NCBI GenBank assembly: GCA_021787845.1 | Contig: JAJYLH010000026.1 | Coordinates: 1 to 64,000 of the forward strand | Source of the DNA: Myxococcales bacterium | GTDB taxonomy: Bacteria > Myxococcota > Myxococcia > Myxococcales > JAJYLH01 | DNA: 64,000 nt | Direction of reading: 5' to 3' | In this document: positions 1 to 64,000 of the stretch, piece by piece | Layout: each line of letters begins with the position of its first letter | Numbering within the stretch: position 1 is the stretch's first letter | Program-made: the position numbers and the translations under genes | The notes under the pieces: generated by a model | Seen by the model: only the letters and a program-made list of their open reading frames with translations | Databases searched by the model: none | What the model was told of the DNA's origin: nothing

Positions 1-65
1 GTTAAGCCCTCCAGAGCCGATGGTACTGCACGGTTTCCGTGTGGGAGAGTAGGACGCTGCCGGAG
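1..65 (+). rRNA. rrf: 5S ribosomal RNA, 3' part
   Basis: The first ~65 bases match the 3' half of bacterial 5S rRNA: the CCGATGGTA segment, a GGTTTCC loop and the conserved GAGAGTAGGACGCTGCC end. The 5' half lies outside the window. A strong terminator follows at once, so this is the end of an rRNA operon. Confidence 0.93.
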
Positions 66-75
66 CCTTTTCCAC

Positions 76-124
76 CAGACGGTCCGCGACTCCCCTTCGA
101 GCCGCGGACCGTCTGCTTTTCTCC
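76..124 (+). terminator. Rho-independent terminator of the rRNA operon
   Basis: A perfect 13-bp stem (76-88 pairs with 103-115, CAGACGGTCCGCG) closes a 14-base loop and is followed by CTTTTCTCC. It sits about 10 bases after the 5S end, the expected place for an rrn terminator. From 125 to 353 I see no gene. Confidence 0.9.
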
Positions 125-353
125 ACCCACCGAGCCGACCCCGTCCCCGACATCGGAGCGCGGACTTCTCGTCGACCGAGAGGCGCGGGCCTTCGTGCCA
201 GTCGTCGGGATTGCCGGCGTCCCCTCGCTGACGCGAGCGCTTCGTCCCGGCTCACCGGCCCGTTCGCGCGTGCCTCGCGCCCGCGCCCCGGAATCGCCTC
301 TGGCGCGCGCGCGCCGGATGTGCTAGTGCGTCCACTCCGGCAGGAGGTGCCGA

Positions 354-1163
354 ATGGAAGCGCTCCAGCGAATCCAGTGCGAGTGGTGCGGCGGGCTGAA
401 CACGACCGACCGCGTTTCTTGTTTCTCGTGCGGTGCGCCGCTCAACGTGACGAAGCTCGTCACCGCGTCCGGCTGGCGGGAGGCGCCGCGCCTTCGGGAC
501 ATGACGGAGTTCCACTTCGGCGCCTCGACGTGCCAGGTCGAGGGGGAGCTGGTGCCCGTCGCGGAAATCCATCTCGACGGCGGCGACGAGGTGTTCTTCG
601 AGCACCACGTCCTTCTGTGGAAGTCGGACCAGGTTCGCCTCGGCGTCTTACCGCTCAAGGGCGGGATGAAGCGCGCGCTCGCGGGGATGCCATTCGTGGT
701 CAGCGTCGCCCACGGTCCGGGCCGCATCGCCTTCTCCCGCGACCAGGCCGGCGAGGTGGTGGTGCTCCCGCTCCATCCGGGGATGGAGATGGACGTGCGC
801 GAGCACGCGTTCCTCCTCGCGAGCCACCACATCCAGTATTCCTACGTGCGCATCAAGGGGCTGAAGAACATCCTTTTCGGCGGCCAGGGGCTCTTCATGG
901 ACCGGTTCGTCACCGGCGACCAACCCGGGCTCCTGATGCTCCATGGTTATGGCAACGTCTTCGAGCGGCACCTGGCGCACGGCGAGAGCGTGCACGTCGA
1001 GCCGGGCGCGTTTCTCTACAAGGACGCCTCGGTGACGATGGAAGTGGAAACCCAGAAGCTCTCGACCGGTTTCTTCGGCGGGGTCGGGATGAGCCTCGCC
1101 AAGATGACCGGCCCCGGCCGCCTGGGCATCCAGTCGATGTACGTCCACCACGTCACGGATTAG
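354..1163 (+). CDS. Zinc-ribbon AIM24 family protein (first of two)
   Basis: This 269-residue cytoplasmic protein starts at an ATG with a clear AGGAGGTG ribosome-binding site. The N-terminus has a two-knuckle zinc ribbon (CEWC near residue 9 and CFSC near residue 24). The rest matches the AIM24/DUF124 beta-roll family: the GLLMLHGYGNVFE stretch and the closing TGPGRLGIQS segment are typical. The family is named after a yeast mitochondrial protein, and its bacterial role is poorly defined. A second copy follows 8 bases after the stop, so the two are cotranscribed and arose by duplication. No signal peptide or membrane segment is visible. The fold assignment is firm; the function is unknown. 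Confidence 0.85.
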   Translation: MEALQRIQCEWCGGLNTTDRVSCFSCGAPLNVTKLVTASGWREAPRLRDMTEFHFGASTCQVEGELVPVAEIHLDGGDEVFFEHHVLLWKSDQVRLGVLPLKGGMKRALAGMPFVVSVAHGPGRIAFSRDQAGEVVVLPLHPGMEMDVREHAFLLASHHIQYSYVRIKGLKNILFGGQGLFMDRFVTGDQPGLLMLHGYGNVFERHLAHGESVHVEPGAFLYKDASVTMEVETQKLSTGFFGGVGMSLAKMTGPGRLGIQSMYVHHVTD

Positions 1164-1171
1164 GAGGCGCC

Positions 1172-2056
1172 ATGGCGAACCCCTCGAACGTGGTCGGCGG
1201 TGCGTGTCCCTGGTGCGGGCATGTGAACGACCTGGCGGCGCGTGCTTGTCGCGGTTGTGGTGCTGCGATCACGGCGGCACCGGTGGCGGACGAGTCCGGC
1301 TGGATCGAGATGCCGGGCGCCAAGGATCTGGCGGAGCTCCAGTTCGGTCGGTCGAATCTGCAGATTGCGGGGAAGGTCGTGCCCGTCGCGGATTTCAATC
1401 TGGCCGAGGGCGATGACGTCTACTTCGCGCATCACCAGCTCCTGTGGAAGGATCCGCGGGTGCAAGTGATCACGCGCAGCCTCAAGGGTGGGTGGAAACG
1501 GCTCTTCGCGGGGATGCCGCTCGTGATGGTCGAGGCCAAGGGGCCAGGACATATCGCGTTTTCCCGCGACGTGCCGGGGGAGCTGGTCGCGGTGCCGCTC
1601 GACGTCGGGCAGGAGATCGACGTGCGCGAGCACGTGTTCATGGTGGCGAGCGGGTCGGTCGCGTACGACTGGTTTCCGACGGGCGTCTGGTATCGGACCC
1701 AGAACGGCGACGAGACCGAGATGCACTATCCGATGGGCATGTTCATGGACCGCTTCTCGGCGCCGGCGCGGCCCGGGCTGCTCCTCCTGCACGGCGCGGG
1801 GAACCTCTTCACCCGCACCCTCCAGCCGGGTGAAACCCTCTACGTCCGCCCGCGGGCGCTCGTCTACAAGTCGTCGTTGGTGTCGATGCATCTGGTCATC
1901 CAGTCGCAACAGCTCGGCGTTTTCACTGGATTTCTGAGCTACCTCTGGCTCCAACTGCGCGGGCCGGGGAAGGTCGCGATCCAGTCGGCCGACAAGCATC
2001 ACGAAGAGCATCGCCAACCGATCGTCGCGACGAGCGGCAGCTATGCCTCGTTCTGA
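1172..2056 (+). CDS. Zinc-ribbon AIM24 family protein (second of two)
   Basis: This 294-residue paralogue of the gene upstream starts at the ATG after GGAGGCGCC. It repeats the same plan: N-terminal zinc ribbon (CPWC and CRGC), then an AIM24 domain with LLLLHGAGNLF and GPGKVAIQS near the end. It has an extra insert around residues 165-190 and a longer C-terminal tail. The two copies have diverged clearly but keep the same motif order, so a heteromeric complex is possible (inference). The last 14 bases overlap the start of the next gene, a lipoprotein, which suggests one operon of three genes. Confidence 0.85.
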   Translation: MANPSNVVGGACPWCGHVNDLAARACRGCGAAITAAPVADESGWIEMPGAKDLAELQFGRSNLQIAGKVVPVADFNLAEGDDVYFAHHQLLWKDPRVQVITRSLKGGWKRLFAGMPLVMVEAKGPGHIAFSRDVPGELVAVPLDVGQEIDVREHVFMVASGSVAYDWFPTGVWYRTQNGDETEMHYPMGMFMDRFSAPARPGLLLLHGAGNLFTRTLQPGETLYVRPRALVYKSSLVSMHLVIQSQQLGVFTGFLSYLWLQLRGPGKVAIQSADKHHEEHRQPIVATSGSYASF

Positions 2057-2456
2057 CACGTGGGGCTGCGCTGCCTTGGCGCTGGCGGCGGTTCTGATGT
2101 TCTTGCCCTCCTGCGGCGGGGGCTGCGAATGCGTCTCCGACTCACGCAATGTGACGGTGACGGTAACGTCGGCCAGCAAGAGCGGCGCCATCGACGGTGT
2201 GGAAGCGACCATCATCAGTCCGATCAAGGAGACCATGCCCTGCCAGGTCAACGGTTCCGCCACCGAGTGCGTCTTCGGCGAACGCAAGCCCGGGAAATAC
2301 TCGGTGCAGTTCACGGCTCCCGGTTACCAGCCCAAGACCGTCACTTTGACGTTGACCTATCGACCGCCCTCATCGATCGATGACGCTCTCGGGCTCTGCA
2401 CCTGCCCGTTTTACGGCGTGGGTCCTTCGAACGTGACGCTCGAACCCGCATCGTGA
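2043..2456 (+). CDS. Small lipoprotein with carboxypeptidase-regulatory-like fold
   Basis: This 137-residue protein has a signal peptide ending in a lipobox (LPSC, Cys 24), so it is predicted to be a lipoprotein. The mature part has alternating beta-strands with a KPGKYSVQFTAPGYQPKTV segment, typical of carboxypeptidase-regulatory/PEGA-like domains, plus several extra cysteines that could form disulfides. The ATG overlaps the end of the second AIM24 gene by 14 bases in another frame, so it is probably translationally coupled. No enzymatic motif is seen. Confidence 0.7.
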   Translation: MPRSDTWGCAALALAAVLMFLPSCGGGCECVSDSRNVTVTVTSASKSGAIDGVEATIISPIKETMPCQVNGSATECVFGERKPGKYSVQFTAPGYQPKTVTLTLTYRPPSSIDDALGLCTCPFYGVGPSNVTLEPAS

Positions 2457-2520
2457 GCCTGTTCGTGCGGCTGGCCGGCCGACCTGGGTTCTGGGCGCGA
2501 GTTTCATCCGGTTGCGGTTA

Positions 2521-2650
2521 CGTAGGGCGGGGGCTTGTCTCCCCGCCGTTTCCGCGGCATCGGCATCGCGGCGGGGGACGAGCCCCATGAGCGTCAACCT
2601 GTCGTCGCGTCGGGCCGGACCGGGATCGTAGGGCGGGGGGCTCTCGCCCG
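2521..2650. repeat. Palindromic REP-like element (GGGCGGGGGCTTGTC family), one and a half copies
   Basis: CGTAGGGCGGGGGCTTGTC at 2521 is answered by GGCGGGGGACGAGCCCC ending at 2586, forming an imperfect inverted repeat. A second left half starts at 2628. Related copies lie at 9410-9482 and 13669-13690. Confidence 0.75.
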
Positions 2651-2651
2651 C

Positions 2652-2680
2652 TTGATTTTCCACGCCGGGCGTCCTAGACC
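2652..2680 (+). promoter_or_regulatory. Candidate promoter of polA, near-leaderless
   Basis: TTGATT (2652-2657), a 17-base spacer and TAGACC (2675-2680) form a plausible sigma-70 promoter. The polA ATG is 8 bases after the -10 box, so the transcript would have only one or two untranslated bases, and no ribosome-binding site is present. Confidence 0.4.
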
Positions 2681-2688
2681 TGCCCTCC

Positions 2689-5436
2689 ATGCCGGTGCTG
2701 CACCTCATCGACGGTTCGGGCTACCTCTTCCGGGCCTACCACGCACTGCCGCCGCTGTCGACCTCGAAGGGCGTGCCGACGGGCGCTGTGCGGGGGGTCG
2801 CCTCGATGCTCTTGCGCGACCTGCGCGAGCAGAAGCCGACCCACCTCGCGGTCTGTTTCGACAAGGATGCGCGGGTGAAGCGGGCGGAAATCTATCCGGA
2901 GTACAAAGCGACGCGCCCGCCGCCGCCGGACGACCTGGTGCCGCAGTTCGCGCTCGTCCGCGAGGTCGTGCGCGCGCTCAATCTGCCGATGATCGAGGTC
3001 CAAGGCTACGAGGCGGACGACATCATCGCGACGCTCGCCAGGGTTGCGAACGAGCGCGGATTCCAAGTGGTCGTCCACTCGGGCGACAAGGACCTGATGC
3101 AGCTCGTGCAGGACGGGTACGTGCGCTTCTACGACGGCCTCAAGGACAAGTGGTTCGAGGAAGCCGAGGTGAAGGCGAAGTGGGGAGTCGCTGCCAAACA
3201 AGTGGGCGACCTGTTGGCGCTCGTCGGCGACAAGGTCGACAACGTGCCGGGCATCCCGGGCGTCGGCGAGAAGACGGCGGCGCTCCTGCTCGGCGAGTTC
3301 GGCTCGCTCGACCAGGTGCTCGCGCGCGCGGAGGAAATCAAGAAGCCGAAGCTCCGGGAGAATCTTCTCGCGCATCGCGAGCAGGTGAAGCTCGCGCGAC
3401 GGCTCGTGGCGCTCGAAGACCACTTGGAGCTGGGCGTCACGCTCGATGACCTCGCGCGAAAGCCCATCGACGACGCGCGGACGAAGGCGCTGTTCACCGA
3501 GCTGGAGATGTACTCGCTGATGAACCAGCTTCCGGCGCCGGAGCAAGCCCCGGTCCATGCGTCGAAGGTCGAGACGACCATCGTCCGGGACCTCGCGGCG
3601 CTCGATGCGATGATCGCGACGCTGACCGCCGCGCCGCGCATCGGGATGCGCCTCGTCACGACCAACGATCGACCGCTCGTCGATGCCATCGTCGGCTTCG
3701 CGTTCGCCGTGCCGGAGCTGGGCGCCCCTTCGCATTCGCACGTTGCATCGGTCCGATCGGACGGATCGGTCGGATCGGACGACGTGGATCGGGGAGGGGG
3801 CGCGAAGGTCTTCTACGTGCCCGTGGGTCACGGCGGTCTTGGCGCGCCGGTGCTCGCGGAAGCCCTGCTGCTCACGAAGCTCAAGCCGCTACTCGAAGGC
3901 GGGAGCCCCTTCAAGGACGGCCATTCGCTCAAGGCGACCGCGACGGCACTTCTCAAGCGCGGCGTATCGCTCGGCGGCATCGGCATCGACGTGGAACTAT
4001 GTTCGTTTCTTCTGAACTCGGCGCGCAAGGAACATGCGCTGGCGGATCTCGCGCGCGAGCGGCTGTCGACCGAGCTTCCGCCGCCGCCGATGGACAGTCG
4101 AAAGCGTCTGGCTTATGCCTCGGCGTTGCCGGAGGAGGTCGCGGTTCACGCGGGCGCGGGTGCCGACGCGGTGTTGAAGCTCGCGACGCAGCTCGAGGAG
4201 GAGCTTGGGCGGAATGGCATGGCGCGGCTGTGGACCGACCTCGAGCGCCCGCTGATTCCGGTGCTCGCGCGGATGGAGGTGACCGGCATCCGGGTCGATG
4301 TCGAGGCGATGCACGAGCAGTCGGCGGAATTCGAAAAGGAAATCGCGGGGCAGCTCGCGGAGATCGAAAAGCTCGCGGGCAAGGCGTTCAACGTCAACGC
4401 GCCGGCGCAGCTCGCGGAGGTGCTCTTCGATGTTCTCAAGCTGCCGGTGGTCCGTCGCGGCAAGACCGGGCCGTCGACCGACGCCGAGGTGCTGGAGAAG
4501 CTCTCCGAGGAGCACCCGCTGCCGGCGAAGGTGCTCGAGTATCGGAGCATCTCCAAGCTGAAGAACACGTACCTCGACACGTTGCCGGAGCTGATGGCGG
4601 CCGACGGACGCGTCCACACGACTTTCAATCCCATCGGCGCGGCCACGGGGCGGCTGAGCTCGAACGAGCCGAACCTTCAGAACATCCCCATCCGCACCCA
4701 GCTCGGCCGGCGCATCCGCGCGGCGTTCGTGGCCGACCCCGGGTCGCTCCTGGTCAGCGCGGACTACTCACAAATCGAGCTGCGCATCCTCGCGCATGTC
4801 TCTGGCGACCGCGCGCTCGTCGATTCCTTCCGTCGCGGCGAGGACGTACACACGCGGACGGCGGCGGAGACCTACGGCGTGCTGCCGCTAATGGTGACGC
4901 CGGAGATGCGGCGCGTAGCGAAGATGATCAACTACGCCATCGCGTATGGCTTGAGCCCATACGGACTCTCGACGCGGCTAGGGATTGCGCAAGACGAGGC
5001 GAGGCGGGTCATCGATGCCTATTTCGCGCGCTACTCGGGCGTGAAGAGCTGGCTCGATGAGACTGTCGCCAAGGCGCGAACGACGGGTTTCGTCTCGACG
5101 CTCTTTGGTCGCAAGCGGCAGCTCGCGGATTTGCGGTCCAAGAACCCAGCCGCGCGCCAGGCCGCCGAGCGCGCCGCGGTCAACGCGCCGATTCAAGGCA
5201 CCGCGGCGGACATCGTCAAGCGCGCCATGCTGGCCGTCGACGCCGCGCTCGTGCGCGAGATGCCAGAAGCGAAGATGCTCCTCCAGGTCCACGACGAGCT
5301 CCTCTTCGAGGTCCCCCGGGAGAAAGTCGAGATGCTGGAAAGTCTCGTTCGCCCGCTGATGGAACGCGCCTTCGAGCTCTCGGTGCCGCTGCTCGTCGAC
5401 ATCGGGCATGGCACGAGTTGGGCCGACGCGCACTGA
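2689..5436 (+). CDS. polA: DNA polymerase I
   Basis: This 915-residue protein has the full three-part plan. The N-terminal 5'-3' flap nuclease (about residues 1-290) shows DGSGYLFRA, EADDIIATLA and a helix-hairpin-helix (GIPGVGEKTA). The middle 3'-5' exonuclease domain (about 300-510) lacks the DxE motif; the aligned segment reads IGMRLVTTND, so proofreading is probably lost, as in Taq polymerase. The polymerase domain keeps motif A (DYSQIELR, Asp692), motif B (RRVAKMINYAIAYG) and motif C (HDE, 868-870). In motif B residue 749 is Tyr where E. coli has Phe762, a change linked in other family A enzymes to weaker discrimination against dideoxynucleotides. Residues about 354-366 are encoded by a CCGATCGG-type repeat array inside the degenerate domain. 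Confidence 0.97.
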   Translation: MPVLHLIDGSGYLFRAYHALPPLSTSKGVPTGAVRGVASMLLRDLREQKPTHLAVCFDKDARVKRAEIYPEYKATRPPPPDDLVPQFALVREVVRALNLPMIEVQGYEADDIIATLARVANERGFQVVVHSGDKDLMQLVQDGYVRFYDGLKDKWFEEAEVKAKWGVAAKQVGDLLALVGDKVDNVPGIPGVGEKTAALLLGEFGSLDQVLARAEEIKKPKLRENLLAHREQVKLARRLVALEDHLELGVTLDDLARKPIDDARTKALFTELEMYSLMNQLPAPEQAPVHASKVETTIVRDLAALDAMIATLTAAPRIGMRLVTTNDRPLVDAIVGFAFAVPELGAPSHSHVASVRSDGSVGSDDVDRGGGAKVFYVPVGHGGLGAPVLAEALLLTKLKPLLEGGSPFKDGHSLKATATALLKRGVSLGGIGIDVELCSFLLNSARKEHALADLARERLSTELPPPPMDSRKRLAYASALPEEVAVHAGAGADAVLKLATQLEEELGRNGMARLWTDLERPLIPVLARMEVTGIRVDVEAMHEQSAEFEKEIAGQLAEIEKLAGKAFNVNAPAQLAEVLFDVLKLPVVRRGKTGPSTDAEVLEKLSEEHPLPAKVLEYRSISKLKNTYLDTLPELMAADGRVHTTFNPIGAATGRLSSNEPNLQNIPIRTQLGRRIRAAFVADPGSLLVSADYSQIELRILAHVSGDRALVDSFRRGEDVHTRTAAETYGVLPLMVTPEMRRVAKMINYAIAYGLSPYGLSTRLGIAQDEARRVIDAYFARYSGVKSWLDETVAKARTTGFVSTLFGRKRQLADLRSKNPAARQAAERAAVNAPIQGTAADIVKRAMLAVDAALVREMPEAKMLLQVHDELLFEVPREKVEMLESLVRPLMERAFELSVPLLVDIGHGTSWADAH
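3751..3784. repeat. CCGATCGGW array inside polA
   Basis: About three and a half 9-bp units (TCCGATCGG, ACGGATCGG, TCGGATCGG) lie in frame in polA and encode a RSDGSVGSD segment in the inactive exonuclease domain. Confidence 0.85.
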
Positions 5437-5521
5437 GGCTGACGGCCCCGCTCGCGAAGATCGGACGCGTTGGACTCGCGATAGCCCGTGCGCGTCAGCC
5501 CAGCGGGGGAGAGAGCGCGCG

Positions 5522-5628
5522 GTGGTGACGTTCAGGTTAGACGCGAACGTGCTCTTCACGGCGGCCAATCCGGAGAAGGAGCCGGAGGCGACGCTGCTCG
5601 ACTTGGGCGAGGCAGGGACCGTGGACGG
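5522..5628 (+). pseudogene. Remnant of a PIN-domain protein (N-terminal part)
   Basis: From GTG 5522 the frame reads FRLDANVLFTAA, then about 15 residues ending LLDLGEAG, which resembles the first strand and helix of PIN-domain ribonucleases (toxin-type), including the first metal-binding Asp. It then runs straight into a palindromic repeat and loses similarity; no other PIN motifs follow. I read it as the 5' stump of a gene cut by the repeat. It is short, so the match is suggestive only. Confidence 0.35.
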
Positions 5629-5715
5629 CTTGAGCCGTGGGCGTGAGCCCGCGGTTCCTAGCAACCACCCGCGTCGCAGACAGGGACCGCGGGCTGACGC
5701 CCGCGGCTCAAGCCC
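5629..5715. repeat. Palindromic element (GCCGCGGGCGTGAGCCCGCGG family)
   Basis: GCTTGAGCCGTGGGCGTGAG at the left is answered by GGCTGACGCCCGCGGCTCAAG at the right, an 87-bp inverted repeat. A left half with about 50 bp of similar sequence recurs at 32571. Confidence 0.8.
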
Positions 5716-5750
5716 TCGCGAAATAGGCGATCGGCCTTTTCGGCGAGGGT

Positions 5751-6095
5751 CTAGCGCGTGACCATCGTCGCTTCCACGCACGTCGGACCCTTGTCGGGGA
5801 GATCCTTGCAGCGGTAGACGCCGTTGTTGTGGGGGTCGCTCGAACGGATGAAGACCCATTGCGCCGGTTCGGTACCGAGCGACCTCGAGCCCTGTATTAA
5901 TCGTTGCGAGAGTATCTGCACCTCGCATCATCAGTCGTGGCACGGGCGTCCCCGCCCGTGTAGCCTTCGTTGTGGCTTTCACGGGCGAGGATGCCTGTGC
6001 CACGAGACTCCGACTGCGACTACTTTCGCAACGATTGATACCGTCGCGCAGGCGGCGGTGAGAGCGACCGCGAAAACGATCAGCCAGCGACCCAT
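5751..6095 (-). pseudogene. Small lipoprotein gene split by a 146-bp inverted-repeat element
   Basis: On the minus strand the ATG at 6095 begins a clean lipoprotein signal peptide (MGRWLIVFAVALTAAC). Eighteen residues in, the sequence enters the 146-bp element at 6040 and an in-frame stop follows inside it. On the far side, 5894 down to 5751, the same frame reads a credible C-terminus (FIRSSDPHNNGVYRCKDL, then a Cys-containing end and a stop). The two parts look like one former gene for a small Cys-containing lipoprotein. The parental family is not recognised. Confidence 0.6.
5895..6040. mobile_element. 146-bp MITE-like element, copy 1
   Basis: The element is bounded by TATTAATCGTTGCG and CGCAACGATTGATA, imperfect terminal inverted repeats, and contains an inner palindrome GGCACGGGCGTCCCCGCCC. 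An inverted copy of identical length with only a handful of base differences lies at 63390-63535. It has no coding capacity, so if mobile it would depend on a transposase elsewhere. It interrupts the lipoprotein gene at 5751-6095. Confidence 0.8.
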
Positions 6096-6166
6096 GTCGT
6101 TCTCGTCGCGCCGAGTGGCGCGCCTTCATCCCGAGCGGTCGGCCCAGGAGCTCTGACCACCAGGCG

Positions 6167-8320
6167 TCATGGCACCTTCAGCCCCAGCTCGCGGAAGAAG
6201 AAGGCGTACTCGTCGGCGCTCATGTCGATGGCCTCGCGGACCTGGTCGGCGCCGGTGTGGCCGGAGTGCTTCTGGATGCGCAAGAGCACCGGGGTCGTCG
6301 GGCTCGCCCACTGCATCCGGGCGGCGAACTTGCGGGCGTGCATCGGGTCCACCCGGTCGTCGGCGTCGGCGGAGAGCAGGAGCAGCGCCGGGTACTTCGT
6401 GCCCTTCGCGACGTGCTGGTACGGCGAGTAGGCGTCGAGCACCTTGAAGTCCGCCTCCTTCGCCGGGTCGCCGTATTCGGGAATCCAGGTCCGGCCGCTG
6501 CCGAAGAGCTGGTAGCGCAGCATGTCGAGGAGCGGCACCGCGCACACCACCGCGTGGAAGAGCTGCGGCGTCTGCGTCATCGCCGCGCCCATCAGGAGTC
6601 CGCCGTTGGAGCCGCCGGCGATCCCCAGATGCCCGGCGTCCGTCCAGCCGCTCGATTCCAGCCACTTCGCCGCCCACTCGAAGTCATCGAAGACGTTCTG
6701 CTTGTGCGCCCCGCGCCCGTCGTCGTGCCAGGCTCGGCCGTACTCGCCGCCGCCGCGGATGTTCGCAATCGCGTAGAGCCCGCCGCGCTCGATCCACGGG
6801 ATGATGCTGGACCGGAAATCCGGGGTCAGGCTGACGTCGAACCCGCCGTAGCCGTAAAGGATCGTCGGCACGCGGCCGTCGGGCCTGGTCGTCTTCGCGC
6901 GGATGAGGAACATCGGCACCCGGGTGCCGTCCTTCGAATGATAGAAAATCTGCTCGGTCGTGAAGCGGCTGGTGTCGACCGGCAGCTTCACCCGCGCCCA
7001 CAGGCTCTCCTCGTCTTTCGAGGCGGACGCTTTCCACACCTCGCCCGGCGTCGTGAACGAGCTGTAGCCCAAGTAGAACGCGTCCTCGTCGGGATTGCCG
7101 ACCACCGCGTAGACGCTGCCGATGCCGGGGAGCTTCACCGGCTTCAGATCGGTGCCATCGAGGTTCGTCAGCTCGACCTCGCTCGCGGCGTCCTTCAGAT
7201 AAGACAGCGCGAGATGGTTCCCGACGATTTCCACGTCCTGCAGCGCGGCGTGCGGGTTCTCCGGCACGACCTCCTGCCAGTCCGCGCGCGCGGGCTTCGC
7301 CGGGTCGACCCGGAGCACGCGGCTCATCGGCGCGCCGTCGTTGGTCAGGATGTAGAAGCGATCCTTCCAGGCTTGCCCGACGTAGGTAGAGTCGTGACCG
7401 ACGACGAGGAGCTTGAACTCGGGCTTCTGGGCGTGGAGGTCCTCGTACCAGATGTCGTTTTCGTTCCAGCCGCGCTGGACGTAGACGAAGAGCCAGCGCC
7501 CGTCGCGAGAGAGCTGCTGCGCGAGGAACGTCGTCGGGTCGTGCGTCGCCGGATGGACGAGCGGATCGGTCTTCGGGTCGGTCCCCAGGCGATGGAAGCG
7601 GATTTCGCAGTAGCCCGGCCGCTCGTCGACGGGGATGCTCGGGCCCGACGGCAGGAATTCGTAGTAGAAGCCGGTCGAGTCGGGCGTCCAGCTCGGTTGC
7701 GCGTACTTGCCGCCGGGGATGACATCGGTCGTCGAGACTTTTCCGCTCGCGACGTCGATGACGTAGAGAGTCGCCTCGTCGGAGTTGTTCTCGTGCCGGG
7801 CGTAGACGACTTTCGTGCCGTCCCAGGAGGGCACCCAGACCCCGAGCGAGCTGGAGTAGTCCTTCGACCAGGTGTTCGGATCGAGCAGGACGTGCTCTTC
7901 GCCATTCTCGCCCTCGCGCCAGTAGATGATGCCCTTCTCCTTGGTCGCGAGCCGGCGTTGATAGAAGAAGCGGTCGCCGCGGTGGACGGGCGGGGAAATC
8001 GAGTCGACGTAGTAGAGCTCGCCGAAGCGCTTGGCGAGCGCCTCGCGGCCGGGCAGCGCGTGGAGCCAGGTCCGCGCGACGTGGTCCTGCTCGCGCATCC
8101 AGGCCTGCACCTCCGGGCTCTTCGCGTTCTCGAGCCAGCGGTAGGGGTCGGGAATCCGGACGCCGTGCAGCACGTCGACGACGTCGTCGCGACGGGTGGA
8201 AATCGTGGGCAACGCGGGCTCCTTCGCGAGTCGATGCGCGCGCCGGCACGCGCCGGGCGTGTGCGCGCAGCCTCCAACGAGCGCGACGACAAGCAGCCAG
8301 GCGACGGGTGGGCGCGACAT
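6167..8320 (-). CDS. Prolyl oligopeptidase (S9A), lipoprotein
   Basis: This 717-residue serine peptidase would cleave short peptides after proline. It starts at the ATG before a lipobox signal (VGGC), so it is probably an envelope lipoprotein. The N-terminal part carries the family opening VLHGVRIPDPYRWLEN and a seven-bladed propeller region. The C-terminal alpha/beta-hydrolase domain has the nucleophile motif GGSNGG, an Asp in DADDRVDP and the His in HSGHTGAD, the complete triad. Length matches the family (about 700). A near-leaderless promoter and a 42-bp tandem repeat lie upstream. Assignment to S9A is firm; true substrates are unknown. Confidence 0.93.
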   Translation of the reverse strand: MSRPPVAWLLVVALVGGCAHTPGACRRAHRLAKEPALPTISTRRDDVVDVLHGVRIPDPYRWLENAKSPEVQAWMREQDHVARTWLHALPGREALAKRFGELYYVDSISPPVHRGDRFFYQRRLATKEKGIIYWREGENGEEHVLLDPNTWSKDYSSSLGVWVPSWDGTKVVYARHENNSDEATLYVIDVASGKVSTTDVIPGGKYAQPSWTPDSTGFYYEFLPSGPSIPVDERPGYCEIRFHRLGTDPKTDPLVHPATHDPTTFLAQQLSRDGRWLFVYVQRGWNENDIWYEDLHAQKPEFKLLVVGHDSTYVGQAWKDRFYILTNDGAPMSRVLRVDPAKPARADWQEVVPENPHAALQDVEIVGNHLALSYLKDAASEVELTNLDGTDLKPVKLPGIGSVYAVVGNPDEDAFYLGYSSFTTPGEVWKASASKDEESLWARVKLPVDTSRFTTEQIFYHSKDGTRVPMFLIRAKTTRPDGRVPTILYGYGGFDVSLTPDFRSSIIPWIERGGLYAIANIRGGGEYGRAWHDDGRGAHKQNVFDDFEWAAKWLESSGWTDAGHLGIAGGSNGGLLMGAAMTQTPQLFHAVVCAVPLLDMLRYQLFGSGRTWIPEYGDPAKEADFKVLDAYSPYQHVAKGTKYPALLLLSADADDRVDPMHARKFAARMQWASPTTPVLLRIQKHSGHTGADQVREAIDMSADEYAFFFRELGLKVP

Positions 8321-8328
8321 GGCGCGCG

Positions 8329-8357
8329 GTGATAGCTCGGGTGGGCCGCCGAAGCAA
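8329..8357 (-). promoter_or_regulatory. Candidate promoter of the S9 peptidase, near-leaderless
   Basis: On the minus strand TTGCTT (8357-8352), a 17-base spacer and TATCAC (8334-8329) precede the ATG by 8 bases, the same geometry as at polA. The mRNA would start one or two bases before the start codon. Confidence 0.4.
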
Positions 8358-8384
8358 CGGGGTCGCGCGAGCCGGTCGGCGGGA

Positions 8385-8614
8385 GTCCGCACCCCGGCGG
8401 AAGACCCTCGCAGCGGTCCGGAAGAAGTCCGCACCTCGGCGGAAGACCCTCGCAGCGGTCCGGAAGAAGTCCGCACCCCGGCGGAAAACCCTCGCAGCGG
8501 TCCGGAAGAAGTCCGCACCTCGGCGGAAAACCCTCGCAGCGGTCCGGAAGAAGTCCGCACCTCGGCGGAAAACCCTCGCAGCGGTCCGGAAGAAGTCCGC
8601 ACCTCGGCGGAGTA
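8385..8614. repeat. 42-bp tandem repeat, about 5.4 copies
   Basis: Copies start at 8385, 8427, 8469, 8511, 8553 and 8595 (partial). The unit is GTCCGCACCTCGGCGGAAAA followed by CCCTCGCAGCGGTCCGGAAGAA. Copies 1-2 read GGAAGACC and 3-5 GGAAAACC; copies 1 and 3 read CACCCC, the others CACCTC. There are no spacers, so this is not CRISPR. It fills the gap between the methyltransferase end and the peptidase promoter. Confidence 0.95.
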
Positions 8615-8680
8615 TCGTACCCGCCTCGAGGCCGCTCGGGATGAGCGGTGGAGTACCGTACCCGCCTCGAGGGCACTGGC

Positions 8681-8712
8681 TGTACCCGGACACTCACGTG
8701 TCCGGCTCCAAG
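8681..8712. repeat. Palindromic element (GGACACTCACGTGTCC family)
   Basis: TACCCGGACACTCACGTGTCCGGCT is an almost perfect palindrome around CACGTG-like bases. It overlaps the methyltransferase stop codon. A longer, double version lies at 55286-55362. Confidence 0.7.
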
Positions 8713-9386
8713 GGCGGAACGTGGAAAGCGTCTTCCGGCTTGAGGCCCTGGACGACGGCGAAGGTGTCGCCCCAAATCCGTTCTTCGGCGACGTGCTTGA
8801 ACCCCGCGGCGGCGATGCGCTCGGGGAGGTGCTCGACCGGTCGGGTGGTCGTCTGGGTGAGGGCGTAGGTCAGGGCCACGAGGGGCGCGCGCAGGGCGCG
8901 CGACAGCGCCCGGCGGGTCCGGGAGCGCGGAACGACCTCGTCGCAGACGAAGAGGACGCCTTTGGGCACGAGGCGCGAGAACGCGGCGCGCAGCGCGTAG
9001 TCCTGCTCCGGCGGATCCATCTCCGAGAACGCGAGGCAGGAGACGACCGCGTCGAGGCTCGCGGGCGGGACGTGATCCTCGATCTCGGCGGCGCTGGCTT
9101 CGATCCAGCGGACGCGAGCACCCTTCGGGAGCGGCCGCTGGCGGGCGACGTCGAGCATCCCGGGGGAGCGGTCGATCGCGATCACGTCGGCGTCGCGCTC
9201 GAGGCAGGCGAGGGTCAGGGCGCCGGTCCCGCAGCCGATGTCGAGCACCCGGCGGCCCCGCCGCACCGCCAGCCCGGCGACGGCGGCGCGGACTCCGTCG
9301 ATGCGCCCGCGCGAAAGCATCCGGACGCCGCGGTCGTATCGCTCCGGCGCCGATTCCAGAACCTTCATCCACACGAAGCTGCTCAT
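8694..9386 (-). CDS. Class I SAM-dependent methyltransferase (CpaM-like)
   Basis: This 230-residue Rossmann-fold methyltransferase has motif I VLDIGCGTGALTL near residues 47-60, the acidic strand-2 end AIDRSP and a C-terminal cap. The opening (FVWMKVLESAPERYDRGVRM) resembles the family annotated as corrinoid-protein-associated methyltransferases; that link is from memory of the family and no corrinoid protein is in the window. The last residues and the stop codon fall inside a palindromic repeat, so the native C-terminus may have been changed. Substrate unknown. Confidence 0.8.
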   Translation of the reverse strand: MSSFVWMKVLESAPERYDRGVRMLSRGRIDGVRAAVAGLAVRRGRRVLDIGCGTGALTLACLERDADVIAIDRSPGMLDVARQRPLPKGARVRWIEASAAEIEDHVPPASLDAVVSCLAFSEMDPPEQDYALRAAFSRLVPKGVLFVCDEVVPRSRTRRALSRALRAPLVALTYALTQTTTRPVEHLPERIAAAGFKHVAEERIWGDTFAVVQGLKPEDAFHVPPLEPDT

Positions 9387-9409
9387 GAGGCGACCTTAGC
9401 AAACGCAGA

Positions 9410-9482
9410 GCAGGGCGGGGGCTCGTCCCCAGCCGTCGTTCCTTGGGCGCCGCGGATCGGCGGGGGACGAGCCCCCGCCCGA
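9410..9482. repeat. Palindromic REP-like element (GGGCGGGGGCTCGTCCCC family)
   Basis: GCAGGGCGGGGGCTCGTCCCC pairs with GGGGGACGAGCCCCCGCCC about 35 bases later. Same family as 2521-2650. Confidence 0.85.
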
Positions 9483-9503
9483 CGGTGCGGAGTGGCGGAT
9501 ACT

Positions 9504-9597
9504 TGTGGCACGGGCGTCCTCGCCCGTGGAAGTCCAGCCGAACCCACAGGCATGGAAGCTTCCGAAGCGCTCACGGGCGAGGACGCCCGTGCCACGA
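9504..9597. repeat. Palindromic element (GTGGCACGGGCGTCCTCGCCC family)
   Basis: GTGGCACGGGCGTCCTCGCC is answered by GGCGAGGACGCCCGTGCCAC. The same module forms the core of the 146-bp elements at 5895 and 63390, here without their terminal repeats. Confidence 0.85.
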
Positions 9598-9659
9598 TCT
9601 CGGTGTCTCAGTCGGCAGAGGATCGTCGCCGCCGAGGCGACGCCTCTGCGCCCGCGCCG

Positions 9660-11165
9660 TCAGAGCTGGTTCCAGACCGCTTCGCGCTGCATCCGGACGC
9701 TCTTCGCGGAGAGCATCGGGCAGAACGGTGCGACCTCGGTGCGGTCCCACCAGCGGCCCGTGTGCCACCACGTTTCCAGGTCGGTGAACCGGTACCGGTA
9801 GATCGTCGAGCGCACGTAGCGGGGGCCGTGCTTGGGGAACGGGTTCTTCGCCAGCAGCGCCGTCACCTCGGGCCGGTTCTGCGTGAGGCGCGCCAGCAGC
9901 GGGAGAAACCACATCGTCCGGTCGCAGGCCCCGAACGGCGCCGTCCACATCTGGTAGTCGAGCCGCGGCTGGAACGGCTCCACGAACGCCGGCCGGCTCT
10001 GGAGGTCCTGCGGCTGGTACTTGAAGACGTACGGCTTCCAGGTGACCTTGTCGTCGCTCCCTTCGAGGAGGACCTCGCGCCGGTCGGAGCGCACCGCGGC
10101 GTTCACGGCGTAGAAGTTCACCGCGCGCCATCCGTGCGCCCAGCGGATCGATCGCGAGAGCGATTCGGGCAGGTCGAGGTGCCGCTCGAAGCAGCCGACC
10201 AAGGAGATGCCCGTGAGGAGGAGCCACGCCGCCGCGACCGGCGCGCCCAGCGCGACGAGCCATCGCGGTCGCGCCGCGAGAGTGGTCACGCGCTCACGCC
10301 ACCTGCGCGGAAACATCGCGTCGTCGAGGAAGAGGACCACCAGCGCGAGGAGTATCAGCGCGAGGAACGCCTGGTTGCTGATCGCCGCGGTCAGAATCAG
10401 GAAGCCGAGGAGGCCGAGAGCGCCCGCGCGCCGGATGCGTCGCGGGAGGAAGAGGAGGAGCGGCGCGAGTAGCTCCAGCGCCAGCGCCGCCGCCGCCAGG
10501 AAGTGCTGGAACCAGCCGGGCAGATGGAAAACGAAGTACCCGAGCCACGTCGGCAGCGGCTGCGCCTCGAGAAAGAGCGGGACGGCGGTCAGGTGCCGCC
10601 ACGACGCCAGCGGACTCGTGAGCTGGGCGAGACCGGAGCCGATGAGCACGACGGCGAAGAGCACCCGGAGCATCCAGAACGGCAGCGCTGGCGGAGAGCG
10701 GGTGCGCCACAGGCCCGGCCACGGCGTCCACGGCGCGAGGAAGATCGCGAGGAGCGCCGTCTCGAGGAGCAGCGAGTCGAACGGGTAGGAGAGGAAGTCG
10801 CCGCCGACGTTCGCGAGCGAGAGGTAGAGAGCCCACGAGACGATCAGCATCGGCGCTTGCAGAACGCCGAAGACGATGAAGACGGAGGCGATGACGCCGA
10901 CGACGCAGGCGGCGAGGAGAGCGGCGTTGCTCGCGTCGAGGCGGAAGACCGTCGGGAGCAGGACGTACGCGCGCGCCCCGCCCATTCGCGTGAGCGCGTC
11001 GACCAGGCTCTGCGCTGGCTCGATGCCGTGGGCGCCGATGAGCCCCCGGACCTGCGTCGCGAGCGAGAGGAACGCGAAGAAGAACGTCACCCCGACGAGG
11101 CGCAGGAAGACCGTCGTCGCCACCACGAACCGCCGCTCCGGCACGGGCGTCGAGGTCATGCGCAT
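9660..11165 (-). CDS. Lipase maturation factor family membrane protein
   Basis: This 501-residue membrane protein has about eight hydrophobic segments over the first 330 residues, followed by a soluble C-terminal domain. FFFAFLSLATQVRGLIGAHG, the PFDSLLLETALLAIF segment and the C-terminal YVFKYQPQDLQSRPAFVEP and PRLDYQMW stretches match the lipase maturation factor family (LMF1 in animals). Bacterial members are common in soil lineages and their role is unproved. Neighbours are on the same strand but separated by repeats, so it is probably its own unit. Met3 is an alternative start. Confidence 0.85.
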   Translation of the reverse strand: MRMTSTPVPERRFVVATTVFLRLVGVTFFFAFLSLATQVRGLIGAHGIEPAQSLVDALTRMGGARAYVLLPTVFRLDASNAALLAACVVGVIASVFIVFGVLQAPMLIVSWALYLSLANVGGDFLSYPFDSLLLETALLAIFLAPWTPWPGLWRTRSPPALPFWMLRVLFAVVLIGSGLAQLTSPLASWRHLTAVPLFLEAQPLPTWLGYFVFHLPGWFQHFLAAAALALELLAPLLLFLPRRIRRAGALGLLGFLILTAAISNQAFLALILLALVVLFLDDAMFPRRWRERVTTLAARPRWLVALGAPVAAAWLLLTGISLVGCFERHLDLPESLSRSIRWAHGWRAVNFYAVNAAVRSDRREVLLEGSDDKVTWKPYVFKYQPQDLQSRPAFVEPFQPRLDYQMWTAPFGACDRTMWFLPLLARLTQNRPEVTALLAKNPFPKHGPRYVRSTIYRYRFTDLETWWHTGRWWDRTEVAPFCPMLSAKSVRMQREAVWNQL

Positions 11166-11647
11166 GGGCCCCCGGCCGCTCGTCCTGAGCGCAGTCGAAG
11201 GACGGGCGCGCGCCGGACGGGTGCTCCACGAGCGGAAGGTGCGGGCAGCCCCGTGCTCACCGGCGCACGCTGACAGGAAATCGCGTCGGGCTCAACGGGG
11301 GAGGCGGCGCTGGCGGAGCAGTAGGCGCGCGAGCCGCGGGGGGCTCTCCGCTCTCGTCGGCGCCGCGGTCCATACCCGCTCGCCCTGAGGTGCCCGCGCC
11401 CTCTGGCCGCGATTCGTCCTCGGCCTTTCTGCGCGGGCCTCGAAGGGCGCCCTCGATTCCGGCAGACCATCCGCGGCCCTGCACCAATTCCAACGGCCCT
11501 TCGAGGGCCGGGCACGAAGGTGGAGCCGAAGAACGAGGTCCGGGGGCCCGGCCGCCTCAGGGCGAGCGGGAAACGCACGAGCCGCGGGAGGCTCTGCGCG
11601 CAGCGAGCGGGAAACGCGCGGGCCGCATGGGGGCTCCGCCGCTCCGT
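11166..11647. other. Non-coding gap with palindromic repeats
   Basis: No credible gene. 11177-11208 holds a GTCCTGAGCGCAGTCGAAGG repeat (family also at 22390-22470). About 11430-11515 has GGGCCTCGAAGGGCGCC answered by GGCCCTTCGAGGGCC. Two imperfect CGAGCCGCGGG and GAGCGGGAAACGC direct repeats occur between 11320 and 11620. Confidence 0.6.
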
Positions 11648-13285
11648 TCACGCCTTCCGGGGTCGCAGCCGGGGGCAGACCGTCGTGCGCAGGAAGACGC
11701 CGGCGAGGACGAGGAGCGAAATCCAGCCGAGGAAGTCGCCCAGGTGCTCGTAAACGGTGCTGCCCTCCATCCGCGGCACCTCGCGCATCAGGGTTTCGGC
11801 CTCGTCGCGGTGAGTGCGCGCGGTGATGCGCCCGGCCGGGTCGACGAACGCGCTGATGCCGGTGTTGGTCGACCGCACCAGCTCCCGCCGGTGCTCGATG
11901 GAGCGGAACGTCGCGAGCGCCAGGTGCTCCATCGGTTCGACCGTGTGGCCGTACCAGGAGTCGTTCGTCACGTTGACCATCAGGTTCGGGCGCTTGCCGT
12001 TCGTCGCTCCCAGGATGCCCTGGACGAACCGGGGGAGGATGTCCTCGTAGCAGATGAAAGTGCCCATCCGCCAGTCGCCGAGGACCAGCGGCTTCGTCGA
12101 GCGACCGCGACTGAAGTGGCCCGTGGGGAACCAGCGGTAGAGCTGGGGGAACCAGCCGCCCCCGGGGATGTACTCGCCGAACGCCAAGAGGTCGTGCTTG
12201 TCGTAGCTGCTCGTCACGGTGCCGGACTGGTCTTCGAGGAAGGCCGAGTTGTAGTAGCGCACGCCGTGCGGCCCCCGGTCGATTCGCTCCGCGCCGAACA
12301 GCAGCGGTTGCGCCAGGCCCTCGAGCACTCCGTCGCGGACGTCGTCGCCGAGGTAGACGATGCGCCGCAGCGCGCCCTCCGGCCAGACGACGAGCTGGGC
12401 GCCGGCGTCGTGGAGCTTTTTCGTCGCGCGCAGGTAGCGGTCGAGCGTCGCCTGCGTGCCCTCCGTGTTCTCGAACCCGCCGACGTTCACCTGGACGAGC
12501 CCCACCTTCAGCTTCGGCGCGGATCGGACCTCGCGATCGATCTGCTGCGTTCGTAGAGCGCCGTAGCCGGTGAGGAGGACGAGGAGCGCGCCGACCGAAA
12601 TCGCGGTGCGGATCGGGAACGGCCGGCGATCGAGTCGGGCGGCGAGGAGATCGACGATGCCGCCGTTGACGGCGCCGACGAAGGCGGTCAGGCCGAGCAC
12701 GCCCCAGAGGTCGGCGCTCTGGACGAGCCAGGTCGCGCCGAAGAGGGAGTCCGCGATGTAGCTGGGGAAGAGGAGCGGGTAGACGAAGTCCATCGCCGTC
12801 AGGCCGACGGCGAGGCAGAGCGCATACGGCCAGCGGGTGCGCTGTCGGAGCCACTGCGCGAGGCCCAGGCCCACCCCGTAGCTCGCGCCCTGGGCGAAGA
12901 CGAGCGCCACGTAACCGAGCAGCGCCAGCGGAATCGGCGCGCCGGCGAAGACGCGCAGGAGGTGCACGATCCAGGAATAGGCGAGGAGGTGGCTCGCGAC
13001 TCCTGCGGCGACGCCGGCGAGAAGCGCTTGGCGCGCGGTCGCTCGGCGCGCGACGAGAAGCGCCGGCACGAACGCGACCAGCGCCAGCGGCCAGATTCCG
13101 CGGCCCGGAAACGCGAGCGCGTAGAGGACGCCGGAGACGGCGCCGATGGCGATGAGCCGGATGCGGCCGGGACGATCGCCGGGCGCGAGCGCGGGAAGGA
13201 CCGGGTCGTTCAGCGAGAGCTTTTCGGCGAGGGAAGCAGCGGAGCTGGCCATCGAGACTCGAACGCCCGAGCGCGGTCGATCCAT
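11648..13285 (-). CDS. lnt: Apolipoprotein N-acyltransferase
   Basis: This 545-residue inner-membrane enzyme adds the third acyl chain to lipoproteins. The N-terminal half has at least six membrane segments; the C-terminal half is a nitrilase fold with KVGLVQVNV, the catalytic Glu in FGEYIP, Lys in the WPEG region context and the nucleophile Cys in GTFICYED. A last membrane helix precedes the end. The family is usually about 500 residues. No clear ribosome-binding site decides between ATG 13285 and ATG 13252; I kept the longer form. The many lipoproteins in this window would be its clients. Confidence 0.95.
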   Translation of the reverse strand: MDRPRSGVRVSMASSAASLAEKLSLNDPVLPALAPGDRPGRIRLIAIGAVSGVLYALAFPGRGIWPLALVAFVPALLVARRATARQALLAGVAAGVASHLLAYSWIVHLLRVFAGAPIPLALLGYVALVFAQGASYGVGLGLAQWLRQRTRWPYALCLAVGLTAMDFVYPLLFPSYIADSLFGATWLVQSADLWGVLGLTAFVGAVNGGIVDLLAARLDRRPFPIRTAISVGALLVLLTGYGALRTQQIDREVRSAPKLKVGLVQVNVGGFENTEGTQATLDRYLRATKKLHDAGAQLVVWPEGALRRIVYLGDDVRDGVLEGLAQPLLFGAERIDRGPHGVRYYNSAFLEDQSGTVTSSYDKHDLLAFGEYIPGGGWFPQLYRWFPTGHFSRGRSTKPLVLGDWRMGTFICYEDILPRFVQGILGATNGKRPNLMVNVTNDSWYGHTVEPMEHLALATFRSIEHRRELVRSTNTGISAFVDPAGRITARTHRDEAETLMREVPRMEGSTVYEHLGDFLGWISLLVLAGVFLRTTVCPRLRPRKA

Positions 13286-13314
13286 TCGACCGGGCGACGA
13301 GGGATAGCACGTCC

Positions 13315-13352
13315 AAAAAAAGCCGAGGCCCCGTTGACGGCGGGGCCTCGGC
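13315..13352 (-). terminator. Strong Rho-independent terminator (minus strand)
   Basis: A perfect 12-bp stem (13322-13333 with 13341-13352, GCCGAGGCCCCG) with a 7-base loop is followed on the minus strand by seven T. It ends a transcript coming from the right, either ttcA or an RNA in 13353-13610. Confidence 0.92.
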
Positions 13353-13610
13353 AGCCATGAAGAACGAGCGCGGAGTACGCAGAACTGGCGGGGGGGGACC
13401 AGTGCTCATGCGCGCCCCGCGCTCGCGTCGGCAAGGAAGCAGGTCGCGTGCCAACCGCCGGCGCGGACGGACGGCGCACAGATCGCCGAGGATCTGCGCT
13501 CTCTCAGAAACGGACGGACGAGCGGCGCTTCCATCTGTGAAATCGCCGTTTGCGGGCTTGGAAGCCGGGCGGCCGAGGGGTTGGCGCCGCGCCGTTCGGC
13601 CTATCAACGC
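13353..13610 (-). ncRNA. Candidate structured RNA or long ttcA 3' UTR
   Basis: The minus-strand stretch before the terminator has no gene but folds well by eye. One hairpin pairs GCGCAGATC with GATCTGTGC (near 13480-13505). A longer arm pairs GAGCGCGG with CCGCGCTC around 13370-13430, enclosing ACTGG/CCAGT. This could be a separate small RNA or the 3' UTR of ttcA. It does not match the tmRNA, RNase P, 6S or SRP RNA features I know, and no clear promoter is seen. Confidence 0.3.
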
Positions 13611-13612
13611 CG

Positions 13613-13655
13613 ACCAGACCGATCGGTCGGATCGGACCGATCGGTCTGATCGGTC
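13613..13655. repeat. CCGATCGGW array
   Basis: About four and a half 9-bp units (ACCGATCGG, TCGGATCGG, ACCGATCGG, TCTGATCGG) end at the ttcA stop codon. Confidence 0.9.
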
Positions 13656-14574
13656 ATCGTTCGCATTCGTAGGGCGGGGGCTTGTCCCGCCGATCCACCG
13701 GCTCCAAGTCCGCGAACGGGATAGGCATGCCGGACACGATGGGAAGCAGCGGCCGCGCCGGTTCGGGCTCGGTGCCGCCTTCCGAGCGCGGTCCGTCCTT
13801 GCGCAGCCTGGGGTCGAGCAGGTGGGTCGGCCGTACGTTCGAAAGCGCGTTGAGGAGGCTCGACTTCAGATGCGGGTTTTCGCGCTGCAGCTCCACCAGC
13901 AGCGCCTTGAGCTTCTTTCGCTGCAGGTCCTCCTGCGAGCCGCAGAGATCACAAGGCTGCACCGGGAAGCGCATCAGCTCGGAGAATTCGGCGACCTCCT
14001 CCTCGGGCGCATACGCGAGCGGGCGGATGACCGTGTTGCGCCCGTCGTCGCTCGTCAGCTTCGCCGGCATCGCCTTGAGCTGCCCCGCGAAGAAGAGGTT
14101 CAAGAGCAAGGTCTCGATGACGTCGTCGCGATGGTGCCCGAGCGCGATCTTCGTGCAGCCGAGCTGCGCTGCCGCGTCGTAGAGGATTCCGCGGCGGAGG
14201 CGCGAGCAGAGCGGACAGGTCGTCTTCCCTGCGGGGATTTTCGACAGGACGATGGAGCGGGTGTCCTCCCGGAGCATGTGGCCGCGAAATCCGTTGGCGC
14301 AGAGCCAGTCCGCGATGAGCCCTTGCCGAAAACCCGGGTGCCCCTGGTCGAGGTTGACGCCGAGGAGCTCGAACTTCACCGGAGCGCGCTTCTGCAAGAG
14401 CCCGAGGAGCCACATCAGGACGAAGGAGTCCTTGCCGCCGCTCATCCCGACGAGAATGCGGTCGCCGTCCTCGATGAGGGTCCAGTCGTGAATCGCTTTG
14501 CCCGCGTGCGCGAGGAGAGAACGCTCGAGCTTCTCGCGGCGGCCTGGGCGCGCGGGCGGGGTCGGCGGCTTCAT
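13654..14574 (-). CDS. ttcA: tRNA 2-thiocytidine biosynthesis protein
   Basis: This 306-residue ATP-dependent enzyme thiolates cytidine 32 in tRNA using an iron-sulfur cluster. The PP-loop SGGKDSFVLMW (near residue 40), a CPLC motif followed by SRLRRGILYDAA, and a second CDLCG pair match TtcA; these cysteines bind the cluster in characterised members. The start is the ATG at 14574, just downstream of a CCGATCGGW array. The last 13 residues (DRRDKPPPYECER) and the stop are encoded by a palindromic repeat plus array, so the C-terminus looks extended by repeat insertion. Confidence 0.93.
   Translation of the reverse strand: MKPPTPPARPGRREKLERSLLAHAGKAIHDWTLIEDGDRILVGMSGGKDSFVLMWLLGLLQKRAPVKFELLGVNLDQGHPGFRQGLIADWLCANGFRGHMLREDTRSIVLSKIPAGKTTCPLCSRLRRGILYDAAAQLGCTKIALGHHRDDVIETLLLNLFFAGQLKAMPAKLTSDDGRNTVIRPLAYAPEEEVAEFSELMRFPVQPCDLCGSQEDLQRKKLKALLVELQRENPHLKSSLLNALSNVRPTHLLDPRLRKDGPRSEGGTEPEPARPLLPIVSGMPIPFADLEPVDRRDKPPPYECER
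13669..13690. repeat. Half REP-like element inside the ttcA 3' end
   Basis: GTAGGGCGGGGGCTTGTCCC is the left half of the family at 2521 and 9410 and codes for the last residues of TtcA. Confidence 0.7.
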
Positions 14575-14614
14575 GGGAGCTCCGAAAACGTAGCCGTTGC
14601 CTGGTCGCCCATCG

Positions 14615-14658
14615 CGGATCGGACCGATCGGTCGGATCGGTCGGATCGGTCCGATCGT
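14615..14658. repeat. CCGATCGGW array in the ttcA leader
   Basis: About five 9-bp units lie 40-85 bases upstream of the ttcA start on its minus-strand leader; a transcript could fold on itself here. Confidence 0.9.
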
Positions 14659-14719
14659 CGTTTTCGGGCACGCCGCAGCGAAGGGTGATGCCGGATCGGC
14701 AACCCGCCTGGCGCCTGGC

Positions 14720-15817
14720 TCAGCTCTTCCTCGAATAGAACGGCGTCTTGACGACGACCGCCTGGACGGGCTTGCCGCGGATCTCCACCGCCAGCGGAGC
14801 GTCGATCTTCGCGAGCTGGGGCGGCACGTACGCCAGCGCAATCGCTTCGTGCGTCGTCGGCGAGAGCGTTCCGCTCGTGACATGGCCGACCTTCTTGCCA
14901 TCCTGGAGCACTGCGTACTCGTGCCGCGGGATGCCCTTCTCCGTCAGCTTCAATCCGACGAGCCGCCGCGGCAGCCCGCGCGCCTTCTGCTCGACCAGCA
15001 CCGCGCGGCCGATGAAGTCGCCCTTCTCCAGCTTGACGATCCAGCCGAGCCCCGCTTCGAGCGGCGTCGTCGTCTCGTCCATGTCGTTGCCGTAGAGCCG
15101 GTACGCCGACTCGAGCCGCAACGAATCGCGAGCGCCGAGGCCGGTCGGCGTCAGACCCTCGCCGCGGCCGGAATCGAGGAGCGCGTTCCACACCTTCTCC
15201 GCTCCGCTCGGCGCGCAGAAGAGCTCGAACCCGTCCTCGCCCGTGTAGCCGGTCCGCGCGACGATGCACGAAACGCCCGCGACCTCGCCCTCGCCGAACC
15301 AGTAGGTGCGGATGCCGGAGAGCGCGACCTTCGTCAGCCGCTGGAGGATGCCCGCCGCCTTCGGTCCCTGCACCGCGATTTGCGCGTACTCGTCGCCGCG
15401 GTCGGTGACTGCGCAGCCGGACGTCGTCCCCTCGGTCTTCATCCACTCGAAGTCCTTGGCGCGGTTCGAGGCGTTGACGCAGACCAGGAGCTTCGTCGGG
15501 CTGAAGCGGTAGATGACGAGGTCGTCGATCATCCCGCCGGTCGGCCGGAGCATGCAGGAGTACTGCGCTTGCCCGTCCGCGCAGGCGGCGAGGTCGTTCG
15601 TCACCAGCCGCTGCAACGCGCCGAGCGCGCCCGGTCCCTCGAAGAACACCTCGCCCATGTGCGAGACGTCGAAGAGCCCCGCCGCCGTCCGGGTCGCGTG
15701 GTGTTCGGCGAGGGCGCTCTCGTACTGCACCGGCATCGAAAAGCCCGCGAAGGGTACGAGCTTCGCGTTGAGCTTGCGATGCGCCTCGTAGAGCGGTGTT
15801 CGTCGCGTGGTTTCCAT
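14720..15817 (-). CDS. gcvT: Glycine cleavage system aminomethyltransferase (T protein)
   Basis: This 365-residue folate-dependent enzyme takes the aminomethyl group from H protein and releases ammonia. Landmarks are RTPLYEAH at the start, the FAGFSMPVQY and DVSHMGEV segments, the conserved Asp in VTNDL, and TGYTGEDGFELF. The ATG follows GGAG at a good distance. Length is normal. The partner genes gcvH and gcvP are not in the window, and no glycine riboswitch is visible in the leader; a short GCGCCCC/GGGGCGC hairpin lies just before the ribosome-binding site (15832-15851). Confidence 0.95.
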   Translation of the reverse strand: METTRRTPLYEAHRKLNAKLVPFAGFSMPVQYESALAEHHATRTAAGLFDVSHMGEVFFEGPGALGALQRLVTNDLAACADGQAQYSCMLRPTGGMIDDLVIYRFSPTKLLVCVNASNRAKDFEWMKTEGTTSGCAVTDRGDEYAQIAVQGPKAAGILQRLTKVALSGIRTYWFGEGEVAGVSCIVARTGYTGEDGFELFCAPSGAEKVWNALLDSGRGEGLTPTGLGARDSLRLESAYRLYGNDMDETTTPLEAGLGWIVKLEKGDFIGRAVLVEQKARGLPRRLVGLKLTEKGIPRHEYAVLQDGKKVGHVTSGTLSPTTHEAIALAYVPPQLAKIDAPLAVEIRGKPVQAVVVKTPFYSRKS

Positions 15818-16243
15818 GTCCGTCTCCAAAGGGAGCGCCCCTTTCGGGGCGCGCATCCTAGCGCATCGGCCGGGCGGAGGCGCGCCCGGCGCCACGCCAT
15901 CGCTGCCGCCGAGCGCGCCGGGCAGCGCGAGCGAGCGCTGGCGTCGAGACTCGACCGTCAGGGCCGAGCGTCGGCACTCGATCGCAGGCGGACGCGGACG
16001 GTTGCCTGGCGGCGCTCGGCCACGATGAGGAACGGGAGCCGTCACCTCGACCGTCTCGATCGCCGCGAGCAGTCCGAGCACCAACGAAGACGAAATATGC
16101 CCACGGCACAAGTACACCCGTTTCCAGGACCTTCTCCTCCGCGACAGGATGATGAAGTTTCTCCAAACCTTCCAAGCCATGCCCGCGGCGGGTTCAGCGG
16201 AAAAGTCCCGGCTCGTCGCGCCGCGCTCCCGCGAGGTGTTTCT
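15818..16243. other. Non-coding gap upstream of gcvT
   Basis: No convincing gene. The part at 16080-16190 is less GC-rich than its surroundings and may hold the gcvT promoter on the minus strand, but no -35/-10 pair is clear. Confidence 0.5.
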
Positions 16244-19200
16244 TCAGGCGCGCGGCGTCGCCTCGTCCTCGTCTTCCTCGCTCGCGCGCTGGCCGTCGCG
16301 CAAGAGGTCGATCAGCTCGCGCACCGAGAGCTTTCCCGCGACGTCCGCCTCTTCCAGGATTCCCGCGACGAGCGCCCGCTTCTTCTCGTGCAGCCCCAGC
16401 ACCTTCTCCTCGATGGTGCCCTGCGCGACGAGCCGCACCACCGTCACCGCCCGCGTCTGGCCGATGCGGTGCGCGCGGTCCGCCGCCTGGTCCTCCACCG
16501 CCGGGTTCCACCACGGGTCGAGCAGGAACACCGTGTCCGCCGCGGTCAGGTTCAAGCCGGTGCCGCCCGCCTTGAGCGACACCAGGAACACCTTCGCCTC
16601 GCCGTTCTGGAACGCGGTCACGAGGCGCTCGCGCTCCTTCGCCGGCGTTTCGCCCGTCAAGACCAGGTGGGCGACGCCCCTCTTGTCGAGCTCCGCGGAG
16701 ATGAGCCGCACCAGCGTCGCGAACTGGCTGAAGACGAGCGCCGCGCGGCCTTCGTCGAGCAGCTCCTCCAGCTCGTCGAAGAGCACGGTGAGCTTCTCGC
16801 TCACCACCGGATGCGACGGCACGCAAAGGTGCGGGCAGCTCGCGATCTGCCGCAGGCGCGTGAGCTGCGCCAGCACCTCGAACCGCCCGCGCTGGTCGTC
16901 GATTTCGCCGGAGAGGCTCGCCACCGCCTCCCGCCGCGCCGCCTCGTACAGCGCCCGCTCCGCCTTCGGCAGCACCACGTCCCGCCGCACCTCCGTCCGC
17001 GGCGGCAGCTCGGTCAGCACTTGCGCTTTCGTCCGCCGGAGGATGAACGGCCTGACGAGCTGCGCGAGCGCGTGCCGCCGGGCCGCGTCGCCGCGCTTCT
17101 CGATCGGCGCGGCGTAGCTGCGCGCGAACTGCTCCCATGACGGGAACAGACCCGGCAGCACCGTCTGCATCAGGCTGTAGAGCTCGCCCAGATGGTTCTC
17201 GACCGGGGTGCCGGTCAGCGCAATCTTCCAGTCCGCCTGGAGTGACCGGACCGCTCGCGCGGTGTCCGTGTTCCAGTTCTTGATCGCCTGCGCTTCATCG
17301 AGAACCAGCGTCGTCCATTTCGTCGCCGCCAGCGCTTCCCGCTCGACCCGCAGGAGCCCGTAGCTCCCGACCACGACGTCGCCCGGACCGACGCGCGACA
17401 AGAGCGCCGACCGATTCGCCACCCGCAAGGAGAGCGCGTGCAGACCGGGGGCGAAACGCTCGAGCTCGCGCAGCCAGTTGAAGCCGACGCTGGTCGGCGC
17501 GAGGACGAACTGCGGTCCTTCGCCGGCGCGCGCAAGAAGCATCGCGATCGCCTGCACGGTCTTCCCGAGCCCCATGTCGTCCGCGAGGCAGCCGCCGCAA
17601 TCGAGCGCCGCGAGCCGACGCATCCAGGCGTAGCCTTCGAGCTGGTATTCGCGTAGCTCCGCGCGCAGGCCGGCGGGCACCGCGGCGTCGAGCGCCCGCG
17701 CCTCGCGTGCGCGGCGGGCGAGATCGGTCCAGGAGAGCGGAACCACCGCCTCGAAGTCGGCGAAGAGCGAATCCGCCTCGGCGAGCGCCCCCCTCGACAG
17801 CGTCAGCTCCTTGCCGGCGACGTGGGTCAGGTCGGCGAGCCGCGCCAGGCGCTCGTCGATGAGCTTCGCGACGTGCGCGAACCGCCCACGGCCGAGCGGC
17901 ACGTACTTGCGACCCTCCCGCCGCGCGAGGAGCAGATCGGCGAGCACGAGCTCGTCGCCGTCGACGTCGATTTCGCCGTCGAGGCCGAACCAATCGGCTT
18001 GCGCGCGGACCTCGACCCGGCGGGAGCGCACGTTCGAGACGAGCTGCAGCTTCGCGGCCGGCCATTCGACCTCGACCTGGTCGAGCTCCGGCGTCTCCAG
18101 CCGCGCCATCAGGTCGAGCAGCTCCTCGTCGCTCTGCAGGAGCGCTTCAAAGTCCTCGCCGGAGAGCGACAGGCCGAGCGCGCGCGAGAGAAGAGCGGCA
18201 GCGGTGCGCTCCGCCTCGGGCCGGCGGCGGCAGGTCGTCCGATGCTCCTCGACCAGCGCGGTCAACCTCGCGCCGCTCCCGGGAACGCAGAGCGGCCCGC
18301 CGGCGATGGGACGCAGGCGCAGCTTCACGGCAGCGCCGCCGGTCGCCACGGGCTCCAGCACCACCCGCACCCGCTCGTCCGCCGCCCGCTCCGTTCCGCG
18401 GAGCGAATCCGGCAGGTCGAGCGGCAGCAAGTGCTCGACCCGCGCCAGCCGATCGACCAGCGCCGCGCCGTGCGCCCGCGGCACGGACAACGGACCCAGC
18501 GCCAGGCGCGAGGCGAGCCGTTCTCCGTCGGGCGGCCAGCGGAAGACGTGGAGGGTCGCGTCCGGGCTCTCCCGCACGAAGCAGCCGCCCTCGTCTTCGA
18601 AGATGTGCGTGCCCTTCGGCAGCGGAATGCCGTCCGCCGTCAGGGCCACATGCACCTCGTCACCGCTCTCGGTCACCGTGAGCGCCAGGCTCGCTTCGCG
18701 GATTGCCAGCGGGCGATCGAGGCCGCCGAAGTAGACGTTCGGATGGCCGGCGAGCGCGAGCAGATCGGCGAGCTCGATGCCGTCACGGAAGTGGTCCGAC
18801 CACGCCGTCGACTGGGGCCCGGCGGTCCGCGCGACGTGATGCCAACCCTCCGACGGAAACCGGTGCGACAGCGACTGCGCGAGCCGCCGGTCGTGCTCGC
18901 AGGCGCTCTGAGCGAGCAGGTCCACGAAGTCGCGGGCGGAGGTCGGCCGCGCGCTGCTGAGCTTCCCGCTGCGAAGCGGCGCGCGATGCTTGAGCGAGAA
19001 CGAAAGCCGCCCCCAGTGGTCTTCGACGATCCAGACCAGCGACACGTCGCGCGGGAGCTCCCGGTGCTCCCGCTCGAGCAGCCGGTCGAGCTCCGCGAAC
19101 ACCCAGGCGTCCGGCACGTCGACCGCCGCGCGCCATGCCTTGGCCTGAGGCCCGTTCTTGCGCAGGTCGCTCTCGAGGAAGTTGGCGAGCAGCACCTGGT

Positions 19201-19468
19201 GCTCGCAGGGGCCGCACCGCGAGATGGGACAGGTGCAGGTGCCGGCGATGCGCCACCGCGCGTCGTGCTGCAGCGCAAGCGTCGCCCGGCAGCGCAGCGG
19301 CTCGACGAACTCGCAGGCGAAGTTCGGGAGCGGCTCGGTGGCGAAGACAGGCTCGGGAAGAAAGAGGCGCCGGGTCCGCGTCGCGCGCCGCACGCGATCG
19401 GGAACGCCCTCCAGCCACTCGGCCAGGAGGTCGGCGAGAAAGTCGTACCGCGGAACCGATGGGCTCAT
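16244..19468 (-). CDS. SNF2-family helicase with SWIM zinc finger
   Basis: This 1074-residue Swi2/Snf2 ATPase has a SWIM zinc-binding motif near the N-terminus (C78-x-C80 ... C88-x-H90), a long middle region, then the two helicase lobes. The Walker A segment DDMGLGKT is near residue 635, DEAQ near 722, and the C-terminal lobe has LVFSQFATL and DPWWNPAVEDQAADRAHRIG with the arginine finger. Such bacterial proteins translocate on double-stranded DNA and are linked to transcription recycling or repair; the exact role here is unknown. No methyltransferase or nuclease partner is adjacent, so a DISARM-type defence role is not supported. Confidence 0.93.
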   Translation of the reverse strand: MSPSVPRYDFLADLLAEWLEGVPDRVRRATRTRRLFLPEPVFATEPLPNFACEFVEPLRCRATLALQHDARWRIAGTCTCPISRCGPCEHQVLLANFLESDLRKNGPQAKAWRAAVDVPDAWVFAELDRLLEREHRELPRDVSLVWIVEDHWGRLSFSLKHRAPLRSGKLSSARPTSARDFVDLLAQSACEHDRRLAQSLSHRFPSEGWHHVARTAGPQSTAWSDHFRDGIELADLLALAGHPNVYFGGLDRPLAIREASLALTVTESGDEVHVALTADGIPLPKGTHIFEDEGGCFVRESPDATLHVFRWPPDGERLASRLALGPLSVPRAHGAALVDRLARVEHLLPLDLPDSLRGTERAADERVRVVLEPVATGGAAVKLRLRPIAGGPLCVPGSGARLTALVEEHRTTCRRRPEAERTAAALLSRALGLSLSGEDFEALLQSDEELLDLMARLETPELDQVEVEWPAAKLQLVSNVRSRRVEVRAQADWFGLDGEIDVDGDELVLADLLLARREGRKYVPLGRGRFAHVAKLIDERLARLADLTHVAGKELTLSRGALAEADSLFADFEAVVPLSWTDLARRAREARALDAAVPAGLRAELREYQLEGYAWMRRLAALDCGGCLADDMGLGKTVQAIAMLLARAGEGPQFVLAPTSVGFNWLRELERFAPGLHALSLRVANRSALLSRVGPGDVVVGSYGLLRVEREALAATKWTTLVLDEAQAIKNWNTDTARAVRSLQADWKIALTGTPVENHLGELYSLMQTVLPGLFPSWEQFARSYAAPIEKRGDAARRHALAQLVRPFILRRTKAQVLTELPPRTEVRRDVVLPKAERALYEAARREAVASLSGEIDDQRGRFEVLAQLTRLRQIASCPHLCVPSHPVVSEKLTVLFDELEELLDEGRAALVFSQFATLVRLISAELDKRGVAHLVLTGETPAKERERLVTAFQNGEAKVFLVSLKAGGTGLNLTAADTVFLLDPWWNPAVEDQAADRAHRIGQTRAVTVVRLVAQGTIEEKVLGLHEKKRALVAGILEEADVAGKLSVRELIDLLRDGQRASEEDEDEATPRA

Positions 19469-19595
19469 CTCGTCTCGCGCGCAAGATAACGCCCCCGCCG
19501 ATGACGCGGGCGCGAATCCGAACGCAGCGATTCGGGAGCCCTGCCGCTCACCGATGGGGCGAACGCTCGCGTCGGGACCGGCGGTCGAGAGCGGC

Positions 19596-20993
19596 TCAGG
19601 GCGTGCAGACGCTCTGGGGAGACATCGAGCAGCACACCGGCGCGGTCACCTGGCACATGCCGGTCAGCGGCTTGCCCGCGAGGCGGTCGCGCACCCATTG
19701 GAGCTGTTCCGGCAGCGACCACGACGCGCCTTCCGAGTGCCCGGCGCCCTCGCATTCCAGGTAGTGCAGCTTGTAGCCCATCGAGCAGAGGTTCGTGAAC
19801 TCCGACCGCATCGGCGCGGTGATCACCAGGTCGTCCTTCTGCGAATAGACCATGTACGTGGGGGTGAAGCGCTTGGGCTTGACGGAGGAGAACCGGAGCG
19901 AGTTCTCGTCGAGGTAGCAGCTCCACGGCGCCAGGTCGTCGCCGGCCTGCACCTTGTCGATGAACGACTGGAGGTACACGGTCGACGGCTTCTGCTCGTC
20001 CGGGTGGTCGCCGATCGCGGAGTAGGCCTGGGCGGTGTCGCAAGTATCCTCGGGATAGATCTGCGCCTCGATGGTGGACGCGAAGTGGTAGGGCGCGTCG
20101 TCGGTGAGCACGTCGTCGAGGTTCGCCGGCGCGCCGTACCAGTCGTGCCAGGTGTCCATCACCGCCGCGAACGACTCGGTCGGCGGGCCCCACTGGGAGA
20201 CCGCGGCCTGCGCCAGCGGCTTGAGCACGGTCGGCGCCACCAGCGCGACCACCCCCGGCACCTGGAACTCCGGCGCGTAGTAGGGGCCGTAGAGCTCGGT
20301 GAACATCGCCGCGTGGCCGCCCTGGGAGCCGCCCCAGATGACCACCTGGTCGCTGGCGGTGGTCCCGAGCTCGAGCTGCTTCAAGAGCTCGAGCCCCGCG
20401 CGCACCGCGTCCCAGGAGCCGAGCGCGACCTGCTCCCCGACGAGGTAGCCGTGCTTGACGGTCGAGGGCGCGCCCTCGCCGTTCATGCCGATGTAGTCGG
20501 GCAGCACCGCGACGAACCCCAGCGAGGCGAGCAGCGCCGCTCCCGCCGACTGGCCGAGGTCGCGGCTGGGCGCACAGGGATCGGAGAAGCCGGTGGTGCC
20601 GTGGAGGAACACGGTGACCGGCAGCGGCGTCGTCGGCACCTCGGGACCGTAAGGGACCCCCAGGAGCGCTGTCGCTTCCACCTTCTGCCCGCGGTCCTGG
20701 GTCGTGTAGCGGAAGCGGAAGACGCGCGTGCCGTACTCGATCAGCTCCGAGGCGCCGGGGTAGCTCGTGTCCTGCGCGATGAGGCTGCGCACCGCGTCGG
20801 CGGTGAGCTGGAGCTCCGGGATCTCGTCGGAGTGCACGACCTGGCCCAGGGTCGCCGGGTCGAGGAGGTGGTACGGCTTCATCCCGCAGCGGGCGACGGG
20901 GATGGTCTGCCACAGCGGCGTCGAGTGCTGCGGGGAGCCGCAACCGGCGGCGAGCGCGAGGGAGAGCGCGAAGGGGAGGGTGAGGCGCCTCAT
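19596..20993 (-). CDS. Secreted alpha/beta-hydrolase of the secretory-lipase type, lipoprotein
   Basis: This 465-residue protein has a lipoprotein signal (LAAGC). The alpha/beta-hydrolase part has TVFLHGTTGF (oxyanion region), the nucleophile elbow WGGSQGG and a late Asp and His (SQKDDLVI and GAGHSEG), giving a complete triad. The layout, with a large cap insert between nucleophile and Asp, resembles the secretory lipase family known from Candida and found in some bacteria. Several Cys in the last 25 residues could make disulfides. Substrate is not predictable beyond an ester. Confidence 0.82.
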   Translation of the reverse strand: MRRLTLPFALSLALAAGCGSPQHSTPLWQTIPVARCGMKPYHLLDPATLGQVVHSDEIPELQLTADAVRSLIAQDTSYPGASELIEYGTRVFRFRYTTQDRGQKVEATALLGVPYGPEVPTTPLPVTVFLHGTTGFSDPCAPSRDLGQSAGAALLASLGFVAVLPDYIGMNGEGAPSTVKHGYLVGEQVALGSWDAVRAGLELLKQLELGTTASDQVVIWGGSQGGHAAMFTELYGPYYAPEFQVPGVVALVAPTVLKPLAQAAVSQWGPPTESFAAVMDTWHDWYGAPANLDDVLTDDAPYHFASTIEAQIYPEDTCDTAQAYSAIGDHPDEQKPSTVYLQSFIDKVQAGDDLAPWSCYLDENSLRFSSVKPKRFTPTYMVYSQKDDLVITAPMRSEFTNLCSMGYKLHYLECEGAGHSEGASWSLPEQLQWVRDRLAGKPLTGMCQVTAPVCCSMSPQSVCTP

Positions 20994-21160
20994 CGTCCGC
21001 GTGTATCACGCCTGTCCGGGTGGGCGCGACGGCTCCGCGAGGGGCCCGTGGACGCCCGTTTCAGCGCCTGGCGGCGCGGCTCCAAAATTTGTCGCGGTGC
21101 GACTATGCTCCGCCCGCCTCGGGCCGCTTTTTCCTGGCCCCGAGATAGGAGAGCGAAGCC

Positions 21161-22324
21161 ATGCGTGAGATCGCCATCGTCGCCGGAGCTCGGACACCTT
21201 TTGGACGCGCGGTCAAGGGATCGCTCAAGGACACGCGGCCGGACACGCTCGCCGTGCACGCGGTGCGGAAGACGCTGGAGAAGGTGCCGGGCGTCAAGCC
21301 CGAGGAGCTGGAAGACCTGATCCTCGGCTGCGCGATTCCGGAAGGGCCGCAGGGGCTGAACATCGGCCGCCTCGTCGGGTTCCTCTCCGGCCTGCCGGTC
21401 GAGATGCCGGCGATGACCGTCAACCGCTTCTGCTCCAGCGCCCTGCAGGCCATCGACATCGCGGCCGGGCGCATCGCCCTCGGCGAAATCGACATCGCCC
21501 TCGCCGGCGGCGTCGAGAGCATGTCGCAGGTGCCGATGACCGGCGGCAAGATCAGCATCCATCCGAAGCTCGCGGCGGAGTTCCCGGAGGCGTTCTCGCC
21601 GATGGGCGTCACCGCGGAGAAGGTGGCGAAGCGCTTCGAGGTCTCGCGCGCCGAGCAGGACGAGCTCGCGTTCCGCAGCCACCAGACCGCGGCCGCCGCC
21701 TGGAAGGCGAACAAGTTCGTCGACGAGGTCGCGCCGATCACCACCACGGTGATCGAGGACGGCGTCGAGCGCGAGGTGACGGTGAGCGAGGACGAGTGCG
21801 TCCGCGCGGACACCACGGTGGAGAAGCTCGCGGCGTTGAAGCCGTCCTTCGACCCGACGGGGTCGGTCACCGCCGGCAACTCCTCGCCGCTGACCGACGG
21901 CGCTGCGGTGGTGCTCGTGATGGCGCGCGAGGTGGCGGAGAAGAAGGGCCTGAAGCCGCTCGGCTACCTGCGCTTCTTCACCGTCGCCGGCGTGCCCCCG
22001 GACGTCATGGGCATCGGCCCGATTCCGGCCATCCGCAAGCTCTTCCAGAAGACCGGCAAGAGCGTCCGCGACATCGACCTCTTCGAGGTCAACGAGGCGT
22101 TCGGCGCGCAGGCCGCCTACTGCCAGCGGGTGCTGGAGATCCCGACCGAGAAGCTCAACGTCAACGGCGGCGCCATCGCCATCGGACACCCGCTCGGCGC
22201 GACCGGCGCCCGGCAGGCGCTGCAGATTCTGCTCGAGCTCGGACGGCGAAAGGCGCGTTACGGCGTCGCCTCGATGTGCGTCGGCGGCGGCATGGGCGCG
22301 GCGGCGCTCTTCGAGCGGGCGTGA
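21161..22324 (+). CDS. Acetyl-CoA C-acyltransferase (thiolase)
   Basis: This 387-residue thiolase has all three catalytic positions: nucleophile Cys91 in NRFCSSAL, His343 in GHPLGATGAR and Cys373 in MCVGGGMG. The opening IAIVAGARTPFG is typical. A good GGAGAG ribosome-binding site precedes the ATG. It may act in fatty-acid beta-oxidation (FadA-like) or acetoacetyl-CoA formation; no FadB neighbour settles this. The fatty-acyl-CoA-reductase-like gene 850 bases downstream hints at lipid metabolism. Confidence 0.93.
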   Translation: MREIAIVAGARTPFGRAVKGSLKDTRPDTLAVHAVRKTLEKVPGVKPEELEDLILGCAIPEGPQGLNIGRLVGFLSGLPVEMPAMTVNRFCSSALQAIDIAAGRIALGEIDIALAGGVESMSQVPMTGGKISIHPKLAAEFPEAFSPMGVTAEKVAKRFEVSRAEQDELAFRSHQTAAAAWKANKFVDEVAPITTTVIEDGVEREVTVSEDECVRADTTVEKLAALKPSFDPTGSVTAGNSSPLTDGAAVVLVMAREVAEKKGLKPLGYLRFFTVAGVPPDVMGIGPIPAIRKLFQKTGKSVRDIDLFEVNEAFGAQAAYCQRVLEIPTEKLNVNGGAIAIGHPLGATGARQALQILLELGRRKARYGVASMCVGGGMGAAALFERA

Positions 22325-22389
22325 CAGTGCCCCGCGCAGCTTAGCTGCTGGAAACAGTTGATTTGAGCATGTTCGGGCGCTTTCTCGTT

Positions 22390-22470
22390 CCCGCTCATCC
22401 TGAGCACGGTCGAAGGACGGGCGGGAACGTCCTAGGCCGCTCGCCCTTCGACTGCGCTCAGGGTGAGCGG
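22390..22470. repeat. Palindromic element (CCTGAGCGCAGTCGAAGG family), full copy
   Basis: CCGCTCATCCTGAGCACGGTC is answered by CGACTGCGCTCAGGGTGAGCGG, with GAAGGACGGGCG and CGCCCTTCG inside. This type of palindrome is widespread in bacterial genomes. A half copy is at 11177-11208. Confidence 0.9.
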
Positions 22471-22553
22471 TCCAGGTCCCGACTTGTCAAGGTTATTCTG
22501 TTCCGGACGCTTGCCGTGGCTGCGTGTGAGCGCACCGGTTCGGCGGAGCCGAC

Positions 22554-23144
22554 TTGAAGCTCTACGGCCTCACGGGAGGGATAGCGTCGGGCAAGAGCAC
22601 TGTCGCTCGGTTCCTCCGCGAGCTGGGCGCGACGGTGATCGACGCTGACCAACTCGCGCGGGAGGTGGTCGAGCCGGGGGAGCCGGCGTACCAGGAGATC
22701 CGCGCCCGGTGGCCGGAGGTCATCGGCGACGACGGCGCGCTCGACCGGGCGAAGCTCGGCGCCATCGTCTTTTCCGACCCCGCCGCGCGCGCCCAGCTCA
22801 ACGCCATCACCCACCCGCGCATCGGGGAGAGAAGCGCTGCCCTGGTAGAGGAGGCCAGCCGCCGGGGCGAACCGCTCGCGTTCTACGAGGCGGCGCTCCT
22901 GGTCGAGAACGGCCTCGCCGGCGCCTTCGACGGGCTCGTCGTGGTGACCGTTTCCGAAGAGACACAGCTCGCGCGGTTGATGGCGCGCGATCGATCGACC
23001 GAATCCGCCGCCCGCGCCCGCATCGCGGCGCAGCTCCCGCTCTCGGCGAAAACGGCCCGCGCGACGGACATCATCGACAACTCGGGCTCCGAGCGCGAGA
23101 CTCGCGCCGCCATCGAAGCGCTCTACCGGAGGCTCGTCGCCTAG
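22554..23144 (+). CDS. coaE: Dephospho-CoA kinase
   Basis: This 196-residue kinase performs the last step of coenzyme A synthesis. The P-loop GGIASGKST is at residues 8-16; the CoA-binding stretch DADQLAREVV and the lid RARIAAQ follow in the usual order. The start is a TTG with GGAG six bases upstream; no ATG fits the conserved N-terminus. Length is normal for the family. Confidence 0.95.
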   Translation: MKLYGLTGGIASGKSTVARFLRELGATVIDADQLAREVVEPGEPAYQEIRARWPEVIGDDGALDRAKLGAIVFSDPAARAQLNAITHPRIGERSAALVEEASRRGEPLAFYEAALLVENGLAGAFDGLVVVTVSEETQLARLMARDRSTESAARARIAAQLPLSAKTARATDIIDNSGSERETRAAIEALYRRLVA

Positions 23145-23175
23145 GGCGCGCTGAGACAAAGGGCAGAGGCGAGCC

Positions 23176-24294
23176 ATGGCCGAGAGCACCTACTTCGTCA
23201 CCGGCTATCCGGGTTTCATCGGCAAGCGCCTGGTGCGCGCGCTCTACGAGCGGCGAGCGGGCTCGAAGCTGTACATGCTCGTGCAGCAGAAGTTCGAGTC
23301 GCAGGCGCGCGAGGAGATCGCCCGCTTCGTGTCGGGCGACTCCGGGCGCATCACCATCCTCACCGGCGACGTGGTCGACATGCACCTCGGCCTCTCCAGC
23401 GCGGAATACCGGACCCTGACCGAGACCGTCACCGACATCTTCCACCTCGCGGCCATCTACTACCTCGGCGTCGACAAGCGCTCGATGCGGCAGGTCAACG
23501 TGGACGGCACCGCGAACGTGCTCGAGCTCGCGGCCGACTGCCAGACGCTCCGGCGTTTCAACCACATGTCGACTTCGATCGTCAGCGGCTCCCGGCTGGG
23601 GGTGATCGCCGAGGACGAGCTGGACGAGGGGCAGAAGTTCCGCTCGCCTTACGAGGAGTCGAAGTTCCAGGCGGAGGTCCTGGTCGAGAAGGCGAAGGCG
23701 ACGCTGCCGGTCAGCATCTACCGGCCGGGGATCGTGGTCGGGGACTCCAAGACCGGCGAGATCGACCGCTTCGACGGCCCCTACTACCTGGCGATTCTCC
23801 TGGTGATGAGCCCGGTGGCGGTTCCGCTGCCGCTACCCGGAAGCGCCGTCGCACCCTTGAACGTGGTGCCGGTCGACTACGTGGTCGACGCGATGATCCA
23901 CCTCGCCCACGACCCGCGCGGCGTCGGGAAGACCTTCCACCTGGTCGACCCGAACCCGATGGCCGCCCGCCGCGTCTACCAGACCATCGCCGAGCACGCG
24001 GGCAAGAAGCTGCCGCCCATCCGCCTGTCGTACAAGCTTGCCGACAAGCTCCTGCAGATTCCGGTGCTCGAGCGGCTGGTGCGGGAGGAGCGCGCCGCGG
24101 TCACCAGCGTCAATCACCTCGCGATCTACAGCTCTTGCAACACCCTCGAGCTCCTCGACGGCACCGGCATCCGGTGCCCGCAGCTCACGAGCTACATCGA
24201 ACGGCTGACCGATTACGTGCGCCAGTACTACTCGCGCAAGCGCGAAGGCGCCGACGAACCGGTCGAGGATCCGCTGGGCGAGTCGGCGGGGTGA
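23176..24294 (+). CDS. Fatty-acyl-CoA-reductase-like SDR protein
   Basis: This 372-residue extended short-chain dehydrogenase has the dinucleotide motif TGYPGFIG at residues 9-16, the FHLAAIYYL segment and the active-site pair in YEESKFQAE. It belongs to the NAD-binding_4 (male-sterility/thioester reductase) branch that reduces acyl-CoA or acyl-carrier thioesters. The C-terminal part after about residue 300 is a short helical region and not the full FAR_C domain, so whether it makes aldehyde or alcohol is open. It follows coaE by 31 bases and may be cotranscribed. Confidence 0.82.
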   Translation: MAESTYFVTGYPGFIGKRLVRALYERRAGSKLYMLVQQKFESQAREEIARFVSGDSGRITILTGDVVDMHLGLSSAEYRTLTETVTDIFHLAAIYYLGVDKRSMRQVNVDGTANVLELAADCQTLRRFNHMSTSIVSGSRLGVIAEDELDEGQKFRSPYEESKFQAEVLVEKAKATLPVSIYRPGIVVGDSKTGEIDRFDGPYYLAILLVMSPVAVPLPLPGSAVAPLNVVPVDYVVDAMIHLAHDPRGVGKTFHLVDPNPMAARRVYQTIAEHAGKKLPPIRLSYKLADKLLQIPVLERLVREERAAVTSVNHLAIYSSCNTLELLDGTGIRCPQLTSYIERLTDYVRQYYSRKREGADEPVEDPLGESAG

Positions 24295-24348
24295 CGGGCG
24301 CGCGAGGCTCTGCTGAGCCGGCCGGTTGGTGAAGAGTCCGGCGGCGCT

Positions 24349-24771
24349 TCAGCTTGGCAGGGTCCTGCGCGCCTGCGGCGAAAGCAAGAGCCGCTCTCGC
24401 ATCGCCGTCGCGAGGTCGCCGACCTGCTGCATGTCGTGGGTGATCCGCGCGGTGTCGACGACGGGCTTCTTGCACTCCTCGAGGGAGCGTTCGACGAGGC
24501 CGCGGGCGACCGTTCCGATGGGCCGGGCGTCGTCGGGCAGGTTCGCGGCGAGCTCGTCGATTTCCACGAGCAGCCCGGCCAGGGTGGAAATCTCGGTCTC
24601 GAGGAGCTTCCCGTCGGGGTTGGGCACCGCATGGGGGTCGAGACCGGTGCCGGCCTGTTCGCGGGCGCGCGCGCGGGCGACGAGCACGCGCAACGGCCGG
24701 ATCGATCGCTCACGCGCCATCCGCGCCGCCAGGCGGCTGGTCGCCCGCAACAACACGAACAGCCGGCTCAT
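24349..24771 (-). CDS. Hypothetical helical protein
   Basis: A 140-residue protein with an excellent GGAGGAG ribosome-binding site seven bases from the ATG. The N-terminal part is basic and Arg-rich; the rest is predicted helical (heptad-like leucines around residues 55-115). No signal peptide, membrane segment or known motif. It converges with the SDR gene. I do not recognise a family. Confidence 0.65.
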   Translation of the reverse strand: MSRLFVLLRATSRLAARMARERSIRPLRVLVARARAREQAGTGLDPHAVPNPDGKLLETEISTLAGLLVEIDELAANLPDDARPIGTVARGLVERSLEECKKPVVDTARITHDMQQVGDLATAMRERLLLSPQARRTLPS

Positions 24772-24937
24772 CGCTCCTCCGCGAAACATCTTAGCACCGG
24801 CCGCATCGAGCCTCGGGTGACGCCAGGCGTCACGCCGCCGGTGGCGGTCGCCAGAGCGGGCGGATGGGCGGCCAGGCGAACGCGGGTGGCGGATGGCGCC
24901 AGGCCGGCCACAGCTTGCGCTGGAGGAGGGGCCACCG

Positions 24938-25366
24938 ATGACGCCGTGGACCGAGCGGGTCGCGATGGGCGGGGAGACGAGCCGCCGCGTCGAGGAGCAG
25001 ATGCGGGAGAAGGTGTCCCATACCGCTGCCGGTGGGCAGGCTGCCATCGACCAGCGCCTGGCCGAGCTGGCCGACGAGTGGGACATCGAGCGCGCCCTCG
25101 TGAGCTGGGCGCCGATTCCGATTTCCGTCGGCCTCGCCCTCGGCGCCTTCGTCCACCGGCGCTGGCTCGTCGTGCCGGCGGTGATCACCGGGTTCCTCGC
25201 GGCGCACGCGGTGCTCGGCTGGTCCCCTCCTGTCTTCCTGCTGCGGCGCCTCGGGGTTCGTACCCGCGACGAGATCAACCAGGAGCGCTACGCGCTGAAG
25301 GCGCTGCGGGGCGACTTCCACGCCGCCGAGGGCGTCGACACCGCGCTCGCCGACGTGATGCAGTGA
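24938..25366 (+). CDS. DUF2892-type small membrane protein
   Basis: This 142-residue protein starts at an ATG 7 bases after GGAGGAGGG. Its helical N-terminus ends in IDQRLAELADEWDIERAL, followed by two hydrophobic segments (about residues 73-112) and a conserved tail RRLGVRTRDEINQERYALKA. This matches YgaP-like/DUF2892 proteins as I know them; function undefined. It is divergently arranged with the minus-strand gene at 24349-24771. Confidence 0.75.
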   Translation: MTPWTERVAMGGETSRRVEEQMREKVSHTAAGGQAAIDQRLAELADEWDIERALVSWAPIPISVGLALGAFVHRRWLVVPAVITGFLAAHAVLGWSPPVFLLRRLGVRTRDEINQERYALKALRGDFHAAEGVDTALADVMQ

Positions 25367-25369
25367 GAG

Positions 25370-25427
25370 GTCCGATCGGACCGATCCGACCGATCCGACC
25401 GATCGGTCTTACCGGTCTCGATCGGTC
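25370..25427. repeat. CCGATCGGW array
   Basis: About five to six 9-bp units (TCCGATCGG, ACCGATCCG repeated, ACCGATCGG), then a degenerate end, sit between convergent genes. Confidence 0.88.
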
Positions 25428-25446
25428 GCTCTGCCCGCGTCGACCC

Positions 25447-26241
25447 TCAACCGAGCGGCAGGAACGGGCTCGCGCCCTGGTACATCGGCTGGCCGGCGCC
25501 GAGGTGCCAGGCGACCACCCGCCGCAGCAGGACCATCACCTGGGCTTCTCCCGCCGGAAATTCGGGGGGCCCCGAGGGGACGACCTCGTAGGCGACGTAC
25601 GGCAGCCGGCACGCCTCGACGCTCTCCCGCAGCGCGCGGTCGGCGCCGTCCGGCGGTCCATGCGCGTGGTCGCCCGCGCGGCTCGAAACTTCCACCCACA
25701 GGAGGTGCGGGTCGAGCGCCGCGAAGCCCGCCGGGTCGACGTGCGCGCGCGACAGGTCGACGCAGAGGCCGTGCCCCTCGGCGACGCTACCCATCCGCCC
25801 GAGCACCCGCGCGAGCCGGTCGGGAGAGCTGCCGGGGAGCGTGTCGTTCTCGAGGGCGAGCCTGAGGCCCCGTTCGTCTGCCTCACCGAGCAGCCGGCCC
25901 AACCCGTCGCCGGCGACGCCGCGCGCGTGCGTCACCACGGCGACCGGGTGGAAGAGCTCCGTCAGGTCGAGCGCCCGCCGCAGGAGGTCCAGCGCGTCCT
26001 GGCGGAAGAGCCGGTCCGGGTCGTCGACGTCCAGGAGCCCTGCCGGCCCCCGAACCGGCAGGTGGACGCTGGGGACGCGCAGGCCGAGCGCCTCGAGCCT
26101 GGGCACGAGCCCCCGGACTTCGGCGGGCGCGAAACCGTCCAGCCACAGCTCGAAATCGAAGAGCCTGAGCCGCCGCGCGATCGCCAGATCGCCGCCCGTC
26201 GGCACGCGCCCGAAGACGCGGGTAGAGAGCACCGGGACCAT
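25447..26241 (-). CDS. Xylose-isomerase-like TIM-barrel protein
   Basis: This 264-residue protein has the AP2-endonuclease-2/sugar-phosphate isomerase-epimerase plan. Strand ends carry likely metal ligands: a His in VPSVHLPV, a Glu in LRLALENDT, an Asp-His pair region in GLCVDLSRAHVDP and a Glu in VEVSSRAGDHAHGP. The start is the ATG at 26241, the first before the barrel. It is divergent from the cystathionine beta-synthase gene. Substrate unknown. Confidence 0.75.
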   Translation of the reverse strand: MVPVLSTRVFGRVPTGGDLAIARRLRLFDFELWLDGFAPAEVRGLVPRLEALGLRVPSVHLPVRGPAGLLDVDDPDRLFRQDALDLLRRALDLTELFHPVAVVTHARGVAGDGLGRLLGEADERGLRLALENDTLPGSSPDRLARVLGRMGSVAEGHGLCVDLSRAHVDPAGFAALDPHLLWVEVSSRAGDHAHGPPDGADRALRESVEACRLPYVAYEVVPSGPPEFPAGEAQVMVLLRRVVAWHLGAGQPMYQGASPFLPLG

Positions 26242-26317
26242 CCGCTTTGACCTTGGCGATGCGCGGCGCGTTCGGCAAACCGAGGCATTGCGCCGGAGCA
26301 TGGGCAAGCGGGCGCGT

Positions 26318-26346
26318 TTGACAGCGATGGCCGGATTGGCTACACG
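26318..26346 (+). promoter_or_regulatory. Candidate promoter of the cystathionine beta-synthase gene
   Basis: A perfect TTGACA (26318-26323), a 17-base spacer and TACACG (26341-26346), 47 bases before the ATG, in a divergent intergenic region. Confidence 0.55.
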
Positions 26347-26392
26347 CCCGCCGCCGGCCATTCCGGGCCGGCCCTCAAGGAGACGACGAAGA

Positions 26393-27766
26393 ATGAAGGC
26401 GTACGCGAACATCCTCGAGACGATCGGTGACACGCCGCTCGTCAAGCTCGGCCGCCTGGTGCCGCCGAAGAGCGCGAACGTCTACGCCAAGCTCGAGTTC
26501 ATGAATCCCGGGAGCGCCGTCAAGGACCGGATGGCGGTCCACATCATCGACAAGGCCGAGCAGGCCGGGCTCTTGAAGCCGGGCGGGACCATCGTCGAGA
26601 ACACGAGCGGCAACACCGGCTTCGCGGTGGCCATGACCGCTGCCGTCCGGGGCTACCGCTGCATCTTCACGATGCCAGACAAGATGAGCACGGAGAAGGT
26701 CAACGCGCTCAAGGGGATGGGCGCCGAGGTGGTGGTCACCCCGACCAACGTGCCGGCGGACGACCCCAAGAGCTACTACGAGGTCGCGAAACGCCTGGCC
26801 CGCGAGATTCCCGGCGCTTTCTACCTGAACCAGTACCACAACCCGGACAACATCGAGGCGCACTACCGCTCGACCGGGCCGGAGATCTGGGAGCAGGCCG
26901 AAGGCGAGATCGACGCGTTCGTCGGCGGGCTGGGCACCGGCGGGACCGTCAGCGGCACCGCGCGGTTCTTGAAGGAGAAGAAGCCGAGCGTGCGCGTCGT
27001 CGGGGTCGATCCGGTGGGCTCGGTCTATTACTCCTATTTCAAGACGGGCAAGCTCTCCGAGCCGCACGTCTACAAGGTCGAGGGCATCGGCGAGGACATG
27101 CTCTGCAAGGCCCTCGATTTCTCGGTGCTCGACGACGTGCGGCAGGTCGACGACAAGCAGTCGTTCGTGATGGCCCGCCGGCTCGCGCGCGAGGAAGGGA
27201 TGTTCTGCGGCGGGTCGTCGGGCGCGGCGGTCCACGTCGCGCTCCAGGTCGCCCAGGAGCTCGGGCCGGGCAAGAACGTCATCGTGCTCCTGCCGGATTC
27301 GGGAAGCCGCTATATTTCGAAGTTCTATTCCGATGAATGGATGAAGGACAACGGCTTCGTCGACCCCGAGGACCGGCTGGGGACCGTCCGCGACCTGCTC
27401 CAGCGCCGGCCGCAGGAGCTGATCACCGCGTTTCGCGAAGACAGCGCGAAGGACGTGGTGGCGCGGATGAAGCACTACGGGATTTCGCAGATGCCGGTGC
27501 TCGACCGGGGGTCCCGCGCGGCGGTCGGGATGATCCACGAATACGACCTGCTCGACGCGCTCTTGACGAACAGGATTCAATACGCGCAGGCGATCATGCC
27601 GCTCGTCGCGCCGCTGCAGGGGCGGGTGACGCCCGACACCGCCGTCTCCAAGCTGCGCGAGATCTTCAGCCAGGACAACGTCGCCGTGGTCGTCGAGAAC
27701 GAGCGCGCCCTCGCGGTCGTGACCAAGATCGACCTCATCGAGTACCTGGGCGTGAAGCTGCAGTAA
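26393..27766 (+). CDS. Cystathionine beta-synthase with CBS domain pair
   Basis: This 457-residue PLP enzyme condenses serine and homocysteine (or performs a related beta-replacement). The PLP lysine is Lys44 in SAVKDRM, the phosphate-facing loop is ENTSGNTG, and GGLGTGGTVSG binds the cofactor phosphate. From about residue 335 there are two CBS motifs that would bind adenosyl ligands and regulate activity. The length and order match bacterial and eukaryotic CBS rather than plain cysteine synthase (about 310). No cystathionine gamma-lyase lies next to it. Confidence 0.92.
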   Translation: MKAYANILETIGDTPLVKLGRLVPPKSANVYAKLEFMNPGSAVKDRMAVHIIDKAEQAGLLKPGGTIVENTSGNTGFAVAMTAAVRGYRCIFTMPDKMSTEKVNALKGMGAEVVVTPTNVPADDPKSYYEVAKRLAREIPGAFYLNQYHNPDNIEAHYRSTGPEIWEQAEGEIDAFVGGLGTGGTVSGTARFLKEKKPSVRVVGVDPVGSVYYSYFKTGKLSEPHVYKVEGIGEDMLCKALDFSVLDDVRQVDDKQSFVMARRLAREEGMFCGGSSGAAVHVALQVAQELGPGKNVIVLLPDSGSRYISKFYSDEWMKDNGFVDPEDRLGTVRDLLQRRPQELITAFREDSAKDVVARMKHYGISQMPVLDRGSRAAVGMIHEYDLLDALLTNRIQYAQAIMPLVAPLQGRVTPDTAVSKLREIFSQDNVAVVVENERALAVVTKIDLIEYLGVKLQ

Positions 27767-27854
27767 AGCGCAGGCCGGCTCAGAAATCGGGACGGCCATG
27801 CAGTAAGCTGCGAGTGGTGATCGGCGGCGAAAAAAAGGAGCCCCGGCGGCGGCG

Positions 27855-28067
27855 ATGAAGATCCGGATCGAGTACTGCGCTCCATGCGGGTACGACCGTC
27901 GGGCGGCTGGTCTGGCTGCTGAAATCAAGGCCGCGAAGGGGTTCGACGCCGAGCTCGTGAAGAGCTCGGGCGGAGTGTTCGAGGTCTGGGCCGACGAGCG
28001 GCTGGTCTTCTCGAAGAAGGCCCTCGGCCGCTTCCCGAATCCGGGCGAGGTGCTGGCCGCGCTTTAA
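27855..28067 (+). CDS. SelW/Rdx-family thioredoxin-like protein (Cys form)
   Basis: This 70-residue protein has the Rdx fold signature: a first strand ending in YCAPCGY, with Cys8 and Cys11 forming a CxxC redox site at the place where selenoproteins carry CxxU, and a KSSGGVFEV strand. This copy uses Cys, so it is not a selenoprotein. It lies 88 bases after the cystathionine beta-synthase gene. An AAAGGAG lies about 18 bases before the ATG, rather far for a normal site. Redox partner unknown. Confidence 0.85.
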   Translation: MKIRIEYCAPCGYDRRAAGLAAEIKAAKGFDAELVKSSGGVFEVWADERLVFSKKALGRFPNPGEVLAAL

Positions 28068-28105
28068 CGGCCGTGCCCCGAGGCGTTCGCCCAGCTCGCC
28101 GCCCG

Positions 28106-28170
28106 CGATCCGGATCGGACCGATCCGACCGATCCGACCGATCGGACCGATCGGACCGATCCGTCCGATC
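28106..28170. repeat. CCGATCGGW array, longest copy
   Basis: Seven consecutive 9-bp units, mostly ACCGATCCG or ACCGATCGG, make this the longest array in the window. Confidence 0.92.
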
Positions 28171-28290
28171 AACGGTGTCGGTATCCCGCCAGCGTCGAGC
28201 CATCAGGGAACGAACGACGGGGCACGGTTCTCGAAGGTCGTGCCCACGCGCTCCTTCACGTGCGCGAGCACGCGAGCTCCCGCGTCTCGG

Positions 28291-30060
28291 TCAGGCGATG
28301 TCGAGCCATTCGAACCAGACCGGATGGTTCGCCTTGTACCATTCGAGCACCCGGCGGATGACGGCCTGCTTCTCGCGGGGGATCACGCGCTCGTCGACCT
28401 GGTCGAAGTGGACGCGGATGCGTTCGCCGTCGTGCTCCAAGCCTTGCGTGATCATCGTCTGCAGCTCGTTGCGGATGCGGCCGGAGTCGGAGACCTTGAC
28501 CGCGCGGCGGGTCCAGTCGGCGCCGTTCATCGCGCGCACGAGCAGCGGGCTGAAGACGAGCCGAGCCTGCTCCAAGCTCTCCATCAGCCGAAAGGTGAAG
28601 GTGATGCGGCTTTGCGCGTGGCGGGTCGCGAGCTGGGTGGTGACGCGCCAGCGGTCGTCGGCGAGACGCTCCACGCCAGGGGTGCCGGTGTACGGGTCCT
28701 CGCACATGTAGCCGGTGGCGGCGAGCGTGCGCCAGTGCTTCTGCGGGAGGAAGTCGTCGGCGCGAACGACGCGCTTGTCGAGCGGCATGTTGGCGGCGGT
28801 GGCGTCGTGGATCACCGCGGCGTAGTACGCGACCCGCTCGTCGTCGATCGCCGCGCCGCCGAAGAGCTCCGCGAGGCGCGCCCGAAAATCCGGCGCCTCG
28901 GGCGACAGCTTCATCAGCCGATACTCCGCGTCGTGCGTCAGCTCGAACCGGGGCGAGAAGACGGCCATCGTCGCGTCGACATCGAGTACCTCGGAGAGGC
29001 TCGCCGCCTGCAACGCCTCGGCGGTTGCCGCGTAGCCGTCGACCAGGAAGACGTGGGTGGCCCCGTGCTCGTCCTGCCAATCGCCGACGAGAAAGGTCGG
29101 CGCGTACGAGCCGGAGTCCGTGAAGACCGGCACCCCTTTCGGCGAGCGCCAGCCGTCCTCCACCAGATGAGCGCCCAAGCTCTGCCATTCCGCCCACAGG
29201 CGGGAGAGGCGCTTGACGCGGCTTCTGCCGCCGAGGGTCCAGACGTGGACGTGCTCCGAGCGGATGCCGGGGTAGGCGAGGCGGATGGCGTCCAGCACCT
29301 GCGCGCGCGGCGTCGCGTAGTCGAGGAGCAGCGACCGCTCCTCGGCGAGGCGCGCGACGCGCTCGGGCACGGTCAAGCAGCCCATATACGACTCGTACGG
29401 TCGCGGCACGGTCAAGGGCGAGTCGAAGAGGTGCAAGACCGACATCGGGCCGGTCTCGCGGCCCTCGGCGAAGCGCGAGGTGTTCTCCAGGGTGTCGACC
29501 GCGGCGCCCCACACGGTGATGCCGCGCGCGCGCAAGCCCTCGAAGAAGTTGTCGAAGCGGTAGTCGGGCTCGTTCAAGAGCCGGCGCACCGCGCGGTCGA
29601 CCGTACGCGCGACCTCGGGCCGAGCGTAGACCCTGCCGAACCCCAGGAGCGGATTCGCCCCCATCTCCGGCGTCTCGCCCGCTTTGGGCATCAGTCCTTC
29701 GCCGAGGCTCACCATGATCGCGTGGTTCTCGGGGAGCGTCCTGGTCAGGTGCCAGAGGCCCTCGCTCATCACGTAGGCGCTGATCGCGTCGGCCGCTTTC
29801 TTCACCTGGTTGTAGGTGTTCTTGTCCGCGCCCTGGCCCGCGCCGAACTCGCCGAAGAGCCGGGTGCCCAGCGCGGTCGCGGCGCTCGTCATCGCGAGGC
29901 AGCGGGCGATGCCGCGCGGAGCGAAGGTGTAGTTGGAGACCGGCTCGGTCTGGGCGCGCTCGACCTCGACGTCCTCGAGCCAGAGGTGGAAGCGCAAGAG
30001 CACCGGGCGGGTGTCGAATGCCCATTGGGCGACGCGGTTTCGCTTTTCGGTGGCGTTCAC
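28291..30060 (-). CDS. Large unrecognised protein
   Basis: This 589-residue soluble protein starts at a GTG with GGAAGGAGAG seven bases upstream, and codon use looks normal. I recognise no family. Visible features are a Gly/Pro-rich segment GEGLMPKAGETPEMG near residue 130, an aromatic DYRFDNFFEGLRARG stretch near 180, and a C-terminus rich in WYKANHPVWFEW. No signal peptide, membrane segment, P-loop or zinc cluster. It is flanked by CCGATCGGW arrays on both sides and is monocistronic. Confidence 0.8.
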   Translation of the reverse strand: MNATEKRNRVAQWAFDTRPVLLRFHLWLEDVEVERAQTEPVSNYTFAPRGIARCLAMTSAATALGTRLFGEFGAGQGADKNTYNQVKKAADAISAYVMSEGLWHLTRTLPENHAIMVSLGEGLMPKAGETPEMGANPLLGFGRVYARPEVARTVDRAVRRLLNEPDYRFDNFFEGLRARGITVWGAAVDTLENTSRFAEGRETGPMSVLHLFDSPLTVPRPYESYMGCLTVPERVARLAEERSLLLDYATPRAQVLDAIRLAYPGIRSEHVHVWTLGGRSRVKRLSRLWAEWQSLGAHLVEDGWRSPKGVPVFTDSGSYAPTFLVGDWQDEHGATHVFLVDGYAATAEALQAASLSEVLDVDATMAVFSPRFELTHDAEYRLMKLSPEAPDFRARLAELFGGAAIDDERVAYYAAVIHDATAANMPLDKRVVRADDFLPQKHWRTLAATGYMCEDPYTGTPGVERLADDRWRVTTQLATRHAQSRITFTFRLMESLEQARLVFSPLLVRAMNGADWTRRAVKVSDSGRIRNELQTMITQGLEHDGERIRVHFDQVDERVIPREKQAVIRRVLEWYKANHPVWFEWLDIA

Positions 30061-30130
30061 GTGGGCTCTCCTTCCGGCGAGTTCCGGGCGCATCCTAACG
30101 CCCGCGCGAGGACGGCGGCCGCGCCCGTCG

Positions 30131-30173
30131 TCGATCAGACCGATCAGTCGGATCCGACCGATCGGTCTGATCC
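30131..30173. repeat. CCGATCGGW array
   Basis: About four and a half units with variants GATCAG and GATCTG, upstream of the unrecognised 589-residue gene. Confidence 0.87.
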
Positions 30174-30197
30174 AGCGGAGAGGTCTCCTCGGAATCA

Positions 30198-30225
30198 GTA
30201 GTGCCGGCCGTCGCGCCCGGCACGC
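30198..30225. repeat. Palindromic element (TAGTGCCGGCC family)
   Basis: TAGTGCCGGCC and CGCCCGGCAC form an inverted repeat; a related copy is at 32660-32686 (GTGCCGGCCCTCTGGCCCGG). Confidence 0.6.
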
Positions 30226-30276
30226 GAAGGAGCGCGATTCTGCCGGGGCCAGCGCCTCTGCCCGGCGCGGCCGTCC

Positions 30277-30945
30277 TCAGCGTTCGAAGCGGTATCCGTG
30301 GCCGCGCACGGTCACGAGGTGCCGCGGCTCGTCCGGGTCGTCCTCGACCTTCACCCGCAGTTGCCGGACGAACGTGTCCACGGTGCGCAAAGTGCCCTCG
30401 TACGACAAGCCCCAGGCGAAGTCGACGAGCTGCTCGCGGCTCAGGGCCCGGCCCTCGTGCTCGACGAACGCGCGCAACAGGCGCAGCTCCTGCGCGGTCA
30501 GCTCGACGGGCGTGCCGTTCTTGCGTACGAGCTGCGCGTCGAGGTCGAGGGTGCAGCTCCCGAAGGAAATCGTCTTCACCGGCTGTGCCCGGCGGAGCAG
30601 CGCCTTCACCCGCGCGAGCAGCTCCGGCAGCCCGAACGGCTTCGCCAGGTAGTCGTCGGCGCCCAGGTCGAGCCCGACGACCTTGTCCGCTTCCGCTCCC
30701 TTCGCCGAGAGGATCAGCACCGGGCGCGCGGCCAGGCGGGAGCGCAGTTGCTGGAGGACCTCGTAGCCGTTCATTCCGGGGAGCATCAGGTCGAGCACCA
30801 CGAGGTCGACGTCCGGCTCCAGCGCCAGCGCGAGCCCGCTGGGGCCGTCGTGGGCGAGCCGGACATGGTGCCCTTCGTGTCGCAGGTTCATCGCCAGCCC
30901 GGCGGCGATGGCCCGGTCGTCCTCGACGATGGCGATGAGGCTCAT
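30277..30945 (-). CDS. OmpR/PhoB-family response regulator
   Basis: This 222-residue regulator has a receiver domain with the acidic pair Asp9/Asp10, the phosphoacceptor Asp52 (VVLDLMLPG), Ser in LILSAKG and Lys in YLAKPFG, then a winged-helix DNA-binding domain ending in VRGHGYRFER. Its ATG overlaps the stop of the upstream kinase gene by four bases, so the two are translated together and form a cognate pair. Targets are unknown. Confidence 0.95.
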   Translation of the reverse strand: MSLIAIVEDDRAIAAGLAMNLRHEGHHVRLAHDGPSGLALALEPDVDLVVLDLMLPGMNGYEVLQQLRSRLAARPVLILSAKGAEADKVVGLDLGADDYLAKPFGLPELLARVKALLRRAQPVKTISFGSCTLDLDAQLVRKNGTPVELTAQELRLLRAFVEHEGRALSREQLVDFAWGLSYEGTLRTVDTFVRQLRVKVEDDPDEPRHLVTVRGHGYRFER

Positions 30946-32471
30946 CCGCTCTCCCGTGCGGCTGGCAGCTCGAAGATGAAGGTCGAGCCCTGGCCGGCGC
31001 GGCTGTGTACCGCGATTCTGCCGCCGTGGGCTTCGACAATCCGCTTGGCGATGGAGAGCCCGAGCCCGGTGCCCTCGGTCCGCCGCGCGAGCAGGTCGTC
31101 AGCCCGATAGAAGCGGTCGAAGATGTGCTTGAGCTCGCGCCGCGCGAGGCCGATGCCGTTGTCCGAGACGCCGATGACGACGCGGTGTCCGTGCCGGCGG
31201 GCGCTGATCTCGATGCGCTTGTCGTCGCCCGAGTATTTCACCGCGTTCTCCAAGAGGTTTCGCAGCACCTGCCCCAGCGCGTTCGGGTCCACGTCGATGC
31301 GCGGCAGCCCCGGTTCGACGGCGACTGTGACGCTCTCCCGCGCGATGCGCGCATGCGCGAGGAAGCTCTCGACCGCCTCGTGGACCAGCGCCTGCGGCTC
31401 CACCGGCTGGCGATCGTAGGGGCGGCGGCCGGCCTCGATGCGCGCCCAGTCGAGCGTGCGTTCGGTGATCAGCGAGAGGCGCTCGCTCTCGGTGAGGATG
31501 AAATCGACGCACGCCTCGCGCTCCTCGGCGGAGCCCGCGCGGCCGAGCTTCAGGGTCTCCGCGAACATCCGGATGCTGGTCAGCGGCGTCTTCAGCTCGT
31601 GCGAGATGTTCGAGACGAAGTCAGTCTTCATCCGGGACAGGCGGACCTCGCGAAAGATGCCACGCAGGGTGATGACGATGCCGGTGATGATGAGCAGGTA
31701 GAAGAGGCTCAGGACGACGATGTAGATGGTGCGGTTTCGCCAGAGCGCGCTGCGGATCGGGTCGCCGGGGGGCAGCACCGCTTGTATTCGCCACTCGGCG
31801 AGCGGCGCCGGCAGGGGAAACGACAGCGCGCTCTGGTCGCTCTTGTCGCTCGTGATTTGCGCGACAAGCCGCGCGACCGGATTGGACGAGCCCTCGTCGA
31901 CGGGCGGGCCGGAGAGCTCGAACCGCGCGGCGTCGGTGGGAAAGCGCTTCTTCCCCTCGCGGGCGACCTCCTGGGCGAGACCGCTCTCGCTGAACGCGAG
32001 CCCGCGCAGGACCGAGCCCTGACGGCGGACCGCGTAGAGCCCGCGCGACGGGCCGCTCGCGACGGGCACGAGGGCGATGGAGCCGTCGGCTGGCGCGCTC
32101 GCCCGTAGATCCGCGACGAGCCCGGGCGCCAGCCGTCGCCCGAGCGGGCGCGAGGTGTGGGTGCCGCCGGAGTCGACCGCGAAGTCGAACTCGACGTCCG
32201 CGCTCGCGGGGAGCGGGAGCGGTTTCGAGAGCCGGCTCGCCTGGGCCTCGATCGTCACCGCGAGCGATTCCGCCAATGCCCGCAGGCGGCCGGCGTATTC
32301 CTGGCTGAAGCGCTTCTCCACCGCCGCGCGCTCGTTGGCGATGGCCATCACGCCGAAGCTGACGAGGCCGACGACCGGGAGAATGACGAGGAAGATGAAG
32401 CGCAAGAGCAGCCGGCGCACCTGCGTCGCGTCGGAGCGCCGAATCGTCACCGCTGGCGGACGGGAGCTCAT
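30942..32471 (-). CDS. Membrane sensor histidine kinase
   Basis: This 509-residue kinase has a first membrane helix near residues 22-44 (LLLRFIFLVILPVVGLVSFG), a periplasmic sensor of about 200 residues without a recognisable domain, a second helix near 255-275, then the H-box NISHELKTPLTSIRM, N-box LLENAVKYS, G1 DNGIGL and G2 GTGLGLSI. The start is the ATG at 32471; the longer open frame upstream has no signal. It precedes its response regulator in the operon. The signal is unknown. Confidence 0.94.
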   Translation of the reverse strand: MSSRPPAVTIRRSDATQVRRLLLRFIFLVILPVVGLVSFGVMAIANERAAVEKRFSQEYAGRLRALAESLAVTIEAQASRLSKPLPLPASADVEFDFAVDSGGTHTSRPLGRRLAPGLVADLRASAPADGSIALVPVASGPSRGLYAVRRQGSVLRGLAFSESGLAQEVAREGKKRFPTDAARFELSGPPVDEGSSNPVARLVAQITSDKSDQSALSFPLPAPLAEWRIQAVLPPGDPIRSALWRNRTIYIVVLSLFYLLIITGIVITLRGIFREVRLSRMKTDFVSNISHELKTPLTSIRMFAETLKLGRAGSAEEREACVDFILTESERLSLITERTLDWARIEAGRRPYDRQPVEPQALVHEAVESFLAHARIARESVTVAVEPGLPRIDVDPNALGQVLRNLLENAVKYSGDDKRIEISARRHGHRVVIGVSDNGIGLARRELKHIFDRFYRADDLLARRTEGTGLGLSIAKRIVEAHGGRIAVHSRAGQGSTFIFELPAARESG

Positions 32472-32570
32472 CGCGGGGCGCAGGGTACCAAGAGGCTCGC
32501 CGAAAAAGGTCCAGCGGTTGCGCCTTGCCTCCATTCGAGGCATCCGCGGGCCGCGGACGATTCGAGCCGC

Positions 32571-32631
32571 GGGCGTGAGCCCGCGGTTCTTGGCAATCAC
32601 CCGTGTCACAGGCAGGTATTAATCGTTGCGC
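32571..32631. repeat. Joined half-elements: GCCGCGGGCGTGAG half and MITE end
   Basis: 32571-32615 repeats the left part of the element at 5629 for about 50 bases; directly after it TATTAATCGTTGCG (from 32618) repeats the terminal repeat of the 146-bp element. The same two element families are neighbours at 5629-6040, about 180 bases apart. Confidence 0.75.
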
Positions 32632-32686
32632 AAACAGCTGCACCGCAGATGGGACTCGGTAGTGCCGGCCCTCTGGCCCGGCGCGA

Positions 32687-32977
32687 CTTCTCGAAGCACA
32701 GCAGGAACAGCTCGGGACCGCCGCGAACGACTTCCATCAGGCATACAAGACCAAGCCCGAAGACCAGAAGAAGCTCAACGAGAAGACCCAGGAGCACGAC
32801 GACGCCGTGGCCGAGCTGCGCGAGATGACCAAGTGCATCCGCGAGCTCGGCTACGCCGCCCTCCGCAACGACCCCCGCCGCAGCCAGTTCGACCGGTACA
32901 AGCCCAAGACCAAGCCGAAGCCGAAACCGGCGCCCGCCGTCGAGCCGCCTCCCGAGACCGCCGAGGCGAGCAAGTAG
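32687..32977 (+). pseudogene. 5'-truncated gene, C-terminal part of a charged helical protein
   Basis: An open frame reads about 95 residues to a TAG at 32975. It starts inside repeat sequence and has an in-frame stop at 32660 and no plausible start codon. The retained part has a charged coiled-coil-like region (DQKKLNEKTQEHDDAVAELR), a C-x-I-x-E-L-G-Y segment and a KPKTKPKPKP tail ending in ETAEASK. Codon bias fits a real gene. The 5' part appears to be lost to the repeat cluster at 32571-32686. Confidence 0.55.
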
Positions 32978-33046
32978 CAAGCGAACGCACATCGCCACGG
33001 TGCCAGGGCAAAGGCCACGGGTGCGATGAGGCCTGCGCCGCTATCG

Positions 33047-33586
33047 CTAAGTGGAGGCGCTGCCGCTCTGCTTCGCGCGCAGGTAGCCGGAGACCCCGTC
33101 GCCGACCGCGAGCAGGTTCGGCTTGAGCGCGGTGATCACGATCCGCTCGATGATCGGTCGCACTGTCCCCGCGAGGAGCCGCGGCACCTTCGTCTTTTCC
33201 AGGTGGAGCACGAGCTCGCCCTTGATTTCCAGCTCCGTCTCGGCGCCCGCCGCGTGGTAGACGTTGTGCCCCCGGCACTCGACCACTCCCGGCATCGCAT
33301 GGGTCTCGATGTGCCAGTCGCAGGTGAAGTCCCCTTCGTCCCAGGTCGCGTAGTCCAGCCACTTGAGCTGCTCCGCCGCGACGAACTTGCGCGCCACCGC
33401 CGGAATCTCGGTCGCCGCGGTCCACTCGTTGAGCAAGTCGGCCCGCGTTCCCTCGTCCGCGCGCTTCTTCACCTCGATGACGCGCACGTTCGGCATGTGC
33501 GGCACGAGCAGGGGCAGGTTGTCGCGCAACGTCCGGAAGACCAGGTCGCGCGCAAAGGGGATGTGTGTCTTCGCCAGGAGCTCCAT
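33047..33586 (-). CDS. SRPBCC-fold protein
   Basis: This 179-residue protein begins MELLAKTHIPFARDLVF and has the alternating strand pattern of START/SRPBCC (Bet v1-like) proteins, with a C-terminal long helix (VRPIIERIVITALKPNLLAVG). Such proteins bind hydrophobic ligands or act as cyclases; nothing here points to one ligand. An earlier ATG at 33670 is possible, but the domain starts at 33586. Confidence 0.72.
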   Translation of the reverse strand: MELLAKTHIPFARDLVFRTLRDNLPLLVPHMPNVRVIEVKKRADEGTRADLLNEWTAATEIPAVARKFVAAEQLKWLDYATWDEGDFTCDWHIETHAMPGVVECRGHNVYHAAGAETELEIKGELVLHLEKTKVPRLLAGTVRPIIERIVITALKPNLLAVGDGVSGYLRAKQSGSAST

Positions 33587-34339
33587 GGCCGGCGAGTCTC
33601 GCACGAGCCGCAGCCGATCGAAAAGCGTTCCGACCGTTCGTCCCCCGAGCCGGACCACTTCACCGCCCAAGCGGCGACCGTCCGCACGGCAAGCGGCTTC
33701 TCCGCCCCGCCTCCCGCAGGGGCAGCGTCCGGCCGCGCTTCTCGCCGAGCGCCCGCGCGCTGGCTCTTCTCGACCTCGCGCAGGGGGGGGGCGGCGTCGG
33801 TGAAGCCATCCGATGCCCGCAAGTGCGTCAACCGGATAGGCATGGATGAAGCTTTCCTCCCGCGCTGCCGGGGGCTCGGGACAGCTCTCCGGCGGCCAGT
33901 GACGAGCGGCCGGGCGAGCCTTCGGATGACGCGGTGCGTCGGGAATTCGGGTGGACGCTCGGCGGCGCGGGCGGTTAGAGTGAGGACCGTACGGGCCGGT
34001 CGCGGCCTCGGGGCTCGTCGCCAGGCGGCGCGTTTCGTGGGTCGGGGCGTCCAGGCTCGGAAGCTTTTCGCACGTCTTTTCGGGTCGGCACGAGCAGGAC
34101 CCTCCTGAGACGGCCTCCCTCGGGCGCGTCGCGGAAGGGCTGTGAACGATCGTGCCAGAAGCTTTCCGTCGCTCTTTGACAGATGGGTCCTAGGAGCCGT
34201 TCCGGCGCCTCTCGAGGCTCGAACCGACCCGAGTCCGCGCGAGGCCCTCATCGCCCTCTTCTCTTTCGGGCGCGGGCTTCGGGCGCGGACGAGAGTCTGT
34301 GAACGGAACCAAGCCCCCAGGACCCCAAAGGACGGCACC
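33587..34339. other. Gap upstream of the RNase E/G gene
   Basis: Open frames here lack motifs and good starts, and I see no gene. A TTGACA at 34176 has no matching -10 box. The region probably holds the RNase leader, which in other bacteria is autoregulatory, but no specific element is recognisable. Confidence 0.5.
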
Positions 34340-36631
34340 ATGTCCAGCATCTTGGTCGTCAACGCTGCCGGGCCGGAGACCCGGGTGGCGCTCGTCGAGA
34401 ACGGAACTATTTCCGAATTCTATCTGGAGCGAAAAAGAGACAAGGGCATCGTCGGGAACATCTACAAGGGCAAGGTCGTGCGCGTGCTGCCGGGGATGCA
34501 GGCGGCGTTCGTCGACATCGGCCTCGAGAAGGCCGCGTTCCTCTACGTCGGCGACGTCGCGGGCGGGCCGGATTTCTCCGAAGAGTTCGAGCTCGCGGAG
34601 ACGCCGGAAGGCGAGCACGGGGAAGCGCCCGCGGGCGAGGTGCCGGCCGAGGACACCGCCGACCAGCCCATCTCGCCTGCGGCCGACGCGGCGGTGACGC
34701 CGAGCGAGAGCGCTGACGATCGGCCGATCGAGACCGCGCCCGTCCCGGACGCGACCGGCGAGGTCGACGCGTTCGCCGGGACCGTTGCCGGTGGGCAGGA
34801 GCGGTCCTCCGAGACCGGTGCCGGAGAGCCAGCCGCGGCAGGCGAGACCGCGGCGTTGTCTCCGGAACCAGCGGACCCACCGGCGTCCGACGAGCCGCCC
34901 GCGTCCGAGCCCTCCGCCGGAGCGAGCGGAGCGGCGCCGTCCGATCCGTCGGATCCATCCGATCCATCCGATCGATCGCCGGGCTCGCCCGTTGACGAGA
35001 CCGCGCCGGTCGATTCTCCCCGCGAGCCCGCCGCGCCGCGCCCGCCTGCCCAGACCGGTCGCCTGCGCGCCAAGTCGCTCGAGCCTCTCGCCCGCCGCCG
35101 CCGCCGGCTCGACGCGCCCCGCGCCAAGACCGTCCGGGTCGAGAAGGGCGCGCAGATTCAGGACCTGCTCCAGGAAGGGCAGGAGGTCATCGTCCAGGTC
35201 GTCAAGGATCCGATCGGCACCAAGGGCGCCCGCGTCACCTGTCACATCTCGCTGCCCGGCCGGCACCTCGTCTTCATGCCGACCGTCGACCACGTCGGCA
35301 TCAGCCGCCGCGTCGACAACGAGAAGGAACGCCGCCGGCTGCGCGAGCTGGTCGAGGGGCTGCGGCCGCCGGGCACCGGGTTCATCGTCCGCACCGTCGC
35401 CGACGGGGTCGAGAAAGACAAGCTCGTCGCCGACATCAAGTTCCTCCTCGGCCTCTGGAACGAGATGGCCCGCCGGAAGGACCAGCTCAGAGCACCGGCG
35501 CTCCTGCACCCCGACCTGGACCTGATCCTCCGGTCGATCCGCGACCTGTTCTCGGCCGAGGTGGAGAAGCTCGTCATCGACGACCGGGCGGAGTTCGAAC
35601 GCATCACCGAGTTCGTCCGGGAGAACGTCCCCCAGCTCGAGCGCGCCATCGAGCTCTACGACGGCAGCGAGCCCATCTTCGACGCCTACGGCATCGAGCA
35701 GGAGCTGCAGCGCGCGCTCCAGCGCAAGGTCTGGCTCAAGAGCGGCGGCTACCTGGTGCTCGACCAGGCCGAGGCGCTGGTCGCGGTCGACGTCAACAGC
35801 GGCCGCTTCGTCGGCAAGAAGAACCTCGAGGAGACGATCACCGCCATCAACATCGAGGCGGCGAAGGAAATCGTCTACCAGCTCCGGCTGCGCAACATCG
35901 GCGGGATCATCATCATCGACTTCATCGACATGGAGAAGCAGCAGAACCGGGACAAGGTCCTGAAAGCGCTCCAGGAGGCCCTGCTCAAGGACCGGGCGAA
36001 GACCAACGTCGTGAAGATCTCCGAGCTCGGCCTGGTCGAGATGACCCGCAAGCGCGTGCGCGAGAGCGTCGGGCGGCTCCTCCACGAGCCCTGCCAGGTC
36101 TGCGAGGGCAAGGGCTTCGTGAAGAGCAAGACCACCGTCGCCTACGAAATCTTCCGGGAAATCCAGCGCGAGGCGACGAGCCGGCGGGAGGACACCCTGG
36201 TCGTCAACTGCCATCCGGAGGTGGCGAAGCTCTTGCAGACCGAGGAGCGCGAGTCGCTGCGCAACCTGATGATGCGCTGGAACCGGACGGTGGTGGTGAA
36301 GCCGGCGCCGGCCTTCCACCTCGAGCACTTCGAGCTTCAGGCCCGCTGGAGCCGGCGCGAGCAGCCGCCGCCCAAGCGCGCGGCCGAGACTCCGAAAGCG
36401 GCGGGCCCGACGCCCGGACCGGCCGTCCCCGCCGGCGCGACGAGCCCAGGCGAGCCGCAAGCGCAGCCGCCGGGCGCCAACGCCGCCGCTCCCACCGAAA
36501 CCGCGCCCGGCGCCACCGCTGCCGCTCCCCAGGGACGCCGCCGCCGGCATCGCCGCCGCGGCCGCGGGTCGGCCGACCAGGCGCCCGCCGCGGAAGGCTC
36601 GGCCGCGCCGGCCAAGCCCGGCGGGCGCTGA
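34340..36631 (+). CDS. Ribonuclease E/G
   Basis: This 763-residue endonuclease processes rRNA and mRNA. The catalytic core keeps the metal-binding Asp residues (VAVDVNSGRFVG and IIIDFIDME) and the CQVC zinc-link motif. The S1 RNA-binding domain at the N-terminus is interrupted: after FLYVGDV (residue about 75) comes an insert of roughly 190 residues, rich in Ala, Pro, Glu and Ser with an acidic first part and an Arg-rich end, before the domain resumes at IQDLLQEGQEVIVQVVKDP. Part of the insert (SDPSDPSDPSDR) is encoded by a CCGATCGGW-like array. A Pro/Ala-rich tail of about 110 residues ends in an RRRRHRRR cluster. Confidence 0.95.
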   Translation: MSSILVVNAAGPETRVALVENGTISEFYLERKRDKGIVGNIYKGKVVRVLPGMQAAFVDIGLEKAAFLYVGDVAGGPDFSEEFELAETPEGEHGEAPAGEVPAEDTADQPISPAADAAVTPSESADDRPIETAPVPDATGEVDAFAGTVAGGQERSSETGAGEPAAAGETAALSPEPADPPASDEPPASEPSAGASGAAPSDPSDPSDPSDRSPGSPVDETAPVDSPREPAAPRPPAQTGRLRAKSLEPLARRRRRLDAPRAKTVRVEKGAQIQDLLQEGQEVIVQVVKDPIGTKGARVTCHISLPGRHLVFMPTVDHVGISRRVDNEKERRRLRELVEGLRPPGTGFIVRTVADGVEKDKLVADIKFLLGLWNEMARRKDQLRAPALLHPDLDLILRSIRDLFSAEVEKLVIDDRAEFERITEFVRENVPQLERAIELYDGSEPIFDAYGIEQELQRALQRKVWLKSGGYLVLDQAEALVAVDVNSGRFVGKKNLEETITAINIEAAKEIVYQLRLRNIGGIIIIDFIDMEKQQNRDKVLKALQEALLKDRAKTNVVKISELGLVEMTRKRVRESVGRLLHEPCQVCEGKGFVKSKTTVAYEIFREIQREATSRREDTLVVNCHPEVAKLLQTEERESLRNLMMRWNRTVVVKPAPAFHLEHFELQARWSRREQPPPKRAAETPKAAGPTPGPAVPAGATSPGEPQAQPPGANAAAPTETAPGATAAAPQGRRRRHRRRGRGSADQAPAAEGSAAPAKPGGR
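34939..34978. repeat. CCGATCGGW-like array inside the RNase E/G gene
   Basis: About four 9-bp units (TCCGATCCG, TCGGATCCA, TCCGATCCA, TCCGATCGA) encode repeated Ser-Asp-Pro/Arg in the S1-domain insert. Confidence 0.8.
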
Positions 36632-36654
36632 CCGGTAGGGCGTGCCTTCGAGCC

Positions 36655-36677
36655 CGGTCGGTCCGATCGGATCGGCG
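36655..36677. repeat. Short CCGATCGGW array
   Basis: GGTCGGTCCGATCGGATCGG, two to three units, lies between the RNase gene and the BrkB gene. Confidence 0.7.
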
Positions 36678-36716
36678 CAGCGCCCGCCGGTCGCTTCGGC
36701 TATCGTGCGTTCTTCG

Positions 36717-38069
36717 ATGTCTGAGCCGAACACGCGCGACGCGCCGGTCGCCCCGGCGACGATGCTCGAGGAGGCGCTGGAGCCCAAGCGCTCCCTTCGC
36801 GAACGGCTGCCGGCGATCGCCCGCAGCGTCCAGGCGGTGCTGGTCGAGGCGACCGGCCTGAAGAGCGAGCCCATCACCGTCCGGGCCGCCGCGCTCACCT
36901 TTCTCACCATCCTCGCCATCGTCCCGCTCCTCGCGGTGGTCTTCAGCCTCTTCCAGGCGATCGTCGGGACCCATGCCCTGCAGAAGGACTTGGAGCGGTT
37001 CGTCCTCGACAACCTCGCGGTCGGCACCCAGGCGAGCTTCCAGCGCTACATCGAGCAAGACATCCGGCGGGCGACCGGCGCGGCGCTGGGCGGCATCGGT
37101 TTCGTCCTCCTTCTCGGCTCTTCGGTTTCGCTCCTGGTCAACATCGAGTCGGCTTTCAACCGCATCTTCCGCTCCGCCAAGCGGCGGCCGTTGGGCCTTC
37201 GGATCGGGGTGTACTGGAGCCTGTTGACCCTGGGGCCGATTCTGCTCTCGGTCTCGCTCGCGCTGACCGCGCTCCTCGGTGCCCGCGCCGGCGGGCCGCT
37301 CAAGCACCTCGCGGGCTACCTGCTACCGCTCCTGGCGACCATCACCGGTTTCACCCTCCTTTACGTCATCCTGCCGACCGCTCAGGTCAAGCGGCGGGCA
37401 GCGCTCCTCGGAGCCATCGTCGCGGGGGTGCTCTGGGAGCTCGCGAAGATCGTCTACGCCACCATCAGCGCCCACTCGGTCCGGCGCGACGCGCTCTACG
37501 GGTCGATCTCGGCGGTGCCGACGTTCCTCCTGTGGACCTACGTGTCGTGGGTGATCGTCCTTTTCGGCGCGCGCATCGCCTACGCGGCGCAGGCGACGGC
37601 GCTGCCTTTGGACCAGGGGATGCCCGCCCCGCTCGCGCGGGAGCTCTTCGTCGCCCGCGTGATGTGCGGCATCGCTCTCGCTTTCCGGCAGGGCAGCCCT
37701 GGTCCCACGGTGGCGAGCCTGGCGGACCATCTCGCGCGCGAGGAGCCTCTGGTCCGCGCGGCGGTGGCGGATTTGACCGCCGCGGGGCTGGTGCGGGAGC
37801 TGGCCGCGGGCGGCTTCGTCCCGGGGCGGCCGCCGTCGAGCATCCGGCTGTCCGACGTGCGGGCGGCCGCACGGGGCGGACTCAGGCAGGCCGCCTCCCT
37901 GGCGGCACCGCTTCCGGCAGACCTCGCCGCTCTCGCTCGGCGTTGGTCCCGAGCCGACGCCGCCGCCGGGGAGCAGCTCGGCGTCACGTTGGACGAATTG
38001 GTGGGCGAGCTGGCGCCTGACGAGGCCGCCACGGCCGTGGGCGCGCTCGGACGTTCGACCAGCGCCTGA
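36717..38069 (+). CDS. YihY/BrkB-family membrane protein with C-terminal winged-helix-like region
   Basis: This 450-residue protein has six hydrophobic segments between residues about 55 and 310 and the family stretches LTFLTILAIVPLLAV and GSISAVPTFLLWTYVSWVIVL. The last 140 residues are cytoplasmic: AREEPLVRAAVADLTAAGLV resembles a winged-helix domain, seen in a subset of YihY proteins. The family was once called RNase BN by mistake; its true function is unclear. The ATG at 36717 is preferred over an upstream start lying in repeat sequence. Confidence 0.88.
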   Translation: MSEPNTRDAPVAPATMLEEALEPKRSLRERLPAIARSVQAVLVEATGLKSEPITVRAAALTFLTILAIVPLLAVVFSLFQAIVGTHALQKDLERFVLDNLAVGTQASFQRYIEQDIRRATGAALGGIGFVLLLGSSVSLLVNIESAFNRIFRSAKRRPLGLRIGVYWSLLTLGPILLSVSLALTALLGARAGGPLKHLAGYLLPLLATITGFTLLYVILPTAQVKRRAALLGAIVAGVLWELAKIVYATISAHSVRRDALYGSISAVPTFLLWTYVSWVIVLFGARIAYAAQATALPLDQGMPAPLARELFVARVMCGIALAFRQGSPGPTVASLADHLAREEPLVRAAVADLTAAGLVRELAAGGFVPGRPPSSIRLSDVRAAARGGLRQAASLAAPLPADLAALARRWSRADAAAGEQLGVTLDELVGELAPDEAATAVGALGRSTSA

Positions 38070-38154
38070 TCGAGCGGCGGGCGCCCGCCTTTCGGCCGAC
38101 GTGCTACCGTCGTCGAAGTTCGCCGCTTCTTCTCGGTCCCGACACGGAAACGCC

Positions 38155-38508
38155 ATGGTCAAGAGCGACCTCGTCACCCTTCTCGTCCAGAAGCGCGGCT
38201 TGAAGCCCAAGGAGGCCGAGATGGCGATCGACCGCATCTTCGCCGCGATAGAGCAAGCGCTCGTTCGCGGCGAGCACGTCGAGCTCAGGGGCTTGGGAGT
38301 GTTCCACGTCCGCAGATATCGGGGCTACCTCGGCCACAACCCGAAGACCAGCGAGGCCATCGCGGTTCCTCCCAAGCGGGGTGTGCGCTTCCGCGCCGGT
38401 AAGGAGCTGCGGGACCGCATCAACCGGGCGGCGCCGCCCTCGCACAGCGACGAGCCGGCCGCCAGCCGGGCGGGGGCCCCGCCGGGCGACGCCGAGCATG
38501 CGGCCTAG
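38155..38508 (+). CDS. HU/IHF-family DNA-bending protein
   Basis: This 117-residue nucleoid protein has the IHF/HU core: MVKSDLVTLLVQKRG, the helix ending AIEQALVRGEHVELRGLGVF, and the arm with GHNPKTSEAIAVPPKRG where the Pro intercalates into DNA. After residue about 93 a 25-residue Ala/Pro/Ser tail extends beyond the usual 90-95 residues. It would bend DNA and could act as an IHF-like or HU-like architectural factor. Confidence 0.92.
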   Translation: MVKSDLVTLLVQKRGLKPKEAEMAIDRIFAAIEQALVRGEHVELRGLGVFHVRRYRGYLGHNPKTSEAIAVPPKRGVRFRAGKELRDRINRAAPPSHSDEPAASRAGAPPGDAEHAA

Positions 38509-38532
38509 AGCTGCGACGTCCCAAGACGCCCG

Positions 38533-39894
38533 ATGGACGGTCGCACCTACCTCCGGCGCCTCTCCGACGCCCTGGTCCACGCTCAACGGCCGATCCGGAT
38601 CCTCAAGGCGCTCAACTGGCCGGACGAGGTCCATCGGCGCTTCTTCCGGCAGAAGGCGCGGGAGCTGCCTCGCCCGGAGGTCCGGCCGCTCGACTACGAC
38701 CCCCGGGACAAGGTCGCCCAGCTCGAGTCGCTGCGCCGGAAAATCCGGGGTCGCAATCCCATCGAGCAGGCGCTGCGGCGCAAGTGCGACGAGTTCGTCG
38801 AAGTCGTCCGGATGCTTCAGGCGCGCGGCACGAAGCGCTTCTACGCACACTCGGTCCGCCTCTACGGCGAGCCCCGGCGGGTCTTCCAGGACTCCGGAGT
38901 CGACAACTTGGAAATCGCGCGCCTCTGGGCGACGCGCCCCTACCGTCCCGGCTCGCCGATGGAGCCGCGCCCGCTGTCGGCGCGGGAGGCGCTGGCGGTG
39001 GTGCAGAGCATCACCGCTCCCATTCTGGGGGAACGCTGCCGGCTCAAGATCTCCCGCCGCCTGACCGCCGACGCCGCCGCCGGCGCCACCAGCGTCGCCG
39101 TCCGGGCGGAGGCCCGCTTCTCCCACCGCCAGGCGCGGGCGCTCGCCCACCACGAGGGGCTCTGGCACGTCCTGACCAGCTTGAACGGGTACGACCAGCC
39201 GGTCCTGACCGTCTTGGGCGTCGGCCTCGCCGGCTTCGCCACGAGCCAGGAGGGTGGCGGCGTCGTCGCCGAGCTGCTCTCCGGAAACATGACCGCCGAA
39301 CGGCTGCGGGAGCTGGGCGAGCGCGCGCTCAGCGTCGACCTCGTCGCCCAGGGCGCCGACTACCTGGAGCTCTTCCGCTACCTCTCCCACCGCTTCTCGC
39401 CGGAGAAGGCGGCGCAGCTCTGCGAGCGGGTCTTTCGCGGCGGCGTCCTCACCGGCGGCGCCCCCTTCACCAAGGACGCCATCTACCAGCGCGGCTACTG
39501 CCGGGTCTTCAACTTCCTGCGGCACACGGTCGAGAACGGCGAGACGAGCCTCTTCGAGGCGTTCTTCGCCGGCAAGATGAGCGTCGACGACACGCCCTTC
39601 ATCGATGCCTTGATGCACGAAGGGCTGGTCGCGCCGCCCAGGCTCTTGCCGCCGTGGGCCGCCGACCAGGAGGGGCTGGGCGCCCAAATCGTCCACTCGC
39701 TGACGATGAGCCGGTTCGACCTGGGCAAGGTGTCCCGCTACTACGAGAAGCTCGTCCAGAAGCACCGAGGCGGCCTCGGCAACTGGGAGGCCGGCCTGAC
39801 CGCCCGGGGGGTCGATCCCGACCTGCTCCCCGACGCGCCGCCGCCGCCCGCCACCCGGAACCCTCGCTCGCCTCGTCGCGCCTCCCGCCGCTGA
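38533..39894 (+). CDS. DUF1704 (QEGLA-motif) putative metallohydrolase
   Basis: This 453-residue protein starts 24 bases after the HU/IHF-like gene, so the two may be cotranscribed. It carries the HHEGLWHVLTSLNG segment, the family SQEGGG motif (QEGLA in the canonical form, here QEGGG), and a C-terminal DALMHEGLVAPPRL. The family is linked in annotation to flavohaemoglobin expression and resembles tyrosine-carboxypeptidase-like metallopeptidases. The two His and the Glu are likely metal ligands (inference). Confidence 0.85.
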   Translation: MDGRTYLRRLSDALVHAQRPIRILKALNWPDEVHRRFFRQKARELPRPEVRPLDYDPRDKVAQLESLRRKIRGRNPIEQALRRKCDEFVEVVRMLQARGTKRFYAHSVRLYGEPRRVFQDSGVDNLEIARLWATRPYRPGSPMEPRPLSAREALAVVQSITAPILGERCRLKISRRLTADAAAGATSVAVRAEARFSHRQARALAHHEGLWHVLTSLNGYDQPVLTVLGVGLAGFATSQEGGGVVAELLSGNMTAERLRELGERALSVDLVAQGADYLELFRYLSHRFSPEKAAQLCERVFRGGVLTGGAPFTKDAIYQRGYCRVFNFLRHTVENGETSLFEAFFAGKMSVDDTPFIDALMHEGLVAPPRLLPPWAADQEGLGAQIVHSLTMSRFDLGKVSRYYEKLVQKHRGGLGNWEAGLTARGVDPDLLPDAPPPPATRNPRSPRRASRR

Positions 39895-39932
39895 CCGGTC
39901 GGGGGTTCCTTTTTCGTGTGCCGATGGCGATG

Positions 39933-39988
39933 ATGCAACTTAGTGCATGTCTTCCGGCTTGCCCGAGACGAAATGCGGTATACTGCAT
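39933..39988. promoter_or_regulatory. Pair of 16-bp palindromes with embedded TATACT
   Basis: ATGCAACTTAGTGCAT (39933-39948) and ATGCGGTATACTGCAT (39973-39988) are near-perfect palindromes with ATGC/GCAT ends, centred 40 bases apart. The second contains TATACT, a good -10 box. A GGAG follows at 39998, but no gene follows; the frame after ATG 39991 stops after 15 residues. The patch is clearly less GC-rich than its surroundings. It looks like a repressor-controlled promoter, of the kind seen at toxin-antitoxin operons, left without its genes. Confidence 0.4.
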
Positions 39989-40035
39989 GGCATGATTTGG
40001 AGAAAGAAAAGAGGTCCCCGAGGCGGGCGGGGGGC

Positions 40036-40065
40036 TTGACAGGGCGCGGGGCATCCGGATAATGC
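40036..40065 (+). promoter_or_regulatory. Candidate promoter of rpsU
   Basis: A perfect TTGACA (40036-40041), an 18-base spacer and TAATGC (40060-40065), about 110 bases before the rpsU ATG. Confidence 0.6.
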
Positions 40066-40173
40066 GCACCCCCTTCCGGCGCTTTCGCCGGGACGCGGAT
40101 GTCGTCTTTGCGAGCGAGGAGGATGTCGCTCGTGGCCTCGATCGAGATGGGCCCGAAAGGCGGGTGAGAGCGA

Positions 40174-40371
40174 ATGCCTGGTGTGCGGGTGAAGGACGGC
40201 GAGCCGTTCGAGAACGCGATGAAGCGGTTCAAGAAGATGGTGGAGAAGGCGGGAATCCTGTCGGAGATCCGCAAGCGCGAGCACTACGAGAAGCCGTCGG
40301 TCAAGCGCAAGAAGAAGGCGCTGGCGGCGAAGAAGCGGGCGATCAAGAAGGCGCGCAAGGGCGTGTCGTAA
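40174..40371 (+). CDS. rpsU: 30S ribosomal protein S21
   Basis: This 65-residue basic protein of the small ribosomal subunit has the family pattern [19 protein letters not shown], then a [14 protein letters not shown] stretch and a Lys-rich tail. It heads the classical macromolecular-synthesis cluster rpsU-dnaG-rpoD that follows in the same order as in E. coli. Confidence 0.96.
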
Positions 40372-40409
40372 GTTCTCGACCGGTCGCGAACGGACCAGGG
40401 AAAGGTGAG

Positions 40410-40450
40410 CGCCGGGCGTGCCTTGACGCGAGGTCGCCCGGCGTTCTTCG
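40410..40450 (+). terminator. Stem-loop between rpsU and dnaG, possible attenuator
   Basis: CGCCGGGCG (40410-40418) pairs perfectly with CGCCCGGCG (40435-40443), followed by TTCTTCG. The weak T tract would allow read-through. In E. coli a leaky terminator lies at the same place in the operon. A TAGAAT at 40568 could be part of a separate dnaG promoter, but no good -35 box goes with it. Confidence 0.4.
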
Positions 40451-40626
40451 TCGGCGAGGGGAGCCGCCGGAAGCGATCGAGCCGGGATGCGCGAGCTTCG
40501 CCTCCAACGTGGGCTCGTGGATGCGCATCGGCTCCTCCGGCTGGAAGGCGTGGTCCGTCCGACGCGGTAGAATCGGCCGTTCTCGCGGGTGGTCCGCAGC
40601 CCCAAGATGCGGCAGGGCTCCTAGAG

Positions 40627-42546
40627 ATGGCCTACTCGGACGCGCAAATCGAGGAGCTGCGGGCGCGGGCGGACATCGTGACGCTGGTCGGCCGCCGGGT
40701 GGCTCTGCGCAAGGCCGGCAAGGACCATGTCGGCCTCTGCCCGTTCCACGGGGAGAAGACGCCTTCGTTCTACGTCGTGCCGCACAAGCAGCTCTGGCAC
40801 TGTTTCGGCTGCGGCGAGACGGGAGACGTCTTCAAGTTCTTCATGAAGCTCGACGGCCTCGGGTTCGGGCAATCGCTGGAGCTGGTCGCGCGGGAAAGCG
40901 GCGTCATCCTCGCCGACGAACGGCAGGACCCGGAGGCGGCGGCGCGGCGGGCGCGCCAGGACGAGCTGGCGGCGCTCCTGGAACGGGCGGTCAAGTTCTA
41001 CGAACAGAAGTTGTGGCGGCCGGGCGGGCTCGTGGCGCGCGAGCACCTTGCGTCGCGGGGCATCGGGGAAGAGGTGGCGCGGCGGTTCCAGCTCGGCTTC
41101 GGCGGCGCCGGGCGGGACGAGCTGACGCGGGCGTTGTCGAAGGCGGGCGCGTCGGTGGAGCTGGCGGCGGAGGCGGGGCTCGTCGTCGCCGGCTCGCGGC
41201 GGACCTTCGACCGCTTCTCCACCCGTCTCATCGTGCCGATTCGGATTCCGAGACCCCCGCGCGGTCGCGCGGTCGCGCTCGGGGGGAGGGCTCTTGAGGG
41301 CCTGACGCCCGGCCGCGACGGCAAGAAGCCGGCGAAGTATATCAACAGCCCGGAGACGCCGCTCTACCAGAAGGGCAGCGTGCTCTTCGGGCTCGACCTC
41401 GCCCGCGACCACATCCGCAAGGAAGACCGGGCGGTGGTGGTGGAGGGCTACTTCGACGTCATCGGCCTCCACCAGGCGGGCTTTCCCCTCGCGGTGGCGA
41501 CCTGCGGGACGACGCTGACCGGGAGCCATCTCGACCTCTTGACGCGCACGGGGGCGAAGGAGGTGGTCTTCCTCTTCGACGGCGACGAGGCGGGGGTCCA
41601 CGCGGCGGTGCGGGCGGGCGAGCTGTGCGCCAAGGCGCAGGTGCCGGCGAAGGTGGCGACGCTCCCGGCGGGGAAGGACCCGGACGAGCTCGCGCGCGAG
41701 CGGGGGAGGGAAGGGCTGGTGGCCCTCGTCGAGCGCGCGCGTCCGGCGATCGAGTTCCTCGTCGACCGGGCGTTGTCGGCGCTGGGTCCGCAGGCGACGG
41801 TGGAGGAGCGGGTGCGGGCGGTCGAGAGCGTGCGAAAGGTGGTGCGGGCGGCGCCGGTGGGCCTGTCGCGCGAATTGTACGTCGCCCAGATCGCGGAGCG
41901 GCTCAAGGTGCCCCCGGAAGCGGTGCGGGAGGCCATCGACCGTCCCGAGGAGGAGAAGCGCTCCAGCCAGGTTCAGCGGGCGAGCGAGGGCGAGGCGGCG
42001 TTCGCCTCCGTTGCTCCCGGGGGGCCGAAGCGCTCGAGCTCTCCAGCCGCGAGCGTGCCGCGGACGGCGGCGAACCGGCGCCTCGCCGAACAGACGTATC
42101 CGTCGGAGAAGCACCTGATCCTCGCGCTCCTCAAGTTTCCCCGCGCGCTCAGCCCGCGCGCCGCCACCCGGGGGCTGCTGGGCGATTTCAGGAATCCGGA
42201 GCTCAGAAGGTTGGGCGAGGCGATCATCCAGGCCCAGGCGGAGGGAGCCGATGTCTCGGCCGCGGACCTGCTCGGCGTGGTCGAGGACGAGAAGCTGCGC
42301 ACGTGCCTCCACTCGGACCTGAGGGCGAACGACGACTCTCTCGAGCAGTCGACGACGAGCTTCGAATCCGTCGCCGACAAGCTCTTGCAGCAGAACCACC
42401 GTGCGCGCAAGGCCGAGATGTTGAGCCGGGCGGGCTTGGGCGAGCTCGCGTCCGACGGCGCCGACTTCCTGGAAGAGCAGCAGCGGCAGACCGAGGAGAA
42501 CGCGGCCACCCATCAGCGCATCCGCGAGCGCAACCGGCCAGGCTAG
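40627..42546 (+). CDS. dnaG: DNA primase
   Basis: This 639-residue enzyme makes RNA primers for replication. The N-terminal zinc finger shows CPFH and [13 protein letters not shown]; the TOPRIM core has [13 protein letters not shown] and FLFDGDEAG with the catalytic Glu and Asp residues; the C-terminal 140 residues form the helical domain that contacts DnaB. Length is close to E. coli DnaG (581) with a modest linker. It sits between rpsU and rpoD. Confidence 0.97.
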
Positions 42547-42799
42547 AGGATGCCTCGGGGTGGCTCGGAAGAACGCACGTCCGACGCGGGTTCGACCGCT
42601 TCGCCAAGGCGAGACAGCAGGGCGGTGGACCTAGCGATTCAATGGTCGGGAGCCTGGCGAGCCGAACGAACGCCTCGGTACAGCCAGAATGACGACCGCT
42701 TGGGACTCCCTAAGGGTGGGGAGGATCTTTTCGGCCCGGCGCCTCCCCCGGGAGCTGGCGGGCGCAAGCGGGTGATGACGGGCCTGATCGGTCGATAGC

Positions 42800-42828
42800 T
42801 TGACAAGCCGCACGGCCGCGACTAAGCG
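42800..42828 (+). promoter_or_regulatory. Candidate promoter of rpoD
   Basis: A perfect TTGACA (42800-42805), a 17-base spacer and TAAGCG (42823-42828), about 52 bases before the rpoD ATG. The region 42547-42799 holds no gene. Confidence 0.55.
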
Positions 42829-42880
42829 CGGGGCGGTTCGGCACTCCGCCGCTTTGGCCTGTCGACAGAGGACCTTCCGG

Positions 42881-46114
<3,234 letters not shown>

Positions 46115-46201
46115 AAGCGCTAGCGGAGGGCGGTTTCGGCCTGGAGCTGATTCGCGTTCCGCTTGGCTTCCTCCGGTCGCGCCCGCACCGTTCTCCATTC
46201 C

Positions 46202-46219
46202 GGCCGATCGGTCCGATCG
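46202..46219. repeat. Minimal CCGATCGGW array
   Basis: GGCCGATCGGTCCGATCG, two units, lies between rpoD and tatA. Confidence 0.55.
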
Positions 46220-46269
46220 CGGCGGCTGGGAGCCGGTACGGCGTTCACCCCGAAGGCTGGCGAAAAGCG

Positions 46270-46563
46270 CTAGGCCTTCTGCCCAGGACCGCTGCTGCTC
46301 GGCTGCGCGGTCGGGGCCGATGGCGCGGGCTGGGCCTGGGTGACCTGCTCTGGCGGGAGCGCGCCCGGCCCCGGCGGGTTCGGCGGAAGCTGCTTCGCCT
46401 GCGGCGTCAGGTCGACGGCGTCGCGGACGTCACCGGTCGCCTTCTTGAAGTTGTGCAGGGTCTTCCCCAGCGCCTCGCCGATCTGCGGGAGCTTTCCGGG
46501 GCCGAAGATCAGCAGCACGACCACCAGGATGACGAGCAGCACCGGCCAGTCGAAAATGTCCAT
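46270..46563 (-). CDS. tatA: Twin-arginine translocase subunit TatA/E
   Basis: This 97-residue pore-forming subunit of the Tat exporter has a short N-terminus, one membrane helix (LLVILVVVLLIFGPGKLPQ) with the conserved FGPGKLP hinge, an amphipathic helix (IGEALGKTLHNFKKATGD) and a Pro/Ala/Gln-rich tail. The start is the ATG at 46563. No tatB or tatC is adjacent. It converges with rpoD. Confidence 0.93.
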   Translation of the reverse strand: MDIFDWPVLLVILVVVLLIFGPGKLPQIGEALGKTLHNFKKATGDVRDAVDLTPQAKQLPPNPPGPGALPPEQVTQAQPAPSAPTAQPSSSGPGQKA

Positions 46564-46682
46564 CAGGGCCCCTGTTCCAAGGCGGTTCGCCCGCACAGGG
46601 GAGCGAACGCCGGAGACGAAATGCTATCACGTCGCGGCCCGATCGGCCACTGAAACGCGCTCGATCGCGCCGGAGCGTCGAG

Positions 46683-47450
46683 ATGAATCCCCTTCGCGCG
46701 TTGACGCGCTCGCTCGGCCGGCCGGCGGTGATCGCGCATCGGGGCGCTTCGGCGGCGGCGCCGGAAAACAGCCTCGCCGCCCTGCGTCTTGCGCGAGAGC
46801 TGGGCGCCGACGGGGTCGAATTCGACGTTCAGCGCTGCCGGACCGGCGAGCTCGTCGTCTTCCACGACCGCACGCTCGCGCGCTGCACGGGAGCGCTCGG
46901 GACCCTCGTCGAGACGCCGTTCGAAGCGCTGCGCGAGCTGTCGCTCGATCGCGTGGATTCCGGCCGCGCGGGCGCTCGCATCCCGACCCTGGAGGAGTTT
47001 CTCGCCGCTGTGCCAGCCGACCTGTTCCTGAACCTGGAGGTGAAAATCGACGACCTCGTCGAGGCCCCCCTCGGGCGCGCCTGCGTCGAGGCGCTCGCCC
47101 GCGTGGGCCGGGACCGCCGCGCGATCGTCTCCTCCTTCCACCCGGCAGCGCTCCTGCATGCCTTGGCGGCGGATCGGTCCGTCGCCCGCGCCGCCCTCGT
47201 CGAGGCGAGCGCCGATTGGCGGCTGCGGCTCGCGCTCGGGATGTCGTCGGCTCCGGCCGCCGTCCACCCGGAGCACCCGCTCGTCGACCCGCGCCGGGTC
47301 GCAGGCTGGCATCGGCTCGGCCTTCGGGTCGCGACCTGGACCGTCGACGAACCCGGCGAGGCGACGCGCTGTCTCGACGCCGGGGTCGACGCGATCATCA
47401 CCAATCGTCCCGACCTCGTCCGGCCGATCGCTGAACGGTTCCGCTGCTAA
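46683..47450 (+). CDS. Glycerophosphodiester phosphodiesterase
   Basis: This 255-residue cytoplasmic TIM-barrel enzyme cleaves glycerophosphodiesters to glycerol 3-phosphate and an alcohol. Motifs are AHRGASAAAPENSLAAL, GADGVEFDVQ, VVFHDRTLARCTG and LNLEVKID, carrying the expected His, Glu and Asp residues. No signal peptide, so it is UgpQ-like rather than periplasmic GlpQ. Divergent from tatA, 119 bases away. Confidence 0.93.
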   Translation: MNPLRALTRSLGRPAVIAHRGASAAAPENSLAALRLARELGADGVEFDVQRCRTGELVVFHDRTLARCTGALGTLVETPFEALRELSLDRVDSGRAGARIPTLEEFLAAVPADLFLNLEVKIDDLVEAPLGRACVEALARVGRDRRAIVSSFHPAALLHALAADRSVARAALVEASADWRLRLALGMSSAPAAVHPEHPLVDPRRVAGWHRLGLRVATWTVDEPGEATRCLDAGVDAIITNRPDLVRPIAERFRC

Positions 47451-47462
47451 AGGGCGAATGCG

Positions 47463-48365
47463 CTACCGGTGTTCCCGCCCGTCGGGACCGACGAAGACCA
47501 GGCCGTCCTCCTCGTCGCCCGCGGCGGGCAAGAGCTTTTCGATCAGCCGATGGACCTCGGCGTCGCTCGGCGCCGGCGCGGCCGCCAGGTCTCTTTCGAG
47601 AGCGGTTGCCTTCCTGCCTTGGTGCAGCGATGCCGCATGGCGTCGGACCTCCCCGCTCAGTCGCTCATCGGCAGCGATGTCGCCGAGCTCGACCGTCGAC
47701 AGCCCTTGCATCGCGCGCACCGCGAGCGCCACCGAGGCGTACGGGTTGTGGGCGATCGCCCGGCGGATTCGGCGCGAGCTCCCGTGCCGCGAGGCGAGCA
47801 CCGTCTCCAAGACCGAAGCGTGGGTCGGCCGTTTGCCCGCGACCACGAGCGCCTCGCGTTCGGTGCAGCGGGGGTTCGCCAGCAGCTCGCCGATCACCCG
47901 CGCGTCCTGCTCCCGCGCGAGGCGGATCAACAGGTCGGGGTCGCGCCCGCGGGAGAGCGTGCGTTTCACGCCGGCGGGGAGCCGGGCGAGCCGCCGGTCG
48001 ACGAAGGGCTCGTCGGCGACGTCGTAGGTGCGCGTCGCCGGGCCCGACGCGAAGAGCGCCTCCACCAGCCGGTCCGCCCGCGAACGGGCGAGCGAGAGCC
48101 ATCCGGCGACCCGTTCGGCATCCAGATGGCCGCGGGCGAGCGACCGGGCGATGGCCGACACCGCGCTCGCCGCATCCGGCGAGTCGCGGGCCTCGCGCGC
48201 GAGGCTGCCGCAGACCAGCACCGCTGTCGCCGACACCAAGGACTCCAGGAACGCTCCCGCCGCCCGGGAGCGCAGCTCGTCGGTCGAAATCGCCCGCAGC
48301 CGGCGAACGAGCTGCGAGGCGAGCCGCGCCGCCTCCTCGTCTTCCGGCTGGGCGGGTCTGGTCAT
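47463..48365 (-). CDS. HEAT-like repeat protein, unknown function
   Basis: This 300-residue, Ala/Arg-rich protein is almost wholly helical. The middle has repeated units with LLANPRCTEREALVVA and AIAHNPYASVALAVRAM, resembling leucine-rich-variant or HEAT repeats (the NP-x-A-S/T pattern). Its ATG overlaps the stop of the upstream zinc-finger gene by four bases, so the two are coupled. No catalytic motif. It may be a scaffold or binding partner (inference). Confidence 0.7.
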   Translation of the reverse strand: MTRPAQPEDEEAARLASQLVRRLRAISTDELRSRAAGAFLESLVSATAVLVCGSLAREARDSPDAASAVSAIARSLARGHLDAERVAGWLSLARSRADRLVEALFASGPATRTYDVADEPFVDRRLARLPAGVKRTLSRGRDPDLLIRLAREQDARVIGELLANPRCTEREALVVAGKRPTHASVLETVLASRHGSSRRIRRAIAHNPYASVALAVRAMQGLSTVELGDIAADERLSGEVRRHAASLHQGRKATALERDLAAAPAPSDAEVHRLIEKLLPAAGDEEDGLVFVGPDGREHR

Positions 48366-49972
48366 CGCCGCGAGGGACCGACGACCGGCGCCGCGACGGC
48401 CGGGACCACCGCCGGGGCGCCCGGCGCGGGGGGAACCGGAGCTCTCACCGGGACCGGAGCCGCTCTGCGTGGCGGCGCGGGCGCGAAGGCCTCCTCGAGC
48501 GCAACCGGTATGCCTGGCGCGACCGAGAACGAGACCGACGCCCCCGCGACCTGCCGGGCGTCGAGGGGGAAGACCGCGACGAAGGGCAAGCTCTCCTGGG
48601 GCGCGAGCTTCAGCTCCGGATGCCGGGTCGCGAGCCGATGCTGCAAGGCGTCGTTCGCCCCGGACGAGAGAGCGTACAAATCCTCCGGGGTGGCGCTGGC
48701 GCCGGCGACCGACTGCGCCGTCGCGAGGACCGCGCCCCCTCTTTCGACCCGCGTGGTCACCTGCGCCGCTGGCCAGGTCTGCCCGGACGAGCTCTCCACC
48801 TGGCCGGTGACGTAGAACAGCTCGTGCCCGTCGCGGGTCCAGTAGGTGCCCGTCCGCACCTCCACCGCGTGCGGCGCCGCCAGCGACTGGGCGTCGCCCC
48901 TGCCGAGGGCGAGCTGCACGAGGTTCCGGCCGACGTCGTTCCAGGTCAGCGGCCTGGGAGCGCGCACCGCCGCGATGGCGACGAGCGCGGTCGAGGCGAT
49001 GACGAGGGCCGAGAGCGCGTCGAAGGCGGCGGTCACGAGACGCCGTCCGGCAGGGTGTTCGTCCGGGACCGGCGTGGCAGCCGGGGGGCGAGGCTGCGGT
49101 TTGGGTTTCGGCTCGACCGGCTGGCCGAGCTGCTCGGGGATCTCGAGACTCGGAGCTTCCGGCAGGGCTGGCTGCGCGAGGTCGAGCGGCGGCTCGGCCG
49201 CGGCCGGTTCGGGCGCCGGCTCGTCCTCGAGGGGAGGGAACGCGGGCTGGGGCGGCGGTCCAAAGTCGGCGCGCAGGGGCGGCGCGCTCGGTCCCAGGCT
49301 GTGCTCGACGCCGTCGAAGGGGTTGGTCTCCAGCGGGGGCAGGTCGACGGCGAACGGGTCGGCGGGAGCCGCCGGTGGCGCCGGTGCCGCCGGGGGGAAA
49401 CCGGAGCCGAACAGGTCCAGGTCGAGGTTGGGCTCAGCGGGAGCGGAGCCGGATGCCGCCGCGGGGGCGGAGGTGGGGAAGCCCAGCTCCTGGAACGGAT
49501 CGGGAGGTGGCGAAGACGGCGAATCCGCGGCCGGCGCCAGCGCGGGCGGTTCGGCGAGGCCCTCGGGAGCGGCCGGCGTGGCGGTGGGCGCGGCGGGCGA
49601 CTGCCCCAGGAAGCCAAAGTGCAGGGTCGGGGCTCGCCAGGGCGCGGGCGGCGGGGCCGGAGGGCTTGCCCGGTCGGCCAGCGGGTCGGGGATGGGGCTG
49701 GCGGGGGCCGGCGGTGGTGTCGTTGGGCGGTTGGGCTCCAGGTTGGTGGCAGCGCCGTAGGTCAGCGAGACCGCTCGTGGCGCCGCGGGGGCGGCCGGGG
49801 GCGCCTCGGGGGCGGGCTTGGGGCCGGAGGCGTCGCCGGGGGCTGGGGCAGGAGCGCGGGAGGCCTTGAAGACGGTCTTGCACTGGGTGCAGCGGATCTT
49901 CACGCCGCGCTCGGGCACCTTCTCGTCGGCGACGCGGAAGCGGACGCGGCACTGGGGGCATTGGACGATCAT
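48362..49972 (-). CDS. MJ0042 zinc-finger membrane protein with DUF3426-like domain
   Basis: This 536-residue protein opens with the MJ0042 zinc ribbon (VQCPQCRVRFRV and RCTQCKTVFKA). A Pro/Ala-rich disordered linker of about 260 residues follows, then one membrane helix (ALSALVIASTALVAIAAV, near residue 335) and a C-terminal domain of the DUF3426 type that would lie outside the membrane. This plan is common in Myxococcota. Function unknown. It is coupled to the HEAT-like gene downstream and divergent from phaR. Confidence 0.8.
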   Translation of the reverse strand: MIVQCPQCRVRFRVADEKVPERGVKIRCTQCKTVFKASRAPAPAPGDASGPKPAPEAPPAAPAAPRAVSLTYGAATNLEPNRPTTPPPAPASPIPDPLADRASPPAPPPAPWRAPTLHFGFLGQSPAAPTATPAAPEGLAEPPALAPAADSPSSPPPDPFQELGFPTSAPAAASGSAPAEPNLDLDLFGSGFPPAAPAPPAAPADPFAVDLPPLETNPFDGVEHSLGPSAPPLRADFGPPPQPAFPPLEDEPAPEPAAAEPPLDLAQPALPEAPSLEIPEQLGQPVEPKPKPQPRPPAATPVPDEHPAGRRLVTAAFDALSALVIASTALVAIAAVRAPRPLTWNDVGRNLVQLALGRGDAQSLAAPHAVEVRTGTYWTRDGHELFYVTGQVESSSGQTWPAAQVTTRVERGGAVLATAQSVAGASATPEDLYALSSGANDALQHRLATRHPELKLAPQESLPFVAVFPLDARQVAGASVSFSVAPGIPVALEEAFAPAPPRRAAPVPVRAPVPPAPGAPAVVPAVAAPVVGPSRR

Positions 49973-50116
49973 GCAAATCCCGGGTCGGCCGGTGGCGGCC
50001 TCGAGGCCCCCGACCGTTCGACGTCTAGAGCCAGGTGGGGCAGTGCGTGAGCCCTCGGGGATTATCCGGTCGGAAATCGAGGAAGATCAAGGGAGTTGGC
50101 CGGGGCCTCAGGGTGC

Positions 50117-50145
50117 TTGACAGGTCCTGGCGGCCGATGGAATCG
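50117..50145 (+). promoter_or_regulatory. Weak candidate promoter of phaR
   Basis: TTGACA (50117-50122), 17-base spacer, GAATCG (50140-50145); the -10 box is poor. Confidence 0.3.
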
Positions 50146-50230
50146 TGCGCGCCCCCTCACGCGCGAGCGGGGAGGCGCCAGGCGGAAGGTTCCTGGTCGC
50201 GGCGAGAAGTCGCTCTAGGAGACAAGCAGG

Positions 50231-50851
50231 ATGGCAGACAGGAGCGACGGAGAGAAGACCGCGACCCCCGCGGCGGCCGAGGACACGACCCGCATCAAGG
50301 TGATCAAGCGATACACGAATCGCAAGCTCTACGACACGGTCGAGAGCCGCTACGTGACGCTGGAAGAGATCGCCGAGATGGTCAAGGGCGGCGCGGAAGT
50401 GAAGATCGTGGACAACCGCACCAAGGAGGACCTGACCAGCGTCACCCTCGCGCAGATCATCTTCGAGGAAGAGAAGCGCGAGGGGCAGATGCCGCTCGGG
50501 GTGTTGCAGCGGATCATCCGCGGCGGCGGGTCGGCGCTGACCGACTTCTTTTCGGAGCGGGTGTCGCCGCAGGTGGGCAAGCTCAAGGAGGAGGCCGAGA
50601 GCCGGGTCGGCCGGCTCTTCCACCGCGAGGAAGGGCAGCGGGTGGCGCCGAACGTGCGGGAGCTGTTCCAGACGAGCCAGCGGGCGCTGGAGGAGTGGCA
50701 GCGGCGGGTCGACGAGCGGGTGCGCGCGGCGATCGAGGCGGTGACGGGCCTGACCCAGCTCCAGCGCGACGTCCAGCGGCTGCACGAGCGGCTCGACGCG
50801 CTGGACGAGAAGCTCAAGCAGCTCGAGAACGACGAGACCGACCCGCGCTGA
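50231..50851 (+). CDS. PhaR-type polyhydroxyalkanoate regulator
   Basis: This 206-residue protein has the PHB/PHA accumulation regulator DNA-binding domain at residues about 22-85 (IKVIKRYTNRKLYDT, then SRYVTLEEIAEMV). A region with RGGGSALTDFFSERV and a C-terminal coiled coil (LQRDVQRLHERLDALDEKLKQ) follow. In characterised members it represses phasin genes and binds PHA granules. No PHA synthase is in the window, so a role in storage is inferred from family only. Confidence 0.9.
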   Translation: MADRSDGEKTATPAAAEDTTRIKVIKRYTNRKLYDTVESRYVTLEEIAEMVKGGAEVKIVDNRTKEDLTSVTLAQIIFEEEKREGQMPLGVLQRIIRGGGSALTDFFSERVSPQVGKLKEEAESRVGRLFHREEGQRVAPNVRELFQTSQRALEEWQRRVDERVRAAIEAVTGLTQLQRDVQRLHERLDALDEKLKQLENDETDPR

Positions 50852-50935
50852 ACCTGAGCAGGCCGGAAAGCCCTTCAACCGGGAAGTCCCTCGGAAAACG
50901 CCGGGCGGAGCTGGGAAAATCAGCGGGCGCCCGCG

Positions 50936-50964
50936 TTGACACGCCCCCCACCGTCCGATAGCTT
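50936..50964 (+). promoter_or_regulatory. Candidate promoter of nuoEF
   Basis: A perfect TTGACA (50936-50941), a 17-base spacer and TAGCTT (50959-50964), 56 bases before nuoE. Confidence 0.6.
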
Positions 50965-51020
50965 GCGCCGCAAAGCGGCGGCCAGCAGCGGCGTCGCTTC
51001 ATCGACATCGGGGTGCCCTC

Positions 51021-51521
51021 TTGTCCGTCGCCTCTCCCTTCACGCCCGAGCAGCAGCAGACCTTCGACGCCGATACCGCGAAGATTTTCGCGAAGTACCC
51101 GCCCGAGCGCCGGTCGGCGGCGCTGATTCCGGTCCTCCACGCCGCCCAGAACCTCCAGGGGTGGCTTGCGCCGAAGGCGCTCGACTACGTCGCCGAGGTG
51201 GTGGGCGTTCCGAGGACCCGGGTACAGGAGGTGGTCAGCTTCTACTCGATGTTCCACCTGAAGCCGGTGGGCGAAAAGCACGTCCAGGTCTGCGTCAACC
51301 TCGCCTGCTGGCTGCGCGGCTCGGACAAGATCGTCGACGCCTGCAAGAAGCACATCGGCGAACAGCAGATGCAGCCGACCGCGGACGGGAAGGCGAGCTG
51401 GTGCGAGGTCGAGTGCCTCGCGAGCTGCGGCACCGCTCCTGCTGTCATGATCAACGCGAAGTACCACGAGGGGTTCTCGGTCGAGGAGCTCGAACAGGAG
51501 CTCGGCAAGAAGCAGCCCTAG
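51021..51521 (+). CDS. nuoE: NADH-quinone oxidoreductase subunit E
   Basis: This 166-residue thioredoxin-fold subunit of complex I binds the 2Fe-2S cluster N1a through Cys pairs CVNLAC (Cx4C) and CLASC (Cx3C). The best start is a TTG at 51021, since no ATG precedes the conserved helical N-terminus (FTPEQQQTFDADTAKI). The nuoF start is 8 bases after its stop. NuoE and NuoF form the NADH-input module. Confidence 0.93.
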   Translation: MSVASPFTPEQQQTFDADTAKIFAKYPPERRSAALIPVLHAAQNLQGWLAPKALDYVAEVVGVPRTRVQEVVSFYSMFHLKPVGEKHVQVCVNLACWLRGSDKIVDACKKHIGEQQMQPTADGKASWCEVECLASCGTAPAVMINAKYHEGFSVEELEQELGKKQP

Positions 51522-51529
51522 AGGAAGCC

Positions 51530-52822
51530 ATGGACCTGCCGAAGCTCGTCTCGAAGAACTGGGGCAAGCCCGAGAGCTGGACCCTGAAGTCCGCGCGCGA
51601 GAACGGCACCTACGAGGCGCTGAAGAAGGCGCTCTCGATGACGCCGCAGGAGATCATCGAGCAGGTGACGAAGTCGAACCTGCGCGGCCGCGGCGGCGCC
51701 GGCTTCCCGACGGGGATGAAGTGGACCTTCGTCGTGAAGGAGAAGGCGACCCCGAAGTACCTGGTGGTCAACGCGGACGAGGGCGAGCCCGGCACCTTCA
51801 AGGACCGCTACTGCCTCTCGGAAGACCCGCACCTGTTCATCGAGGGGTGCCTCATCGCGGCGCGGGCGCTGTCGGCGCCGGCGGTCTACGTCTACTGCCG
51901 CGGGGAGTTCTATTTTCAGATGTCCCGGCTGCAGCAGGCGATCGACTCCTGCTACGAGGCGGGGCTCTTGGGCAAGAACATCCTCGGCCAGCCCGGCTTC
52001 GACGTCGACATCTTCGTTCATCCCGGGGCCGGCGCGTACATCTGCGGGGAAGAGTCAGCGCTCCTGGAGAGCTTGGAAGGCAAGAAGGGCTGGCCGCGGC
52101 TGAGGCCGCCGTTTCCCGCGAACGCCGGCCTCTGGGGGAAGCCGACCGCGGTCAACAACGTCGAGACCATCGCCTCGATCCCGCCCATCATCGAGAGGGG
52201 CGGCGAGGCGTACGCTCGGCTCGGCCCCCCGCGCAACGGGGGCACCCGGCTCGTCTGCGTCTCCGGCCACGTCACCAAGCCCGGCGTCTACGAAGTGCCG
52301 TTGAGCATCACGCTCGAGTCGATCGTCTACGACCTGTGCGAGGGCATCCCCAACGGGCGCAAGCTCAAGGGGCTGATTCCCGGCGGCTCCTCGGCCGCGG
52401 TGATGACCGCCGACGAAATCGACTGCGCGATCGACTTCGACACCCTCAAGGCGAAGGGGACGATGGCCGGCTCGGGCGCCATCATGGTGATGGACGACAC
52501 CGTCAACATGGCCTTCGCCCTGCACAACGTGGTGCGCTTCTACGCCCACGAGAGCTGCGGCCAGTGCACGCCCTGCCGGGAAGGCACCGGCTGGATGTTC
52601 CGGATTCTCACGAAAATCGTGAACGGGCAGGGCACCGAGCGGGACGTCGACCTGCTCGACCAGATCGCCAAGCAGGGCGAGACCCGAACCATCTGCGCGC
52701 TCTTCGACGGCACCGCGATGCCCGTGCGCTCGTTCGTCAAGAAGTACCCTGACGACTTCCTCCAACTCGTGCGCCCGGCGCCGAGCACCACGAAACCGCT
52801 GCCGCTCACCGTGAGCGCTTGA
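51530..52822 (+). CDS. nuoF: NADH-quinone oxidoreductase subunit F
   Basis: This 430-residue subunit binds NADH, FMN and 4Fe-4S cluster N3. The FMN/NADH glycine-rich segment is RGRGGAGFPTG near residue 55, followed by NADEGEPGTFKDR, and the cluster ligands are CGQCTPCREG plus the later Cys in TICALFDG. The ATG follows GAGGAAG. Only nuoE and nuoF occur here; the gene after nuoF is a helicase, so the other complex I genes must be elsewhere. Confidence 0.95.
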   Translation: MDLPKLVSKNWGKPESWTLKSARENGTYEALKKALSMTPQEIIEQVTKSNLRGRGGAGFPTGMKWTFVVKEKATPKYLVVNADEGEPGTFKDRYCLSEDPHLFIEGCLIAARALSAPAVYVYCRGEFYFQMSRLQQAIDSCYEAGLLGKNILGQPGFDVDIFVHPGAGAYICGEESALLESLEGKKGWPRLRPPFPANAGLWGKPTAVNNVETIASIPPIIERGGEAYARLGPPRNGGTRLVCVSGHVTKPGVYEVPLSITLESIVYDLCEGIPNGRKLKGLIPGGSSAAVMTADEIDCAIDFDTLKAKGTMAGSGAIMVMDDTVNMAFALHNVVRFYAHESCGQCTPCREGTGWMFRILTKIVNGQGTERDVDLLDQIAKQGETRTICALFDGTAMPVRSFVKKYPDDFLQLVRPAPSTTKPLPLTVSA

Positions 52823-52865
52823 GCTCGGCCCACGCGGCCGGCCGCGGCGGGGAGGGCCAGCCCTC

Positions 52866-52901
52866 GTCCGATCGGACCGATCGGTCGGATCCGTCCGATC
52901 G
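52866..52901. repeat. CCGATCGGW array
   Basis: About four units between nuoF and the dinG-like gene: TCCGATCGG, ACCGATCGG, TCGGATCCG, TCCGATCGA. Confidence 0.9.
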
Positions 52902-52945
52902 AGGCGGATGGGCCGCGGCGCTCGAAGTCTGTTAAGACCGTCGCC

Positions 52946-55255
52946 GTGGCGAGAGAGCCGCTGCCAGAAGACTTCGAACCCTCCGAGAGCGCTCCCGGTG
53001 AAAGCGACGACCTGCGCCTCGAGCTCCAGGCGGGCGCGCGGGCGTTGCTCGACGCGGGCGGGGCGCTCTCGCGCGTCGAGCCGGGCTACGAGACGCGGTC
53101 GCAGCAGCTTGCGATGGCCGACGCGGTCATCGACGCCTTGGTCGGCGCGAAGGTCGCGGTCATCGAGGCGGGCACCGGCACCGGCAAGACGCTCGCGTAC
53201 CTCGTGCCGGCGATCCTCTCGGGGCTGAAGGTCGTCGTCGCCACCGCGACCAAGGCGTTGCAGGAGCAAATCGTCGACCAGGACCTGCCGCTGCTCGAGC
53301 GGCTCGGCCTGAAGTTTTCCGCGGCGGTGATGAAGGGCCGGCAGAACTACCTCTGCCTTCTCAAGTTCGAGCAGTTCGAGCAGAGCCCGGTCTTCGTCAG
53401 CCGCGACGAGAAAGCGGACTTCGAACGGCTGCGCTCGTGGGCGCACGCGACCTCGACCGGCGACCGCGCCGAGCTCGACCTGCCGGACGGCTACGTCGCC
53501 TGGCGCGACGTGTCGTCGACCGCGGAGACCTGCGTCGGCCAGGAGTGCCCGCACTTCTCCGCCTGCCACGTCACGCGCATGCGCCAGCGCGCGCAGGAGG
53601 CGCAGGTCGTCGTCGTCAACCACCACCTCTTCTTCGCCGACCTGGCGCTCAGGCAGTCGCCGGCGGCGAAGGTCGGCGCGGAGGTCGTGCCCCGAGCGGA
53701 AGCGGTGGTGTTCGACGAGGCGCACAACATCGAGGAGGTCGCGACCGAGTTCTTCGGCGCCCAAGTCTCGAACTACCGCTTCTTCGACCTGTGCCGCGAC
53801 ATCGACCGGACGGCGGCGGTGCGCCCGGCGTGGCGGTCGAAGCCGGTCGGGCGCCTGACGAGCGCGGTCGGCCGGGCGGCGGAGGCGTATTTCGGCGAGG
53901 TGGCGGCGCTCGCTCCGGCCGACGCGGGCCCGTGGGGGTGGCCCCGGCCGGCAGCGCAACGGCCTGGGGGAAGCGGCACCGGCCACCGGGGCCGGTCCAG
54001 GGGTGCGGTAGCGACGCCGAAGACCGATCGGACCGATCGGTCGGATCGGACCGATCAGTCCGCTCTCCCGTTCGCGAGCGGCCGCGCCGCGGCAGGCGCG
54101 GGGACCCCGGAGGGTGCCGTCGACGGCGCGGCGATTCTGGAGCCGGCGGAGCTGGCTCTCTCGACGGAACGGCGCGACGCGCGCTGGTCGCTGGACCGAG
54201 GAGCGCTCTCGCCCCTCGCCTCGGCTCGCGACGACCTCTCGGGCGCGGTGGGCGAGCTGCGCCGGGCGCTGGTCGACCTCGGCGGCGACAAGCCGGAGCC
54301 GGAAATCGAAGCCTTCGCGCGCCGCGCCGACGACCTGCGGCTCGTGCTCGAGGCCGTCTCCGAGCAGCAGGCGCCGGACCTCGTCTACTGGGCGGAGACG
54401 CGCGGGCGCGGCGTCTTCCTGCGCGCCTCGCCGGTCGACGTCGCCCCCGACCTTCAGGCGGCGCTCTTCTCCGACGGCCGGCCGATCGTGCTGACCAGCG
54501 CGACGCTCGCGACGGGGGGCAGCACCGCTTTCTTCCAGCATCGGGTCGGGCTCTGGCCGGACGGCGACGAGCGCGGTCGGGGCGAACAGACCGTGCTGCC
54601 GTCGCCGTTCGACTACGACCGTCAGGCCGCGCTCTACTTTCCGCGCCACCTGCCGGAGCCAGCGCACGAGGCGTTTCTCGACCAGGCGACGGAGGAGATC
54701 GCGGCGCTCATCGCCCTCGCCGAGGGGCGGACCTTCGCGCTCTTCACCTCGCTGCGGGCGATGCGCGAAGTCCACCGCCGCCTCAAGTTCCGCCTGCCGT
54801 ACCAGGTGCTGCTCCAGGGCGAACGGCCGAAAGGCGCGCTCGTGCGGGCCTTTCGCGACGAGCCGAGCGTCTTGTTCGCGACCCAGTCGTTCTGGGAAGG
54901 CGTCGATGTGCCGGGCGACGCGCTGTCGCTGGTCGTCATCGACAAGCTGCCCTTCGCGAGCCCTGCCGATCCCCTCGTCGCCGCGCGGCTCGAGTCCATC
55001 GAAAGCCGCGGACGGTCGTCGTTCCTCGACTACTCGCTGCCGTCGGCGGCGATTTCCCTCAAGCAGGGCTTCGGCCGGCTCATCCGCTCGCGGCGGGACA
55101 CCGGCGCGGTCGCCATCCTCGACAAGCGGCTGTGGACCAAGGGGTACGGCAGCTTTCTCAGGAAGTCGCTGCCCTCCTGCCCCACGTTCACCGCCTTCGC
55201 CGACCTGAAGGCGTGGTGGCGCGAAACCCGGGCGCACGAGAGCGACGAGGGGTAG
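52946..55255 (+). CDS. DinG/XPD-like ATP-dependent DNA helicase
   Basis: This 769-residue superfamily 2 iron-sulfur helicase starts at GTG 52946. Motif I is EAGTGTGKTLAYLVP, motif II is VFDEAHNIEE, and motif VI region QGFGRLIRS is near the end. The iron-sulfur cysteines fall between motifs Ia and II (NYLCLLKF, then CVGQECPHFSACHV). Residues about 355-372, in a linker after motif II, are encoded by a CCGATCGGW array (TDRTDRSDRTDQS). In E. coli DinG removes R-loops and other replication obstacles; here the same role is inferred. Confidence 0.92.
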   Translation: MAREPLPEDFEPSESAPGESDDLRLELQAGARALLDAGGALSRVEPGYETRSQQLAMADAVIDALVGAKVAVIEAGTGTGKTLAYLVPAILSGLKVVVATATKALQEQIVDQDLPLLERLGLKFSAAVMKGRQNYLCLLKFEQFEQSPVFVSRDEKADFERLRSWAHATSTGDRAELDLPDGYVAWRDVSSTAETCVGQECPHFSACHVTRMRQRAQEAQVVVVNHHLFFADLALRQSPAAKVGAEVVPRAEAVVFDEAHNIEEVATEFFGAQVSNYRFFDLCRDIDRTAAVRPAWRSKPVGRLTSAVGRAAEAYFGEVAALAPADAGPWGWPRPAAQRPGGSGTGHRGRSRGAVATPKTDRTDRSDRTDQSALPFASGRAAAGAGTPEGAVDGAAILEPAELALSTERRDARWSLDRGALSPLASARDDLSGAVGELRRALVDLGGDKPEPEIEAFARRADDLRLVLEAVSEQQAPDLVYWAETRGRGVFLRASPVDVAPDLQAALFSDGRPIVLTSATLATGGSTAFFQHRVGLWPDGDERGRGEQTVLPSPFDYDRQAALYFPRHLPEPAHEAFLDQATEEIAALIALAEGRTFALFTSLRAMREVHRRLKFRLPYQVLLQGERPKGALVRAFRDEPSVLFATQSFWEGVDVPGDALSLVVIDKLPFASPADPLVAARLESIESRGRSSFLDYSLPSAAISLKQGFGRLIRSRRDTGAVAILDKRLWTKGYGSFLRKSLPSCPTFTAFADLKAWWRETRAHESDEG
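54021..54060. repeat. CCGATCGGW array inside the dinG-like gene
   Basis: About four units in frame encode TDRTDRSDRTDQS. Confidence 0.92.
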
Positions 55256-55285
55256 GTTCGTTCGCTGCCAATCCGGTTGACACGC

Positions 55286-55362
55286 TTGGAGCTGGACGCG
55301 TGAGTGTCCGGGTCGGATACGGCGTCCCGGGTCAACCCGGGCACTGACGTGCCCGGCTCCAA
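55286..55362. repeat. Palindromic element (GGAGCTGGACGCGTGAGTGTCC family), double copy
   Basis: TTGGAGCTGGACGCGTGAGT is answered by CACTGACGTGCCCGGCTCCAA; CCCGGGTCAACCCGGG lies inside. Related to 8681-8712. Confidence 0.8.
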
Positions 55363-55490
55363 TGACCAGCGAGTGCGTCGACCGGACAGGCATGGTCCAT
55401 TCTTCGCCGCTCGCAGCGGTCTCTCCTCGCGAACGGGGAACCCGAAGGGGCGTCGCGCCGCCGACGCTCCGGTTGTGCTGTGATGCGCCC

Positions 55491-57911
55491 ATGGCCGCGC
55501 AAGCCGCCGAAGGGCAGATCACGATTCCCGACGACCTGCCGGTGCTGCCCATCCGCGACCTGGTCGTCTTCCCCTACATGATCGTCCCGCTCTTCGTCAG
55601 CCGCGACGTGTCGCTCGCCGCCATCGAGGAGGCGATGGCGAAGGACAAGTTGCTCTTCCTCGTCGCGCAGAAGGACCCGTCCGAGGAGGCGCCGTCGACC
55701 GAAGCGCTCCACGAAATCGGCACCATCGGGATGGTGATGCGCATCCGCCGCCTCCCCGACGGGAGGACGAAAGCGCTGGTGCAGGGCTTGGTGAAGGGCC
55801 GGCTGACGAGCCTCGCCCGCGGCGAGTCCGCGTTCTTCGGCCGCATCGAGAAAATCCACGAGCCGGTGCTCGACCAGCCGCCCCTCGAGGTGGAGGCGCT
55901 CGCGCGCTCCGTCCGGGAGCACCTGGAGAAGCTCGCCCACAGCGGCCGGTCGATTTCGCCCGACGTGATGCTGGTCTTGGCGCAGATTTCCGACCCCGGG
56001 CGGCTGGCGGACCTGTGCGCGGCGAACCTCGGGCTCCAGGTCGACCTGGCGCAGCGCATCCTCTCCATCCTCGACCCGGTCGCGCGGCTCACCGCCATCA
56101 ACGAGCACCTCGCGCACGAGGCGCAGCTCGCCGAGATGCAGCGGGAGATAGAATCGCAAGCAAAAGAGGAAATCTCCAAGAGCCAGCGCGAATACTATCT
56201 TCGCCAGCAGCTCCGGCAGATTCAGCAGGAGCTGGGCGACGTCGACGGCAAGGGCGAGGAGCTGCGCGACCTGGCCGATCGGATCGCGAAAGCGCTCCTG
56301 CCCCCCGTCGCGGAGGACGAGGCCCAGCGGCAGCTCAAGCGGCTGGAGCAGATGCCGAGCGACTCCGCCGAGAGCTCGGTGCTCAGGACGTATCTCGAAT
56401 GGCTCGCCGACCTGCCCTGGTCGGTGACGACGCCGGACGTGCTCGACCTGAAGCTCGCGCGGCGGGTGCTGGACGAGGACCACTACGACCTGGACGAGGT
56501 GAAGGAGCGCATCCTCGACTACCTGGGCGTGCGCAAGCTCAAGGCGGACATGAAGGGGCCCATCCTCTGCTTCGCCGGGCCGCCGGGGGTCGGGAAGACG
56601 AGCCTCGGCCGGTCCATCGCGCGGGCGCTCGGGCGGCAGTTCGTGCGGGTTTCCTTGGGCGGGGTGCGCGACGAGGCGGAAGTACGGGGGCACCGCCGCA
56701 CCTATGTGGGAGCGCTGCCGGGGCGCGTCATCCAGGCCATCAAGCAGGCCCAAAGCCGCAACCCGGTCCTGATGCTCGACGAGATCGACAAGATCGGCGG
56801 GGGCGGCGACTTTCGCGGCGACCCCAATGCGGCGCTGCTCGAGGTGCTGGACCCGGAGCAGAACTCCGCCTTTCGCGACACCTACCTGAACCTCGACTTC
56901 GACCTCTCGCGGGTGTTGTTCATCGCCACCGCCAACGTGCTCGATTCGGTGCCGGCGCCGCTTCGCGACCGGATGGAGGTGATTCACCTCGCCGGCTACG
57001 CCGAGGAGGACAAGCTCCACATCGCGCAGGCCTACACGGTACCGAAGCAGCTTGGCGAGAACGGTCTCGCTAAAGGGCAGCTCTCCTTCACCGATGCAGC
57101 GCTCCTGAGGATCATCGCCGACTACACCCGTGAGGCGGGGCTGCGAAACCTCGAGCGCAACATCGCGACGGTCTGCCGGAAGGTCGCGCGGCAGGTGGCG
57201 GAGGGCGAAGAGCCGCCGGCGGTGGTCGACCAGGACCTCGTGCGCAAGCTCCTCGGGATTCCGCGGTTCGTGGCGGAGAGCGAGATGGAGACCGACGCGG
57301 TGGGCGAGGCGACCGGGCTCGCCTGGACGCCGGTCGGCGGGGAGCTCTTGCGCATCGAAGCGAGCGGCATGAGGGGCAGGAGCGGTCTCATCCTCACCGG
57401 GCAGCTCGGCGACGTGATGAAGGAGAGCGCGCAGGCGGCGCTGACCTGGACCCGGGCCCACGCGGTGGAGCTGGGGCTGCCCGAGGATTATTTCACGCAC
57501 CACGAAATCCACATCCACGTGCCGGCGGGCGCGATTCCGAAGGACGGCCCCAGCGCCGGGGTGACGATGGCGGTGACGCTGGTGAGCCTCGCCTCGGGCC
57601 GGCCGGTGCGGCGCGACGTGGCGATGACGGGCGAGCTGACCCTGCGCGGGCGGGTGCTCCCGGTCGGCGGCATCAAGGAGAAGCTGCTCGCCGCCGCCCG
57701 CGCGGGCATCAAGCGGGTGCTCGTGCCGCGCGAGAACGAAAAGGACCTGGAAGAGCTGCCGGCACACGTGCTCCAGAAGCTCGACCTCTGCCTGGTCTCG
57801 AGCCTCGACGAGGTCCTCGCCTGGGCTCTCGTCACCCGAAAGCGCAGCCCCCGGGCGAGAGCGCCGGCGAAGGCCCAAAGGTCGACGCGGGCCGCCAAGC
57901 GCAGCGGGTAG
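55491..57911 (+). CDS. lon: ATP-dependent protease Lon
   Basis: This 806-residue AAA+ protease has the N-terminal LON domain ([19 protein letters not shown]), the coiled-coil region, the AAA+ module with Walker [10 protein letters not shown] near residue 365 and Walker [11 protein letters not shown], and the protease domain with Ser688 (KDGPSAG) and Lys731 ([10 protein letters not shown]). The Ser-Lys spacing of 43 equals that in E. coli Lon. The ATG at 55491 begins just before the LON domain; a longer frame upstream is repeat sequence. The tail has a short basic extension ([14 protein letters not shown]). Confidence 0.97.
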
Positions 57912-57978
57912 ACGCGTCGAGCCAGCGAAGGCGGACGGCGCGCGCGCCCAGGCCCACGCCCCGAGGTTTGGACGAGCG

Positions 57979-58024
57979 ACGATCGGACCGATCAGTCGGA
58001 TCCGACCGATCGGTCCGATCGTCC
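57979..58024. repeat. CCGATCGGW array
   Basis: About five units including one GATCAG variant, between the convergent lon and galE genes. Confidence 0.9.
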
Positions 58025-58069
58025 AGCACGAAAGCGCGAGGGCCTCGGGCGTTTCGGGCGGTTGCGCCT

Positions 58070-59053
58070 TTAGCGGCGCTGGCGCTGGTGGAAGCTCCAC
58101 GCGGTCTGGACGATCTGCTCCAGGCTCGGGAAGCGCGGCTTCCATCCGAGCTCGTCTTTGGCTTTCTCGGCGCTGCCGACGAGCGTCGCCGGGTCGCCCG
58201 GACGGCGCGGGGCGACGACCCTCGGCACCTTCCGGCCGGTCACCCGCTCGACGCAGGCGAGCACCTCCTTCACCGAATAGCCGTTGCCGTTGCCGAGGTT
58301 GTAGGCGCCGCCGCGGTCGCCGGCGAGGAGCTTTCGCAAGCCCGCGAGGTGCGCCTTGGCCAGGTCGGTCACGTGGATGTAGTCGCGCACGCAGGTGCCA
58401 TCCGGGGTCGGGTAGTCGTCGCCGAGGACCGAGACCGCTTCCCCTGTCCGCGCCGCCTCGAAGACCAGCGGGATGAGATGCGTCTCCGGGTCGTGCCGTT
58501 CGCCGATGTCGCCGTCCGGGTCGGCGCCGGCGGCGTTGAAGTAGCGAAAGACAATCGACCGCAAGCCGTAAGCGCTGCCGTAGTCCGCGAGAGCCTGTTC
58601 CAGCGCGAGCTTGGTCTTCCCGTAGGGGTTCACCGGCTTCTGCGGGTGCGCCTCGGTCATCGGCGTCTCCACCGGCTCGCCGTAGGTCGCGCAGGTGGAG
58701 GAGAAGATGAAGGCGTCGACCTCGTGCGCGCGCATCGTGTCGAGGAGCGCGAGCGGCGCGGCGACGTTGTTGTGCCAATACTTGGCGGGTTCGCTCACGC
58801 TCTCCCCGACGTTGATGTAGGCGCCGAAGTGCATCACCGCCCGGAGGCGATGGCGCCGGAACACTTCGTCGAGGCGCGCGCGGTCGCCCAGGTCGCCCAG
58901 CTCGAAGTCGCCGGCGGTCACCGCGTCGCGATGTCCCCGGGAGAGGTTGTCGTAGGTGACCGGATGGAACCCGACCCGTGCGAGCTCCTTCACCGCGTGC
59001 GAGCCGATGTAGCCCGCGCCGCCCACCACCAGAATCTCGTCTTCGCTGCGCAT
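58070..59053 (-). CDS. galE: UDP-glucose 4-epimerase
   Basis: This 327-residue extended SDR interconverts UDP-glucose and UDP-galactose. Motifs are the NAD-binding GGAGYIGSH, active-site YGKTK with the catalytic Tyr and Lys, the preceding SSTCATYGEP, and substrate-binding FRYFNAAGADPDG. The start is uncertain: ATG 59053 and ATG 59068 are both in frame without a strong ribosome-binding site. It converges with lon. Confidence 0.94.
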   Translation of the reverse strand: MRSEDEILVVGGAGYIGSHAVKELARVGFHPVTYDNLSRGHRDAVTAGDFELGDLGDRARLDEVFRRHRLRAVMHFGAYINVGESVSEPAKYWHNNVAAPLALLDTMRAHEVDAFIFSSTCATYGEPVETPMTEAHPQKPVNPYGKTKLALEQALADYGSAYGLRSIVFRYFNAAGADPDGDIGERHDPETHLIPLVFEAARTGEAVSVLGDDYPTPDGTCVRDYIHVTDLAKAHLAGLRKLLAGDRGGAYNLGNGNGYSVKEVLACVERVTGRKVPRVVAPRRPGDPATLVGSAEKAKDELGWKPRFPSLEQIVQTAWSFHQRQRR

Positions 59054-59111
59054 CGCAAAGCGCAGCATAGCGGCTCGCGGGTCGGTGGCGCCGCCTCCTT
59101 GGCGCCCCAGC

Positions 59112-59152
59112 CGTCCGATCGGACCGATCGGTCGGATCGGTCGGATCGGATG
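59112..59152. repeat. CCGATCGGW array
   Basis: About four and a half units between the divergent galE and the signalling operon; it sits where promoters for both would be expected. Confidence 0.92.
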
Positions 59153-59165
59153 AGGCATCAGCCCA

Positions 59166-60932
59166 ATGTCCGGCTTCATCATGTCGCTTGACGCCCGAGA
59201 TCGAACGCGCGAGCCTCCGCGCGTGTCATCCCCGGAGCCAACATCGAGCGCGCGCGAAGCGGCAGCCTCGATGGTGACCGAGACCGCCTCGGCTGTGCGC
59301 GCGGGCCCGCGACGGGTGCTGTTGGTCGAGGACAATCCGGGCGACGCCGACCTGGTGCGCCTCGCGCTCGAAGACGCCTCGGCGGACTGGCAGGTCGAGC
59401 ACGTCAGCCGTCTCTCGGATTGCCTCGCGGCCCTGGACGCGAACGGCGCCAACGTGGTCTTGCTCGACTTGAGCCTGCCCGACGCGTCCGGCCTGGAGGG
59501 CGTCATCGAGCTGGCGCGCGCGCGGCCGGACGTGCCGGTGGTCGTGCTGACCGGCATGAGCGACGAGGAGGTGGGGGCGAAAGCGGTCCAGCAGGGCGCG
59601 CAGGAGTACCTGCTCAAGAAGGAGCTCGAGAGCCGCACGTTGCGCCGGGTGCTGCGCTACGCGGTGGAGCGGCAGGCGCTGGCGCGAGAGAAGGCGTCGC
59701 GGGCGGCGTCGGCGGAGGCGCTGCGGCGGGTGACGCTGCTCGCCGACGCCAGCATCGCCGTCGCCTCGACGTTGGACGAGCGCGAGCTCGCGGCGCGGCT
59801 CACCCGGGTGCTGGTCCCCCGGCTCGGCTCGTTCTGCGCCGTCGAATGGTTGCGTGCGGACGGCCGCGCGCGGTGCGTGGGCGCGACCGTCGGAGCCGAC
59901 CTCGTATTGCACGACCTGGACCTCGAGGCGAGCGAGCGCGAGGCCGCCCAGCTTCGCTCCCGCTCCTCGCGGGGCGCGCAGCTCGGCACGGCTCTGGGCG
60001 ACCCGCTGCCGAGCTGGGGCGAGACGTGGAAGCGCGAGAGCGAAAGCCTCGGCATCTGCTCGATGGTGGTTCTGCCGCTGGAGATTCGCGGCGAGCCGCT
60101 CGGGACGTTGACGCTCGGCTCGGCGCAAGCCTACGCCTCGGCCGACGTGGTGCTCGGCGAGGTGATCGCGCGGCGGATGTGCGCCGGGTTCGAGACCGCG
60201 CGGCTGTACGAGCAGGCGCTCGAAGCGGTGCGGGTGCGCGACGACTTCATCTCGATGGCGAGCCACGAGCTGCGCACCCCGCTGACGAGTCTGCTCCTGG
60301 ACGCGCAGCGGCTGAGCCTCGGGTCGACGGACGACAGGGACAAGCTTCGGCGGGCGAGCGGGCGCATCACCCGGTCGAGCGAGCGGCTCGCGCGGCTCAT
60401 CGGCGACCTGCTGGACGTCTCGCGCATTCGCGCCGGGCGGTTCGTGGTCGAGCTGGCCGAAGTCGATTTTCGCGGGGTGGTGGCGGACGCGCTCGACCGC
60501 TACGCGCCGCAGCTCGCCCGGGCCGGCTCGACGGTGGCGCTCGAAAGCGGCCCGGGAATCGTCGGCCGCTGGGATCGCTCGCGGCTGCACCAGGTGGTCG
60601 CGAACCTCTTGCAGAACGCCATCCGCTACGGCGAGGGCAAGCCCATCGAAATCGGGCTGAGCGCGGACGAGCGCAGGGCGCGGCTTTCCGTCAAGGATCA
60701 CGGCTGCGGCATGGCGCCGGAGCAGCTCGAGCGGCTGTTCGAACAGTTCGCGCGGCCGACGACCAGCTCGAGCCGGGAGGGCCTCGGGCTCGGCCTGTGG
60801 ATCGCCCGCGGCATCGTCGAGGCGCACGGCGGGACGATTTGGGCGCGCAGCGTGGTCGGCGAAGGCAGCGAGTTCGTCGTCGAGCTGCCGCGGGAAGGCC
60901 CCAAGAAACCTGACACGGGAGCAATGCGATGA
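59166..60932 (+). CDS. Receiver-GAF-histidine kinase hybrid
   Basis: This 588-residue soluble protein has an N-terminal receiver domain (VLLVEDNPGDADLV, phosphoacceptor Asp101 in VVLLDLSLPD), a GAF-like sensory domain (about 195-350), and a kinase core with H-box MASHELRTPLTSL, N-box LLQNAIRYGEG, G1 KDHGCGM and G2 GLGLGLWI. Placing the receiver first suggests it is controlled by another kinase, perhaps those downstream. The start may be later (59223 or 59271), since the first 48 residues show no domain. The stop overlaps the next start by four bases. Confidence 0.92.
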   Translation: MSGFIMSLDARDRTREPPRVSSPEPTSSAREAAASMVTETASAVRAGPRRVLLVEDNPGDADLVRLALEDASADWQVEHVSRLSDCLAALDANGANVVLLDLSLPDASGLEGVIELARARPDVPVVVLTGMSDEEVGAKAVQQGAQEYLLKKELESRTLRRVLRYAVERQALAREKASRAASAEALRRVTLLADASIAVASTLDERELAARLTRVLVPRLGSFCAVEWLRADGRARCVGATVGADLVLHDLDLEASEREAAQLRSRSSRGAQLGTALGDPLPSWGETWKRESESLGICSMVVLPLEIRGEPLGTLTLGSAQAYASADVVLGEVIARRMCAGFETARLYEQALEAVRVRDDFISMASHELRTPLTSLLLDAQRLSLGSTDDRDKLRRASGRITRSSERLARLIGDLLDVSRIRAGRFVVELAEVDFRGVVADALDRYAPQLARAGSTVALESGPGIVGRWDRSRLHQVVANLLQNAIRYGEGKPIEIGLSADERRARLSVKDHGCGMAPEQLERLFEQFARPTTSSSREGLGLGLWIARGIVEAHGGTIWARSVVGEGSEFVVELPREGPKKPDTGAMR

Positions 60933-61882
60933 CCGAACGCCAGACCGCTCGTTCGATGGCTCGAGACGACGCCAGCAGTCCGGCCGCGCTGCCATTGCCG
61001 GCCGAGATCGAATCGTTCCGCGCGGCGAGCGAGTACGTCCGCAGCCTGATCGAAGCCAGCCTCGACCCGCTCGTCACCATCAGCCCGGAAGGGAAGATCA
61101 CCGACGTCAACGAGGCGACGGTGAAAGTCACCGGCGTCGAGCGCGGGAGCTTGATCGGAACGGATTTCTCGGACTACTTCACCGAGCCGGACAAGGCGCG
61201 GGAGGGCTACCGGCAAGTCTTCTCCCAAGGATTCGTGACCGACTACGCCTTGACCATCCGCCATCGCAACGGCCGGCTCACCGAGGTGCTCTACAACCTG
61301 TCGGCGTTCAAGGACCCGGCAGGCAAGGTCCGGGGCGTCTTCGCGGCCGCGCGCGACGTCACCGCGCAGAAGCGGGCTTCGCAATACGCCCGCAGCCTCA
61401 TCGAGGCGAGCTTGGACCCGCTCGTCACCATCAGCGCGGAAGGGAAAATCACCGACGTGAACGAGGCGACGGTCAACGCGACCGGCCTTCCGCGCGACAA
61501 GCTGATCGGCACCGATTTCTCCGACTACTTCACCGACCCGGACAAGGCGCGCGAGGGCTACCAGCAGGTCTTCTCGCGAGGGTACGTCACCGACTACGCC
61601 TTGACCATCCGGCACCATTCCGGGCGGCTGATGGACGTGCTCTACAACGCTTCGGTCTACCGCGGGCCGACCGGGAAGGTCCTGGGCGTGTTCGCCGCAG
61701 CGCGCGACGTGACCGCGCAAAGGAAAGCGGAAGCGGACCTCGCCGCGCAACGCGCCAAGGAGCTGGACCGCCTGGCCGAGCTGGAACGCTTCCAGCGGCT
61801 GACCGTCGGGCGCGAGCTGAAGATGATCGAGCTCAAGAAGGAAATCGCGGAGCTCCACCGGCAGCTCGGGGAGCGGAGCTGA
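60929..61882 (+). CDS. Tandem-PAS protein with C-terminal coiled coil, no kinase domain
   Basis: This 317-residue protein carries two PAS domains (about residues 35-150 and 152-270) that are clear internal duplicates: YVRSLIEASLDPLVTISPEG and YARSLIEASLDPLVTISAEG, then shared LIGTDFSDYFT and DYALTIRH. Each ends with VFAAARDVTAQ. The C-terminus is a coiled coil (about 275-317) with the signal-helix pattern RELKMIELKKEIAELHRQLGE. No kinase or output domain follows. It overlaps the hybrid kinase gene by ATGA and is followed by another kinase, so it probably feeds input to a partner kinase. Confidence 0.9.
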   Translation: MTERQTARSMARDDASSPAALPLPAEIESFRAASEYVRSLIEASLDPLVTISPEGKITDVNEATVKVTGVERGSLIGTDFSDYFTEPDKAREGYRQVFSQGFVTDYALTIRHRNGRLTEVLYNLSAFKDPAGKVRGVFAAARDVTAQKRASQYARSLIEASLDPLVTISAEGKITDVNEATVNATGLPRDKLIGTDFSDYFTDPDKAREGYQQVFSRGYVTDYALTIRHHSGRLMDVLYNASVYRGPTGKVLGVFAAARDVTAQRKAEADLAAQRAKELDRLAELERFQRLTVGRELKMIELKKEIAELHRQLGERS

Positions 61883-61913
61883 GCCTTGAGCGGCGGACCC
61901 GACCTGGAGTCGA

Positions 61914-61998
61914 GCAGGATGGGTGGAGCGATAGAGGAGCCCATCGACTCCAGCGATCGCCCGTTTGATGGGCTCCGCTCCGCTTCACCCATCCTACG
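61914..61998. repeat. Palindromic element (AGGATGGGTGGAGCG family)
   Basis: AGGATGGGTGGAGCG is answered by CGCTTCACCCATCCT with GGAGCCCATC and GATGGGCTCC inside. It sits between the PAS gene and the next kinase start. Confidence 0.9.
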
Positions 61999-62008
61999 GG
62001 GGTCAGTC

Positions 62009-62872
62009 ATGGCCGAATTGAGCCCGGGACATGAGCTGGAGCGGGCCGAGGAATACGGCCGGGCTCTGTTGAACATCCTCGAGGACTTCACCGGCGAGCG
62101 AGCGCGCGCGGGCGAAACGCAGAAGGCCATTCTCAACATCCTGGAGGACCTCGATGACGAGAAGGCCAAGATGGAAGCGGCGAACCTCGAGCTGAGGCGT
62201 TCGAATGCCGAGCTCGAACAGTTCGCCTACGTCGCCTCGCACGACCTGCAAGAGCCGCTGCGGATGATTTCCAGCTACACCCAGCTTCTGGAGAGCCGCT
62301 ACAAGGACCAGCTCGACGAGAAGGCGAAGAGGTACATCTTCTACGCGGTCGACGGCGCGACCCGGATGCAGGGACTGATTTCGGACCTGCTCCTCTATTC
62401 GCGGGTCGGCAGCCATCCGCGCCCGCTCCTCCGAATCGATTCCCACGCCGCCCTCGGGGAGGCCATCCGCAACCTCGGCGCGGCGATCGCGGAGAGCCAC
62501 GCGCTCGTGACCAACGGCGACCTGCCGCTGGTTCACGCCGACCGGGTGCAGCTCGCCCAGGTGTTTCAGAACCTCATCGGCAACGCCATCAAGTTCCGTG
62601 GCGCCCTTTCGCCGCGGGTCCACGTCACCGCCCGGCGCGAGGGCGCGACGTGGCAGTTCTGCGTGCGCGACAACGGCATCGGCATCGAACCGCGCCACTT
62701 CGAGCGCATCTTCGTCATCTTCCAGCGCCTGCATAGCCGCGACGAGTATCCGGGCACCGGCATCGGGCTCGCGTTGTGCCGCCGCATCGTCGACCGCCAC
62801 GGCGGGCGGATCTGGCTGGAGAGCGAGCCGGGAAAGGGTTCGGCGTTTTTCTTTACTTTGCAGGCGGCGTGA
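62009..62872 (+). CDS. Soluble histidine kinase with coiled-coil input region
   Basis: This 287-residue kinase starts at the ATG just after a palindromic repeat; an upstream TTG at 61886 in the same frame would make the repeat coding and is less likely. The first 65 residues are a coiled coil with a doubled ILED motif (ALLNILEDF and AILNILEDL). The H-box VASHDLQEPLRMI is of the phytochrome-kinase type, followed by LIGNAIKF, DNGIGI and GTGIGLALC. There is no sensor domain of its own, so the neighbouring tandem-PAS protein is a candidate input (inference). Confidence 0.93.
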   Translation: MAELSPGHELERAEEYGRALLNILEDFTGERARAGETQKAILNILEDLDDEKAKMEAANLELRRSNAELEQFAYVASHDLQEPLRMISSYTQLLESRYKDQLDEKAKRYIFYAVDGATRMQGLISDLLLYSRVGSHPRPLLRIDSHAALGEAIRNLGAAIAESHALVTNGDLPLVHADRVQLAQVFQNLIGNAIKFRGALSPRVHVTARREGATWQFCVRDNGIGIEPRHFERIFVIFQRLHSRDEYPGTGIGLALCRRIVDRHGGRIWLESEPGKGSAFFFTLQAA

Positions 62873-62901
62873 CGTTAGCGTGTCGGACGGAGGACAGGAA
62901 C

Positions 62902-63354
62902 ATGCGCCCTGCGACGATGGTCGAACCGATCGAAATCCTCTTGGTGGAGGACAGCCCGGGTGACGCGGACCTGGCGCGAGAAGCGCTGGAGAGCACCAAG
63001 GTCCACAACAACCTGCACGTGGTCAAGGACGGCGAGGAGGCGATGGACTTCCTCTACCGGCGCGGCCCGTACCAGGAGGCGCTGCGGCCGGGGCTCGTCC
63101 TGCTCGACCTGAACCTGCCCAAGAAGGACGGGCGCGAGGTGCTGGCCGAGATCAAGAGCGACGCCGAGCTGAAGCGGATTCCGGTGGTCATCCTCACGAC
63201 ATCCAAGGACGAGGAGGACGTGCTCAAGACGTACAACCTCCACGCCAACTGCTTCATCACCAAGCCCATCGACCTGAGCCAGTTCCTCAAGGTGGTGAAG
63301 TCCATCGAGGAGTTCTGGCTGACCATCGTCCGGCTGCCCAACGGAAGCAAGTAG
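62902..63354 (+). CDS. Rcp1-type single-domain response regulator
   Basis: This 150-residue CheY-like receiver has the acidic pair in LLVEDSPGDADL, phosphoacceptor Asp in LLDLNLPKKDG, Thr in LTTSKDEED and Lys in FITKPIDL. The longer loop with MDFLYRRGPYQEALRPG marks the Rcp1 family that pairs with phytochrome-type kinases. A GGAGGACAGG site precedes the ATG. It ends the four-gene module and has no output domain, so it acts by protein contact or as a phosphorelay member. Confidence 0.95.
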   Translation: MRPATMVEPIEILLVEDSPGDADLAREALESTKVHNNLHVVKDGEEAMDFLYRRGPYQEALRPGLVLLDLNLPKKDGREVLAEIKSDAELKRIPVVILTTSKDEEDVLKTYNLHANCFITKPIDLSQFLKVVKSIEEFWLTIVRLPNGSK

Positions 63355-63389
63355 CGCGTGCGACGCGGGTGCGTCGGGCCACAAGCCAG

Positions 63390-63535
63390 TATTAATCGTT
63401 GCGAAAGTGGTCGCAGTCGGAGTCTCGTGGCACAGGCATCCTCGCCTGTGAAAGCCATAACGAAGGCTACACGGGCGGGGACGCCCGCGCCACGACTGAT
63501 GATGCGAGGTGCAGATACTCTCGCAACGATTGATA
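63390..63535. mobile_element. 146-bp MITE-like element, copy 2 (inverted relative to copy 1)
   Basis: Starts TATTAATCGTTGCG and ends CGCAACGATTGATA; same length as 5895-6040 and nearly identical on the opposite strand. Confidence 0.85.
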
Positions 63536-63823
63536 GGATGGACCGTCCCGTCGAGCGCGGCTCTTCGCGCTCGGCGGGCTGTCCGTCGGAGAGCGATCGT
63601 TCCGGACGTCATAGACGACTCGAGCGGCATCGGCCGACATTCGCCTGTCCAACACCCATTGGTTCTGGAACGACTATCTGTCGCCCTGGAACGACGGGCA
63701 GCCCGAAGCCCTGCGGGCTCCGGGACTGCCCATCCTACTGACTGTCTCGACCTCGCTTATCCGTCAAAGCAGGAACCACACCCGGGTGCGCCCAGCCCGG
63801 TCGGCGCACCGGGGTCTGAGCGT
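63536..63823. other. Gap with possible gene debris and a palindrome
   Basis: One frame reads NTHWFWNDYLSPWNDGQ near 63645-63700, unusual for random sequence and perhaps a protein remnant, but it has no start and enters GGGCAGCCCGAAGCCCTGCG repeat-like sequence. No gene can be defended. Confidence 0.35.
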
Positions 63824-63851
63824 TTGACGCGGCTCGTGTTCGGCGTAGAAT
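63824..63851 (+). promoter_or_regulatory. Promoter of the last gene
   Basis: TTGACG (63824-63829), 16-base spacer and TAGAAT (63846-63851), 57 bases before the ATG at 63909. Confidence 0.6.
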
Positions 63852-63908
63852 CGCCCGCGCTCGCGCTGGCATGCCAGCGAACCGTCGCCCGAGCCGAAGG
63901 AGCCTTCG

Positions 63909-64000
63909 ATGCGCATCGCCTTGTTTCTCGCCGTTCTCGCCTTTCCCGCGGCGGCGCTGGCGGACTTCTATCCGTACGTCCAGGACGGTCCGGTGATCGT
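63909..64000 (+). CDS. Secreted protein, N-terminal fragment
   Basis: An ATG with AAGGAG upstream opens a typical signal peptide (MRIALFLAVLAFPAAALA) with a likely signal peptidase I site after Ala-Leu-Ala, then DFYPYVQDGPVI. The gene runs out of the window, so nothing can be said about its function. Confidence 0.75.
   Translation, partial: MRIALFLAVLAFPAAALADFYPYVQDGPVI

Follow-up and report, generated by a model that had tools for sequence, protein, structure and literature searches.

RUP, a 107-bp element of Streptococcus pneumoniae, is proposed to be mobilised by IS630-Spn1 (PMC3049150, PMC2229807). Its size class, non-coding nature, IS630-like ends and TA target duplication, together with about 100 copies and reported gene disruptions, liken it to the 146-bp repeat described here, element A (PMC3049150, PMC2229807). 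RUP has a high AT content, short ends and an IS partner in its own genome, whereas A is GC-rich, carries 20-bp ends around a REP-like hairpin-derived interior and has no partner in its assembly. The Correia/NEMIS repeats of Neisseria, grouped with the IS630-derived MITEs, resemble A in length (about 107–155 bp), in inverted ends with a terminal TA and in duplication on insertion (PMC2229807, PMC2817692). Their sequence is unrelated to that of A, and a REP doublet interior is not described for them in the passages drawn on here.

The IS885/ISAzo32 group of IS630 elements shares with A the TA termini and ends of the form TAYTAA...GAAAGTA, 13–15 of the 20 terminal positions being identical. These elements are autonomous, with a transposase gene of their own, whereas A has none. 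The GTAG-15 dimers of Anabaena variabilis, like the interior of A, are REP dimers within a longer TA-ended palindrome (PMC3733652), but the sequences differ and the outer palindrome is not linked to IS630 in that paper. Element A adds to an already known kind, the IS630-type MITEs. A burst of such MITEs in Myxococcota was not found by literature search, and A adds one, probably in this phylum, whose empty sites form a clear set.

The window analysed is a stretch of 64,000 nucleotides (C109:1-64000) from an assembly of 6.24 Mb in 153 contigs. Element A and the repeats related to it occupy the following positions in the window:

5895 to 6040, no strand assigned: element A (MITE copy 1), 146 bp including the TA at each end
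5895 to 5914, plus strand: left terminal inverted repeat, consensus TATTAATCGTTGCGAAAGTA, resembling IS630 ends
6021 to 6040, minus strand: right terminal inverted repeat
5895 to 5896, no strand assigned: TA target duplication, left copy; a single TA stands at the empty sites of other copies
6039 to 6040, no strand assigned: TA target duplication, right copy, from the occupied/empty comparison of other copies
5935 to 6005, no strand assigned: core of A, two inverted GTGG-headed REP-like hairpins (5935–5960 and 5980–6005)
9503 to 9597, no strand assigned: free-standing pair of GTGG-headed hairpins, related to those in the core of A
32617 to 32687, plus strand: partial copy of sister family B, with the same end type and a different REP-like hairpin core
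63390 to 63535, no strand assigned: MITE copy 2, in the opposite orientation to copy 1; it occupies the TA within the GTAG head of a GTAGGATGGACNGTCC repeat

The 20-bp ends of A are TATTAATCGTTGCGAGAGTA and TACTTTCGCAACGATTGATA. Its arms are 90% complementary, and as DNA it forms a strong fold (z = −9.8). The insertion adds 144 bp net if one TA is taken as the target. The original prediction described a 146-bp element without an encoded transposase and with an inverted, near-identical second copy of the same length; this was confirmed in every part, the two copies being 96% identical. The size of the family, its REP-doublet cargo and the site of copy 2 in the GTAG head of another repeat had not been part of that prediction.

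Free-standing pairs elsewhere in the genome have the core hairpins too, with 26 bp of complete identity and partly matching spacers; the interior of A is a shortened copy of such a free-standing GTGG-headed REP-like hairpin pair. Rather than an IS remnant, most of the interior is thus an inverted hairpin pair of a type that the genome also has in free form.

A BLAST search of the genome itself gave about 40 full or near-full matches; 40 of 188 candidates were scored, and all 40 proved to be copies or large parts of copies. Copies that spread recently number at least 30 to 40. When up to two mismatches are allowed, the 15-bp end pattern is present 121 times (66 + 55) in the 6.24-Mb assembly, far more often than chance would give; the reversed pattern used as a control does not occur on either count (0 + 0). 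Among the loci read, 27 distinct copies have exactly 146 bp; three of them equal the consensus, and the median is two differences. The family is the product of a recent burst, and the recent movement proposed earlier for the pair in the window is borne out at the family level. Insertion sites are mostly non-coding: 38 of 43 family junctions fall below the 5% level of in-gene positions. Many copies are truncated or nested in other repeats, and those of 317–410 bp consist of A plus another inserted repeat. A was absent from 40 relatives, from 195 genomes of the phylum and from the plasmids searched, and a search for its end pattern gave no match in the 144 further genomes of the order; within this range it is known from one genome only.

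Several copies depart from the common structure. In one (L094:1582-1727) the core is flipped relative to the ends, which suggests inversion within the palindrome. Five copies (L077, L079, L081, L082, L083) keep the left end and the core and lack the right end, and two of them continue into flanks resembling those of the free-standing hairpin pairs, which suggests recombination between A and such pairs. In four loci (L088, L089, L090, L091) a repeat with CTGCTTATCGGGTT-like ends lies inside the terminal repeat of A, bounded by a 9-bp duplication (TCGTTGCGA); the 9-bp site is identical in all four, in both orientations, and could reflect either repeated targeting or a single composite mobile as a unit. 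In L087 (C18:30128-30537) A carries an insertion of a further hairpin repeat (CTGGGTATCCAGACATCTCAGG...), with an apparent 9-bp duplication TGTGCCACG.

Target sites were examined by joining the flanks of copies computationally and searching for the resulting empty site. Flanks vary between copies; immediately before the TA a G is favoured, and immediately after it a C, giving GG-TA-CC. Where copies are nested, the pre-insertion site in other repeats has a single TA. The best case is copy 2, for whose host repeat five unoccupied relatives were found, each with a single TA in CCAG-TA-GGATGGACAGTCC or nearly so. In L025 the copy lies inside a tandem repeat, the neighbouring repeat representing the empty site. 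In L030, A is inside B and B inside a C-type repeat, and unoccupied C-type relatives have GCGCGGTGCCGC for GCGCGGTACCGC. These comparisons are direct proof that TA is duplicated on insertion.

IS630 partners with matching ends were located in other genomes. When about 85,000 species genomes were scanned with the end pattern, three contigs of one acidobacterial assembly (PMV_1.51) were retrieved, each of which breaks off roughly 100 bp inside an element whose ends are exactly those of A; the opposite end of this element is TATCAATAGTTGCGAAAATA. In the same assembly a related end, TATTAATTGTTGCGCAAGTC, is followed directly by an IS630 transposase frame (L153), which is open to the contig end and, cut there, is seen with its left end only. 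Its protein matches DDE_3 at 1.9e-34 and the NCBIfam family transpos_IS630 at 230 bits (cut-off 100). Plasmid relatives of this protein (39–44% identity), namely IS885, ISAzo32 and elements of Pandoraea, Cupriavidus and Rhodococcus, show the end pattern TAYTAA...AAGTA. The remainder of the second acidobacterial IS, searched for in 396 genomes, gave only itself and a chance 19-mer. The pattern matches L143–L145 from genome contigs and the single viral match L179, in an RNA-phage replicase frame, were judged to be chance.

A matching IS630 transposase in the same genome is usual for an IS630-type MITE and is not strictly required. PF13358 (DDE_3) had no match in the genome that carries A, and no intact IS630 gene was found in its assembly by profile search or by tblastn with the acidobacterial transposase, the latter returning only a decayed IS630-like frame at C92:220448. 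The partner transposase may have been lost or may lie in sequence missing from the 153 contigs.

Element A is short, non-coding and multicopy, of near-constant length, with conserved terminal inverted repeats, TA duplication and ends matching those of IS630, in agreement with the MITE originally proposed. The insert is very probably a non-autonomous IS630-type MITE with a REP doublet as cargo, which we infer to be served by a transposase in trans. An IS630-family DDE transposase, the presumed mover of A, would bind the 20-bp ends, excise the element and direct it into a TA dinucleotide, preferably within GG-TA-CC, so that the TA is duplicated. IS630-type ends would earlier have come to flank a REP doublet and then have spread it. 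Among 60 hit base-pair cells of the hairpin, 43 are broken and none shows a compensating change, as expected of a parasite decaying after its burst.

At 5895–6040 the insertion would probably have cut short a small lipoprotein gene behind its 19th codon. The two parts of this putative gene are:

6041 to 6095, minus strand: N-terminal part of a putative small lipoprotein gene, start at 6095, signal-peptide-like
5751 to 5894, minus strand: C-terminal part of this putative gene, in frame with the N-terminal part and ending with a stop at 5751–5753

From the ATG at 6095 a signal-peptide-like frame (MGRWLIVFAVALTAAC...) is read on the minus strand and stops inside A after 38 codons; beyond A this frame resumes at 5894 and stays open as far as the stop at 5751. 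Any net insertion of 144 bp, equal to 48 codons, leaves the frame unchanged, so this in-frame resumption is no independent evidence for a gene. The two parts could also be chance open frames around an intergenic insertion, the MITE being real and no gene broken. Long chance frames arise in GC-rich DNA, the family junctions lie mostly outside genes, and searches of 145 genomes of the order gave no orthologue or paralogue of the lipoprotein, nor did Pfam/NCBIfam give a match; the best orthologue candidate (E 0.04) has an unrelated context and was rejected. Against chance frames stand the signal-peptide-like start, a GC3 of 0.84 over 67 codons versus 0.58 and 0.54 at codon positions 1 and 2, and a position directly after, and on the same strand as, an upstream S9-peptidase-like gene. 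By codon usage the C-terminal part is the best of six frames, reaching only about the 95th percentile of off-frame DNA; the N-terminal part ranks second among its six. An intergenic insertion is a real possibility, on balance the less probable one. Disruption of a lipoprotein gene by A, as originally proposed, is plausible and somewhat more probable than not.

The REP-like interior raises another origin for the repeat. Heads of the type GT(A/G)G are a mark of RAYT-associated REPs (PMC2817692), and A could be a RAYT-mobilised REP element (REPIN/BIME), in which the hairpins are the mobile unit and single strands are moved by a Y1 tyrosine transposase. The genome does contain a RAYT gene at C24:50422 (L095; NCBIfam REP_Tyr_transpos, 81.2 bits, cut-off 80) with hairpin pairs on its flanks, and the core of A is an inverted GTGG-headed pair that is also found free. 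However, the pairs on both sides of the RAYT gene belong to a different repeat (GTAGGATGGACAGTCC), and what moves in A extends beyond the hairpins to the outer 20-bp inverted repeats, where it ends, and duplicates TA. Y1 transposition makes no target duplication. Of the two transposase types suggested in the original prediction, an IS630-type enzyme fits, and a RAYT does not fit the termini and the TA duplication. Spread of A by a RAYT is very unlikely; such an enzyme may account for how the core arose, though not for the dispersal of the 146-bp unit. A second Y1-transposase-like gene, below the Pfam cut-off, lies at C84:47305 (L096), flanked by GGAGCCGGACACG hairpin repeats, and copy 2 of A splits the GTAG head of a GTAGGATGGACAGTCC-type repeat.

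Under the IS630-type MITE reading, the sister family offers a parallel. Family B has A-type ends around a GTAG-headed hairpin pair, and this pair also occurs without these ends. One IS630 end type could, tentatively, have captured REP doublets at least twice, with GTGG hairpins in A and GTAG hairpins in B, giving doubly mobile repeats spread by an IS630 transposase, no matching RAYT having been seen in the genome. This suggests that REP-type hairpins could spread without a transposase of their own.

That the repeat is retained because it serves the cell (as terminator, mRNA stability element or protein-binding site), its number reflecting selection, is the least probable reading and barely credible: the strong fold (z about −10), the mostly non-coding positions and copy 2 lying about 35 bp past the stop codon of a response-regulator-like gene would suit it, but the hairpin has no compensating changes, truncated and nested copies are numerous, the element occurs in one genome only, no Rfam family matches at gathering score, and no evidence of a cellular role was seen.

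In annotating genomes of this type, part of the short lipoprotein-like frames and of the Rfam-like hairpins would have to be read as mobile-element debris. Beside element A, at 5624–5717 of the window, a free-standing inverted hairpin pair weakly matches the Rfam family Acido-Lenti-1 (21.6 bits, against a gathering score of 37), and Acido-Lenti-1 may itself be a mobile-hairpin family.

Follow-up and report, generated by a model that had tools for sequence, protein, structure and literature searches.

Disordered inserts in the S1 domain of RNase E, at the same site as the one described here, are already known from alphaproteobacteria and plants, and passages of PMC4245959 mention other Gram-negative proteobacteria as well. 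For such inserts, binding of partners nearby and an effect on RNA binding have been proposed there; that of the Caulobacter enzyme (structure 4OXP) is partly helical and reaches into the putative RNA site, its acidic residues are suggested to be an RNA mimic, Caulobacter RhlB binds an RNase E fragment (1–274) in which the S1 insert is included, and deletion of the Arabidopsis insert lowers activity (PMC4245959). At the other end of the Caulobacter protein, the tail carries positive, negative and Arg-rich blocks which, in the parts of PMC10412687 and PMC12691583 that treat RNase E condensates, are proposed to drive condensation through contacts between positive and negative blocks and between Arg-rich blocks and RNA. 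The literature searched, whose coverage leaves the main RNase E-homologue classification outside, yielded no paper that describes an S1 insert for myxobacteria or for an enzyme of the RNase G type, and none on Myxococcus or myxobacteria with RNase E and the S1 domain, the degradosome, RNA decay or rne. The insertion site is already known; what is new in the locus described below is its RNase G-type host, the lone gene and the Myxococcales context.

The window protein and its S1 insert

The window (the whole 64,000-nucleotide stretch that was analysed, from Myxococcales assembly GCA_021787845.1, contig JAJYLH010000026.1) carries an RNase E/G-family gene with the following features:

34340..36631, + strand: RNase E/G-family gene, RNase G-type by tree, 763 aa (open reading frame, Pfam, NCBIfam and tree)
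34454..34558, + strand: first half of the S1 domain, residues 39–73, with uracil-pocket positions F57 and F67
34559..35149, + strand: S1 insert, residues 74–270 (197 aa), predicted to be disordered over most of its length
34559..34645, + strand: conserved acidic block opening the insert, residues 74–102 (47-sequence alignment)
34646..35059, + strand: variable Pro/Ala/Glu/Ser spacer, residues 103–240
35060..35149, + strand: Arg-rich basic end of the insert, residues 241–270, RLRAKSLEPLARRRRRLDAPRAKTVRVEKG
35150..35242, + strand: second half of the S1 domain, residues 271–301, with the KGA loop (K295)
35249..36058, + strand: RNase_E_G catalytic region, residues 304–573
36089..36340, + strand: RNase E/G thioredoxin-like domain, residues 584–667
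36347..36628, + strand: C-terminal low-confidence tail of about 94 aa with its own Arg-rich run, GRRRRHRRRGRG

The ATG at 34340 is the start of the open reading frame, and the N-terminus it gives, MSSILVVN, aligns with those of relatives. The protein matches PF10150 (RNase E/G) at 358.3 bits (cut-off 25.5), and its top-scoring NCBIfam model is ribonuclease G at 553.8 bits, which is under the equivalog cut-off of 594, as is the score of a plain Geobacter RNase G (586.1). Residues D484, N486 and D527 align with E. coli D303, N305 and D346, and these three as well as C585, C588, R351 and T352, likewise aligned to E. coli, are invariant in 47 sequences; passages of PMC6538622 give the E. coli residues D303, N305 and D346 as catalytic and R169 and T170 as 5'-sensor residues. 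The Zn-link motif, CPxCxGxG in PMC4245959, reads CQVCEGKG in the window protein. By alignment to E. coli RNase E the uracil-pocket residues named in PMC6538622 fall at F57 and F67 before the insert and at K295 after it. The downstream neighbour (36642–38069, + strand) matches BrkB (PF03631), the upstream open reading frame (33047–33670, − strand) has no Pfam match at E 0.001, and no Rfam RNA element was found in the window at gathering scores.

A sequence-only reading of this DNA had placed a disordered insert in S1 at 34565–35145 (residues 76–269), and the insert was recovered here with boundaries at residues 74–270. The alignment to E. coli RNase E ends at query residue 74 and picks up again at 272, with just residues 75–88 of the E. 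coli protein between, and the alignment to Caulobacter 4OXP breaks at the same point (query 80, then 266); a phmmer match to Caulobacter extends into the first residues of the insert, PDFS/PDYY. The insert is Pro/Ala/Glu/Ser-rich, as described, and its description as acidic at first and Arg-rich at the end agrees with a net charge of −32 over its first three quarters and +9 over its last quarter. In an AlphaFold model built on the 47-sequence alignment, at least 162 of the 192 residues from 77 to 268 lie in segments with pLDDT below 50. The second disordered region that the same reading saw at the C-terminus is matched by the low-confidence tail, where from residue 671 pLDDT block means fall from 63 to 36. 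Its comparison with E. coli RNase E stands in part: disorder is present here both in S1 and at the C-terminus, but E. coli RNase E is not the closest counterpart, because the window protein is RNase G-type by tree (below). A second AlphaFold model, of relative L042, is poor (pTM 0.34) and again gives the insert mostly pLDDT values below 50; in both models a low-confidence helix is predicted at the acidic block.

When the low-confidence parts are trimmed away, the model matches E. coli S1 structure 1slj with Z 7.0 (76 residues, 3.2 Å, model residues 36–297) and 1smx_B with Z 8.8 (73 residues, 2.4 Å, over a range that extends to residue 397). The S1 fold thus appears to be made of its own two flanking halves, since the trimmed model matches E. 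coli S1 across the insert, and no alternative segment that would finish the fold, which the earlier reading had named as a possible refutation, was seen. Weak zones of the model inside S1 are residues 71–80 (block mean pLDDT 57) and 291–300 (49), and plain Foldseek finds a close match mainly for the first half of the domain (1smx_B, 35 columns at 0.7 Å; 1smx_A, 57 columns at 11 Å). Whole-model Foldseek gives an rmsd above 20 Å for most full-length RNase E matches, which we put down to a domain swing in the model, and per-domain structure matches were used in its place.

The insert across the Myxococcales

The RNase E/G family is present in 56 of 60 genomes of the order, the window's own included. 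Named records that match the window protein best come from Myxococcaceae and Anaeromyxobacter, and several of them agree in ORF length and span with loci of the order (L031 with L173 and L055 with L004, for instance). Loop lengths, measured with a profile derived from short RNase G sequences, could be read in 42 of 47 Myxococcales loci (L010, L013, L016 and L030 have no readable first half and L162 has masked bases). Forty of the 42 have an S1 loop of at least 100 residues, so that relatives lacking the insert, which the sequence-only reading had considered, did not turn up; the overall range is 51–475 residues with a median of 235. The other two loci, both of family f7, have loops of only about 50–80 residues, and insert length is therefore not essential. 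The sole genome with a match in the window's class outside the order contributes locus L123, in which the gene is cut by a contig end and some 150 or more residues that run from acidic to Arg-rich precede the second S1 half.

In 38 of the 42 Myxococcales the insert is acidic over its first three quarters and basic over its last quarter, and this order beats 1000 within-insert shuffles at p ≤ 0.01 in 37 of 42; these results are not independent trials, because the sequences are related. The same acidic-then-basic order was scored in the loops of control groups, namely the RNase G-type proteins of other Myxococcota (13/25; p ≤ 0.01 in 5/25), outgroup RNase G-type proteins (8/40; 3/40), named sister MAGs (1/9; 0/9) and RNase E-type proteins (1/22; 0 of the 19 tested). 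The charge order is strongest in the Myxococcales but, because these control groups show it too, is not confined there, and by this sequence comparison it partly predates the insert. Runs rich in Arg/Lys (set in this analysis as at least 7 of 12 residues) occur in 24/42 Myxococcales inserts and 10/42 tails, with one or the other in 27/42 and neither in 15/42.

The acidic block is the most conserved portion of the Myxococcales insert that was aligned. Its order consensus, over the first ~29 insert residues of 47 sequences (43 of the 47 Myxococcales loci plus four named loci), is roughly DP[DE]F..F[DE]LTEGE[HN]..[DE]VP, with D at 95% and P at 100% in the opening pair, E, G and E at 100, 100 and 91%, and V and P at 76 and 91% near the end. 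The window's copy differs from it by an ETP insertion and by Ala in place of Thr. Conservation at this level in these sequences is not explained by low-complexity drift. Over 14 pairs, chosen by eye among close relatives, dN/dS is 0.26–0.60 in the insert versus at most 0.14 in the core, ratios that are rough given the low-complexity alignment, and by these values the insert looks like a fast-evolving yet constrained coding segment. A possible miniature, or minimal form, of the insert, judged by its sequence, is found in L121 (genome G066, family f17), a lone RNase G-type protein which the tree places beside the Myxococcales class with support 87 and whose 53-residue loop is acidic (DDGEDDEGGDDDD) and then Arg-rich (RGRRGRGRNGRDRRGRR).

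RNase E/G gene number, loops and tails

A quick tree with 125 rows puts E. coli Rne together with the second-copy proteins of other Myxococcota, 22 in number (support 100), and E. coli Rng together with the first copies and the Myxococcales (support 100). The branches of both E. coli proteins are long, and long branches can be joined falsely. The 48 Myxococcales rows, in which one gene stands twice (as L112 and L167), form one clade (96). By this tree the window protein is RNase G-type.

All 97 Myxococcales genomes sampled have exactly one PF10150 match. An overlapping sample of 60 genomes of the order gave one match in 55, a full match plus a 42-position fragment in one, and none in four; the single genome of the same class outside the order has one. 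Among 48 Myxococcota genomes outside the window's class, 32 have at least two matches, 10 have one and 6 have none, and two RNase E/G genes are present in each of the nine outgroup genomes examined for this (relatives of Geobacter and Desulfuromonas and one Desulforhabdus). Where two-gene genomes had their copies examined, one is a plain RNase G and the other an RNase E-type protein, the latter usually with a C-terminal scaffold. The second copies of other Myxococcota, which for the 21 two-gene genomes are a subset, have an S1 loop of 7–16 aa and a tail of 58–366 residues that contains an Arg/Lys-rich run in 22 of 22. Outgroup second copies, typed as RNase E by their S1 span of 45–52, their lower profile score and the tail in 8/9 and standing outside the tree, have tails of 252–533 residues with an Arg/Lys-rich run in eight of nine; the ninth, L188, has a 20-residue tail with no such run and no scaffold tail. 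RNase E appears to have been lost from the Myxococcales lineage.

We note that four RNase E-type copies of other Myxococcota (L150, L154, L157 and L177) have C-termini, such as FLSRLFGS and FLGFVKKLFGG, that resemble LLSRFFGALKALFSGG of E. coli RNase E, which we take to be a membrane-targeting helix.

When scaffold-like is taken to mean an S1 loop of 100 residues or longer or a tail of 60 or longer, none of the 30 RNase G-type proteins in two-gene genomes (21 Myxococcota, 9 outgroup) qualifies, and the S1 loop is at most 84 residues in all 30, while all 42 single-gene Myxococcales have a long loop, a long tail or both. The single-gene named MAGs have a long tail in five of nine cases and a long loop in none, and neither is present in four RNase G-type proteins, L121 among them, from other Myxococcota with a single gene, whose loops measure 20–53 and tails 1–6 residues. 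Among the single-gene RNase G-type proteins from MAGs labelled Myxococcales or Proteobacteria, L059, L061, L062, L065 and L071 combine a short S1 loop with an Arg-rich C-terminal tail of about 100–140 residues, which from its sequence could be an alternative route to a scaffold. Relatedness of the sequences inflates these counts, and the correlation between gene loss and scaffold-like sequence goes back to perhaps two or three independent events. A search for further sister-group genomes turned up a single one for the class of G066 and two for the order of G105, of which one has no match; because so few sister-group genomes were found, the order in which RNase E was lost and the insert grew is weakly sampled.

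Other RNA decay enzymes were counted as well. RNase Y exceeds its cut-off in 20 of 146 genomes, the window's own and those of 19 Myxococcota from outside the order; in the remaining 96 genomes of the order any matches are weak and fall below it. The RNase Y of the window's genome lies outside the window (G000:C93:20115-21596, 637.4 bits, over the TIGR03319 cut-off), and may be retained, acquired or a contaminant. RNase J-family proteins score over their cut-off in 47 of 60 genomes of the order. Because RNase J is common in the order and RNase Y is present in the window's genome, the RNase G-type protein need not carry all RNA decay; these profile matches reveal no RNase E/G enzyme beside it in the order, which does have other decay enzymes.

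A proposed scaffold arm and the alternatives to it

We infer, tentatively and from few independent events, that the insert is a disordered scaffold or RNA-capture arm gained after RNase E was lost, a reading that we favour while giving it somewhat less than an even chance. What was observed, and underlies it, is the position of the insert, its disorder prediction, its charge order, its conservation, the RNase G ancestry of the protein and the one gene in the sampled genomes of the order. The arm would be extended from the S1 loop of an RNase G-type enzyme; the acidic block would open it, the variable Pro/Ala/Glu spacer would provide reach, and the Arg-rich stretch would return it into S1 beside the RNA channel. 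After loss of an RNase E with its C-terminal Arg-rich scaffold, the lone RNase G-type protein would have gained scaffold-like sequence in S1 and at its C-terminus, and the Myxococcales arm would stand in for the scaffold of the lost enzyme. Such an arm could capture RNA close to the active site, associate with itself through its oppositely charged parts, as has been proposed for RNase E condensates, and perhaps recruit partners. Against this, a single gene occurs without any scaffold in the four proteins of other Myxococcota, and four of the nine MAGs have no long tail and none a long loop. Also counting against it are the short loops of family f7, the 15 Myxococcales with no Arg/Lys-rich run in insert or tail, the partly older charge order, the RNase E-type copy L188 with its lack of a scaffold tail, the small number of independent events and the presence of other decay enzymes. 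A more ambitious version, which we hold to be somewhat less likely again, is that a degradosome or condensate scaffold was rebuilt inside the S1 domain of RNase G once RNase E was lost, with the acidic-to-arginine disordered arm separating the halves of the uracil-recognition pocket, whereby a single domain would couple the capture of RNA with condensation and cleavage. If the scaffold reading holds, the Myxococcales would offer a natural example of a paralogue that assumed the scaffold role of a lost enzyme by placing disorder within a folded RNA-binding domain; one could then test whether it matters where an RNase carries its scaffold, and Myxococcus, which is genetically tractable, would be given a concrete degradosome hypothesis.

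Two live rivals are not exclusive of the scaffold arm. The stronger of them, which we consider unlikely, is an RNA-mimic gate, in which the acidic block would fold onto the RNA channel of S1 and the 5'-sensor and be displaced by substrate, so that the insert would regulate cleavage and not be a scaffold. Its precedent is the Caulobacter insert, with its reach into the putative RNA site and its suggested RNA mimicry (PMC4245959), and it is consistent with the acidic block being the best conserved part of the aligned insert and with the helix predicted there in both models; however, the block is low-confidence in both, and the long spacer and the Arg-rich end are unexplained by a gate alone.

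Less probable than the gate is a permissive surface loop, grown by slippage in GC-rich DNA and functionally near neutral. The length range of 51–475 residues, many gap columns in the alignment, a dN/dS above that of the core and a short Ser-Asp-Pro repeat within the window's copy are what such a loop might show, and E. coli RNase G manages without the insert; but both the acidic block and the acidic-then-basic charge order persist across the Myxococcales, dN/dS is below 1 in the pairs tested, and the loop at the same place stays at no more than 84 residues in the 30 RNase G-type copies with a second gene. Neutral expansion is less likely because the pattern of charge and acidic block is conserved.

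The second of the two live rivals, in our estimate a little less probable again, is that a DEAD-box helicase or another partner docks on the insert, as has been reported of the N-terminal part of Caulobacter RNase E: RhlB binding to the insert-containing fragment (PMC4245959), the common insertion site and the phmmer match into the first insert residues speak for it, but no partner motif was identified in the insert and past those residues the Caulobacter and window inserts do not align. That an assembly or frame artefact made the insert we regard as ruled out, since the window's frame is open across it and the same layout occurs in many genomes, single-contig ones (e.g. G011, G022, G025 and G034) included, although relative L013, whose first half is out of frame, shows that this GC-rich gene is not free of local errors.

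Compared with known systems, the scaffold arm proposed here has its nearest likeness in the inserts of alphaproteobacterial and plant RNase E, which share the S1 site, charge, predicted disorder and variable length; those, however, are given in passages of PMC4245959 as about 50–150 aa and belong to RNase E, whereas the Myxococcales insert reaches 475 aa in an RNase G-type host, runs from acidic to Arg-rich and has a lineage-specific acidic block. The Caulobacter and window inserts show no alignment beyond the few starting residues PDFS/PDYY. E. coli RNase G (Rng) lies on the same side of the tree as the window protein, for which ribonuclease G is the best NCBIfam model, but it has no long loop or tail (S1 span 50, tail 1). 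The C-terminal scaffolds of RNase E in E. coli, other Myxococcota and Geobacter relatives are, as here, low-complexity, charged and furnished with Arg/Lys-rich runs; they sit after the catalytic domain, whereas the main scaffold-like segment of the Myxococcales protein is inside S1 and a shorter tail is C-terminal. RNase E that forms BR-bodies likewise has opposite-charge and Arg-rich blocks in a disordered region, a likeness which in the window protein is one of sequence pattern.
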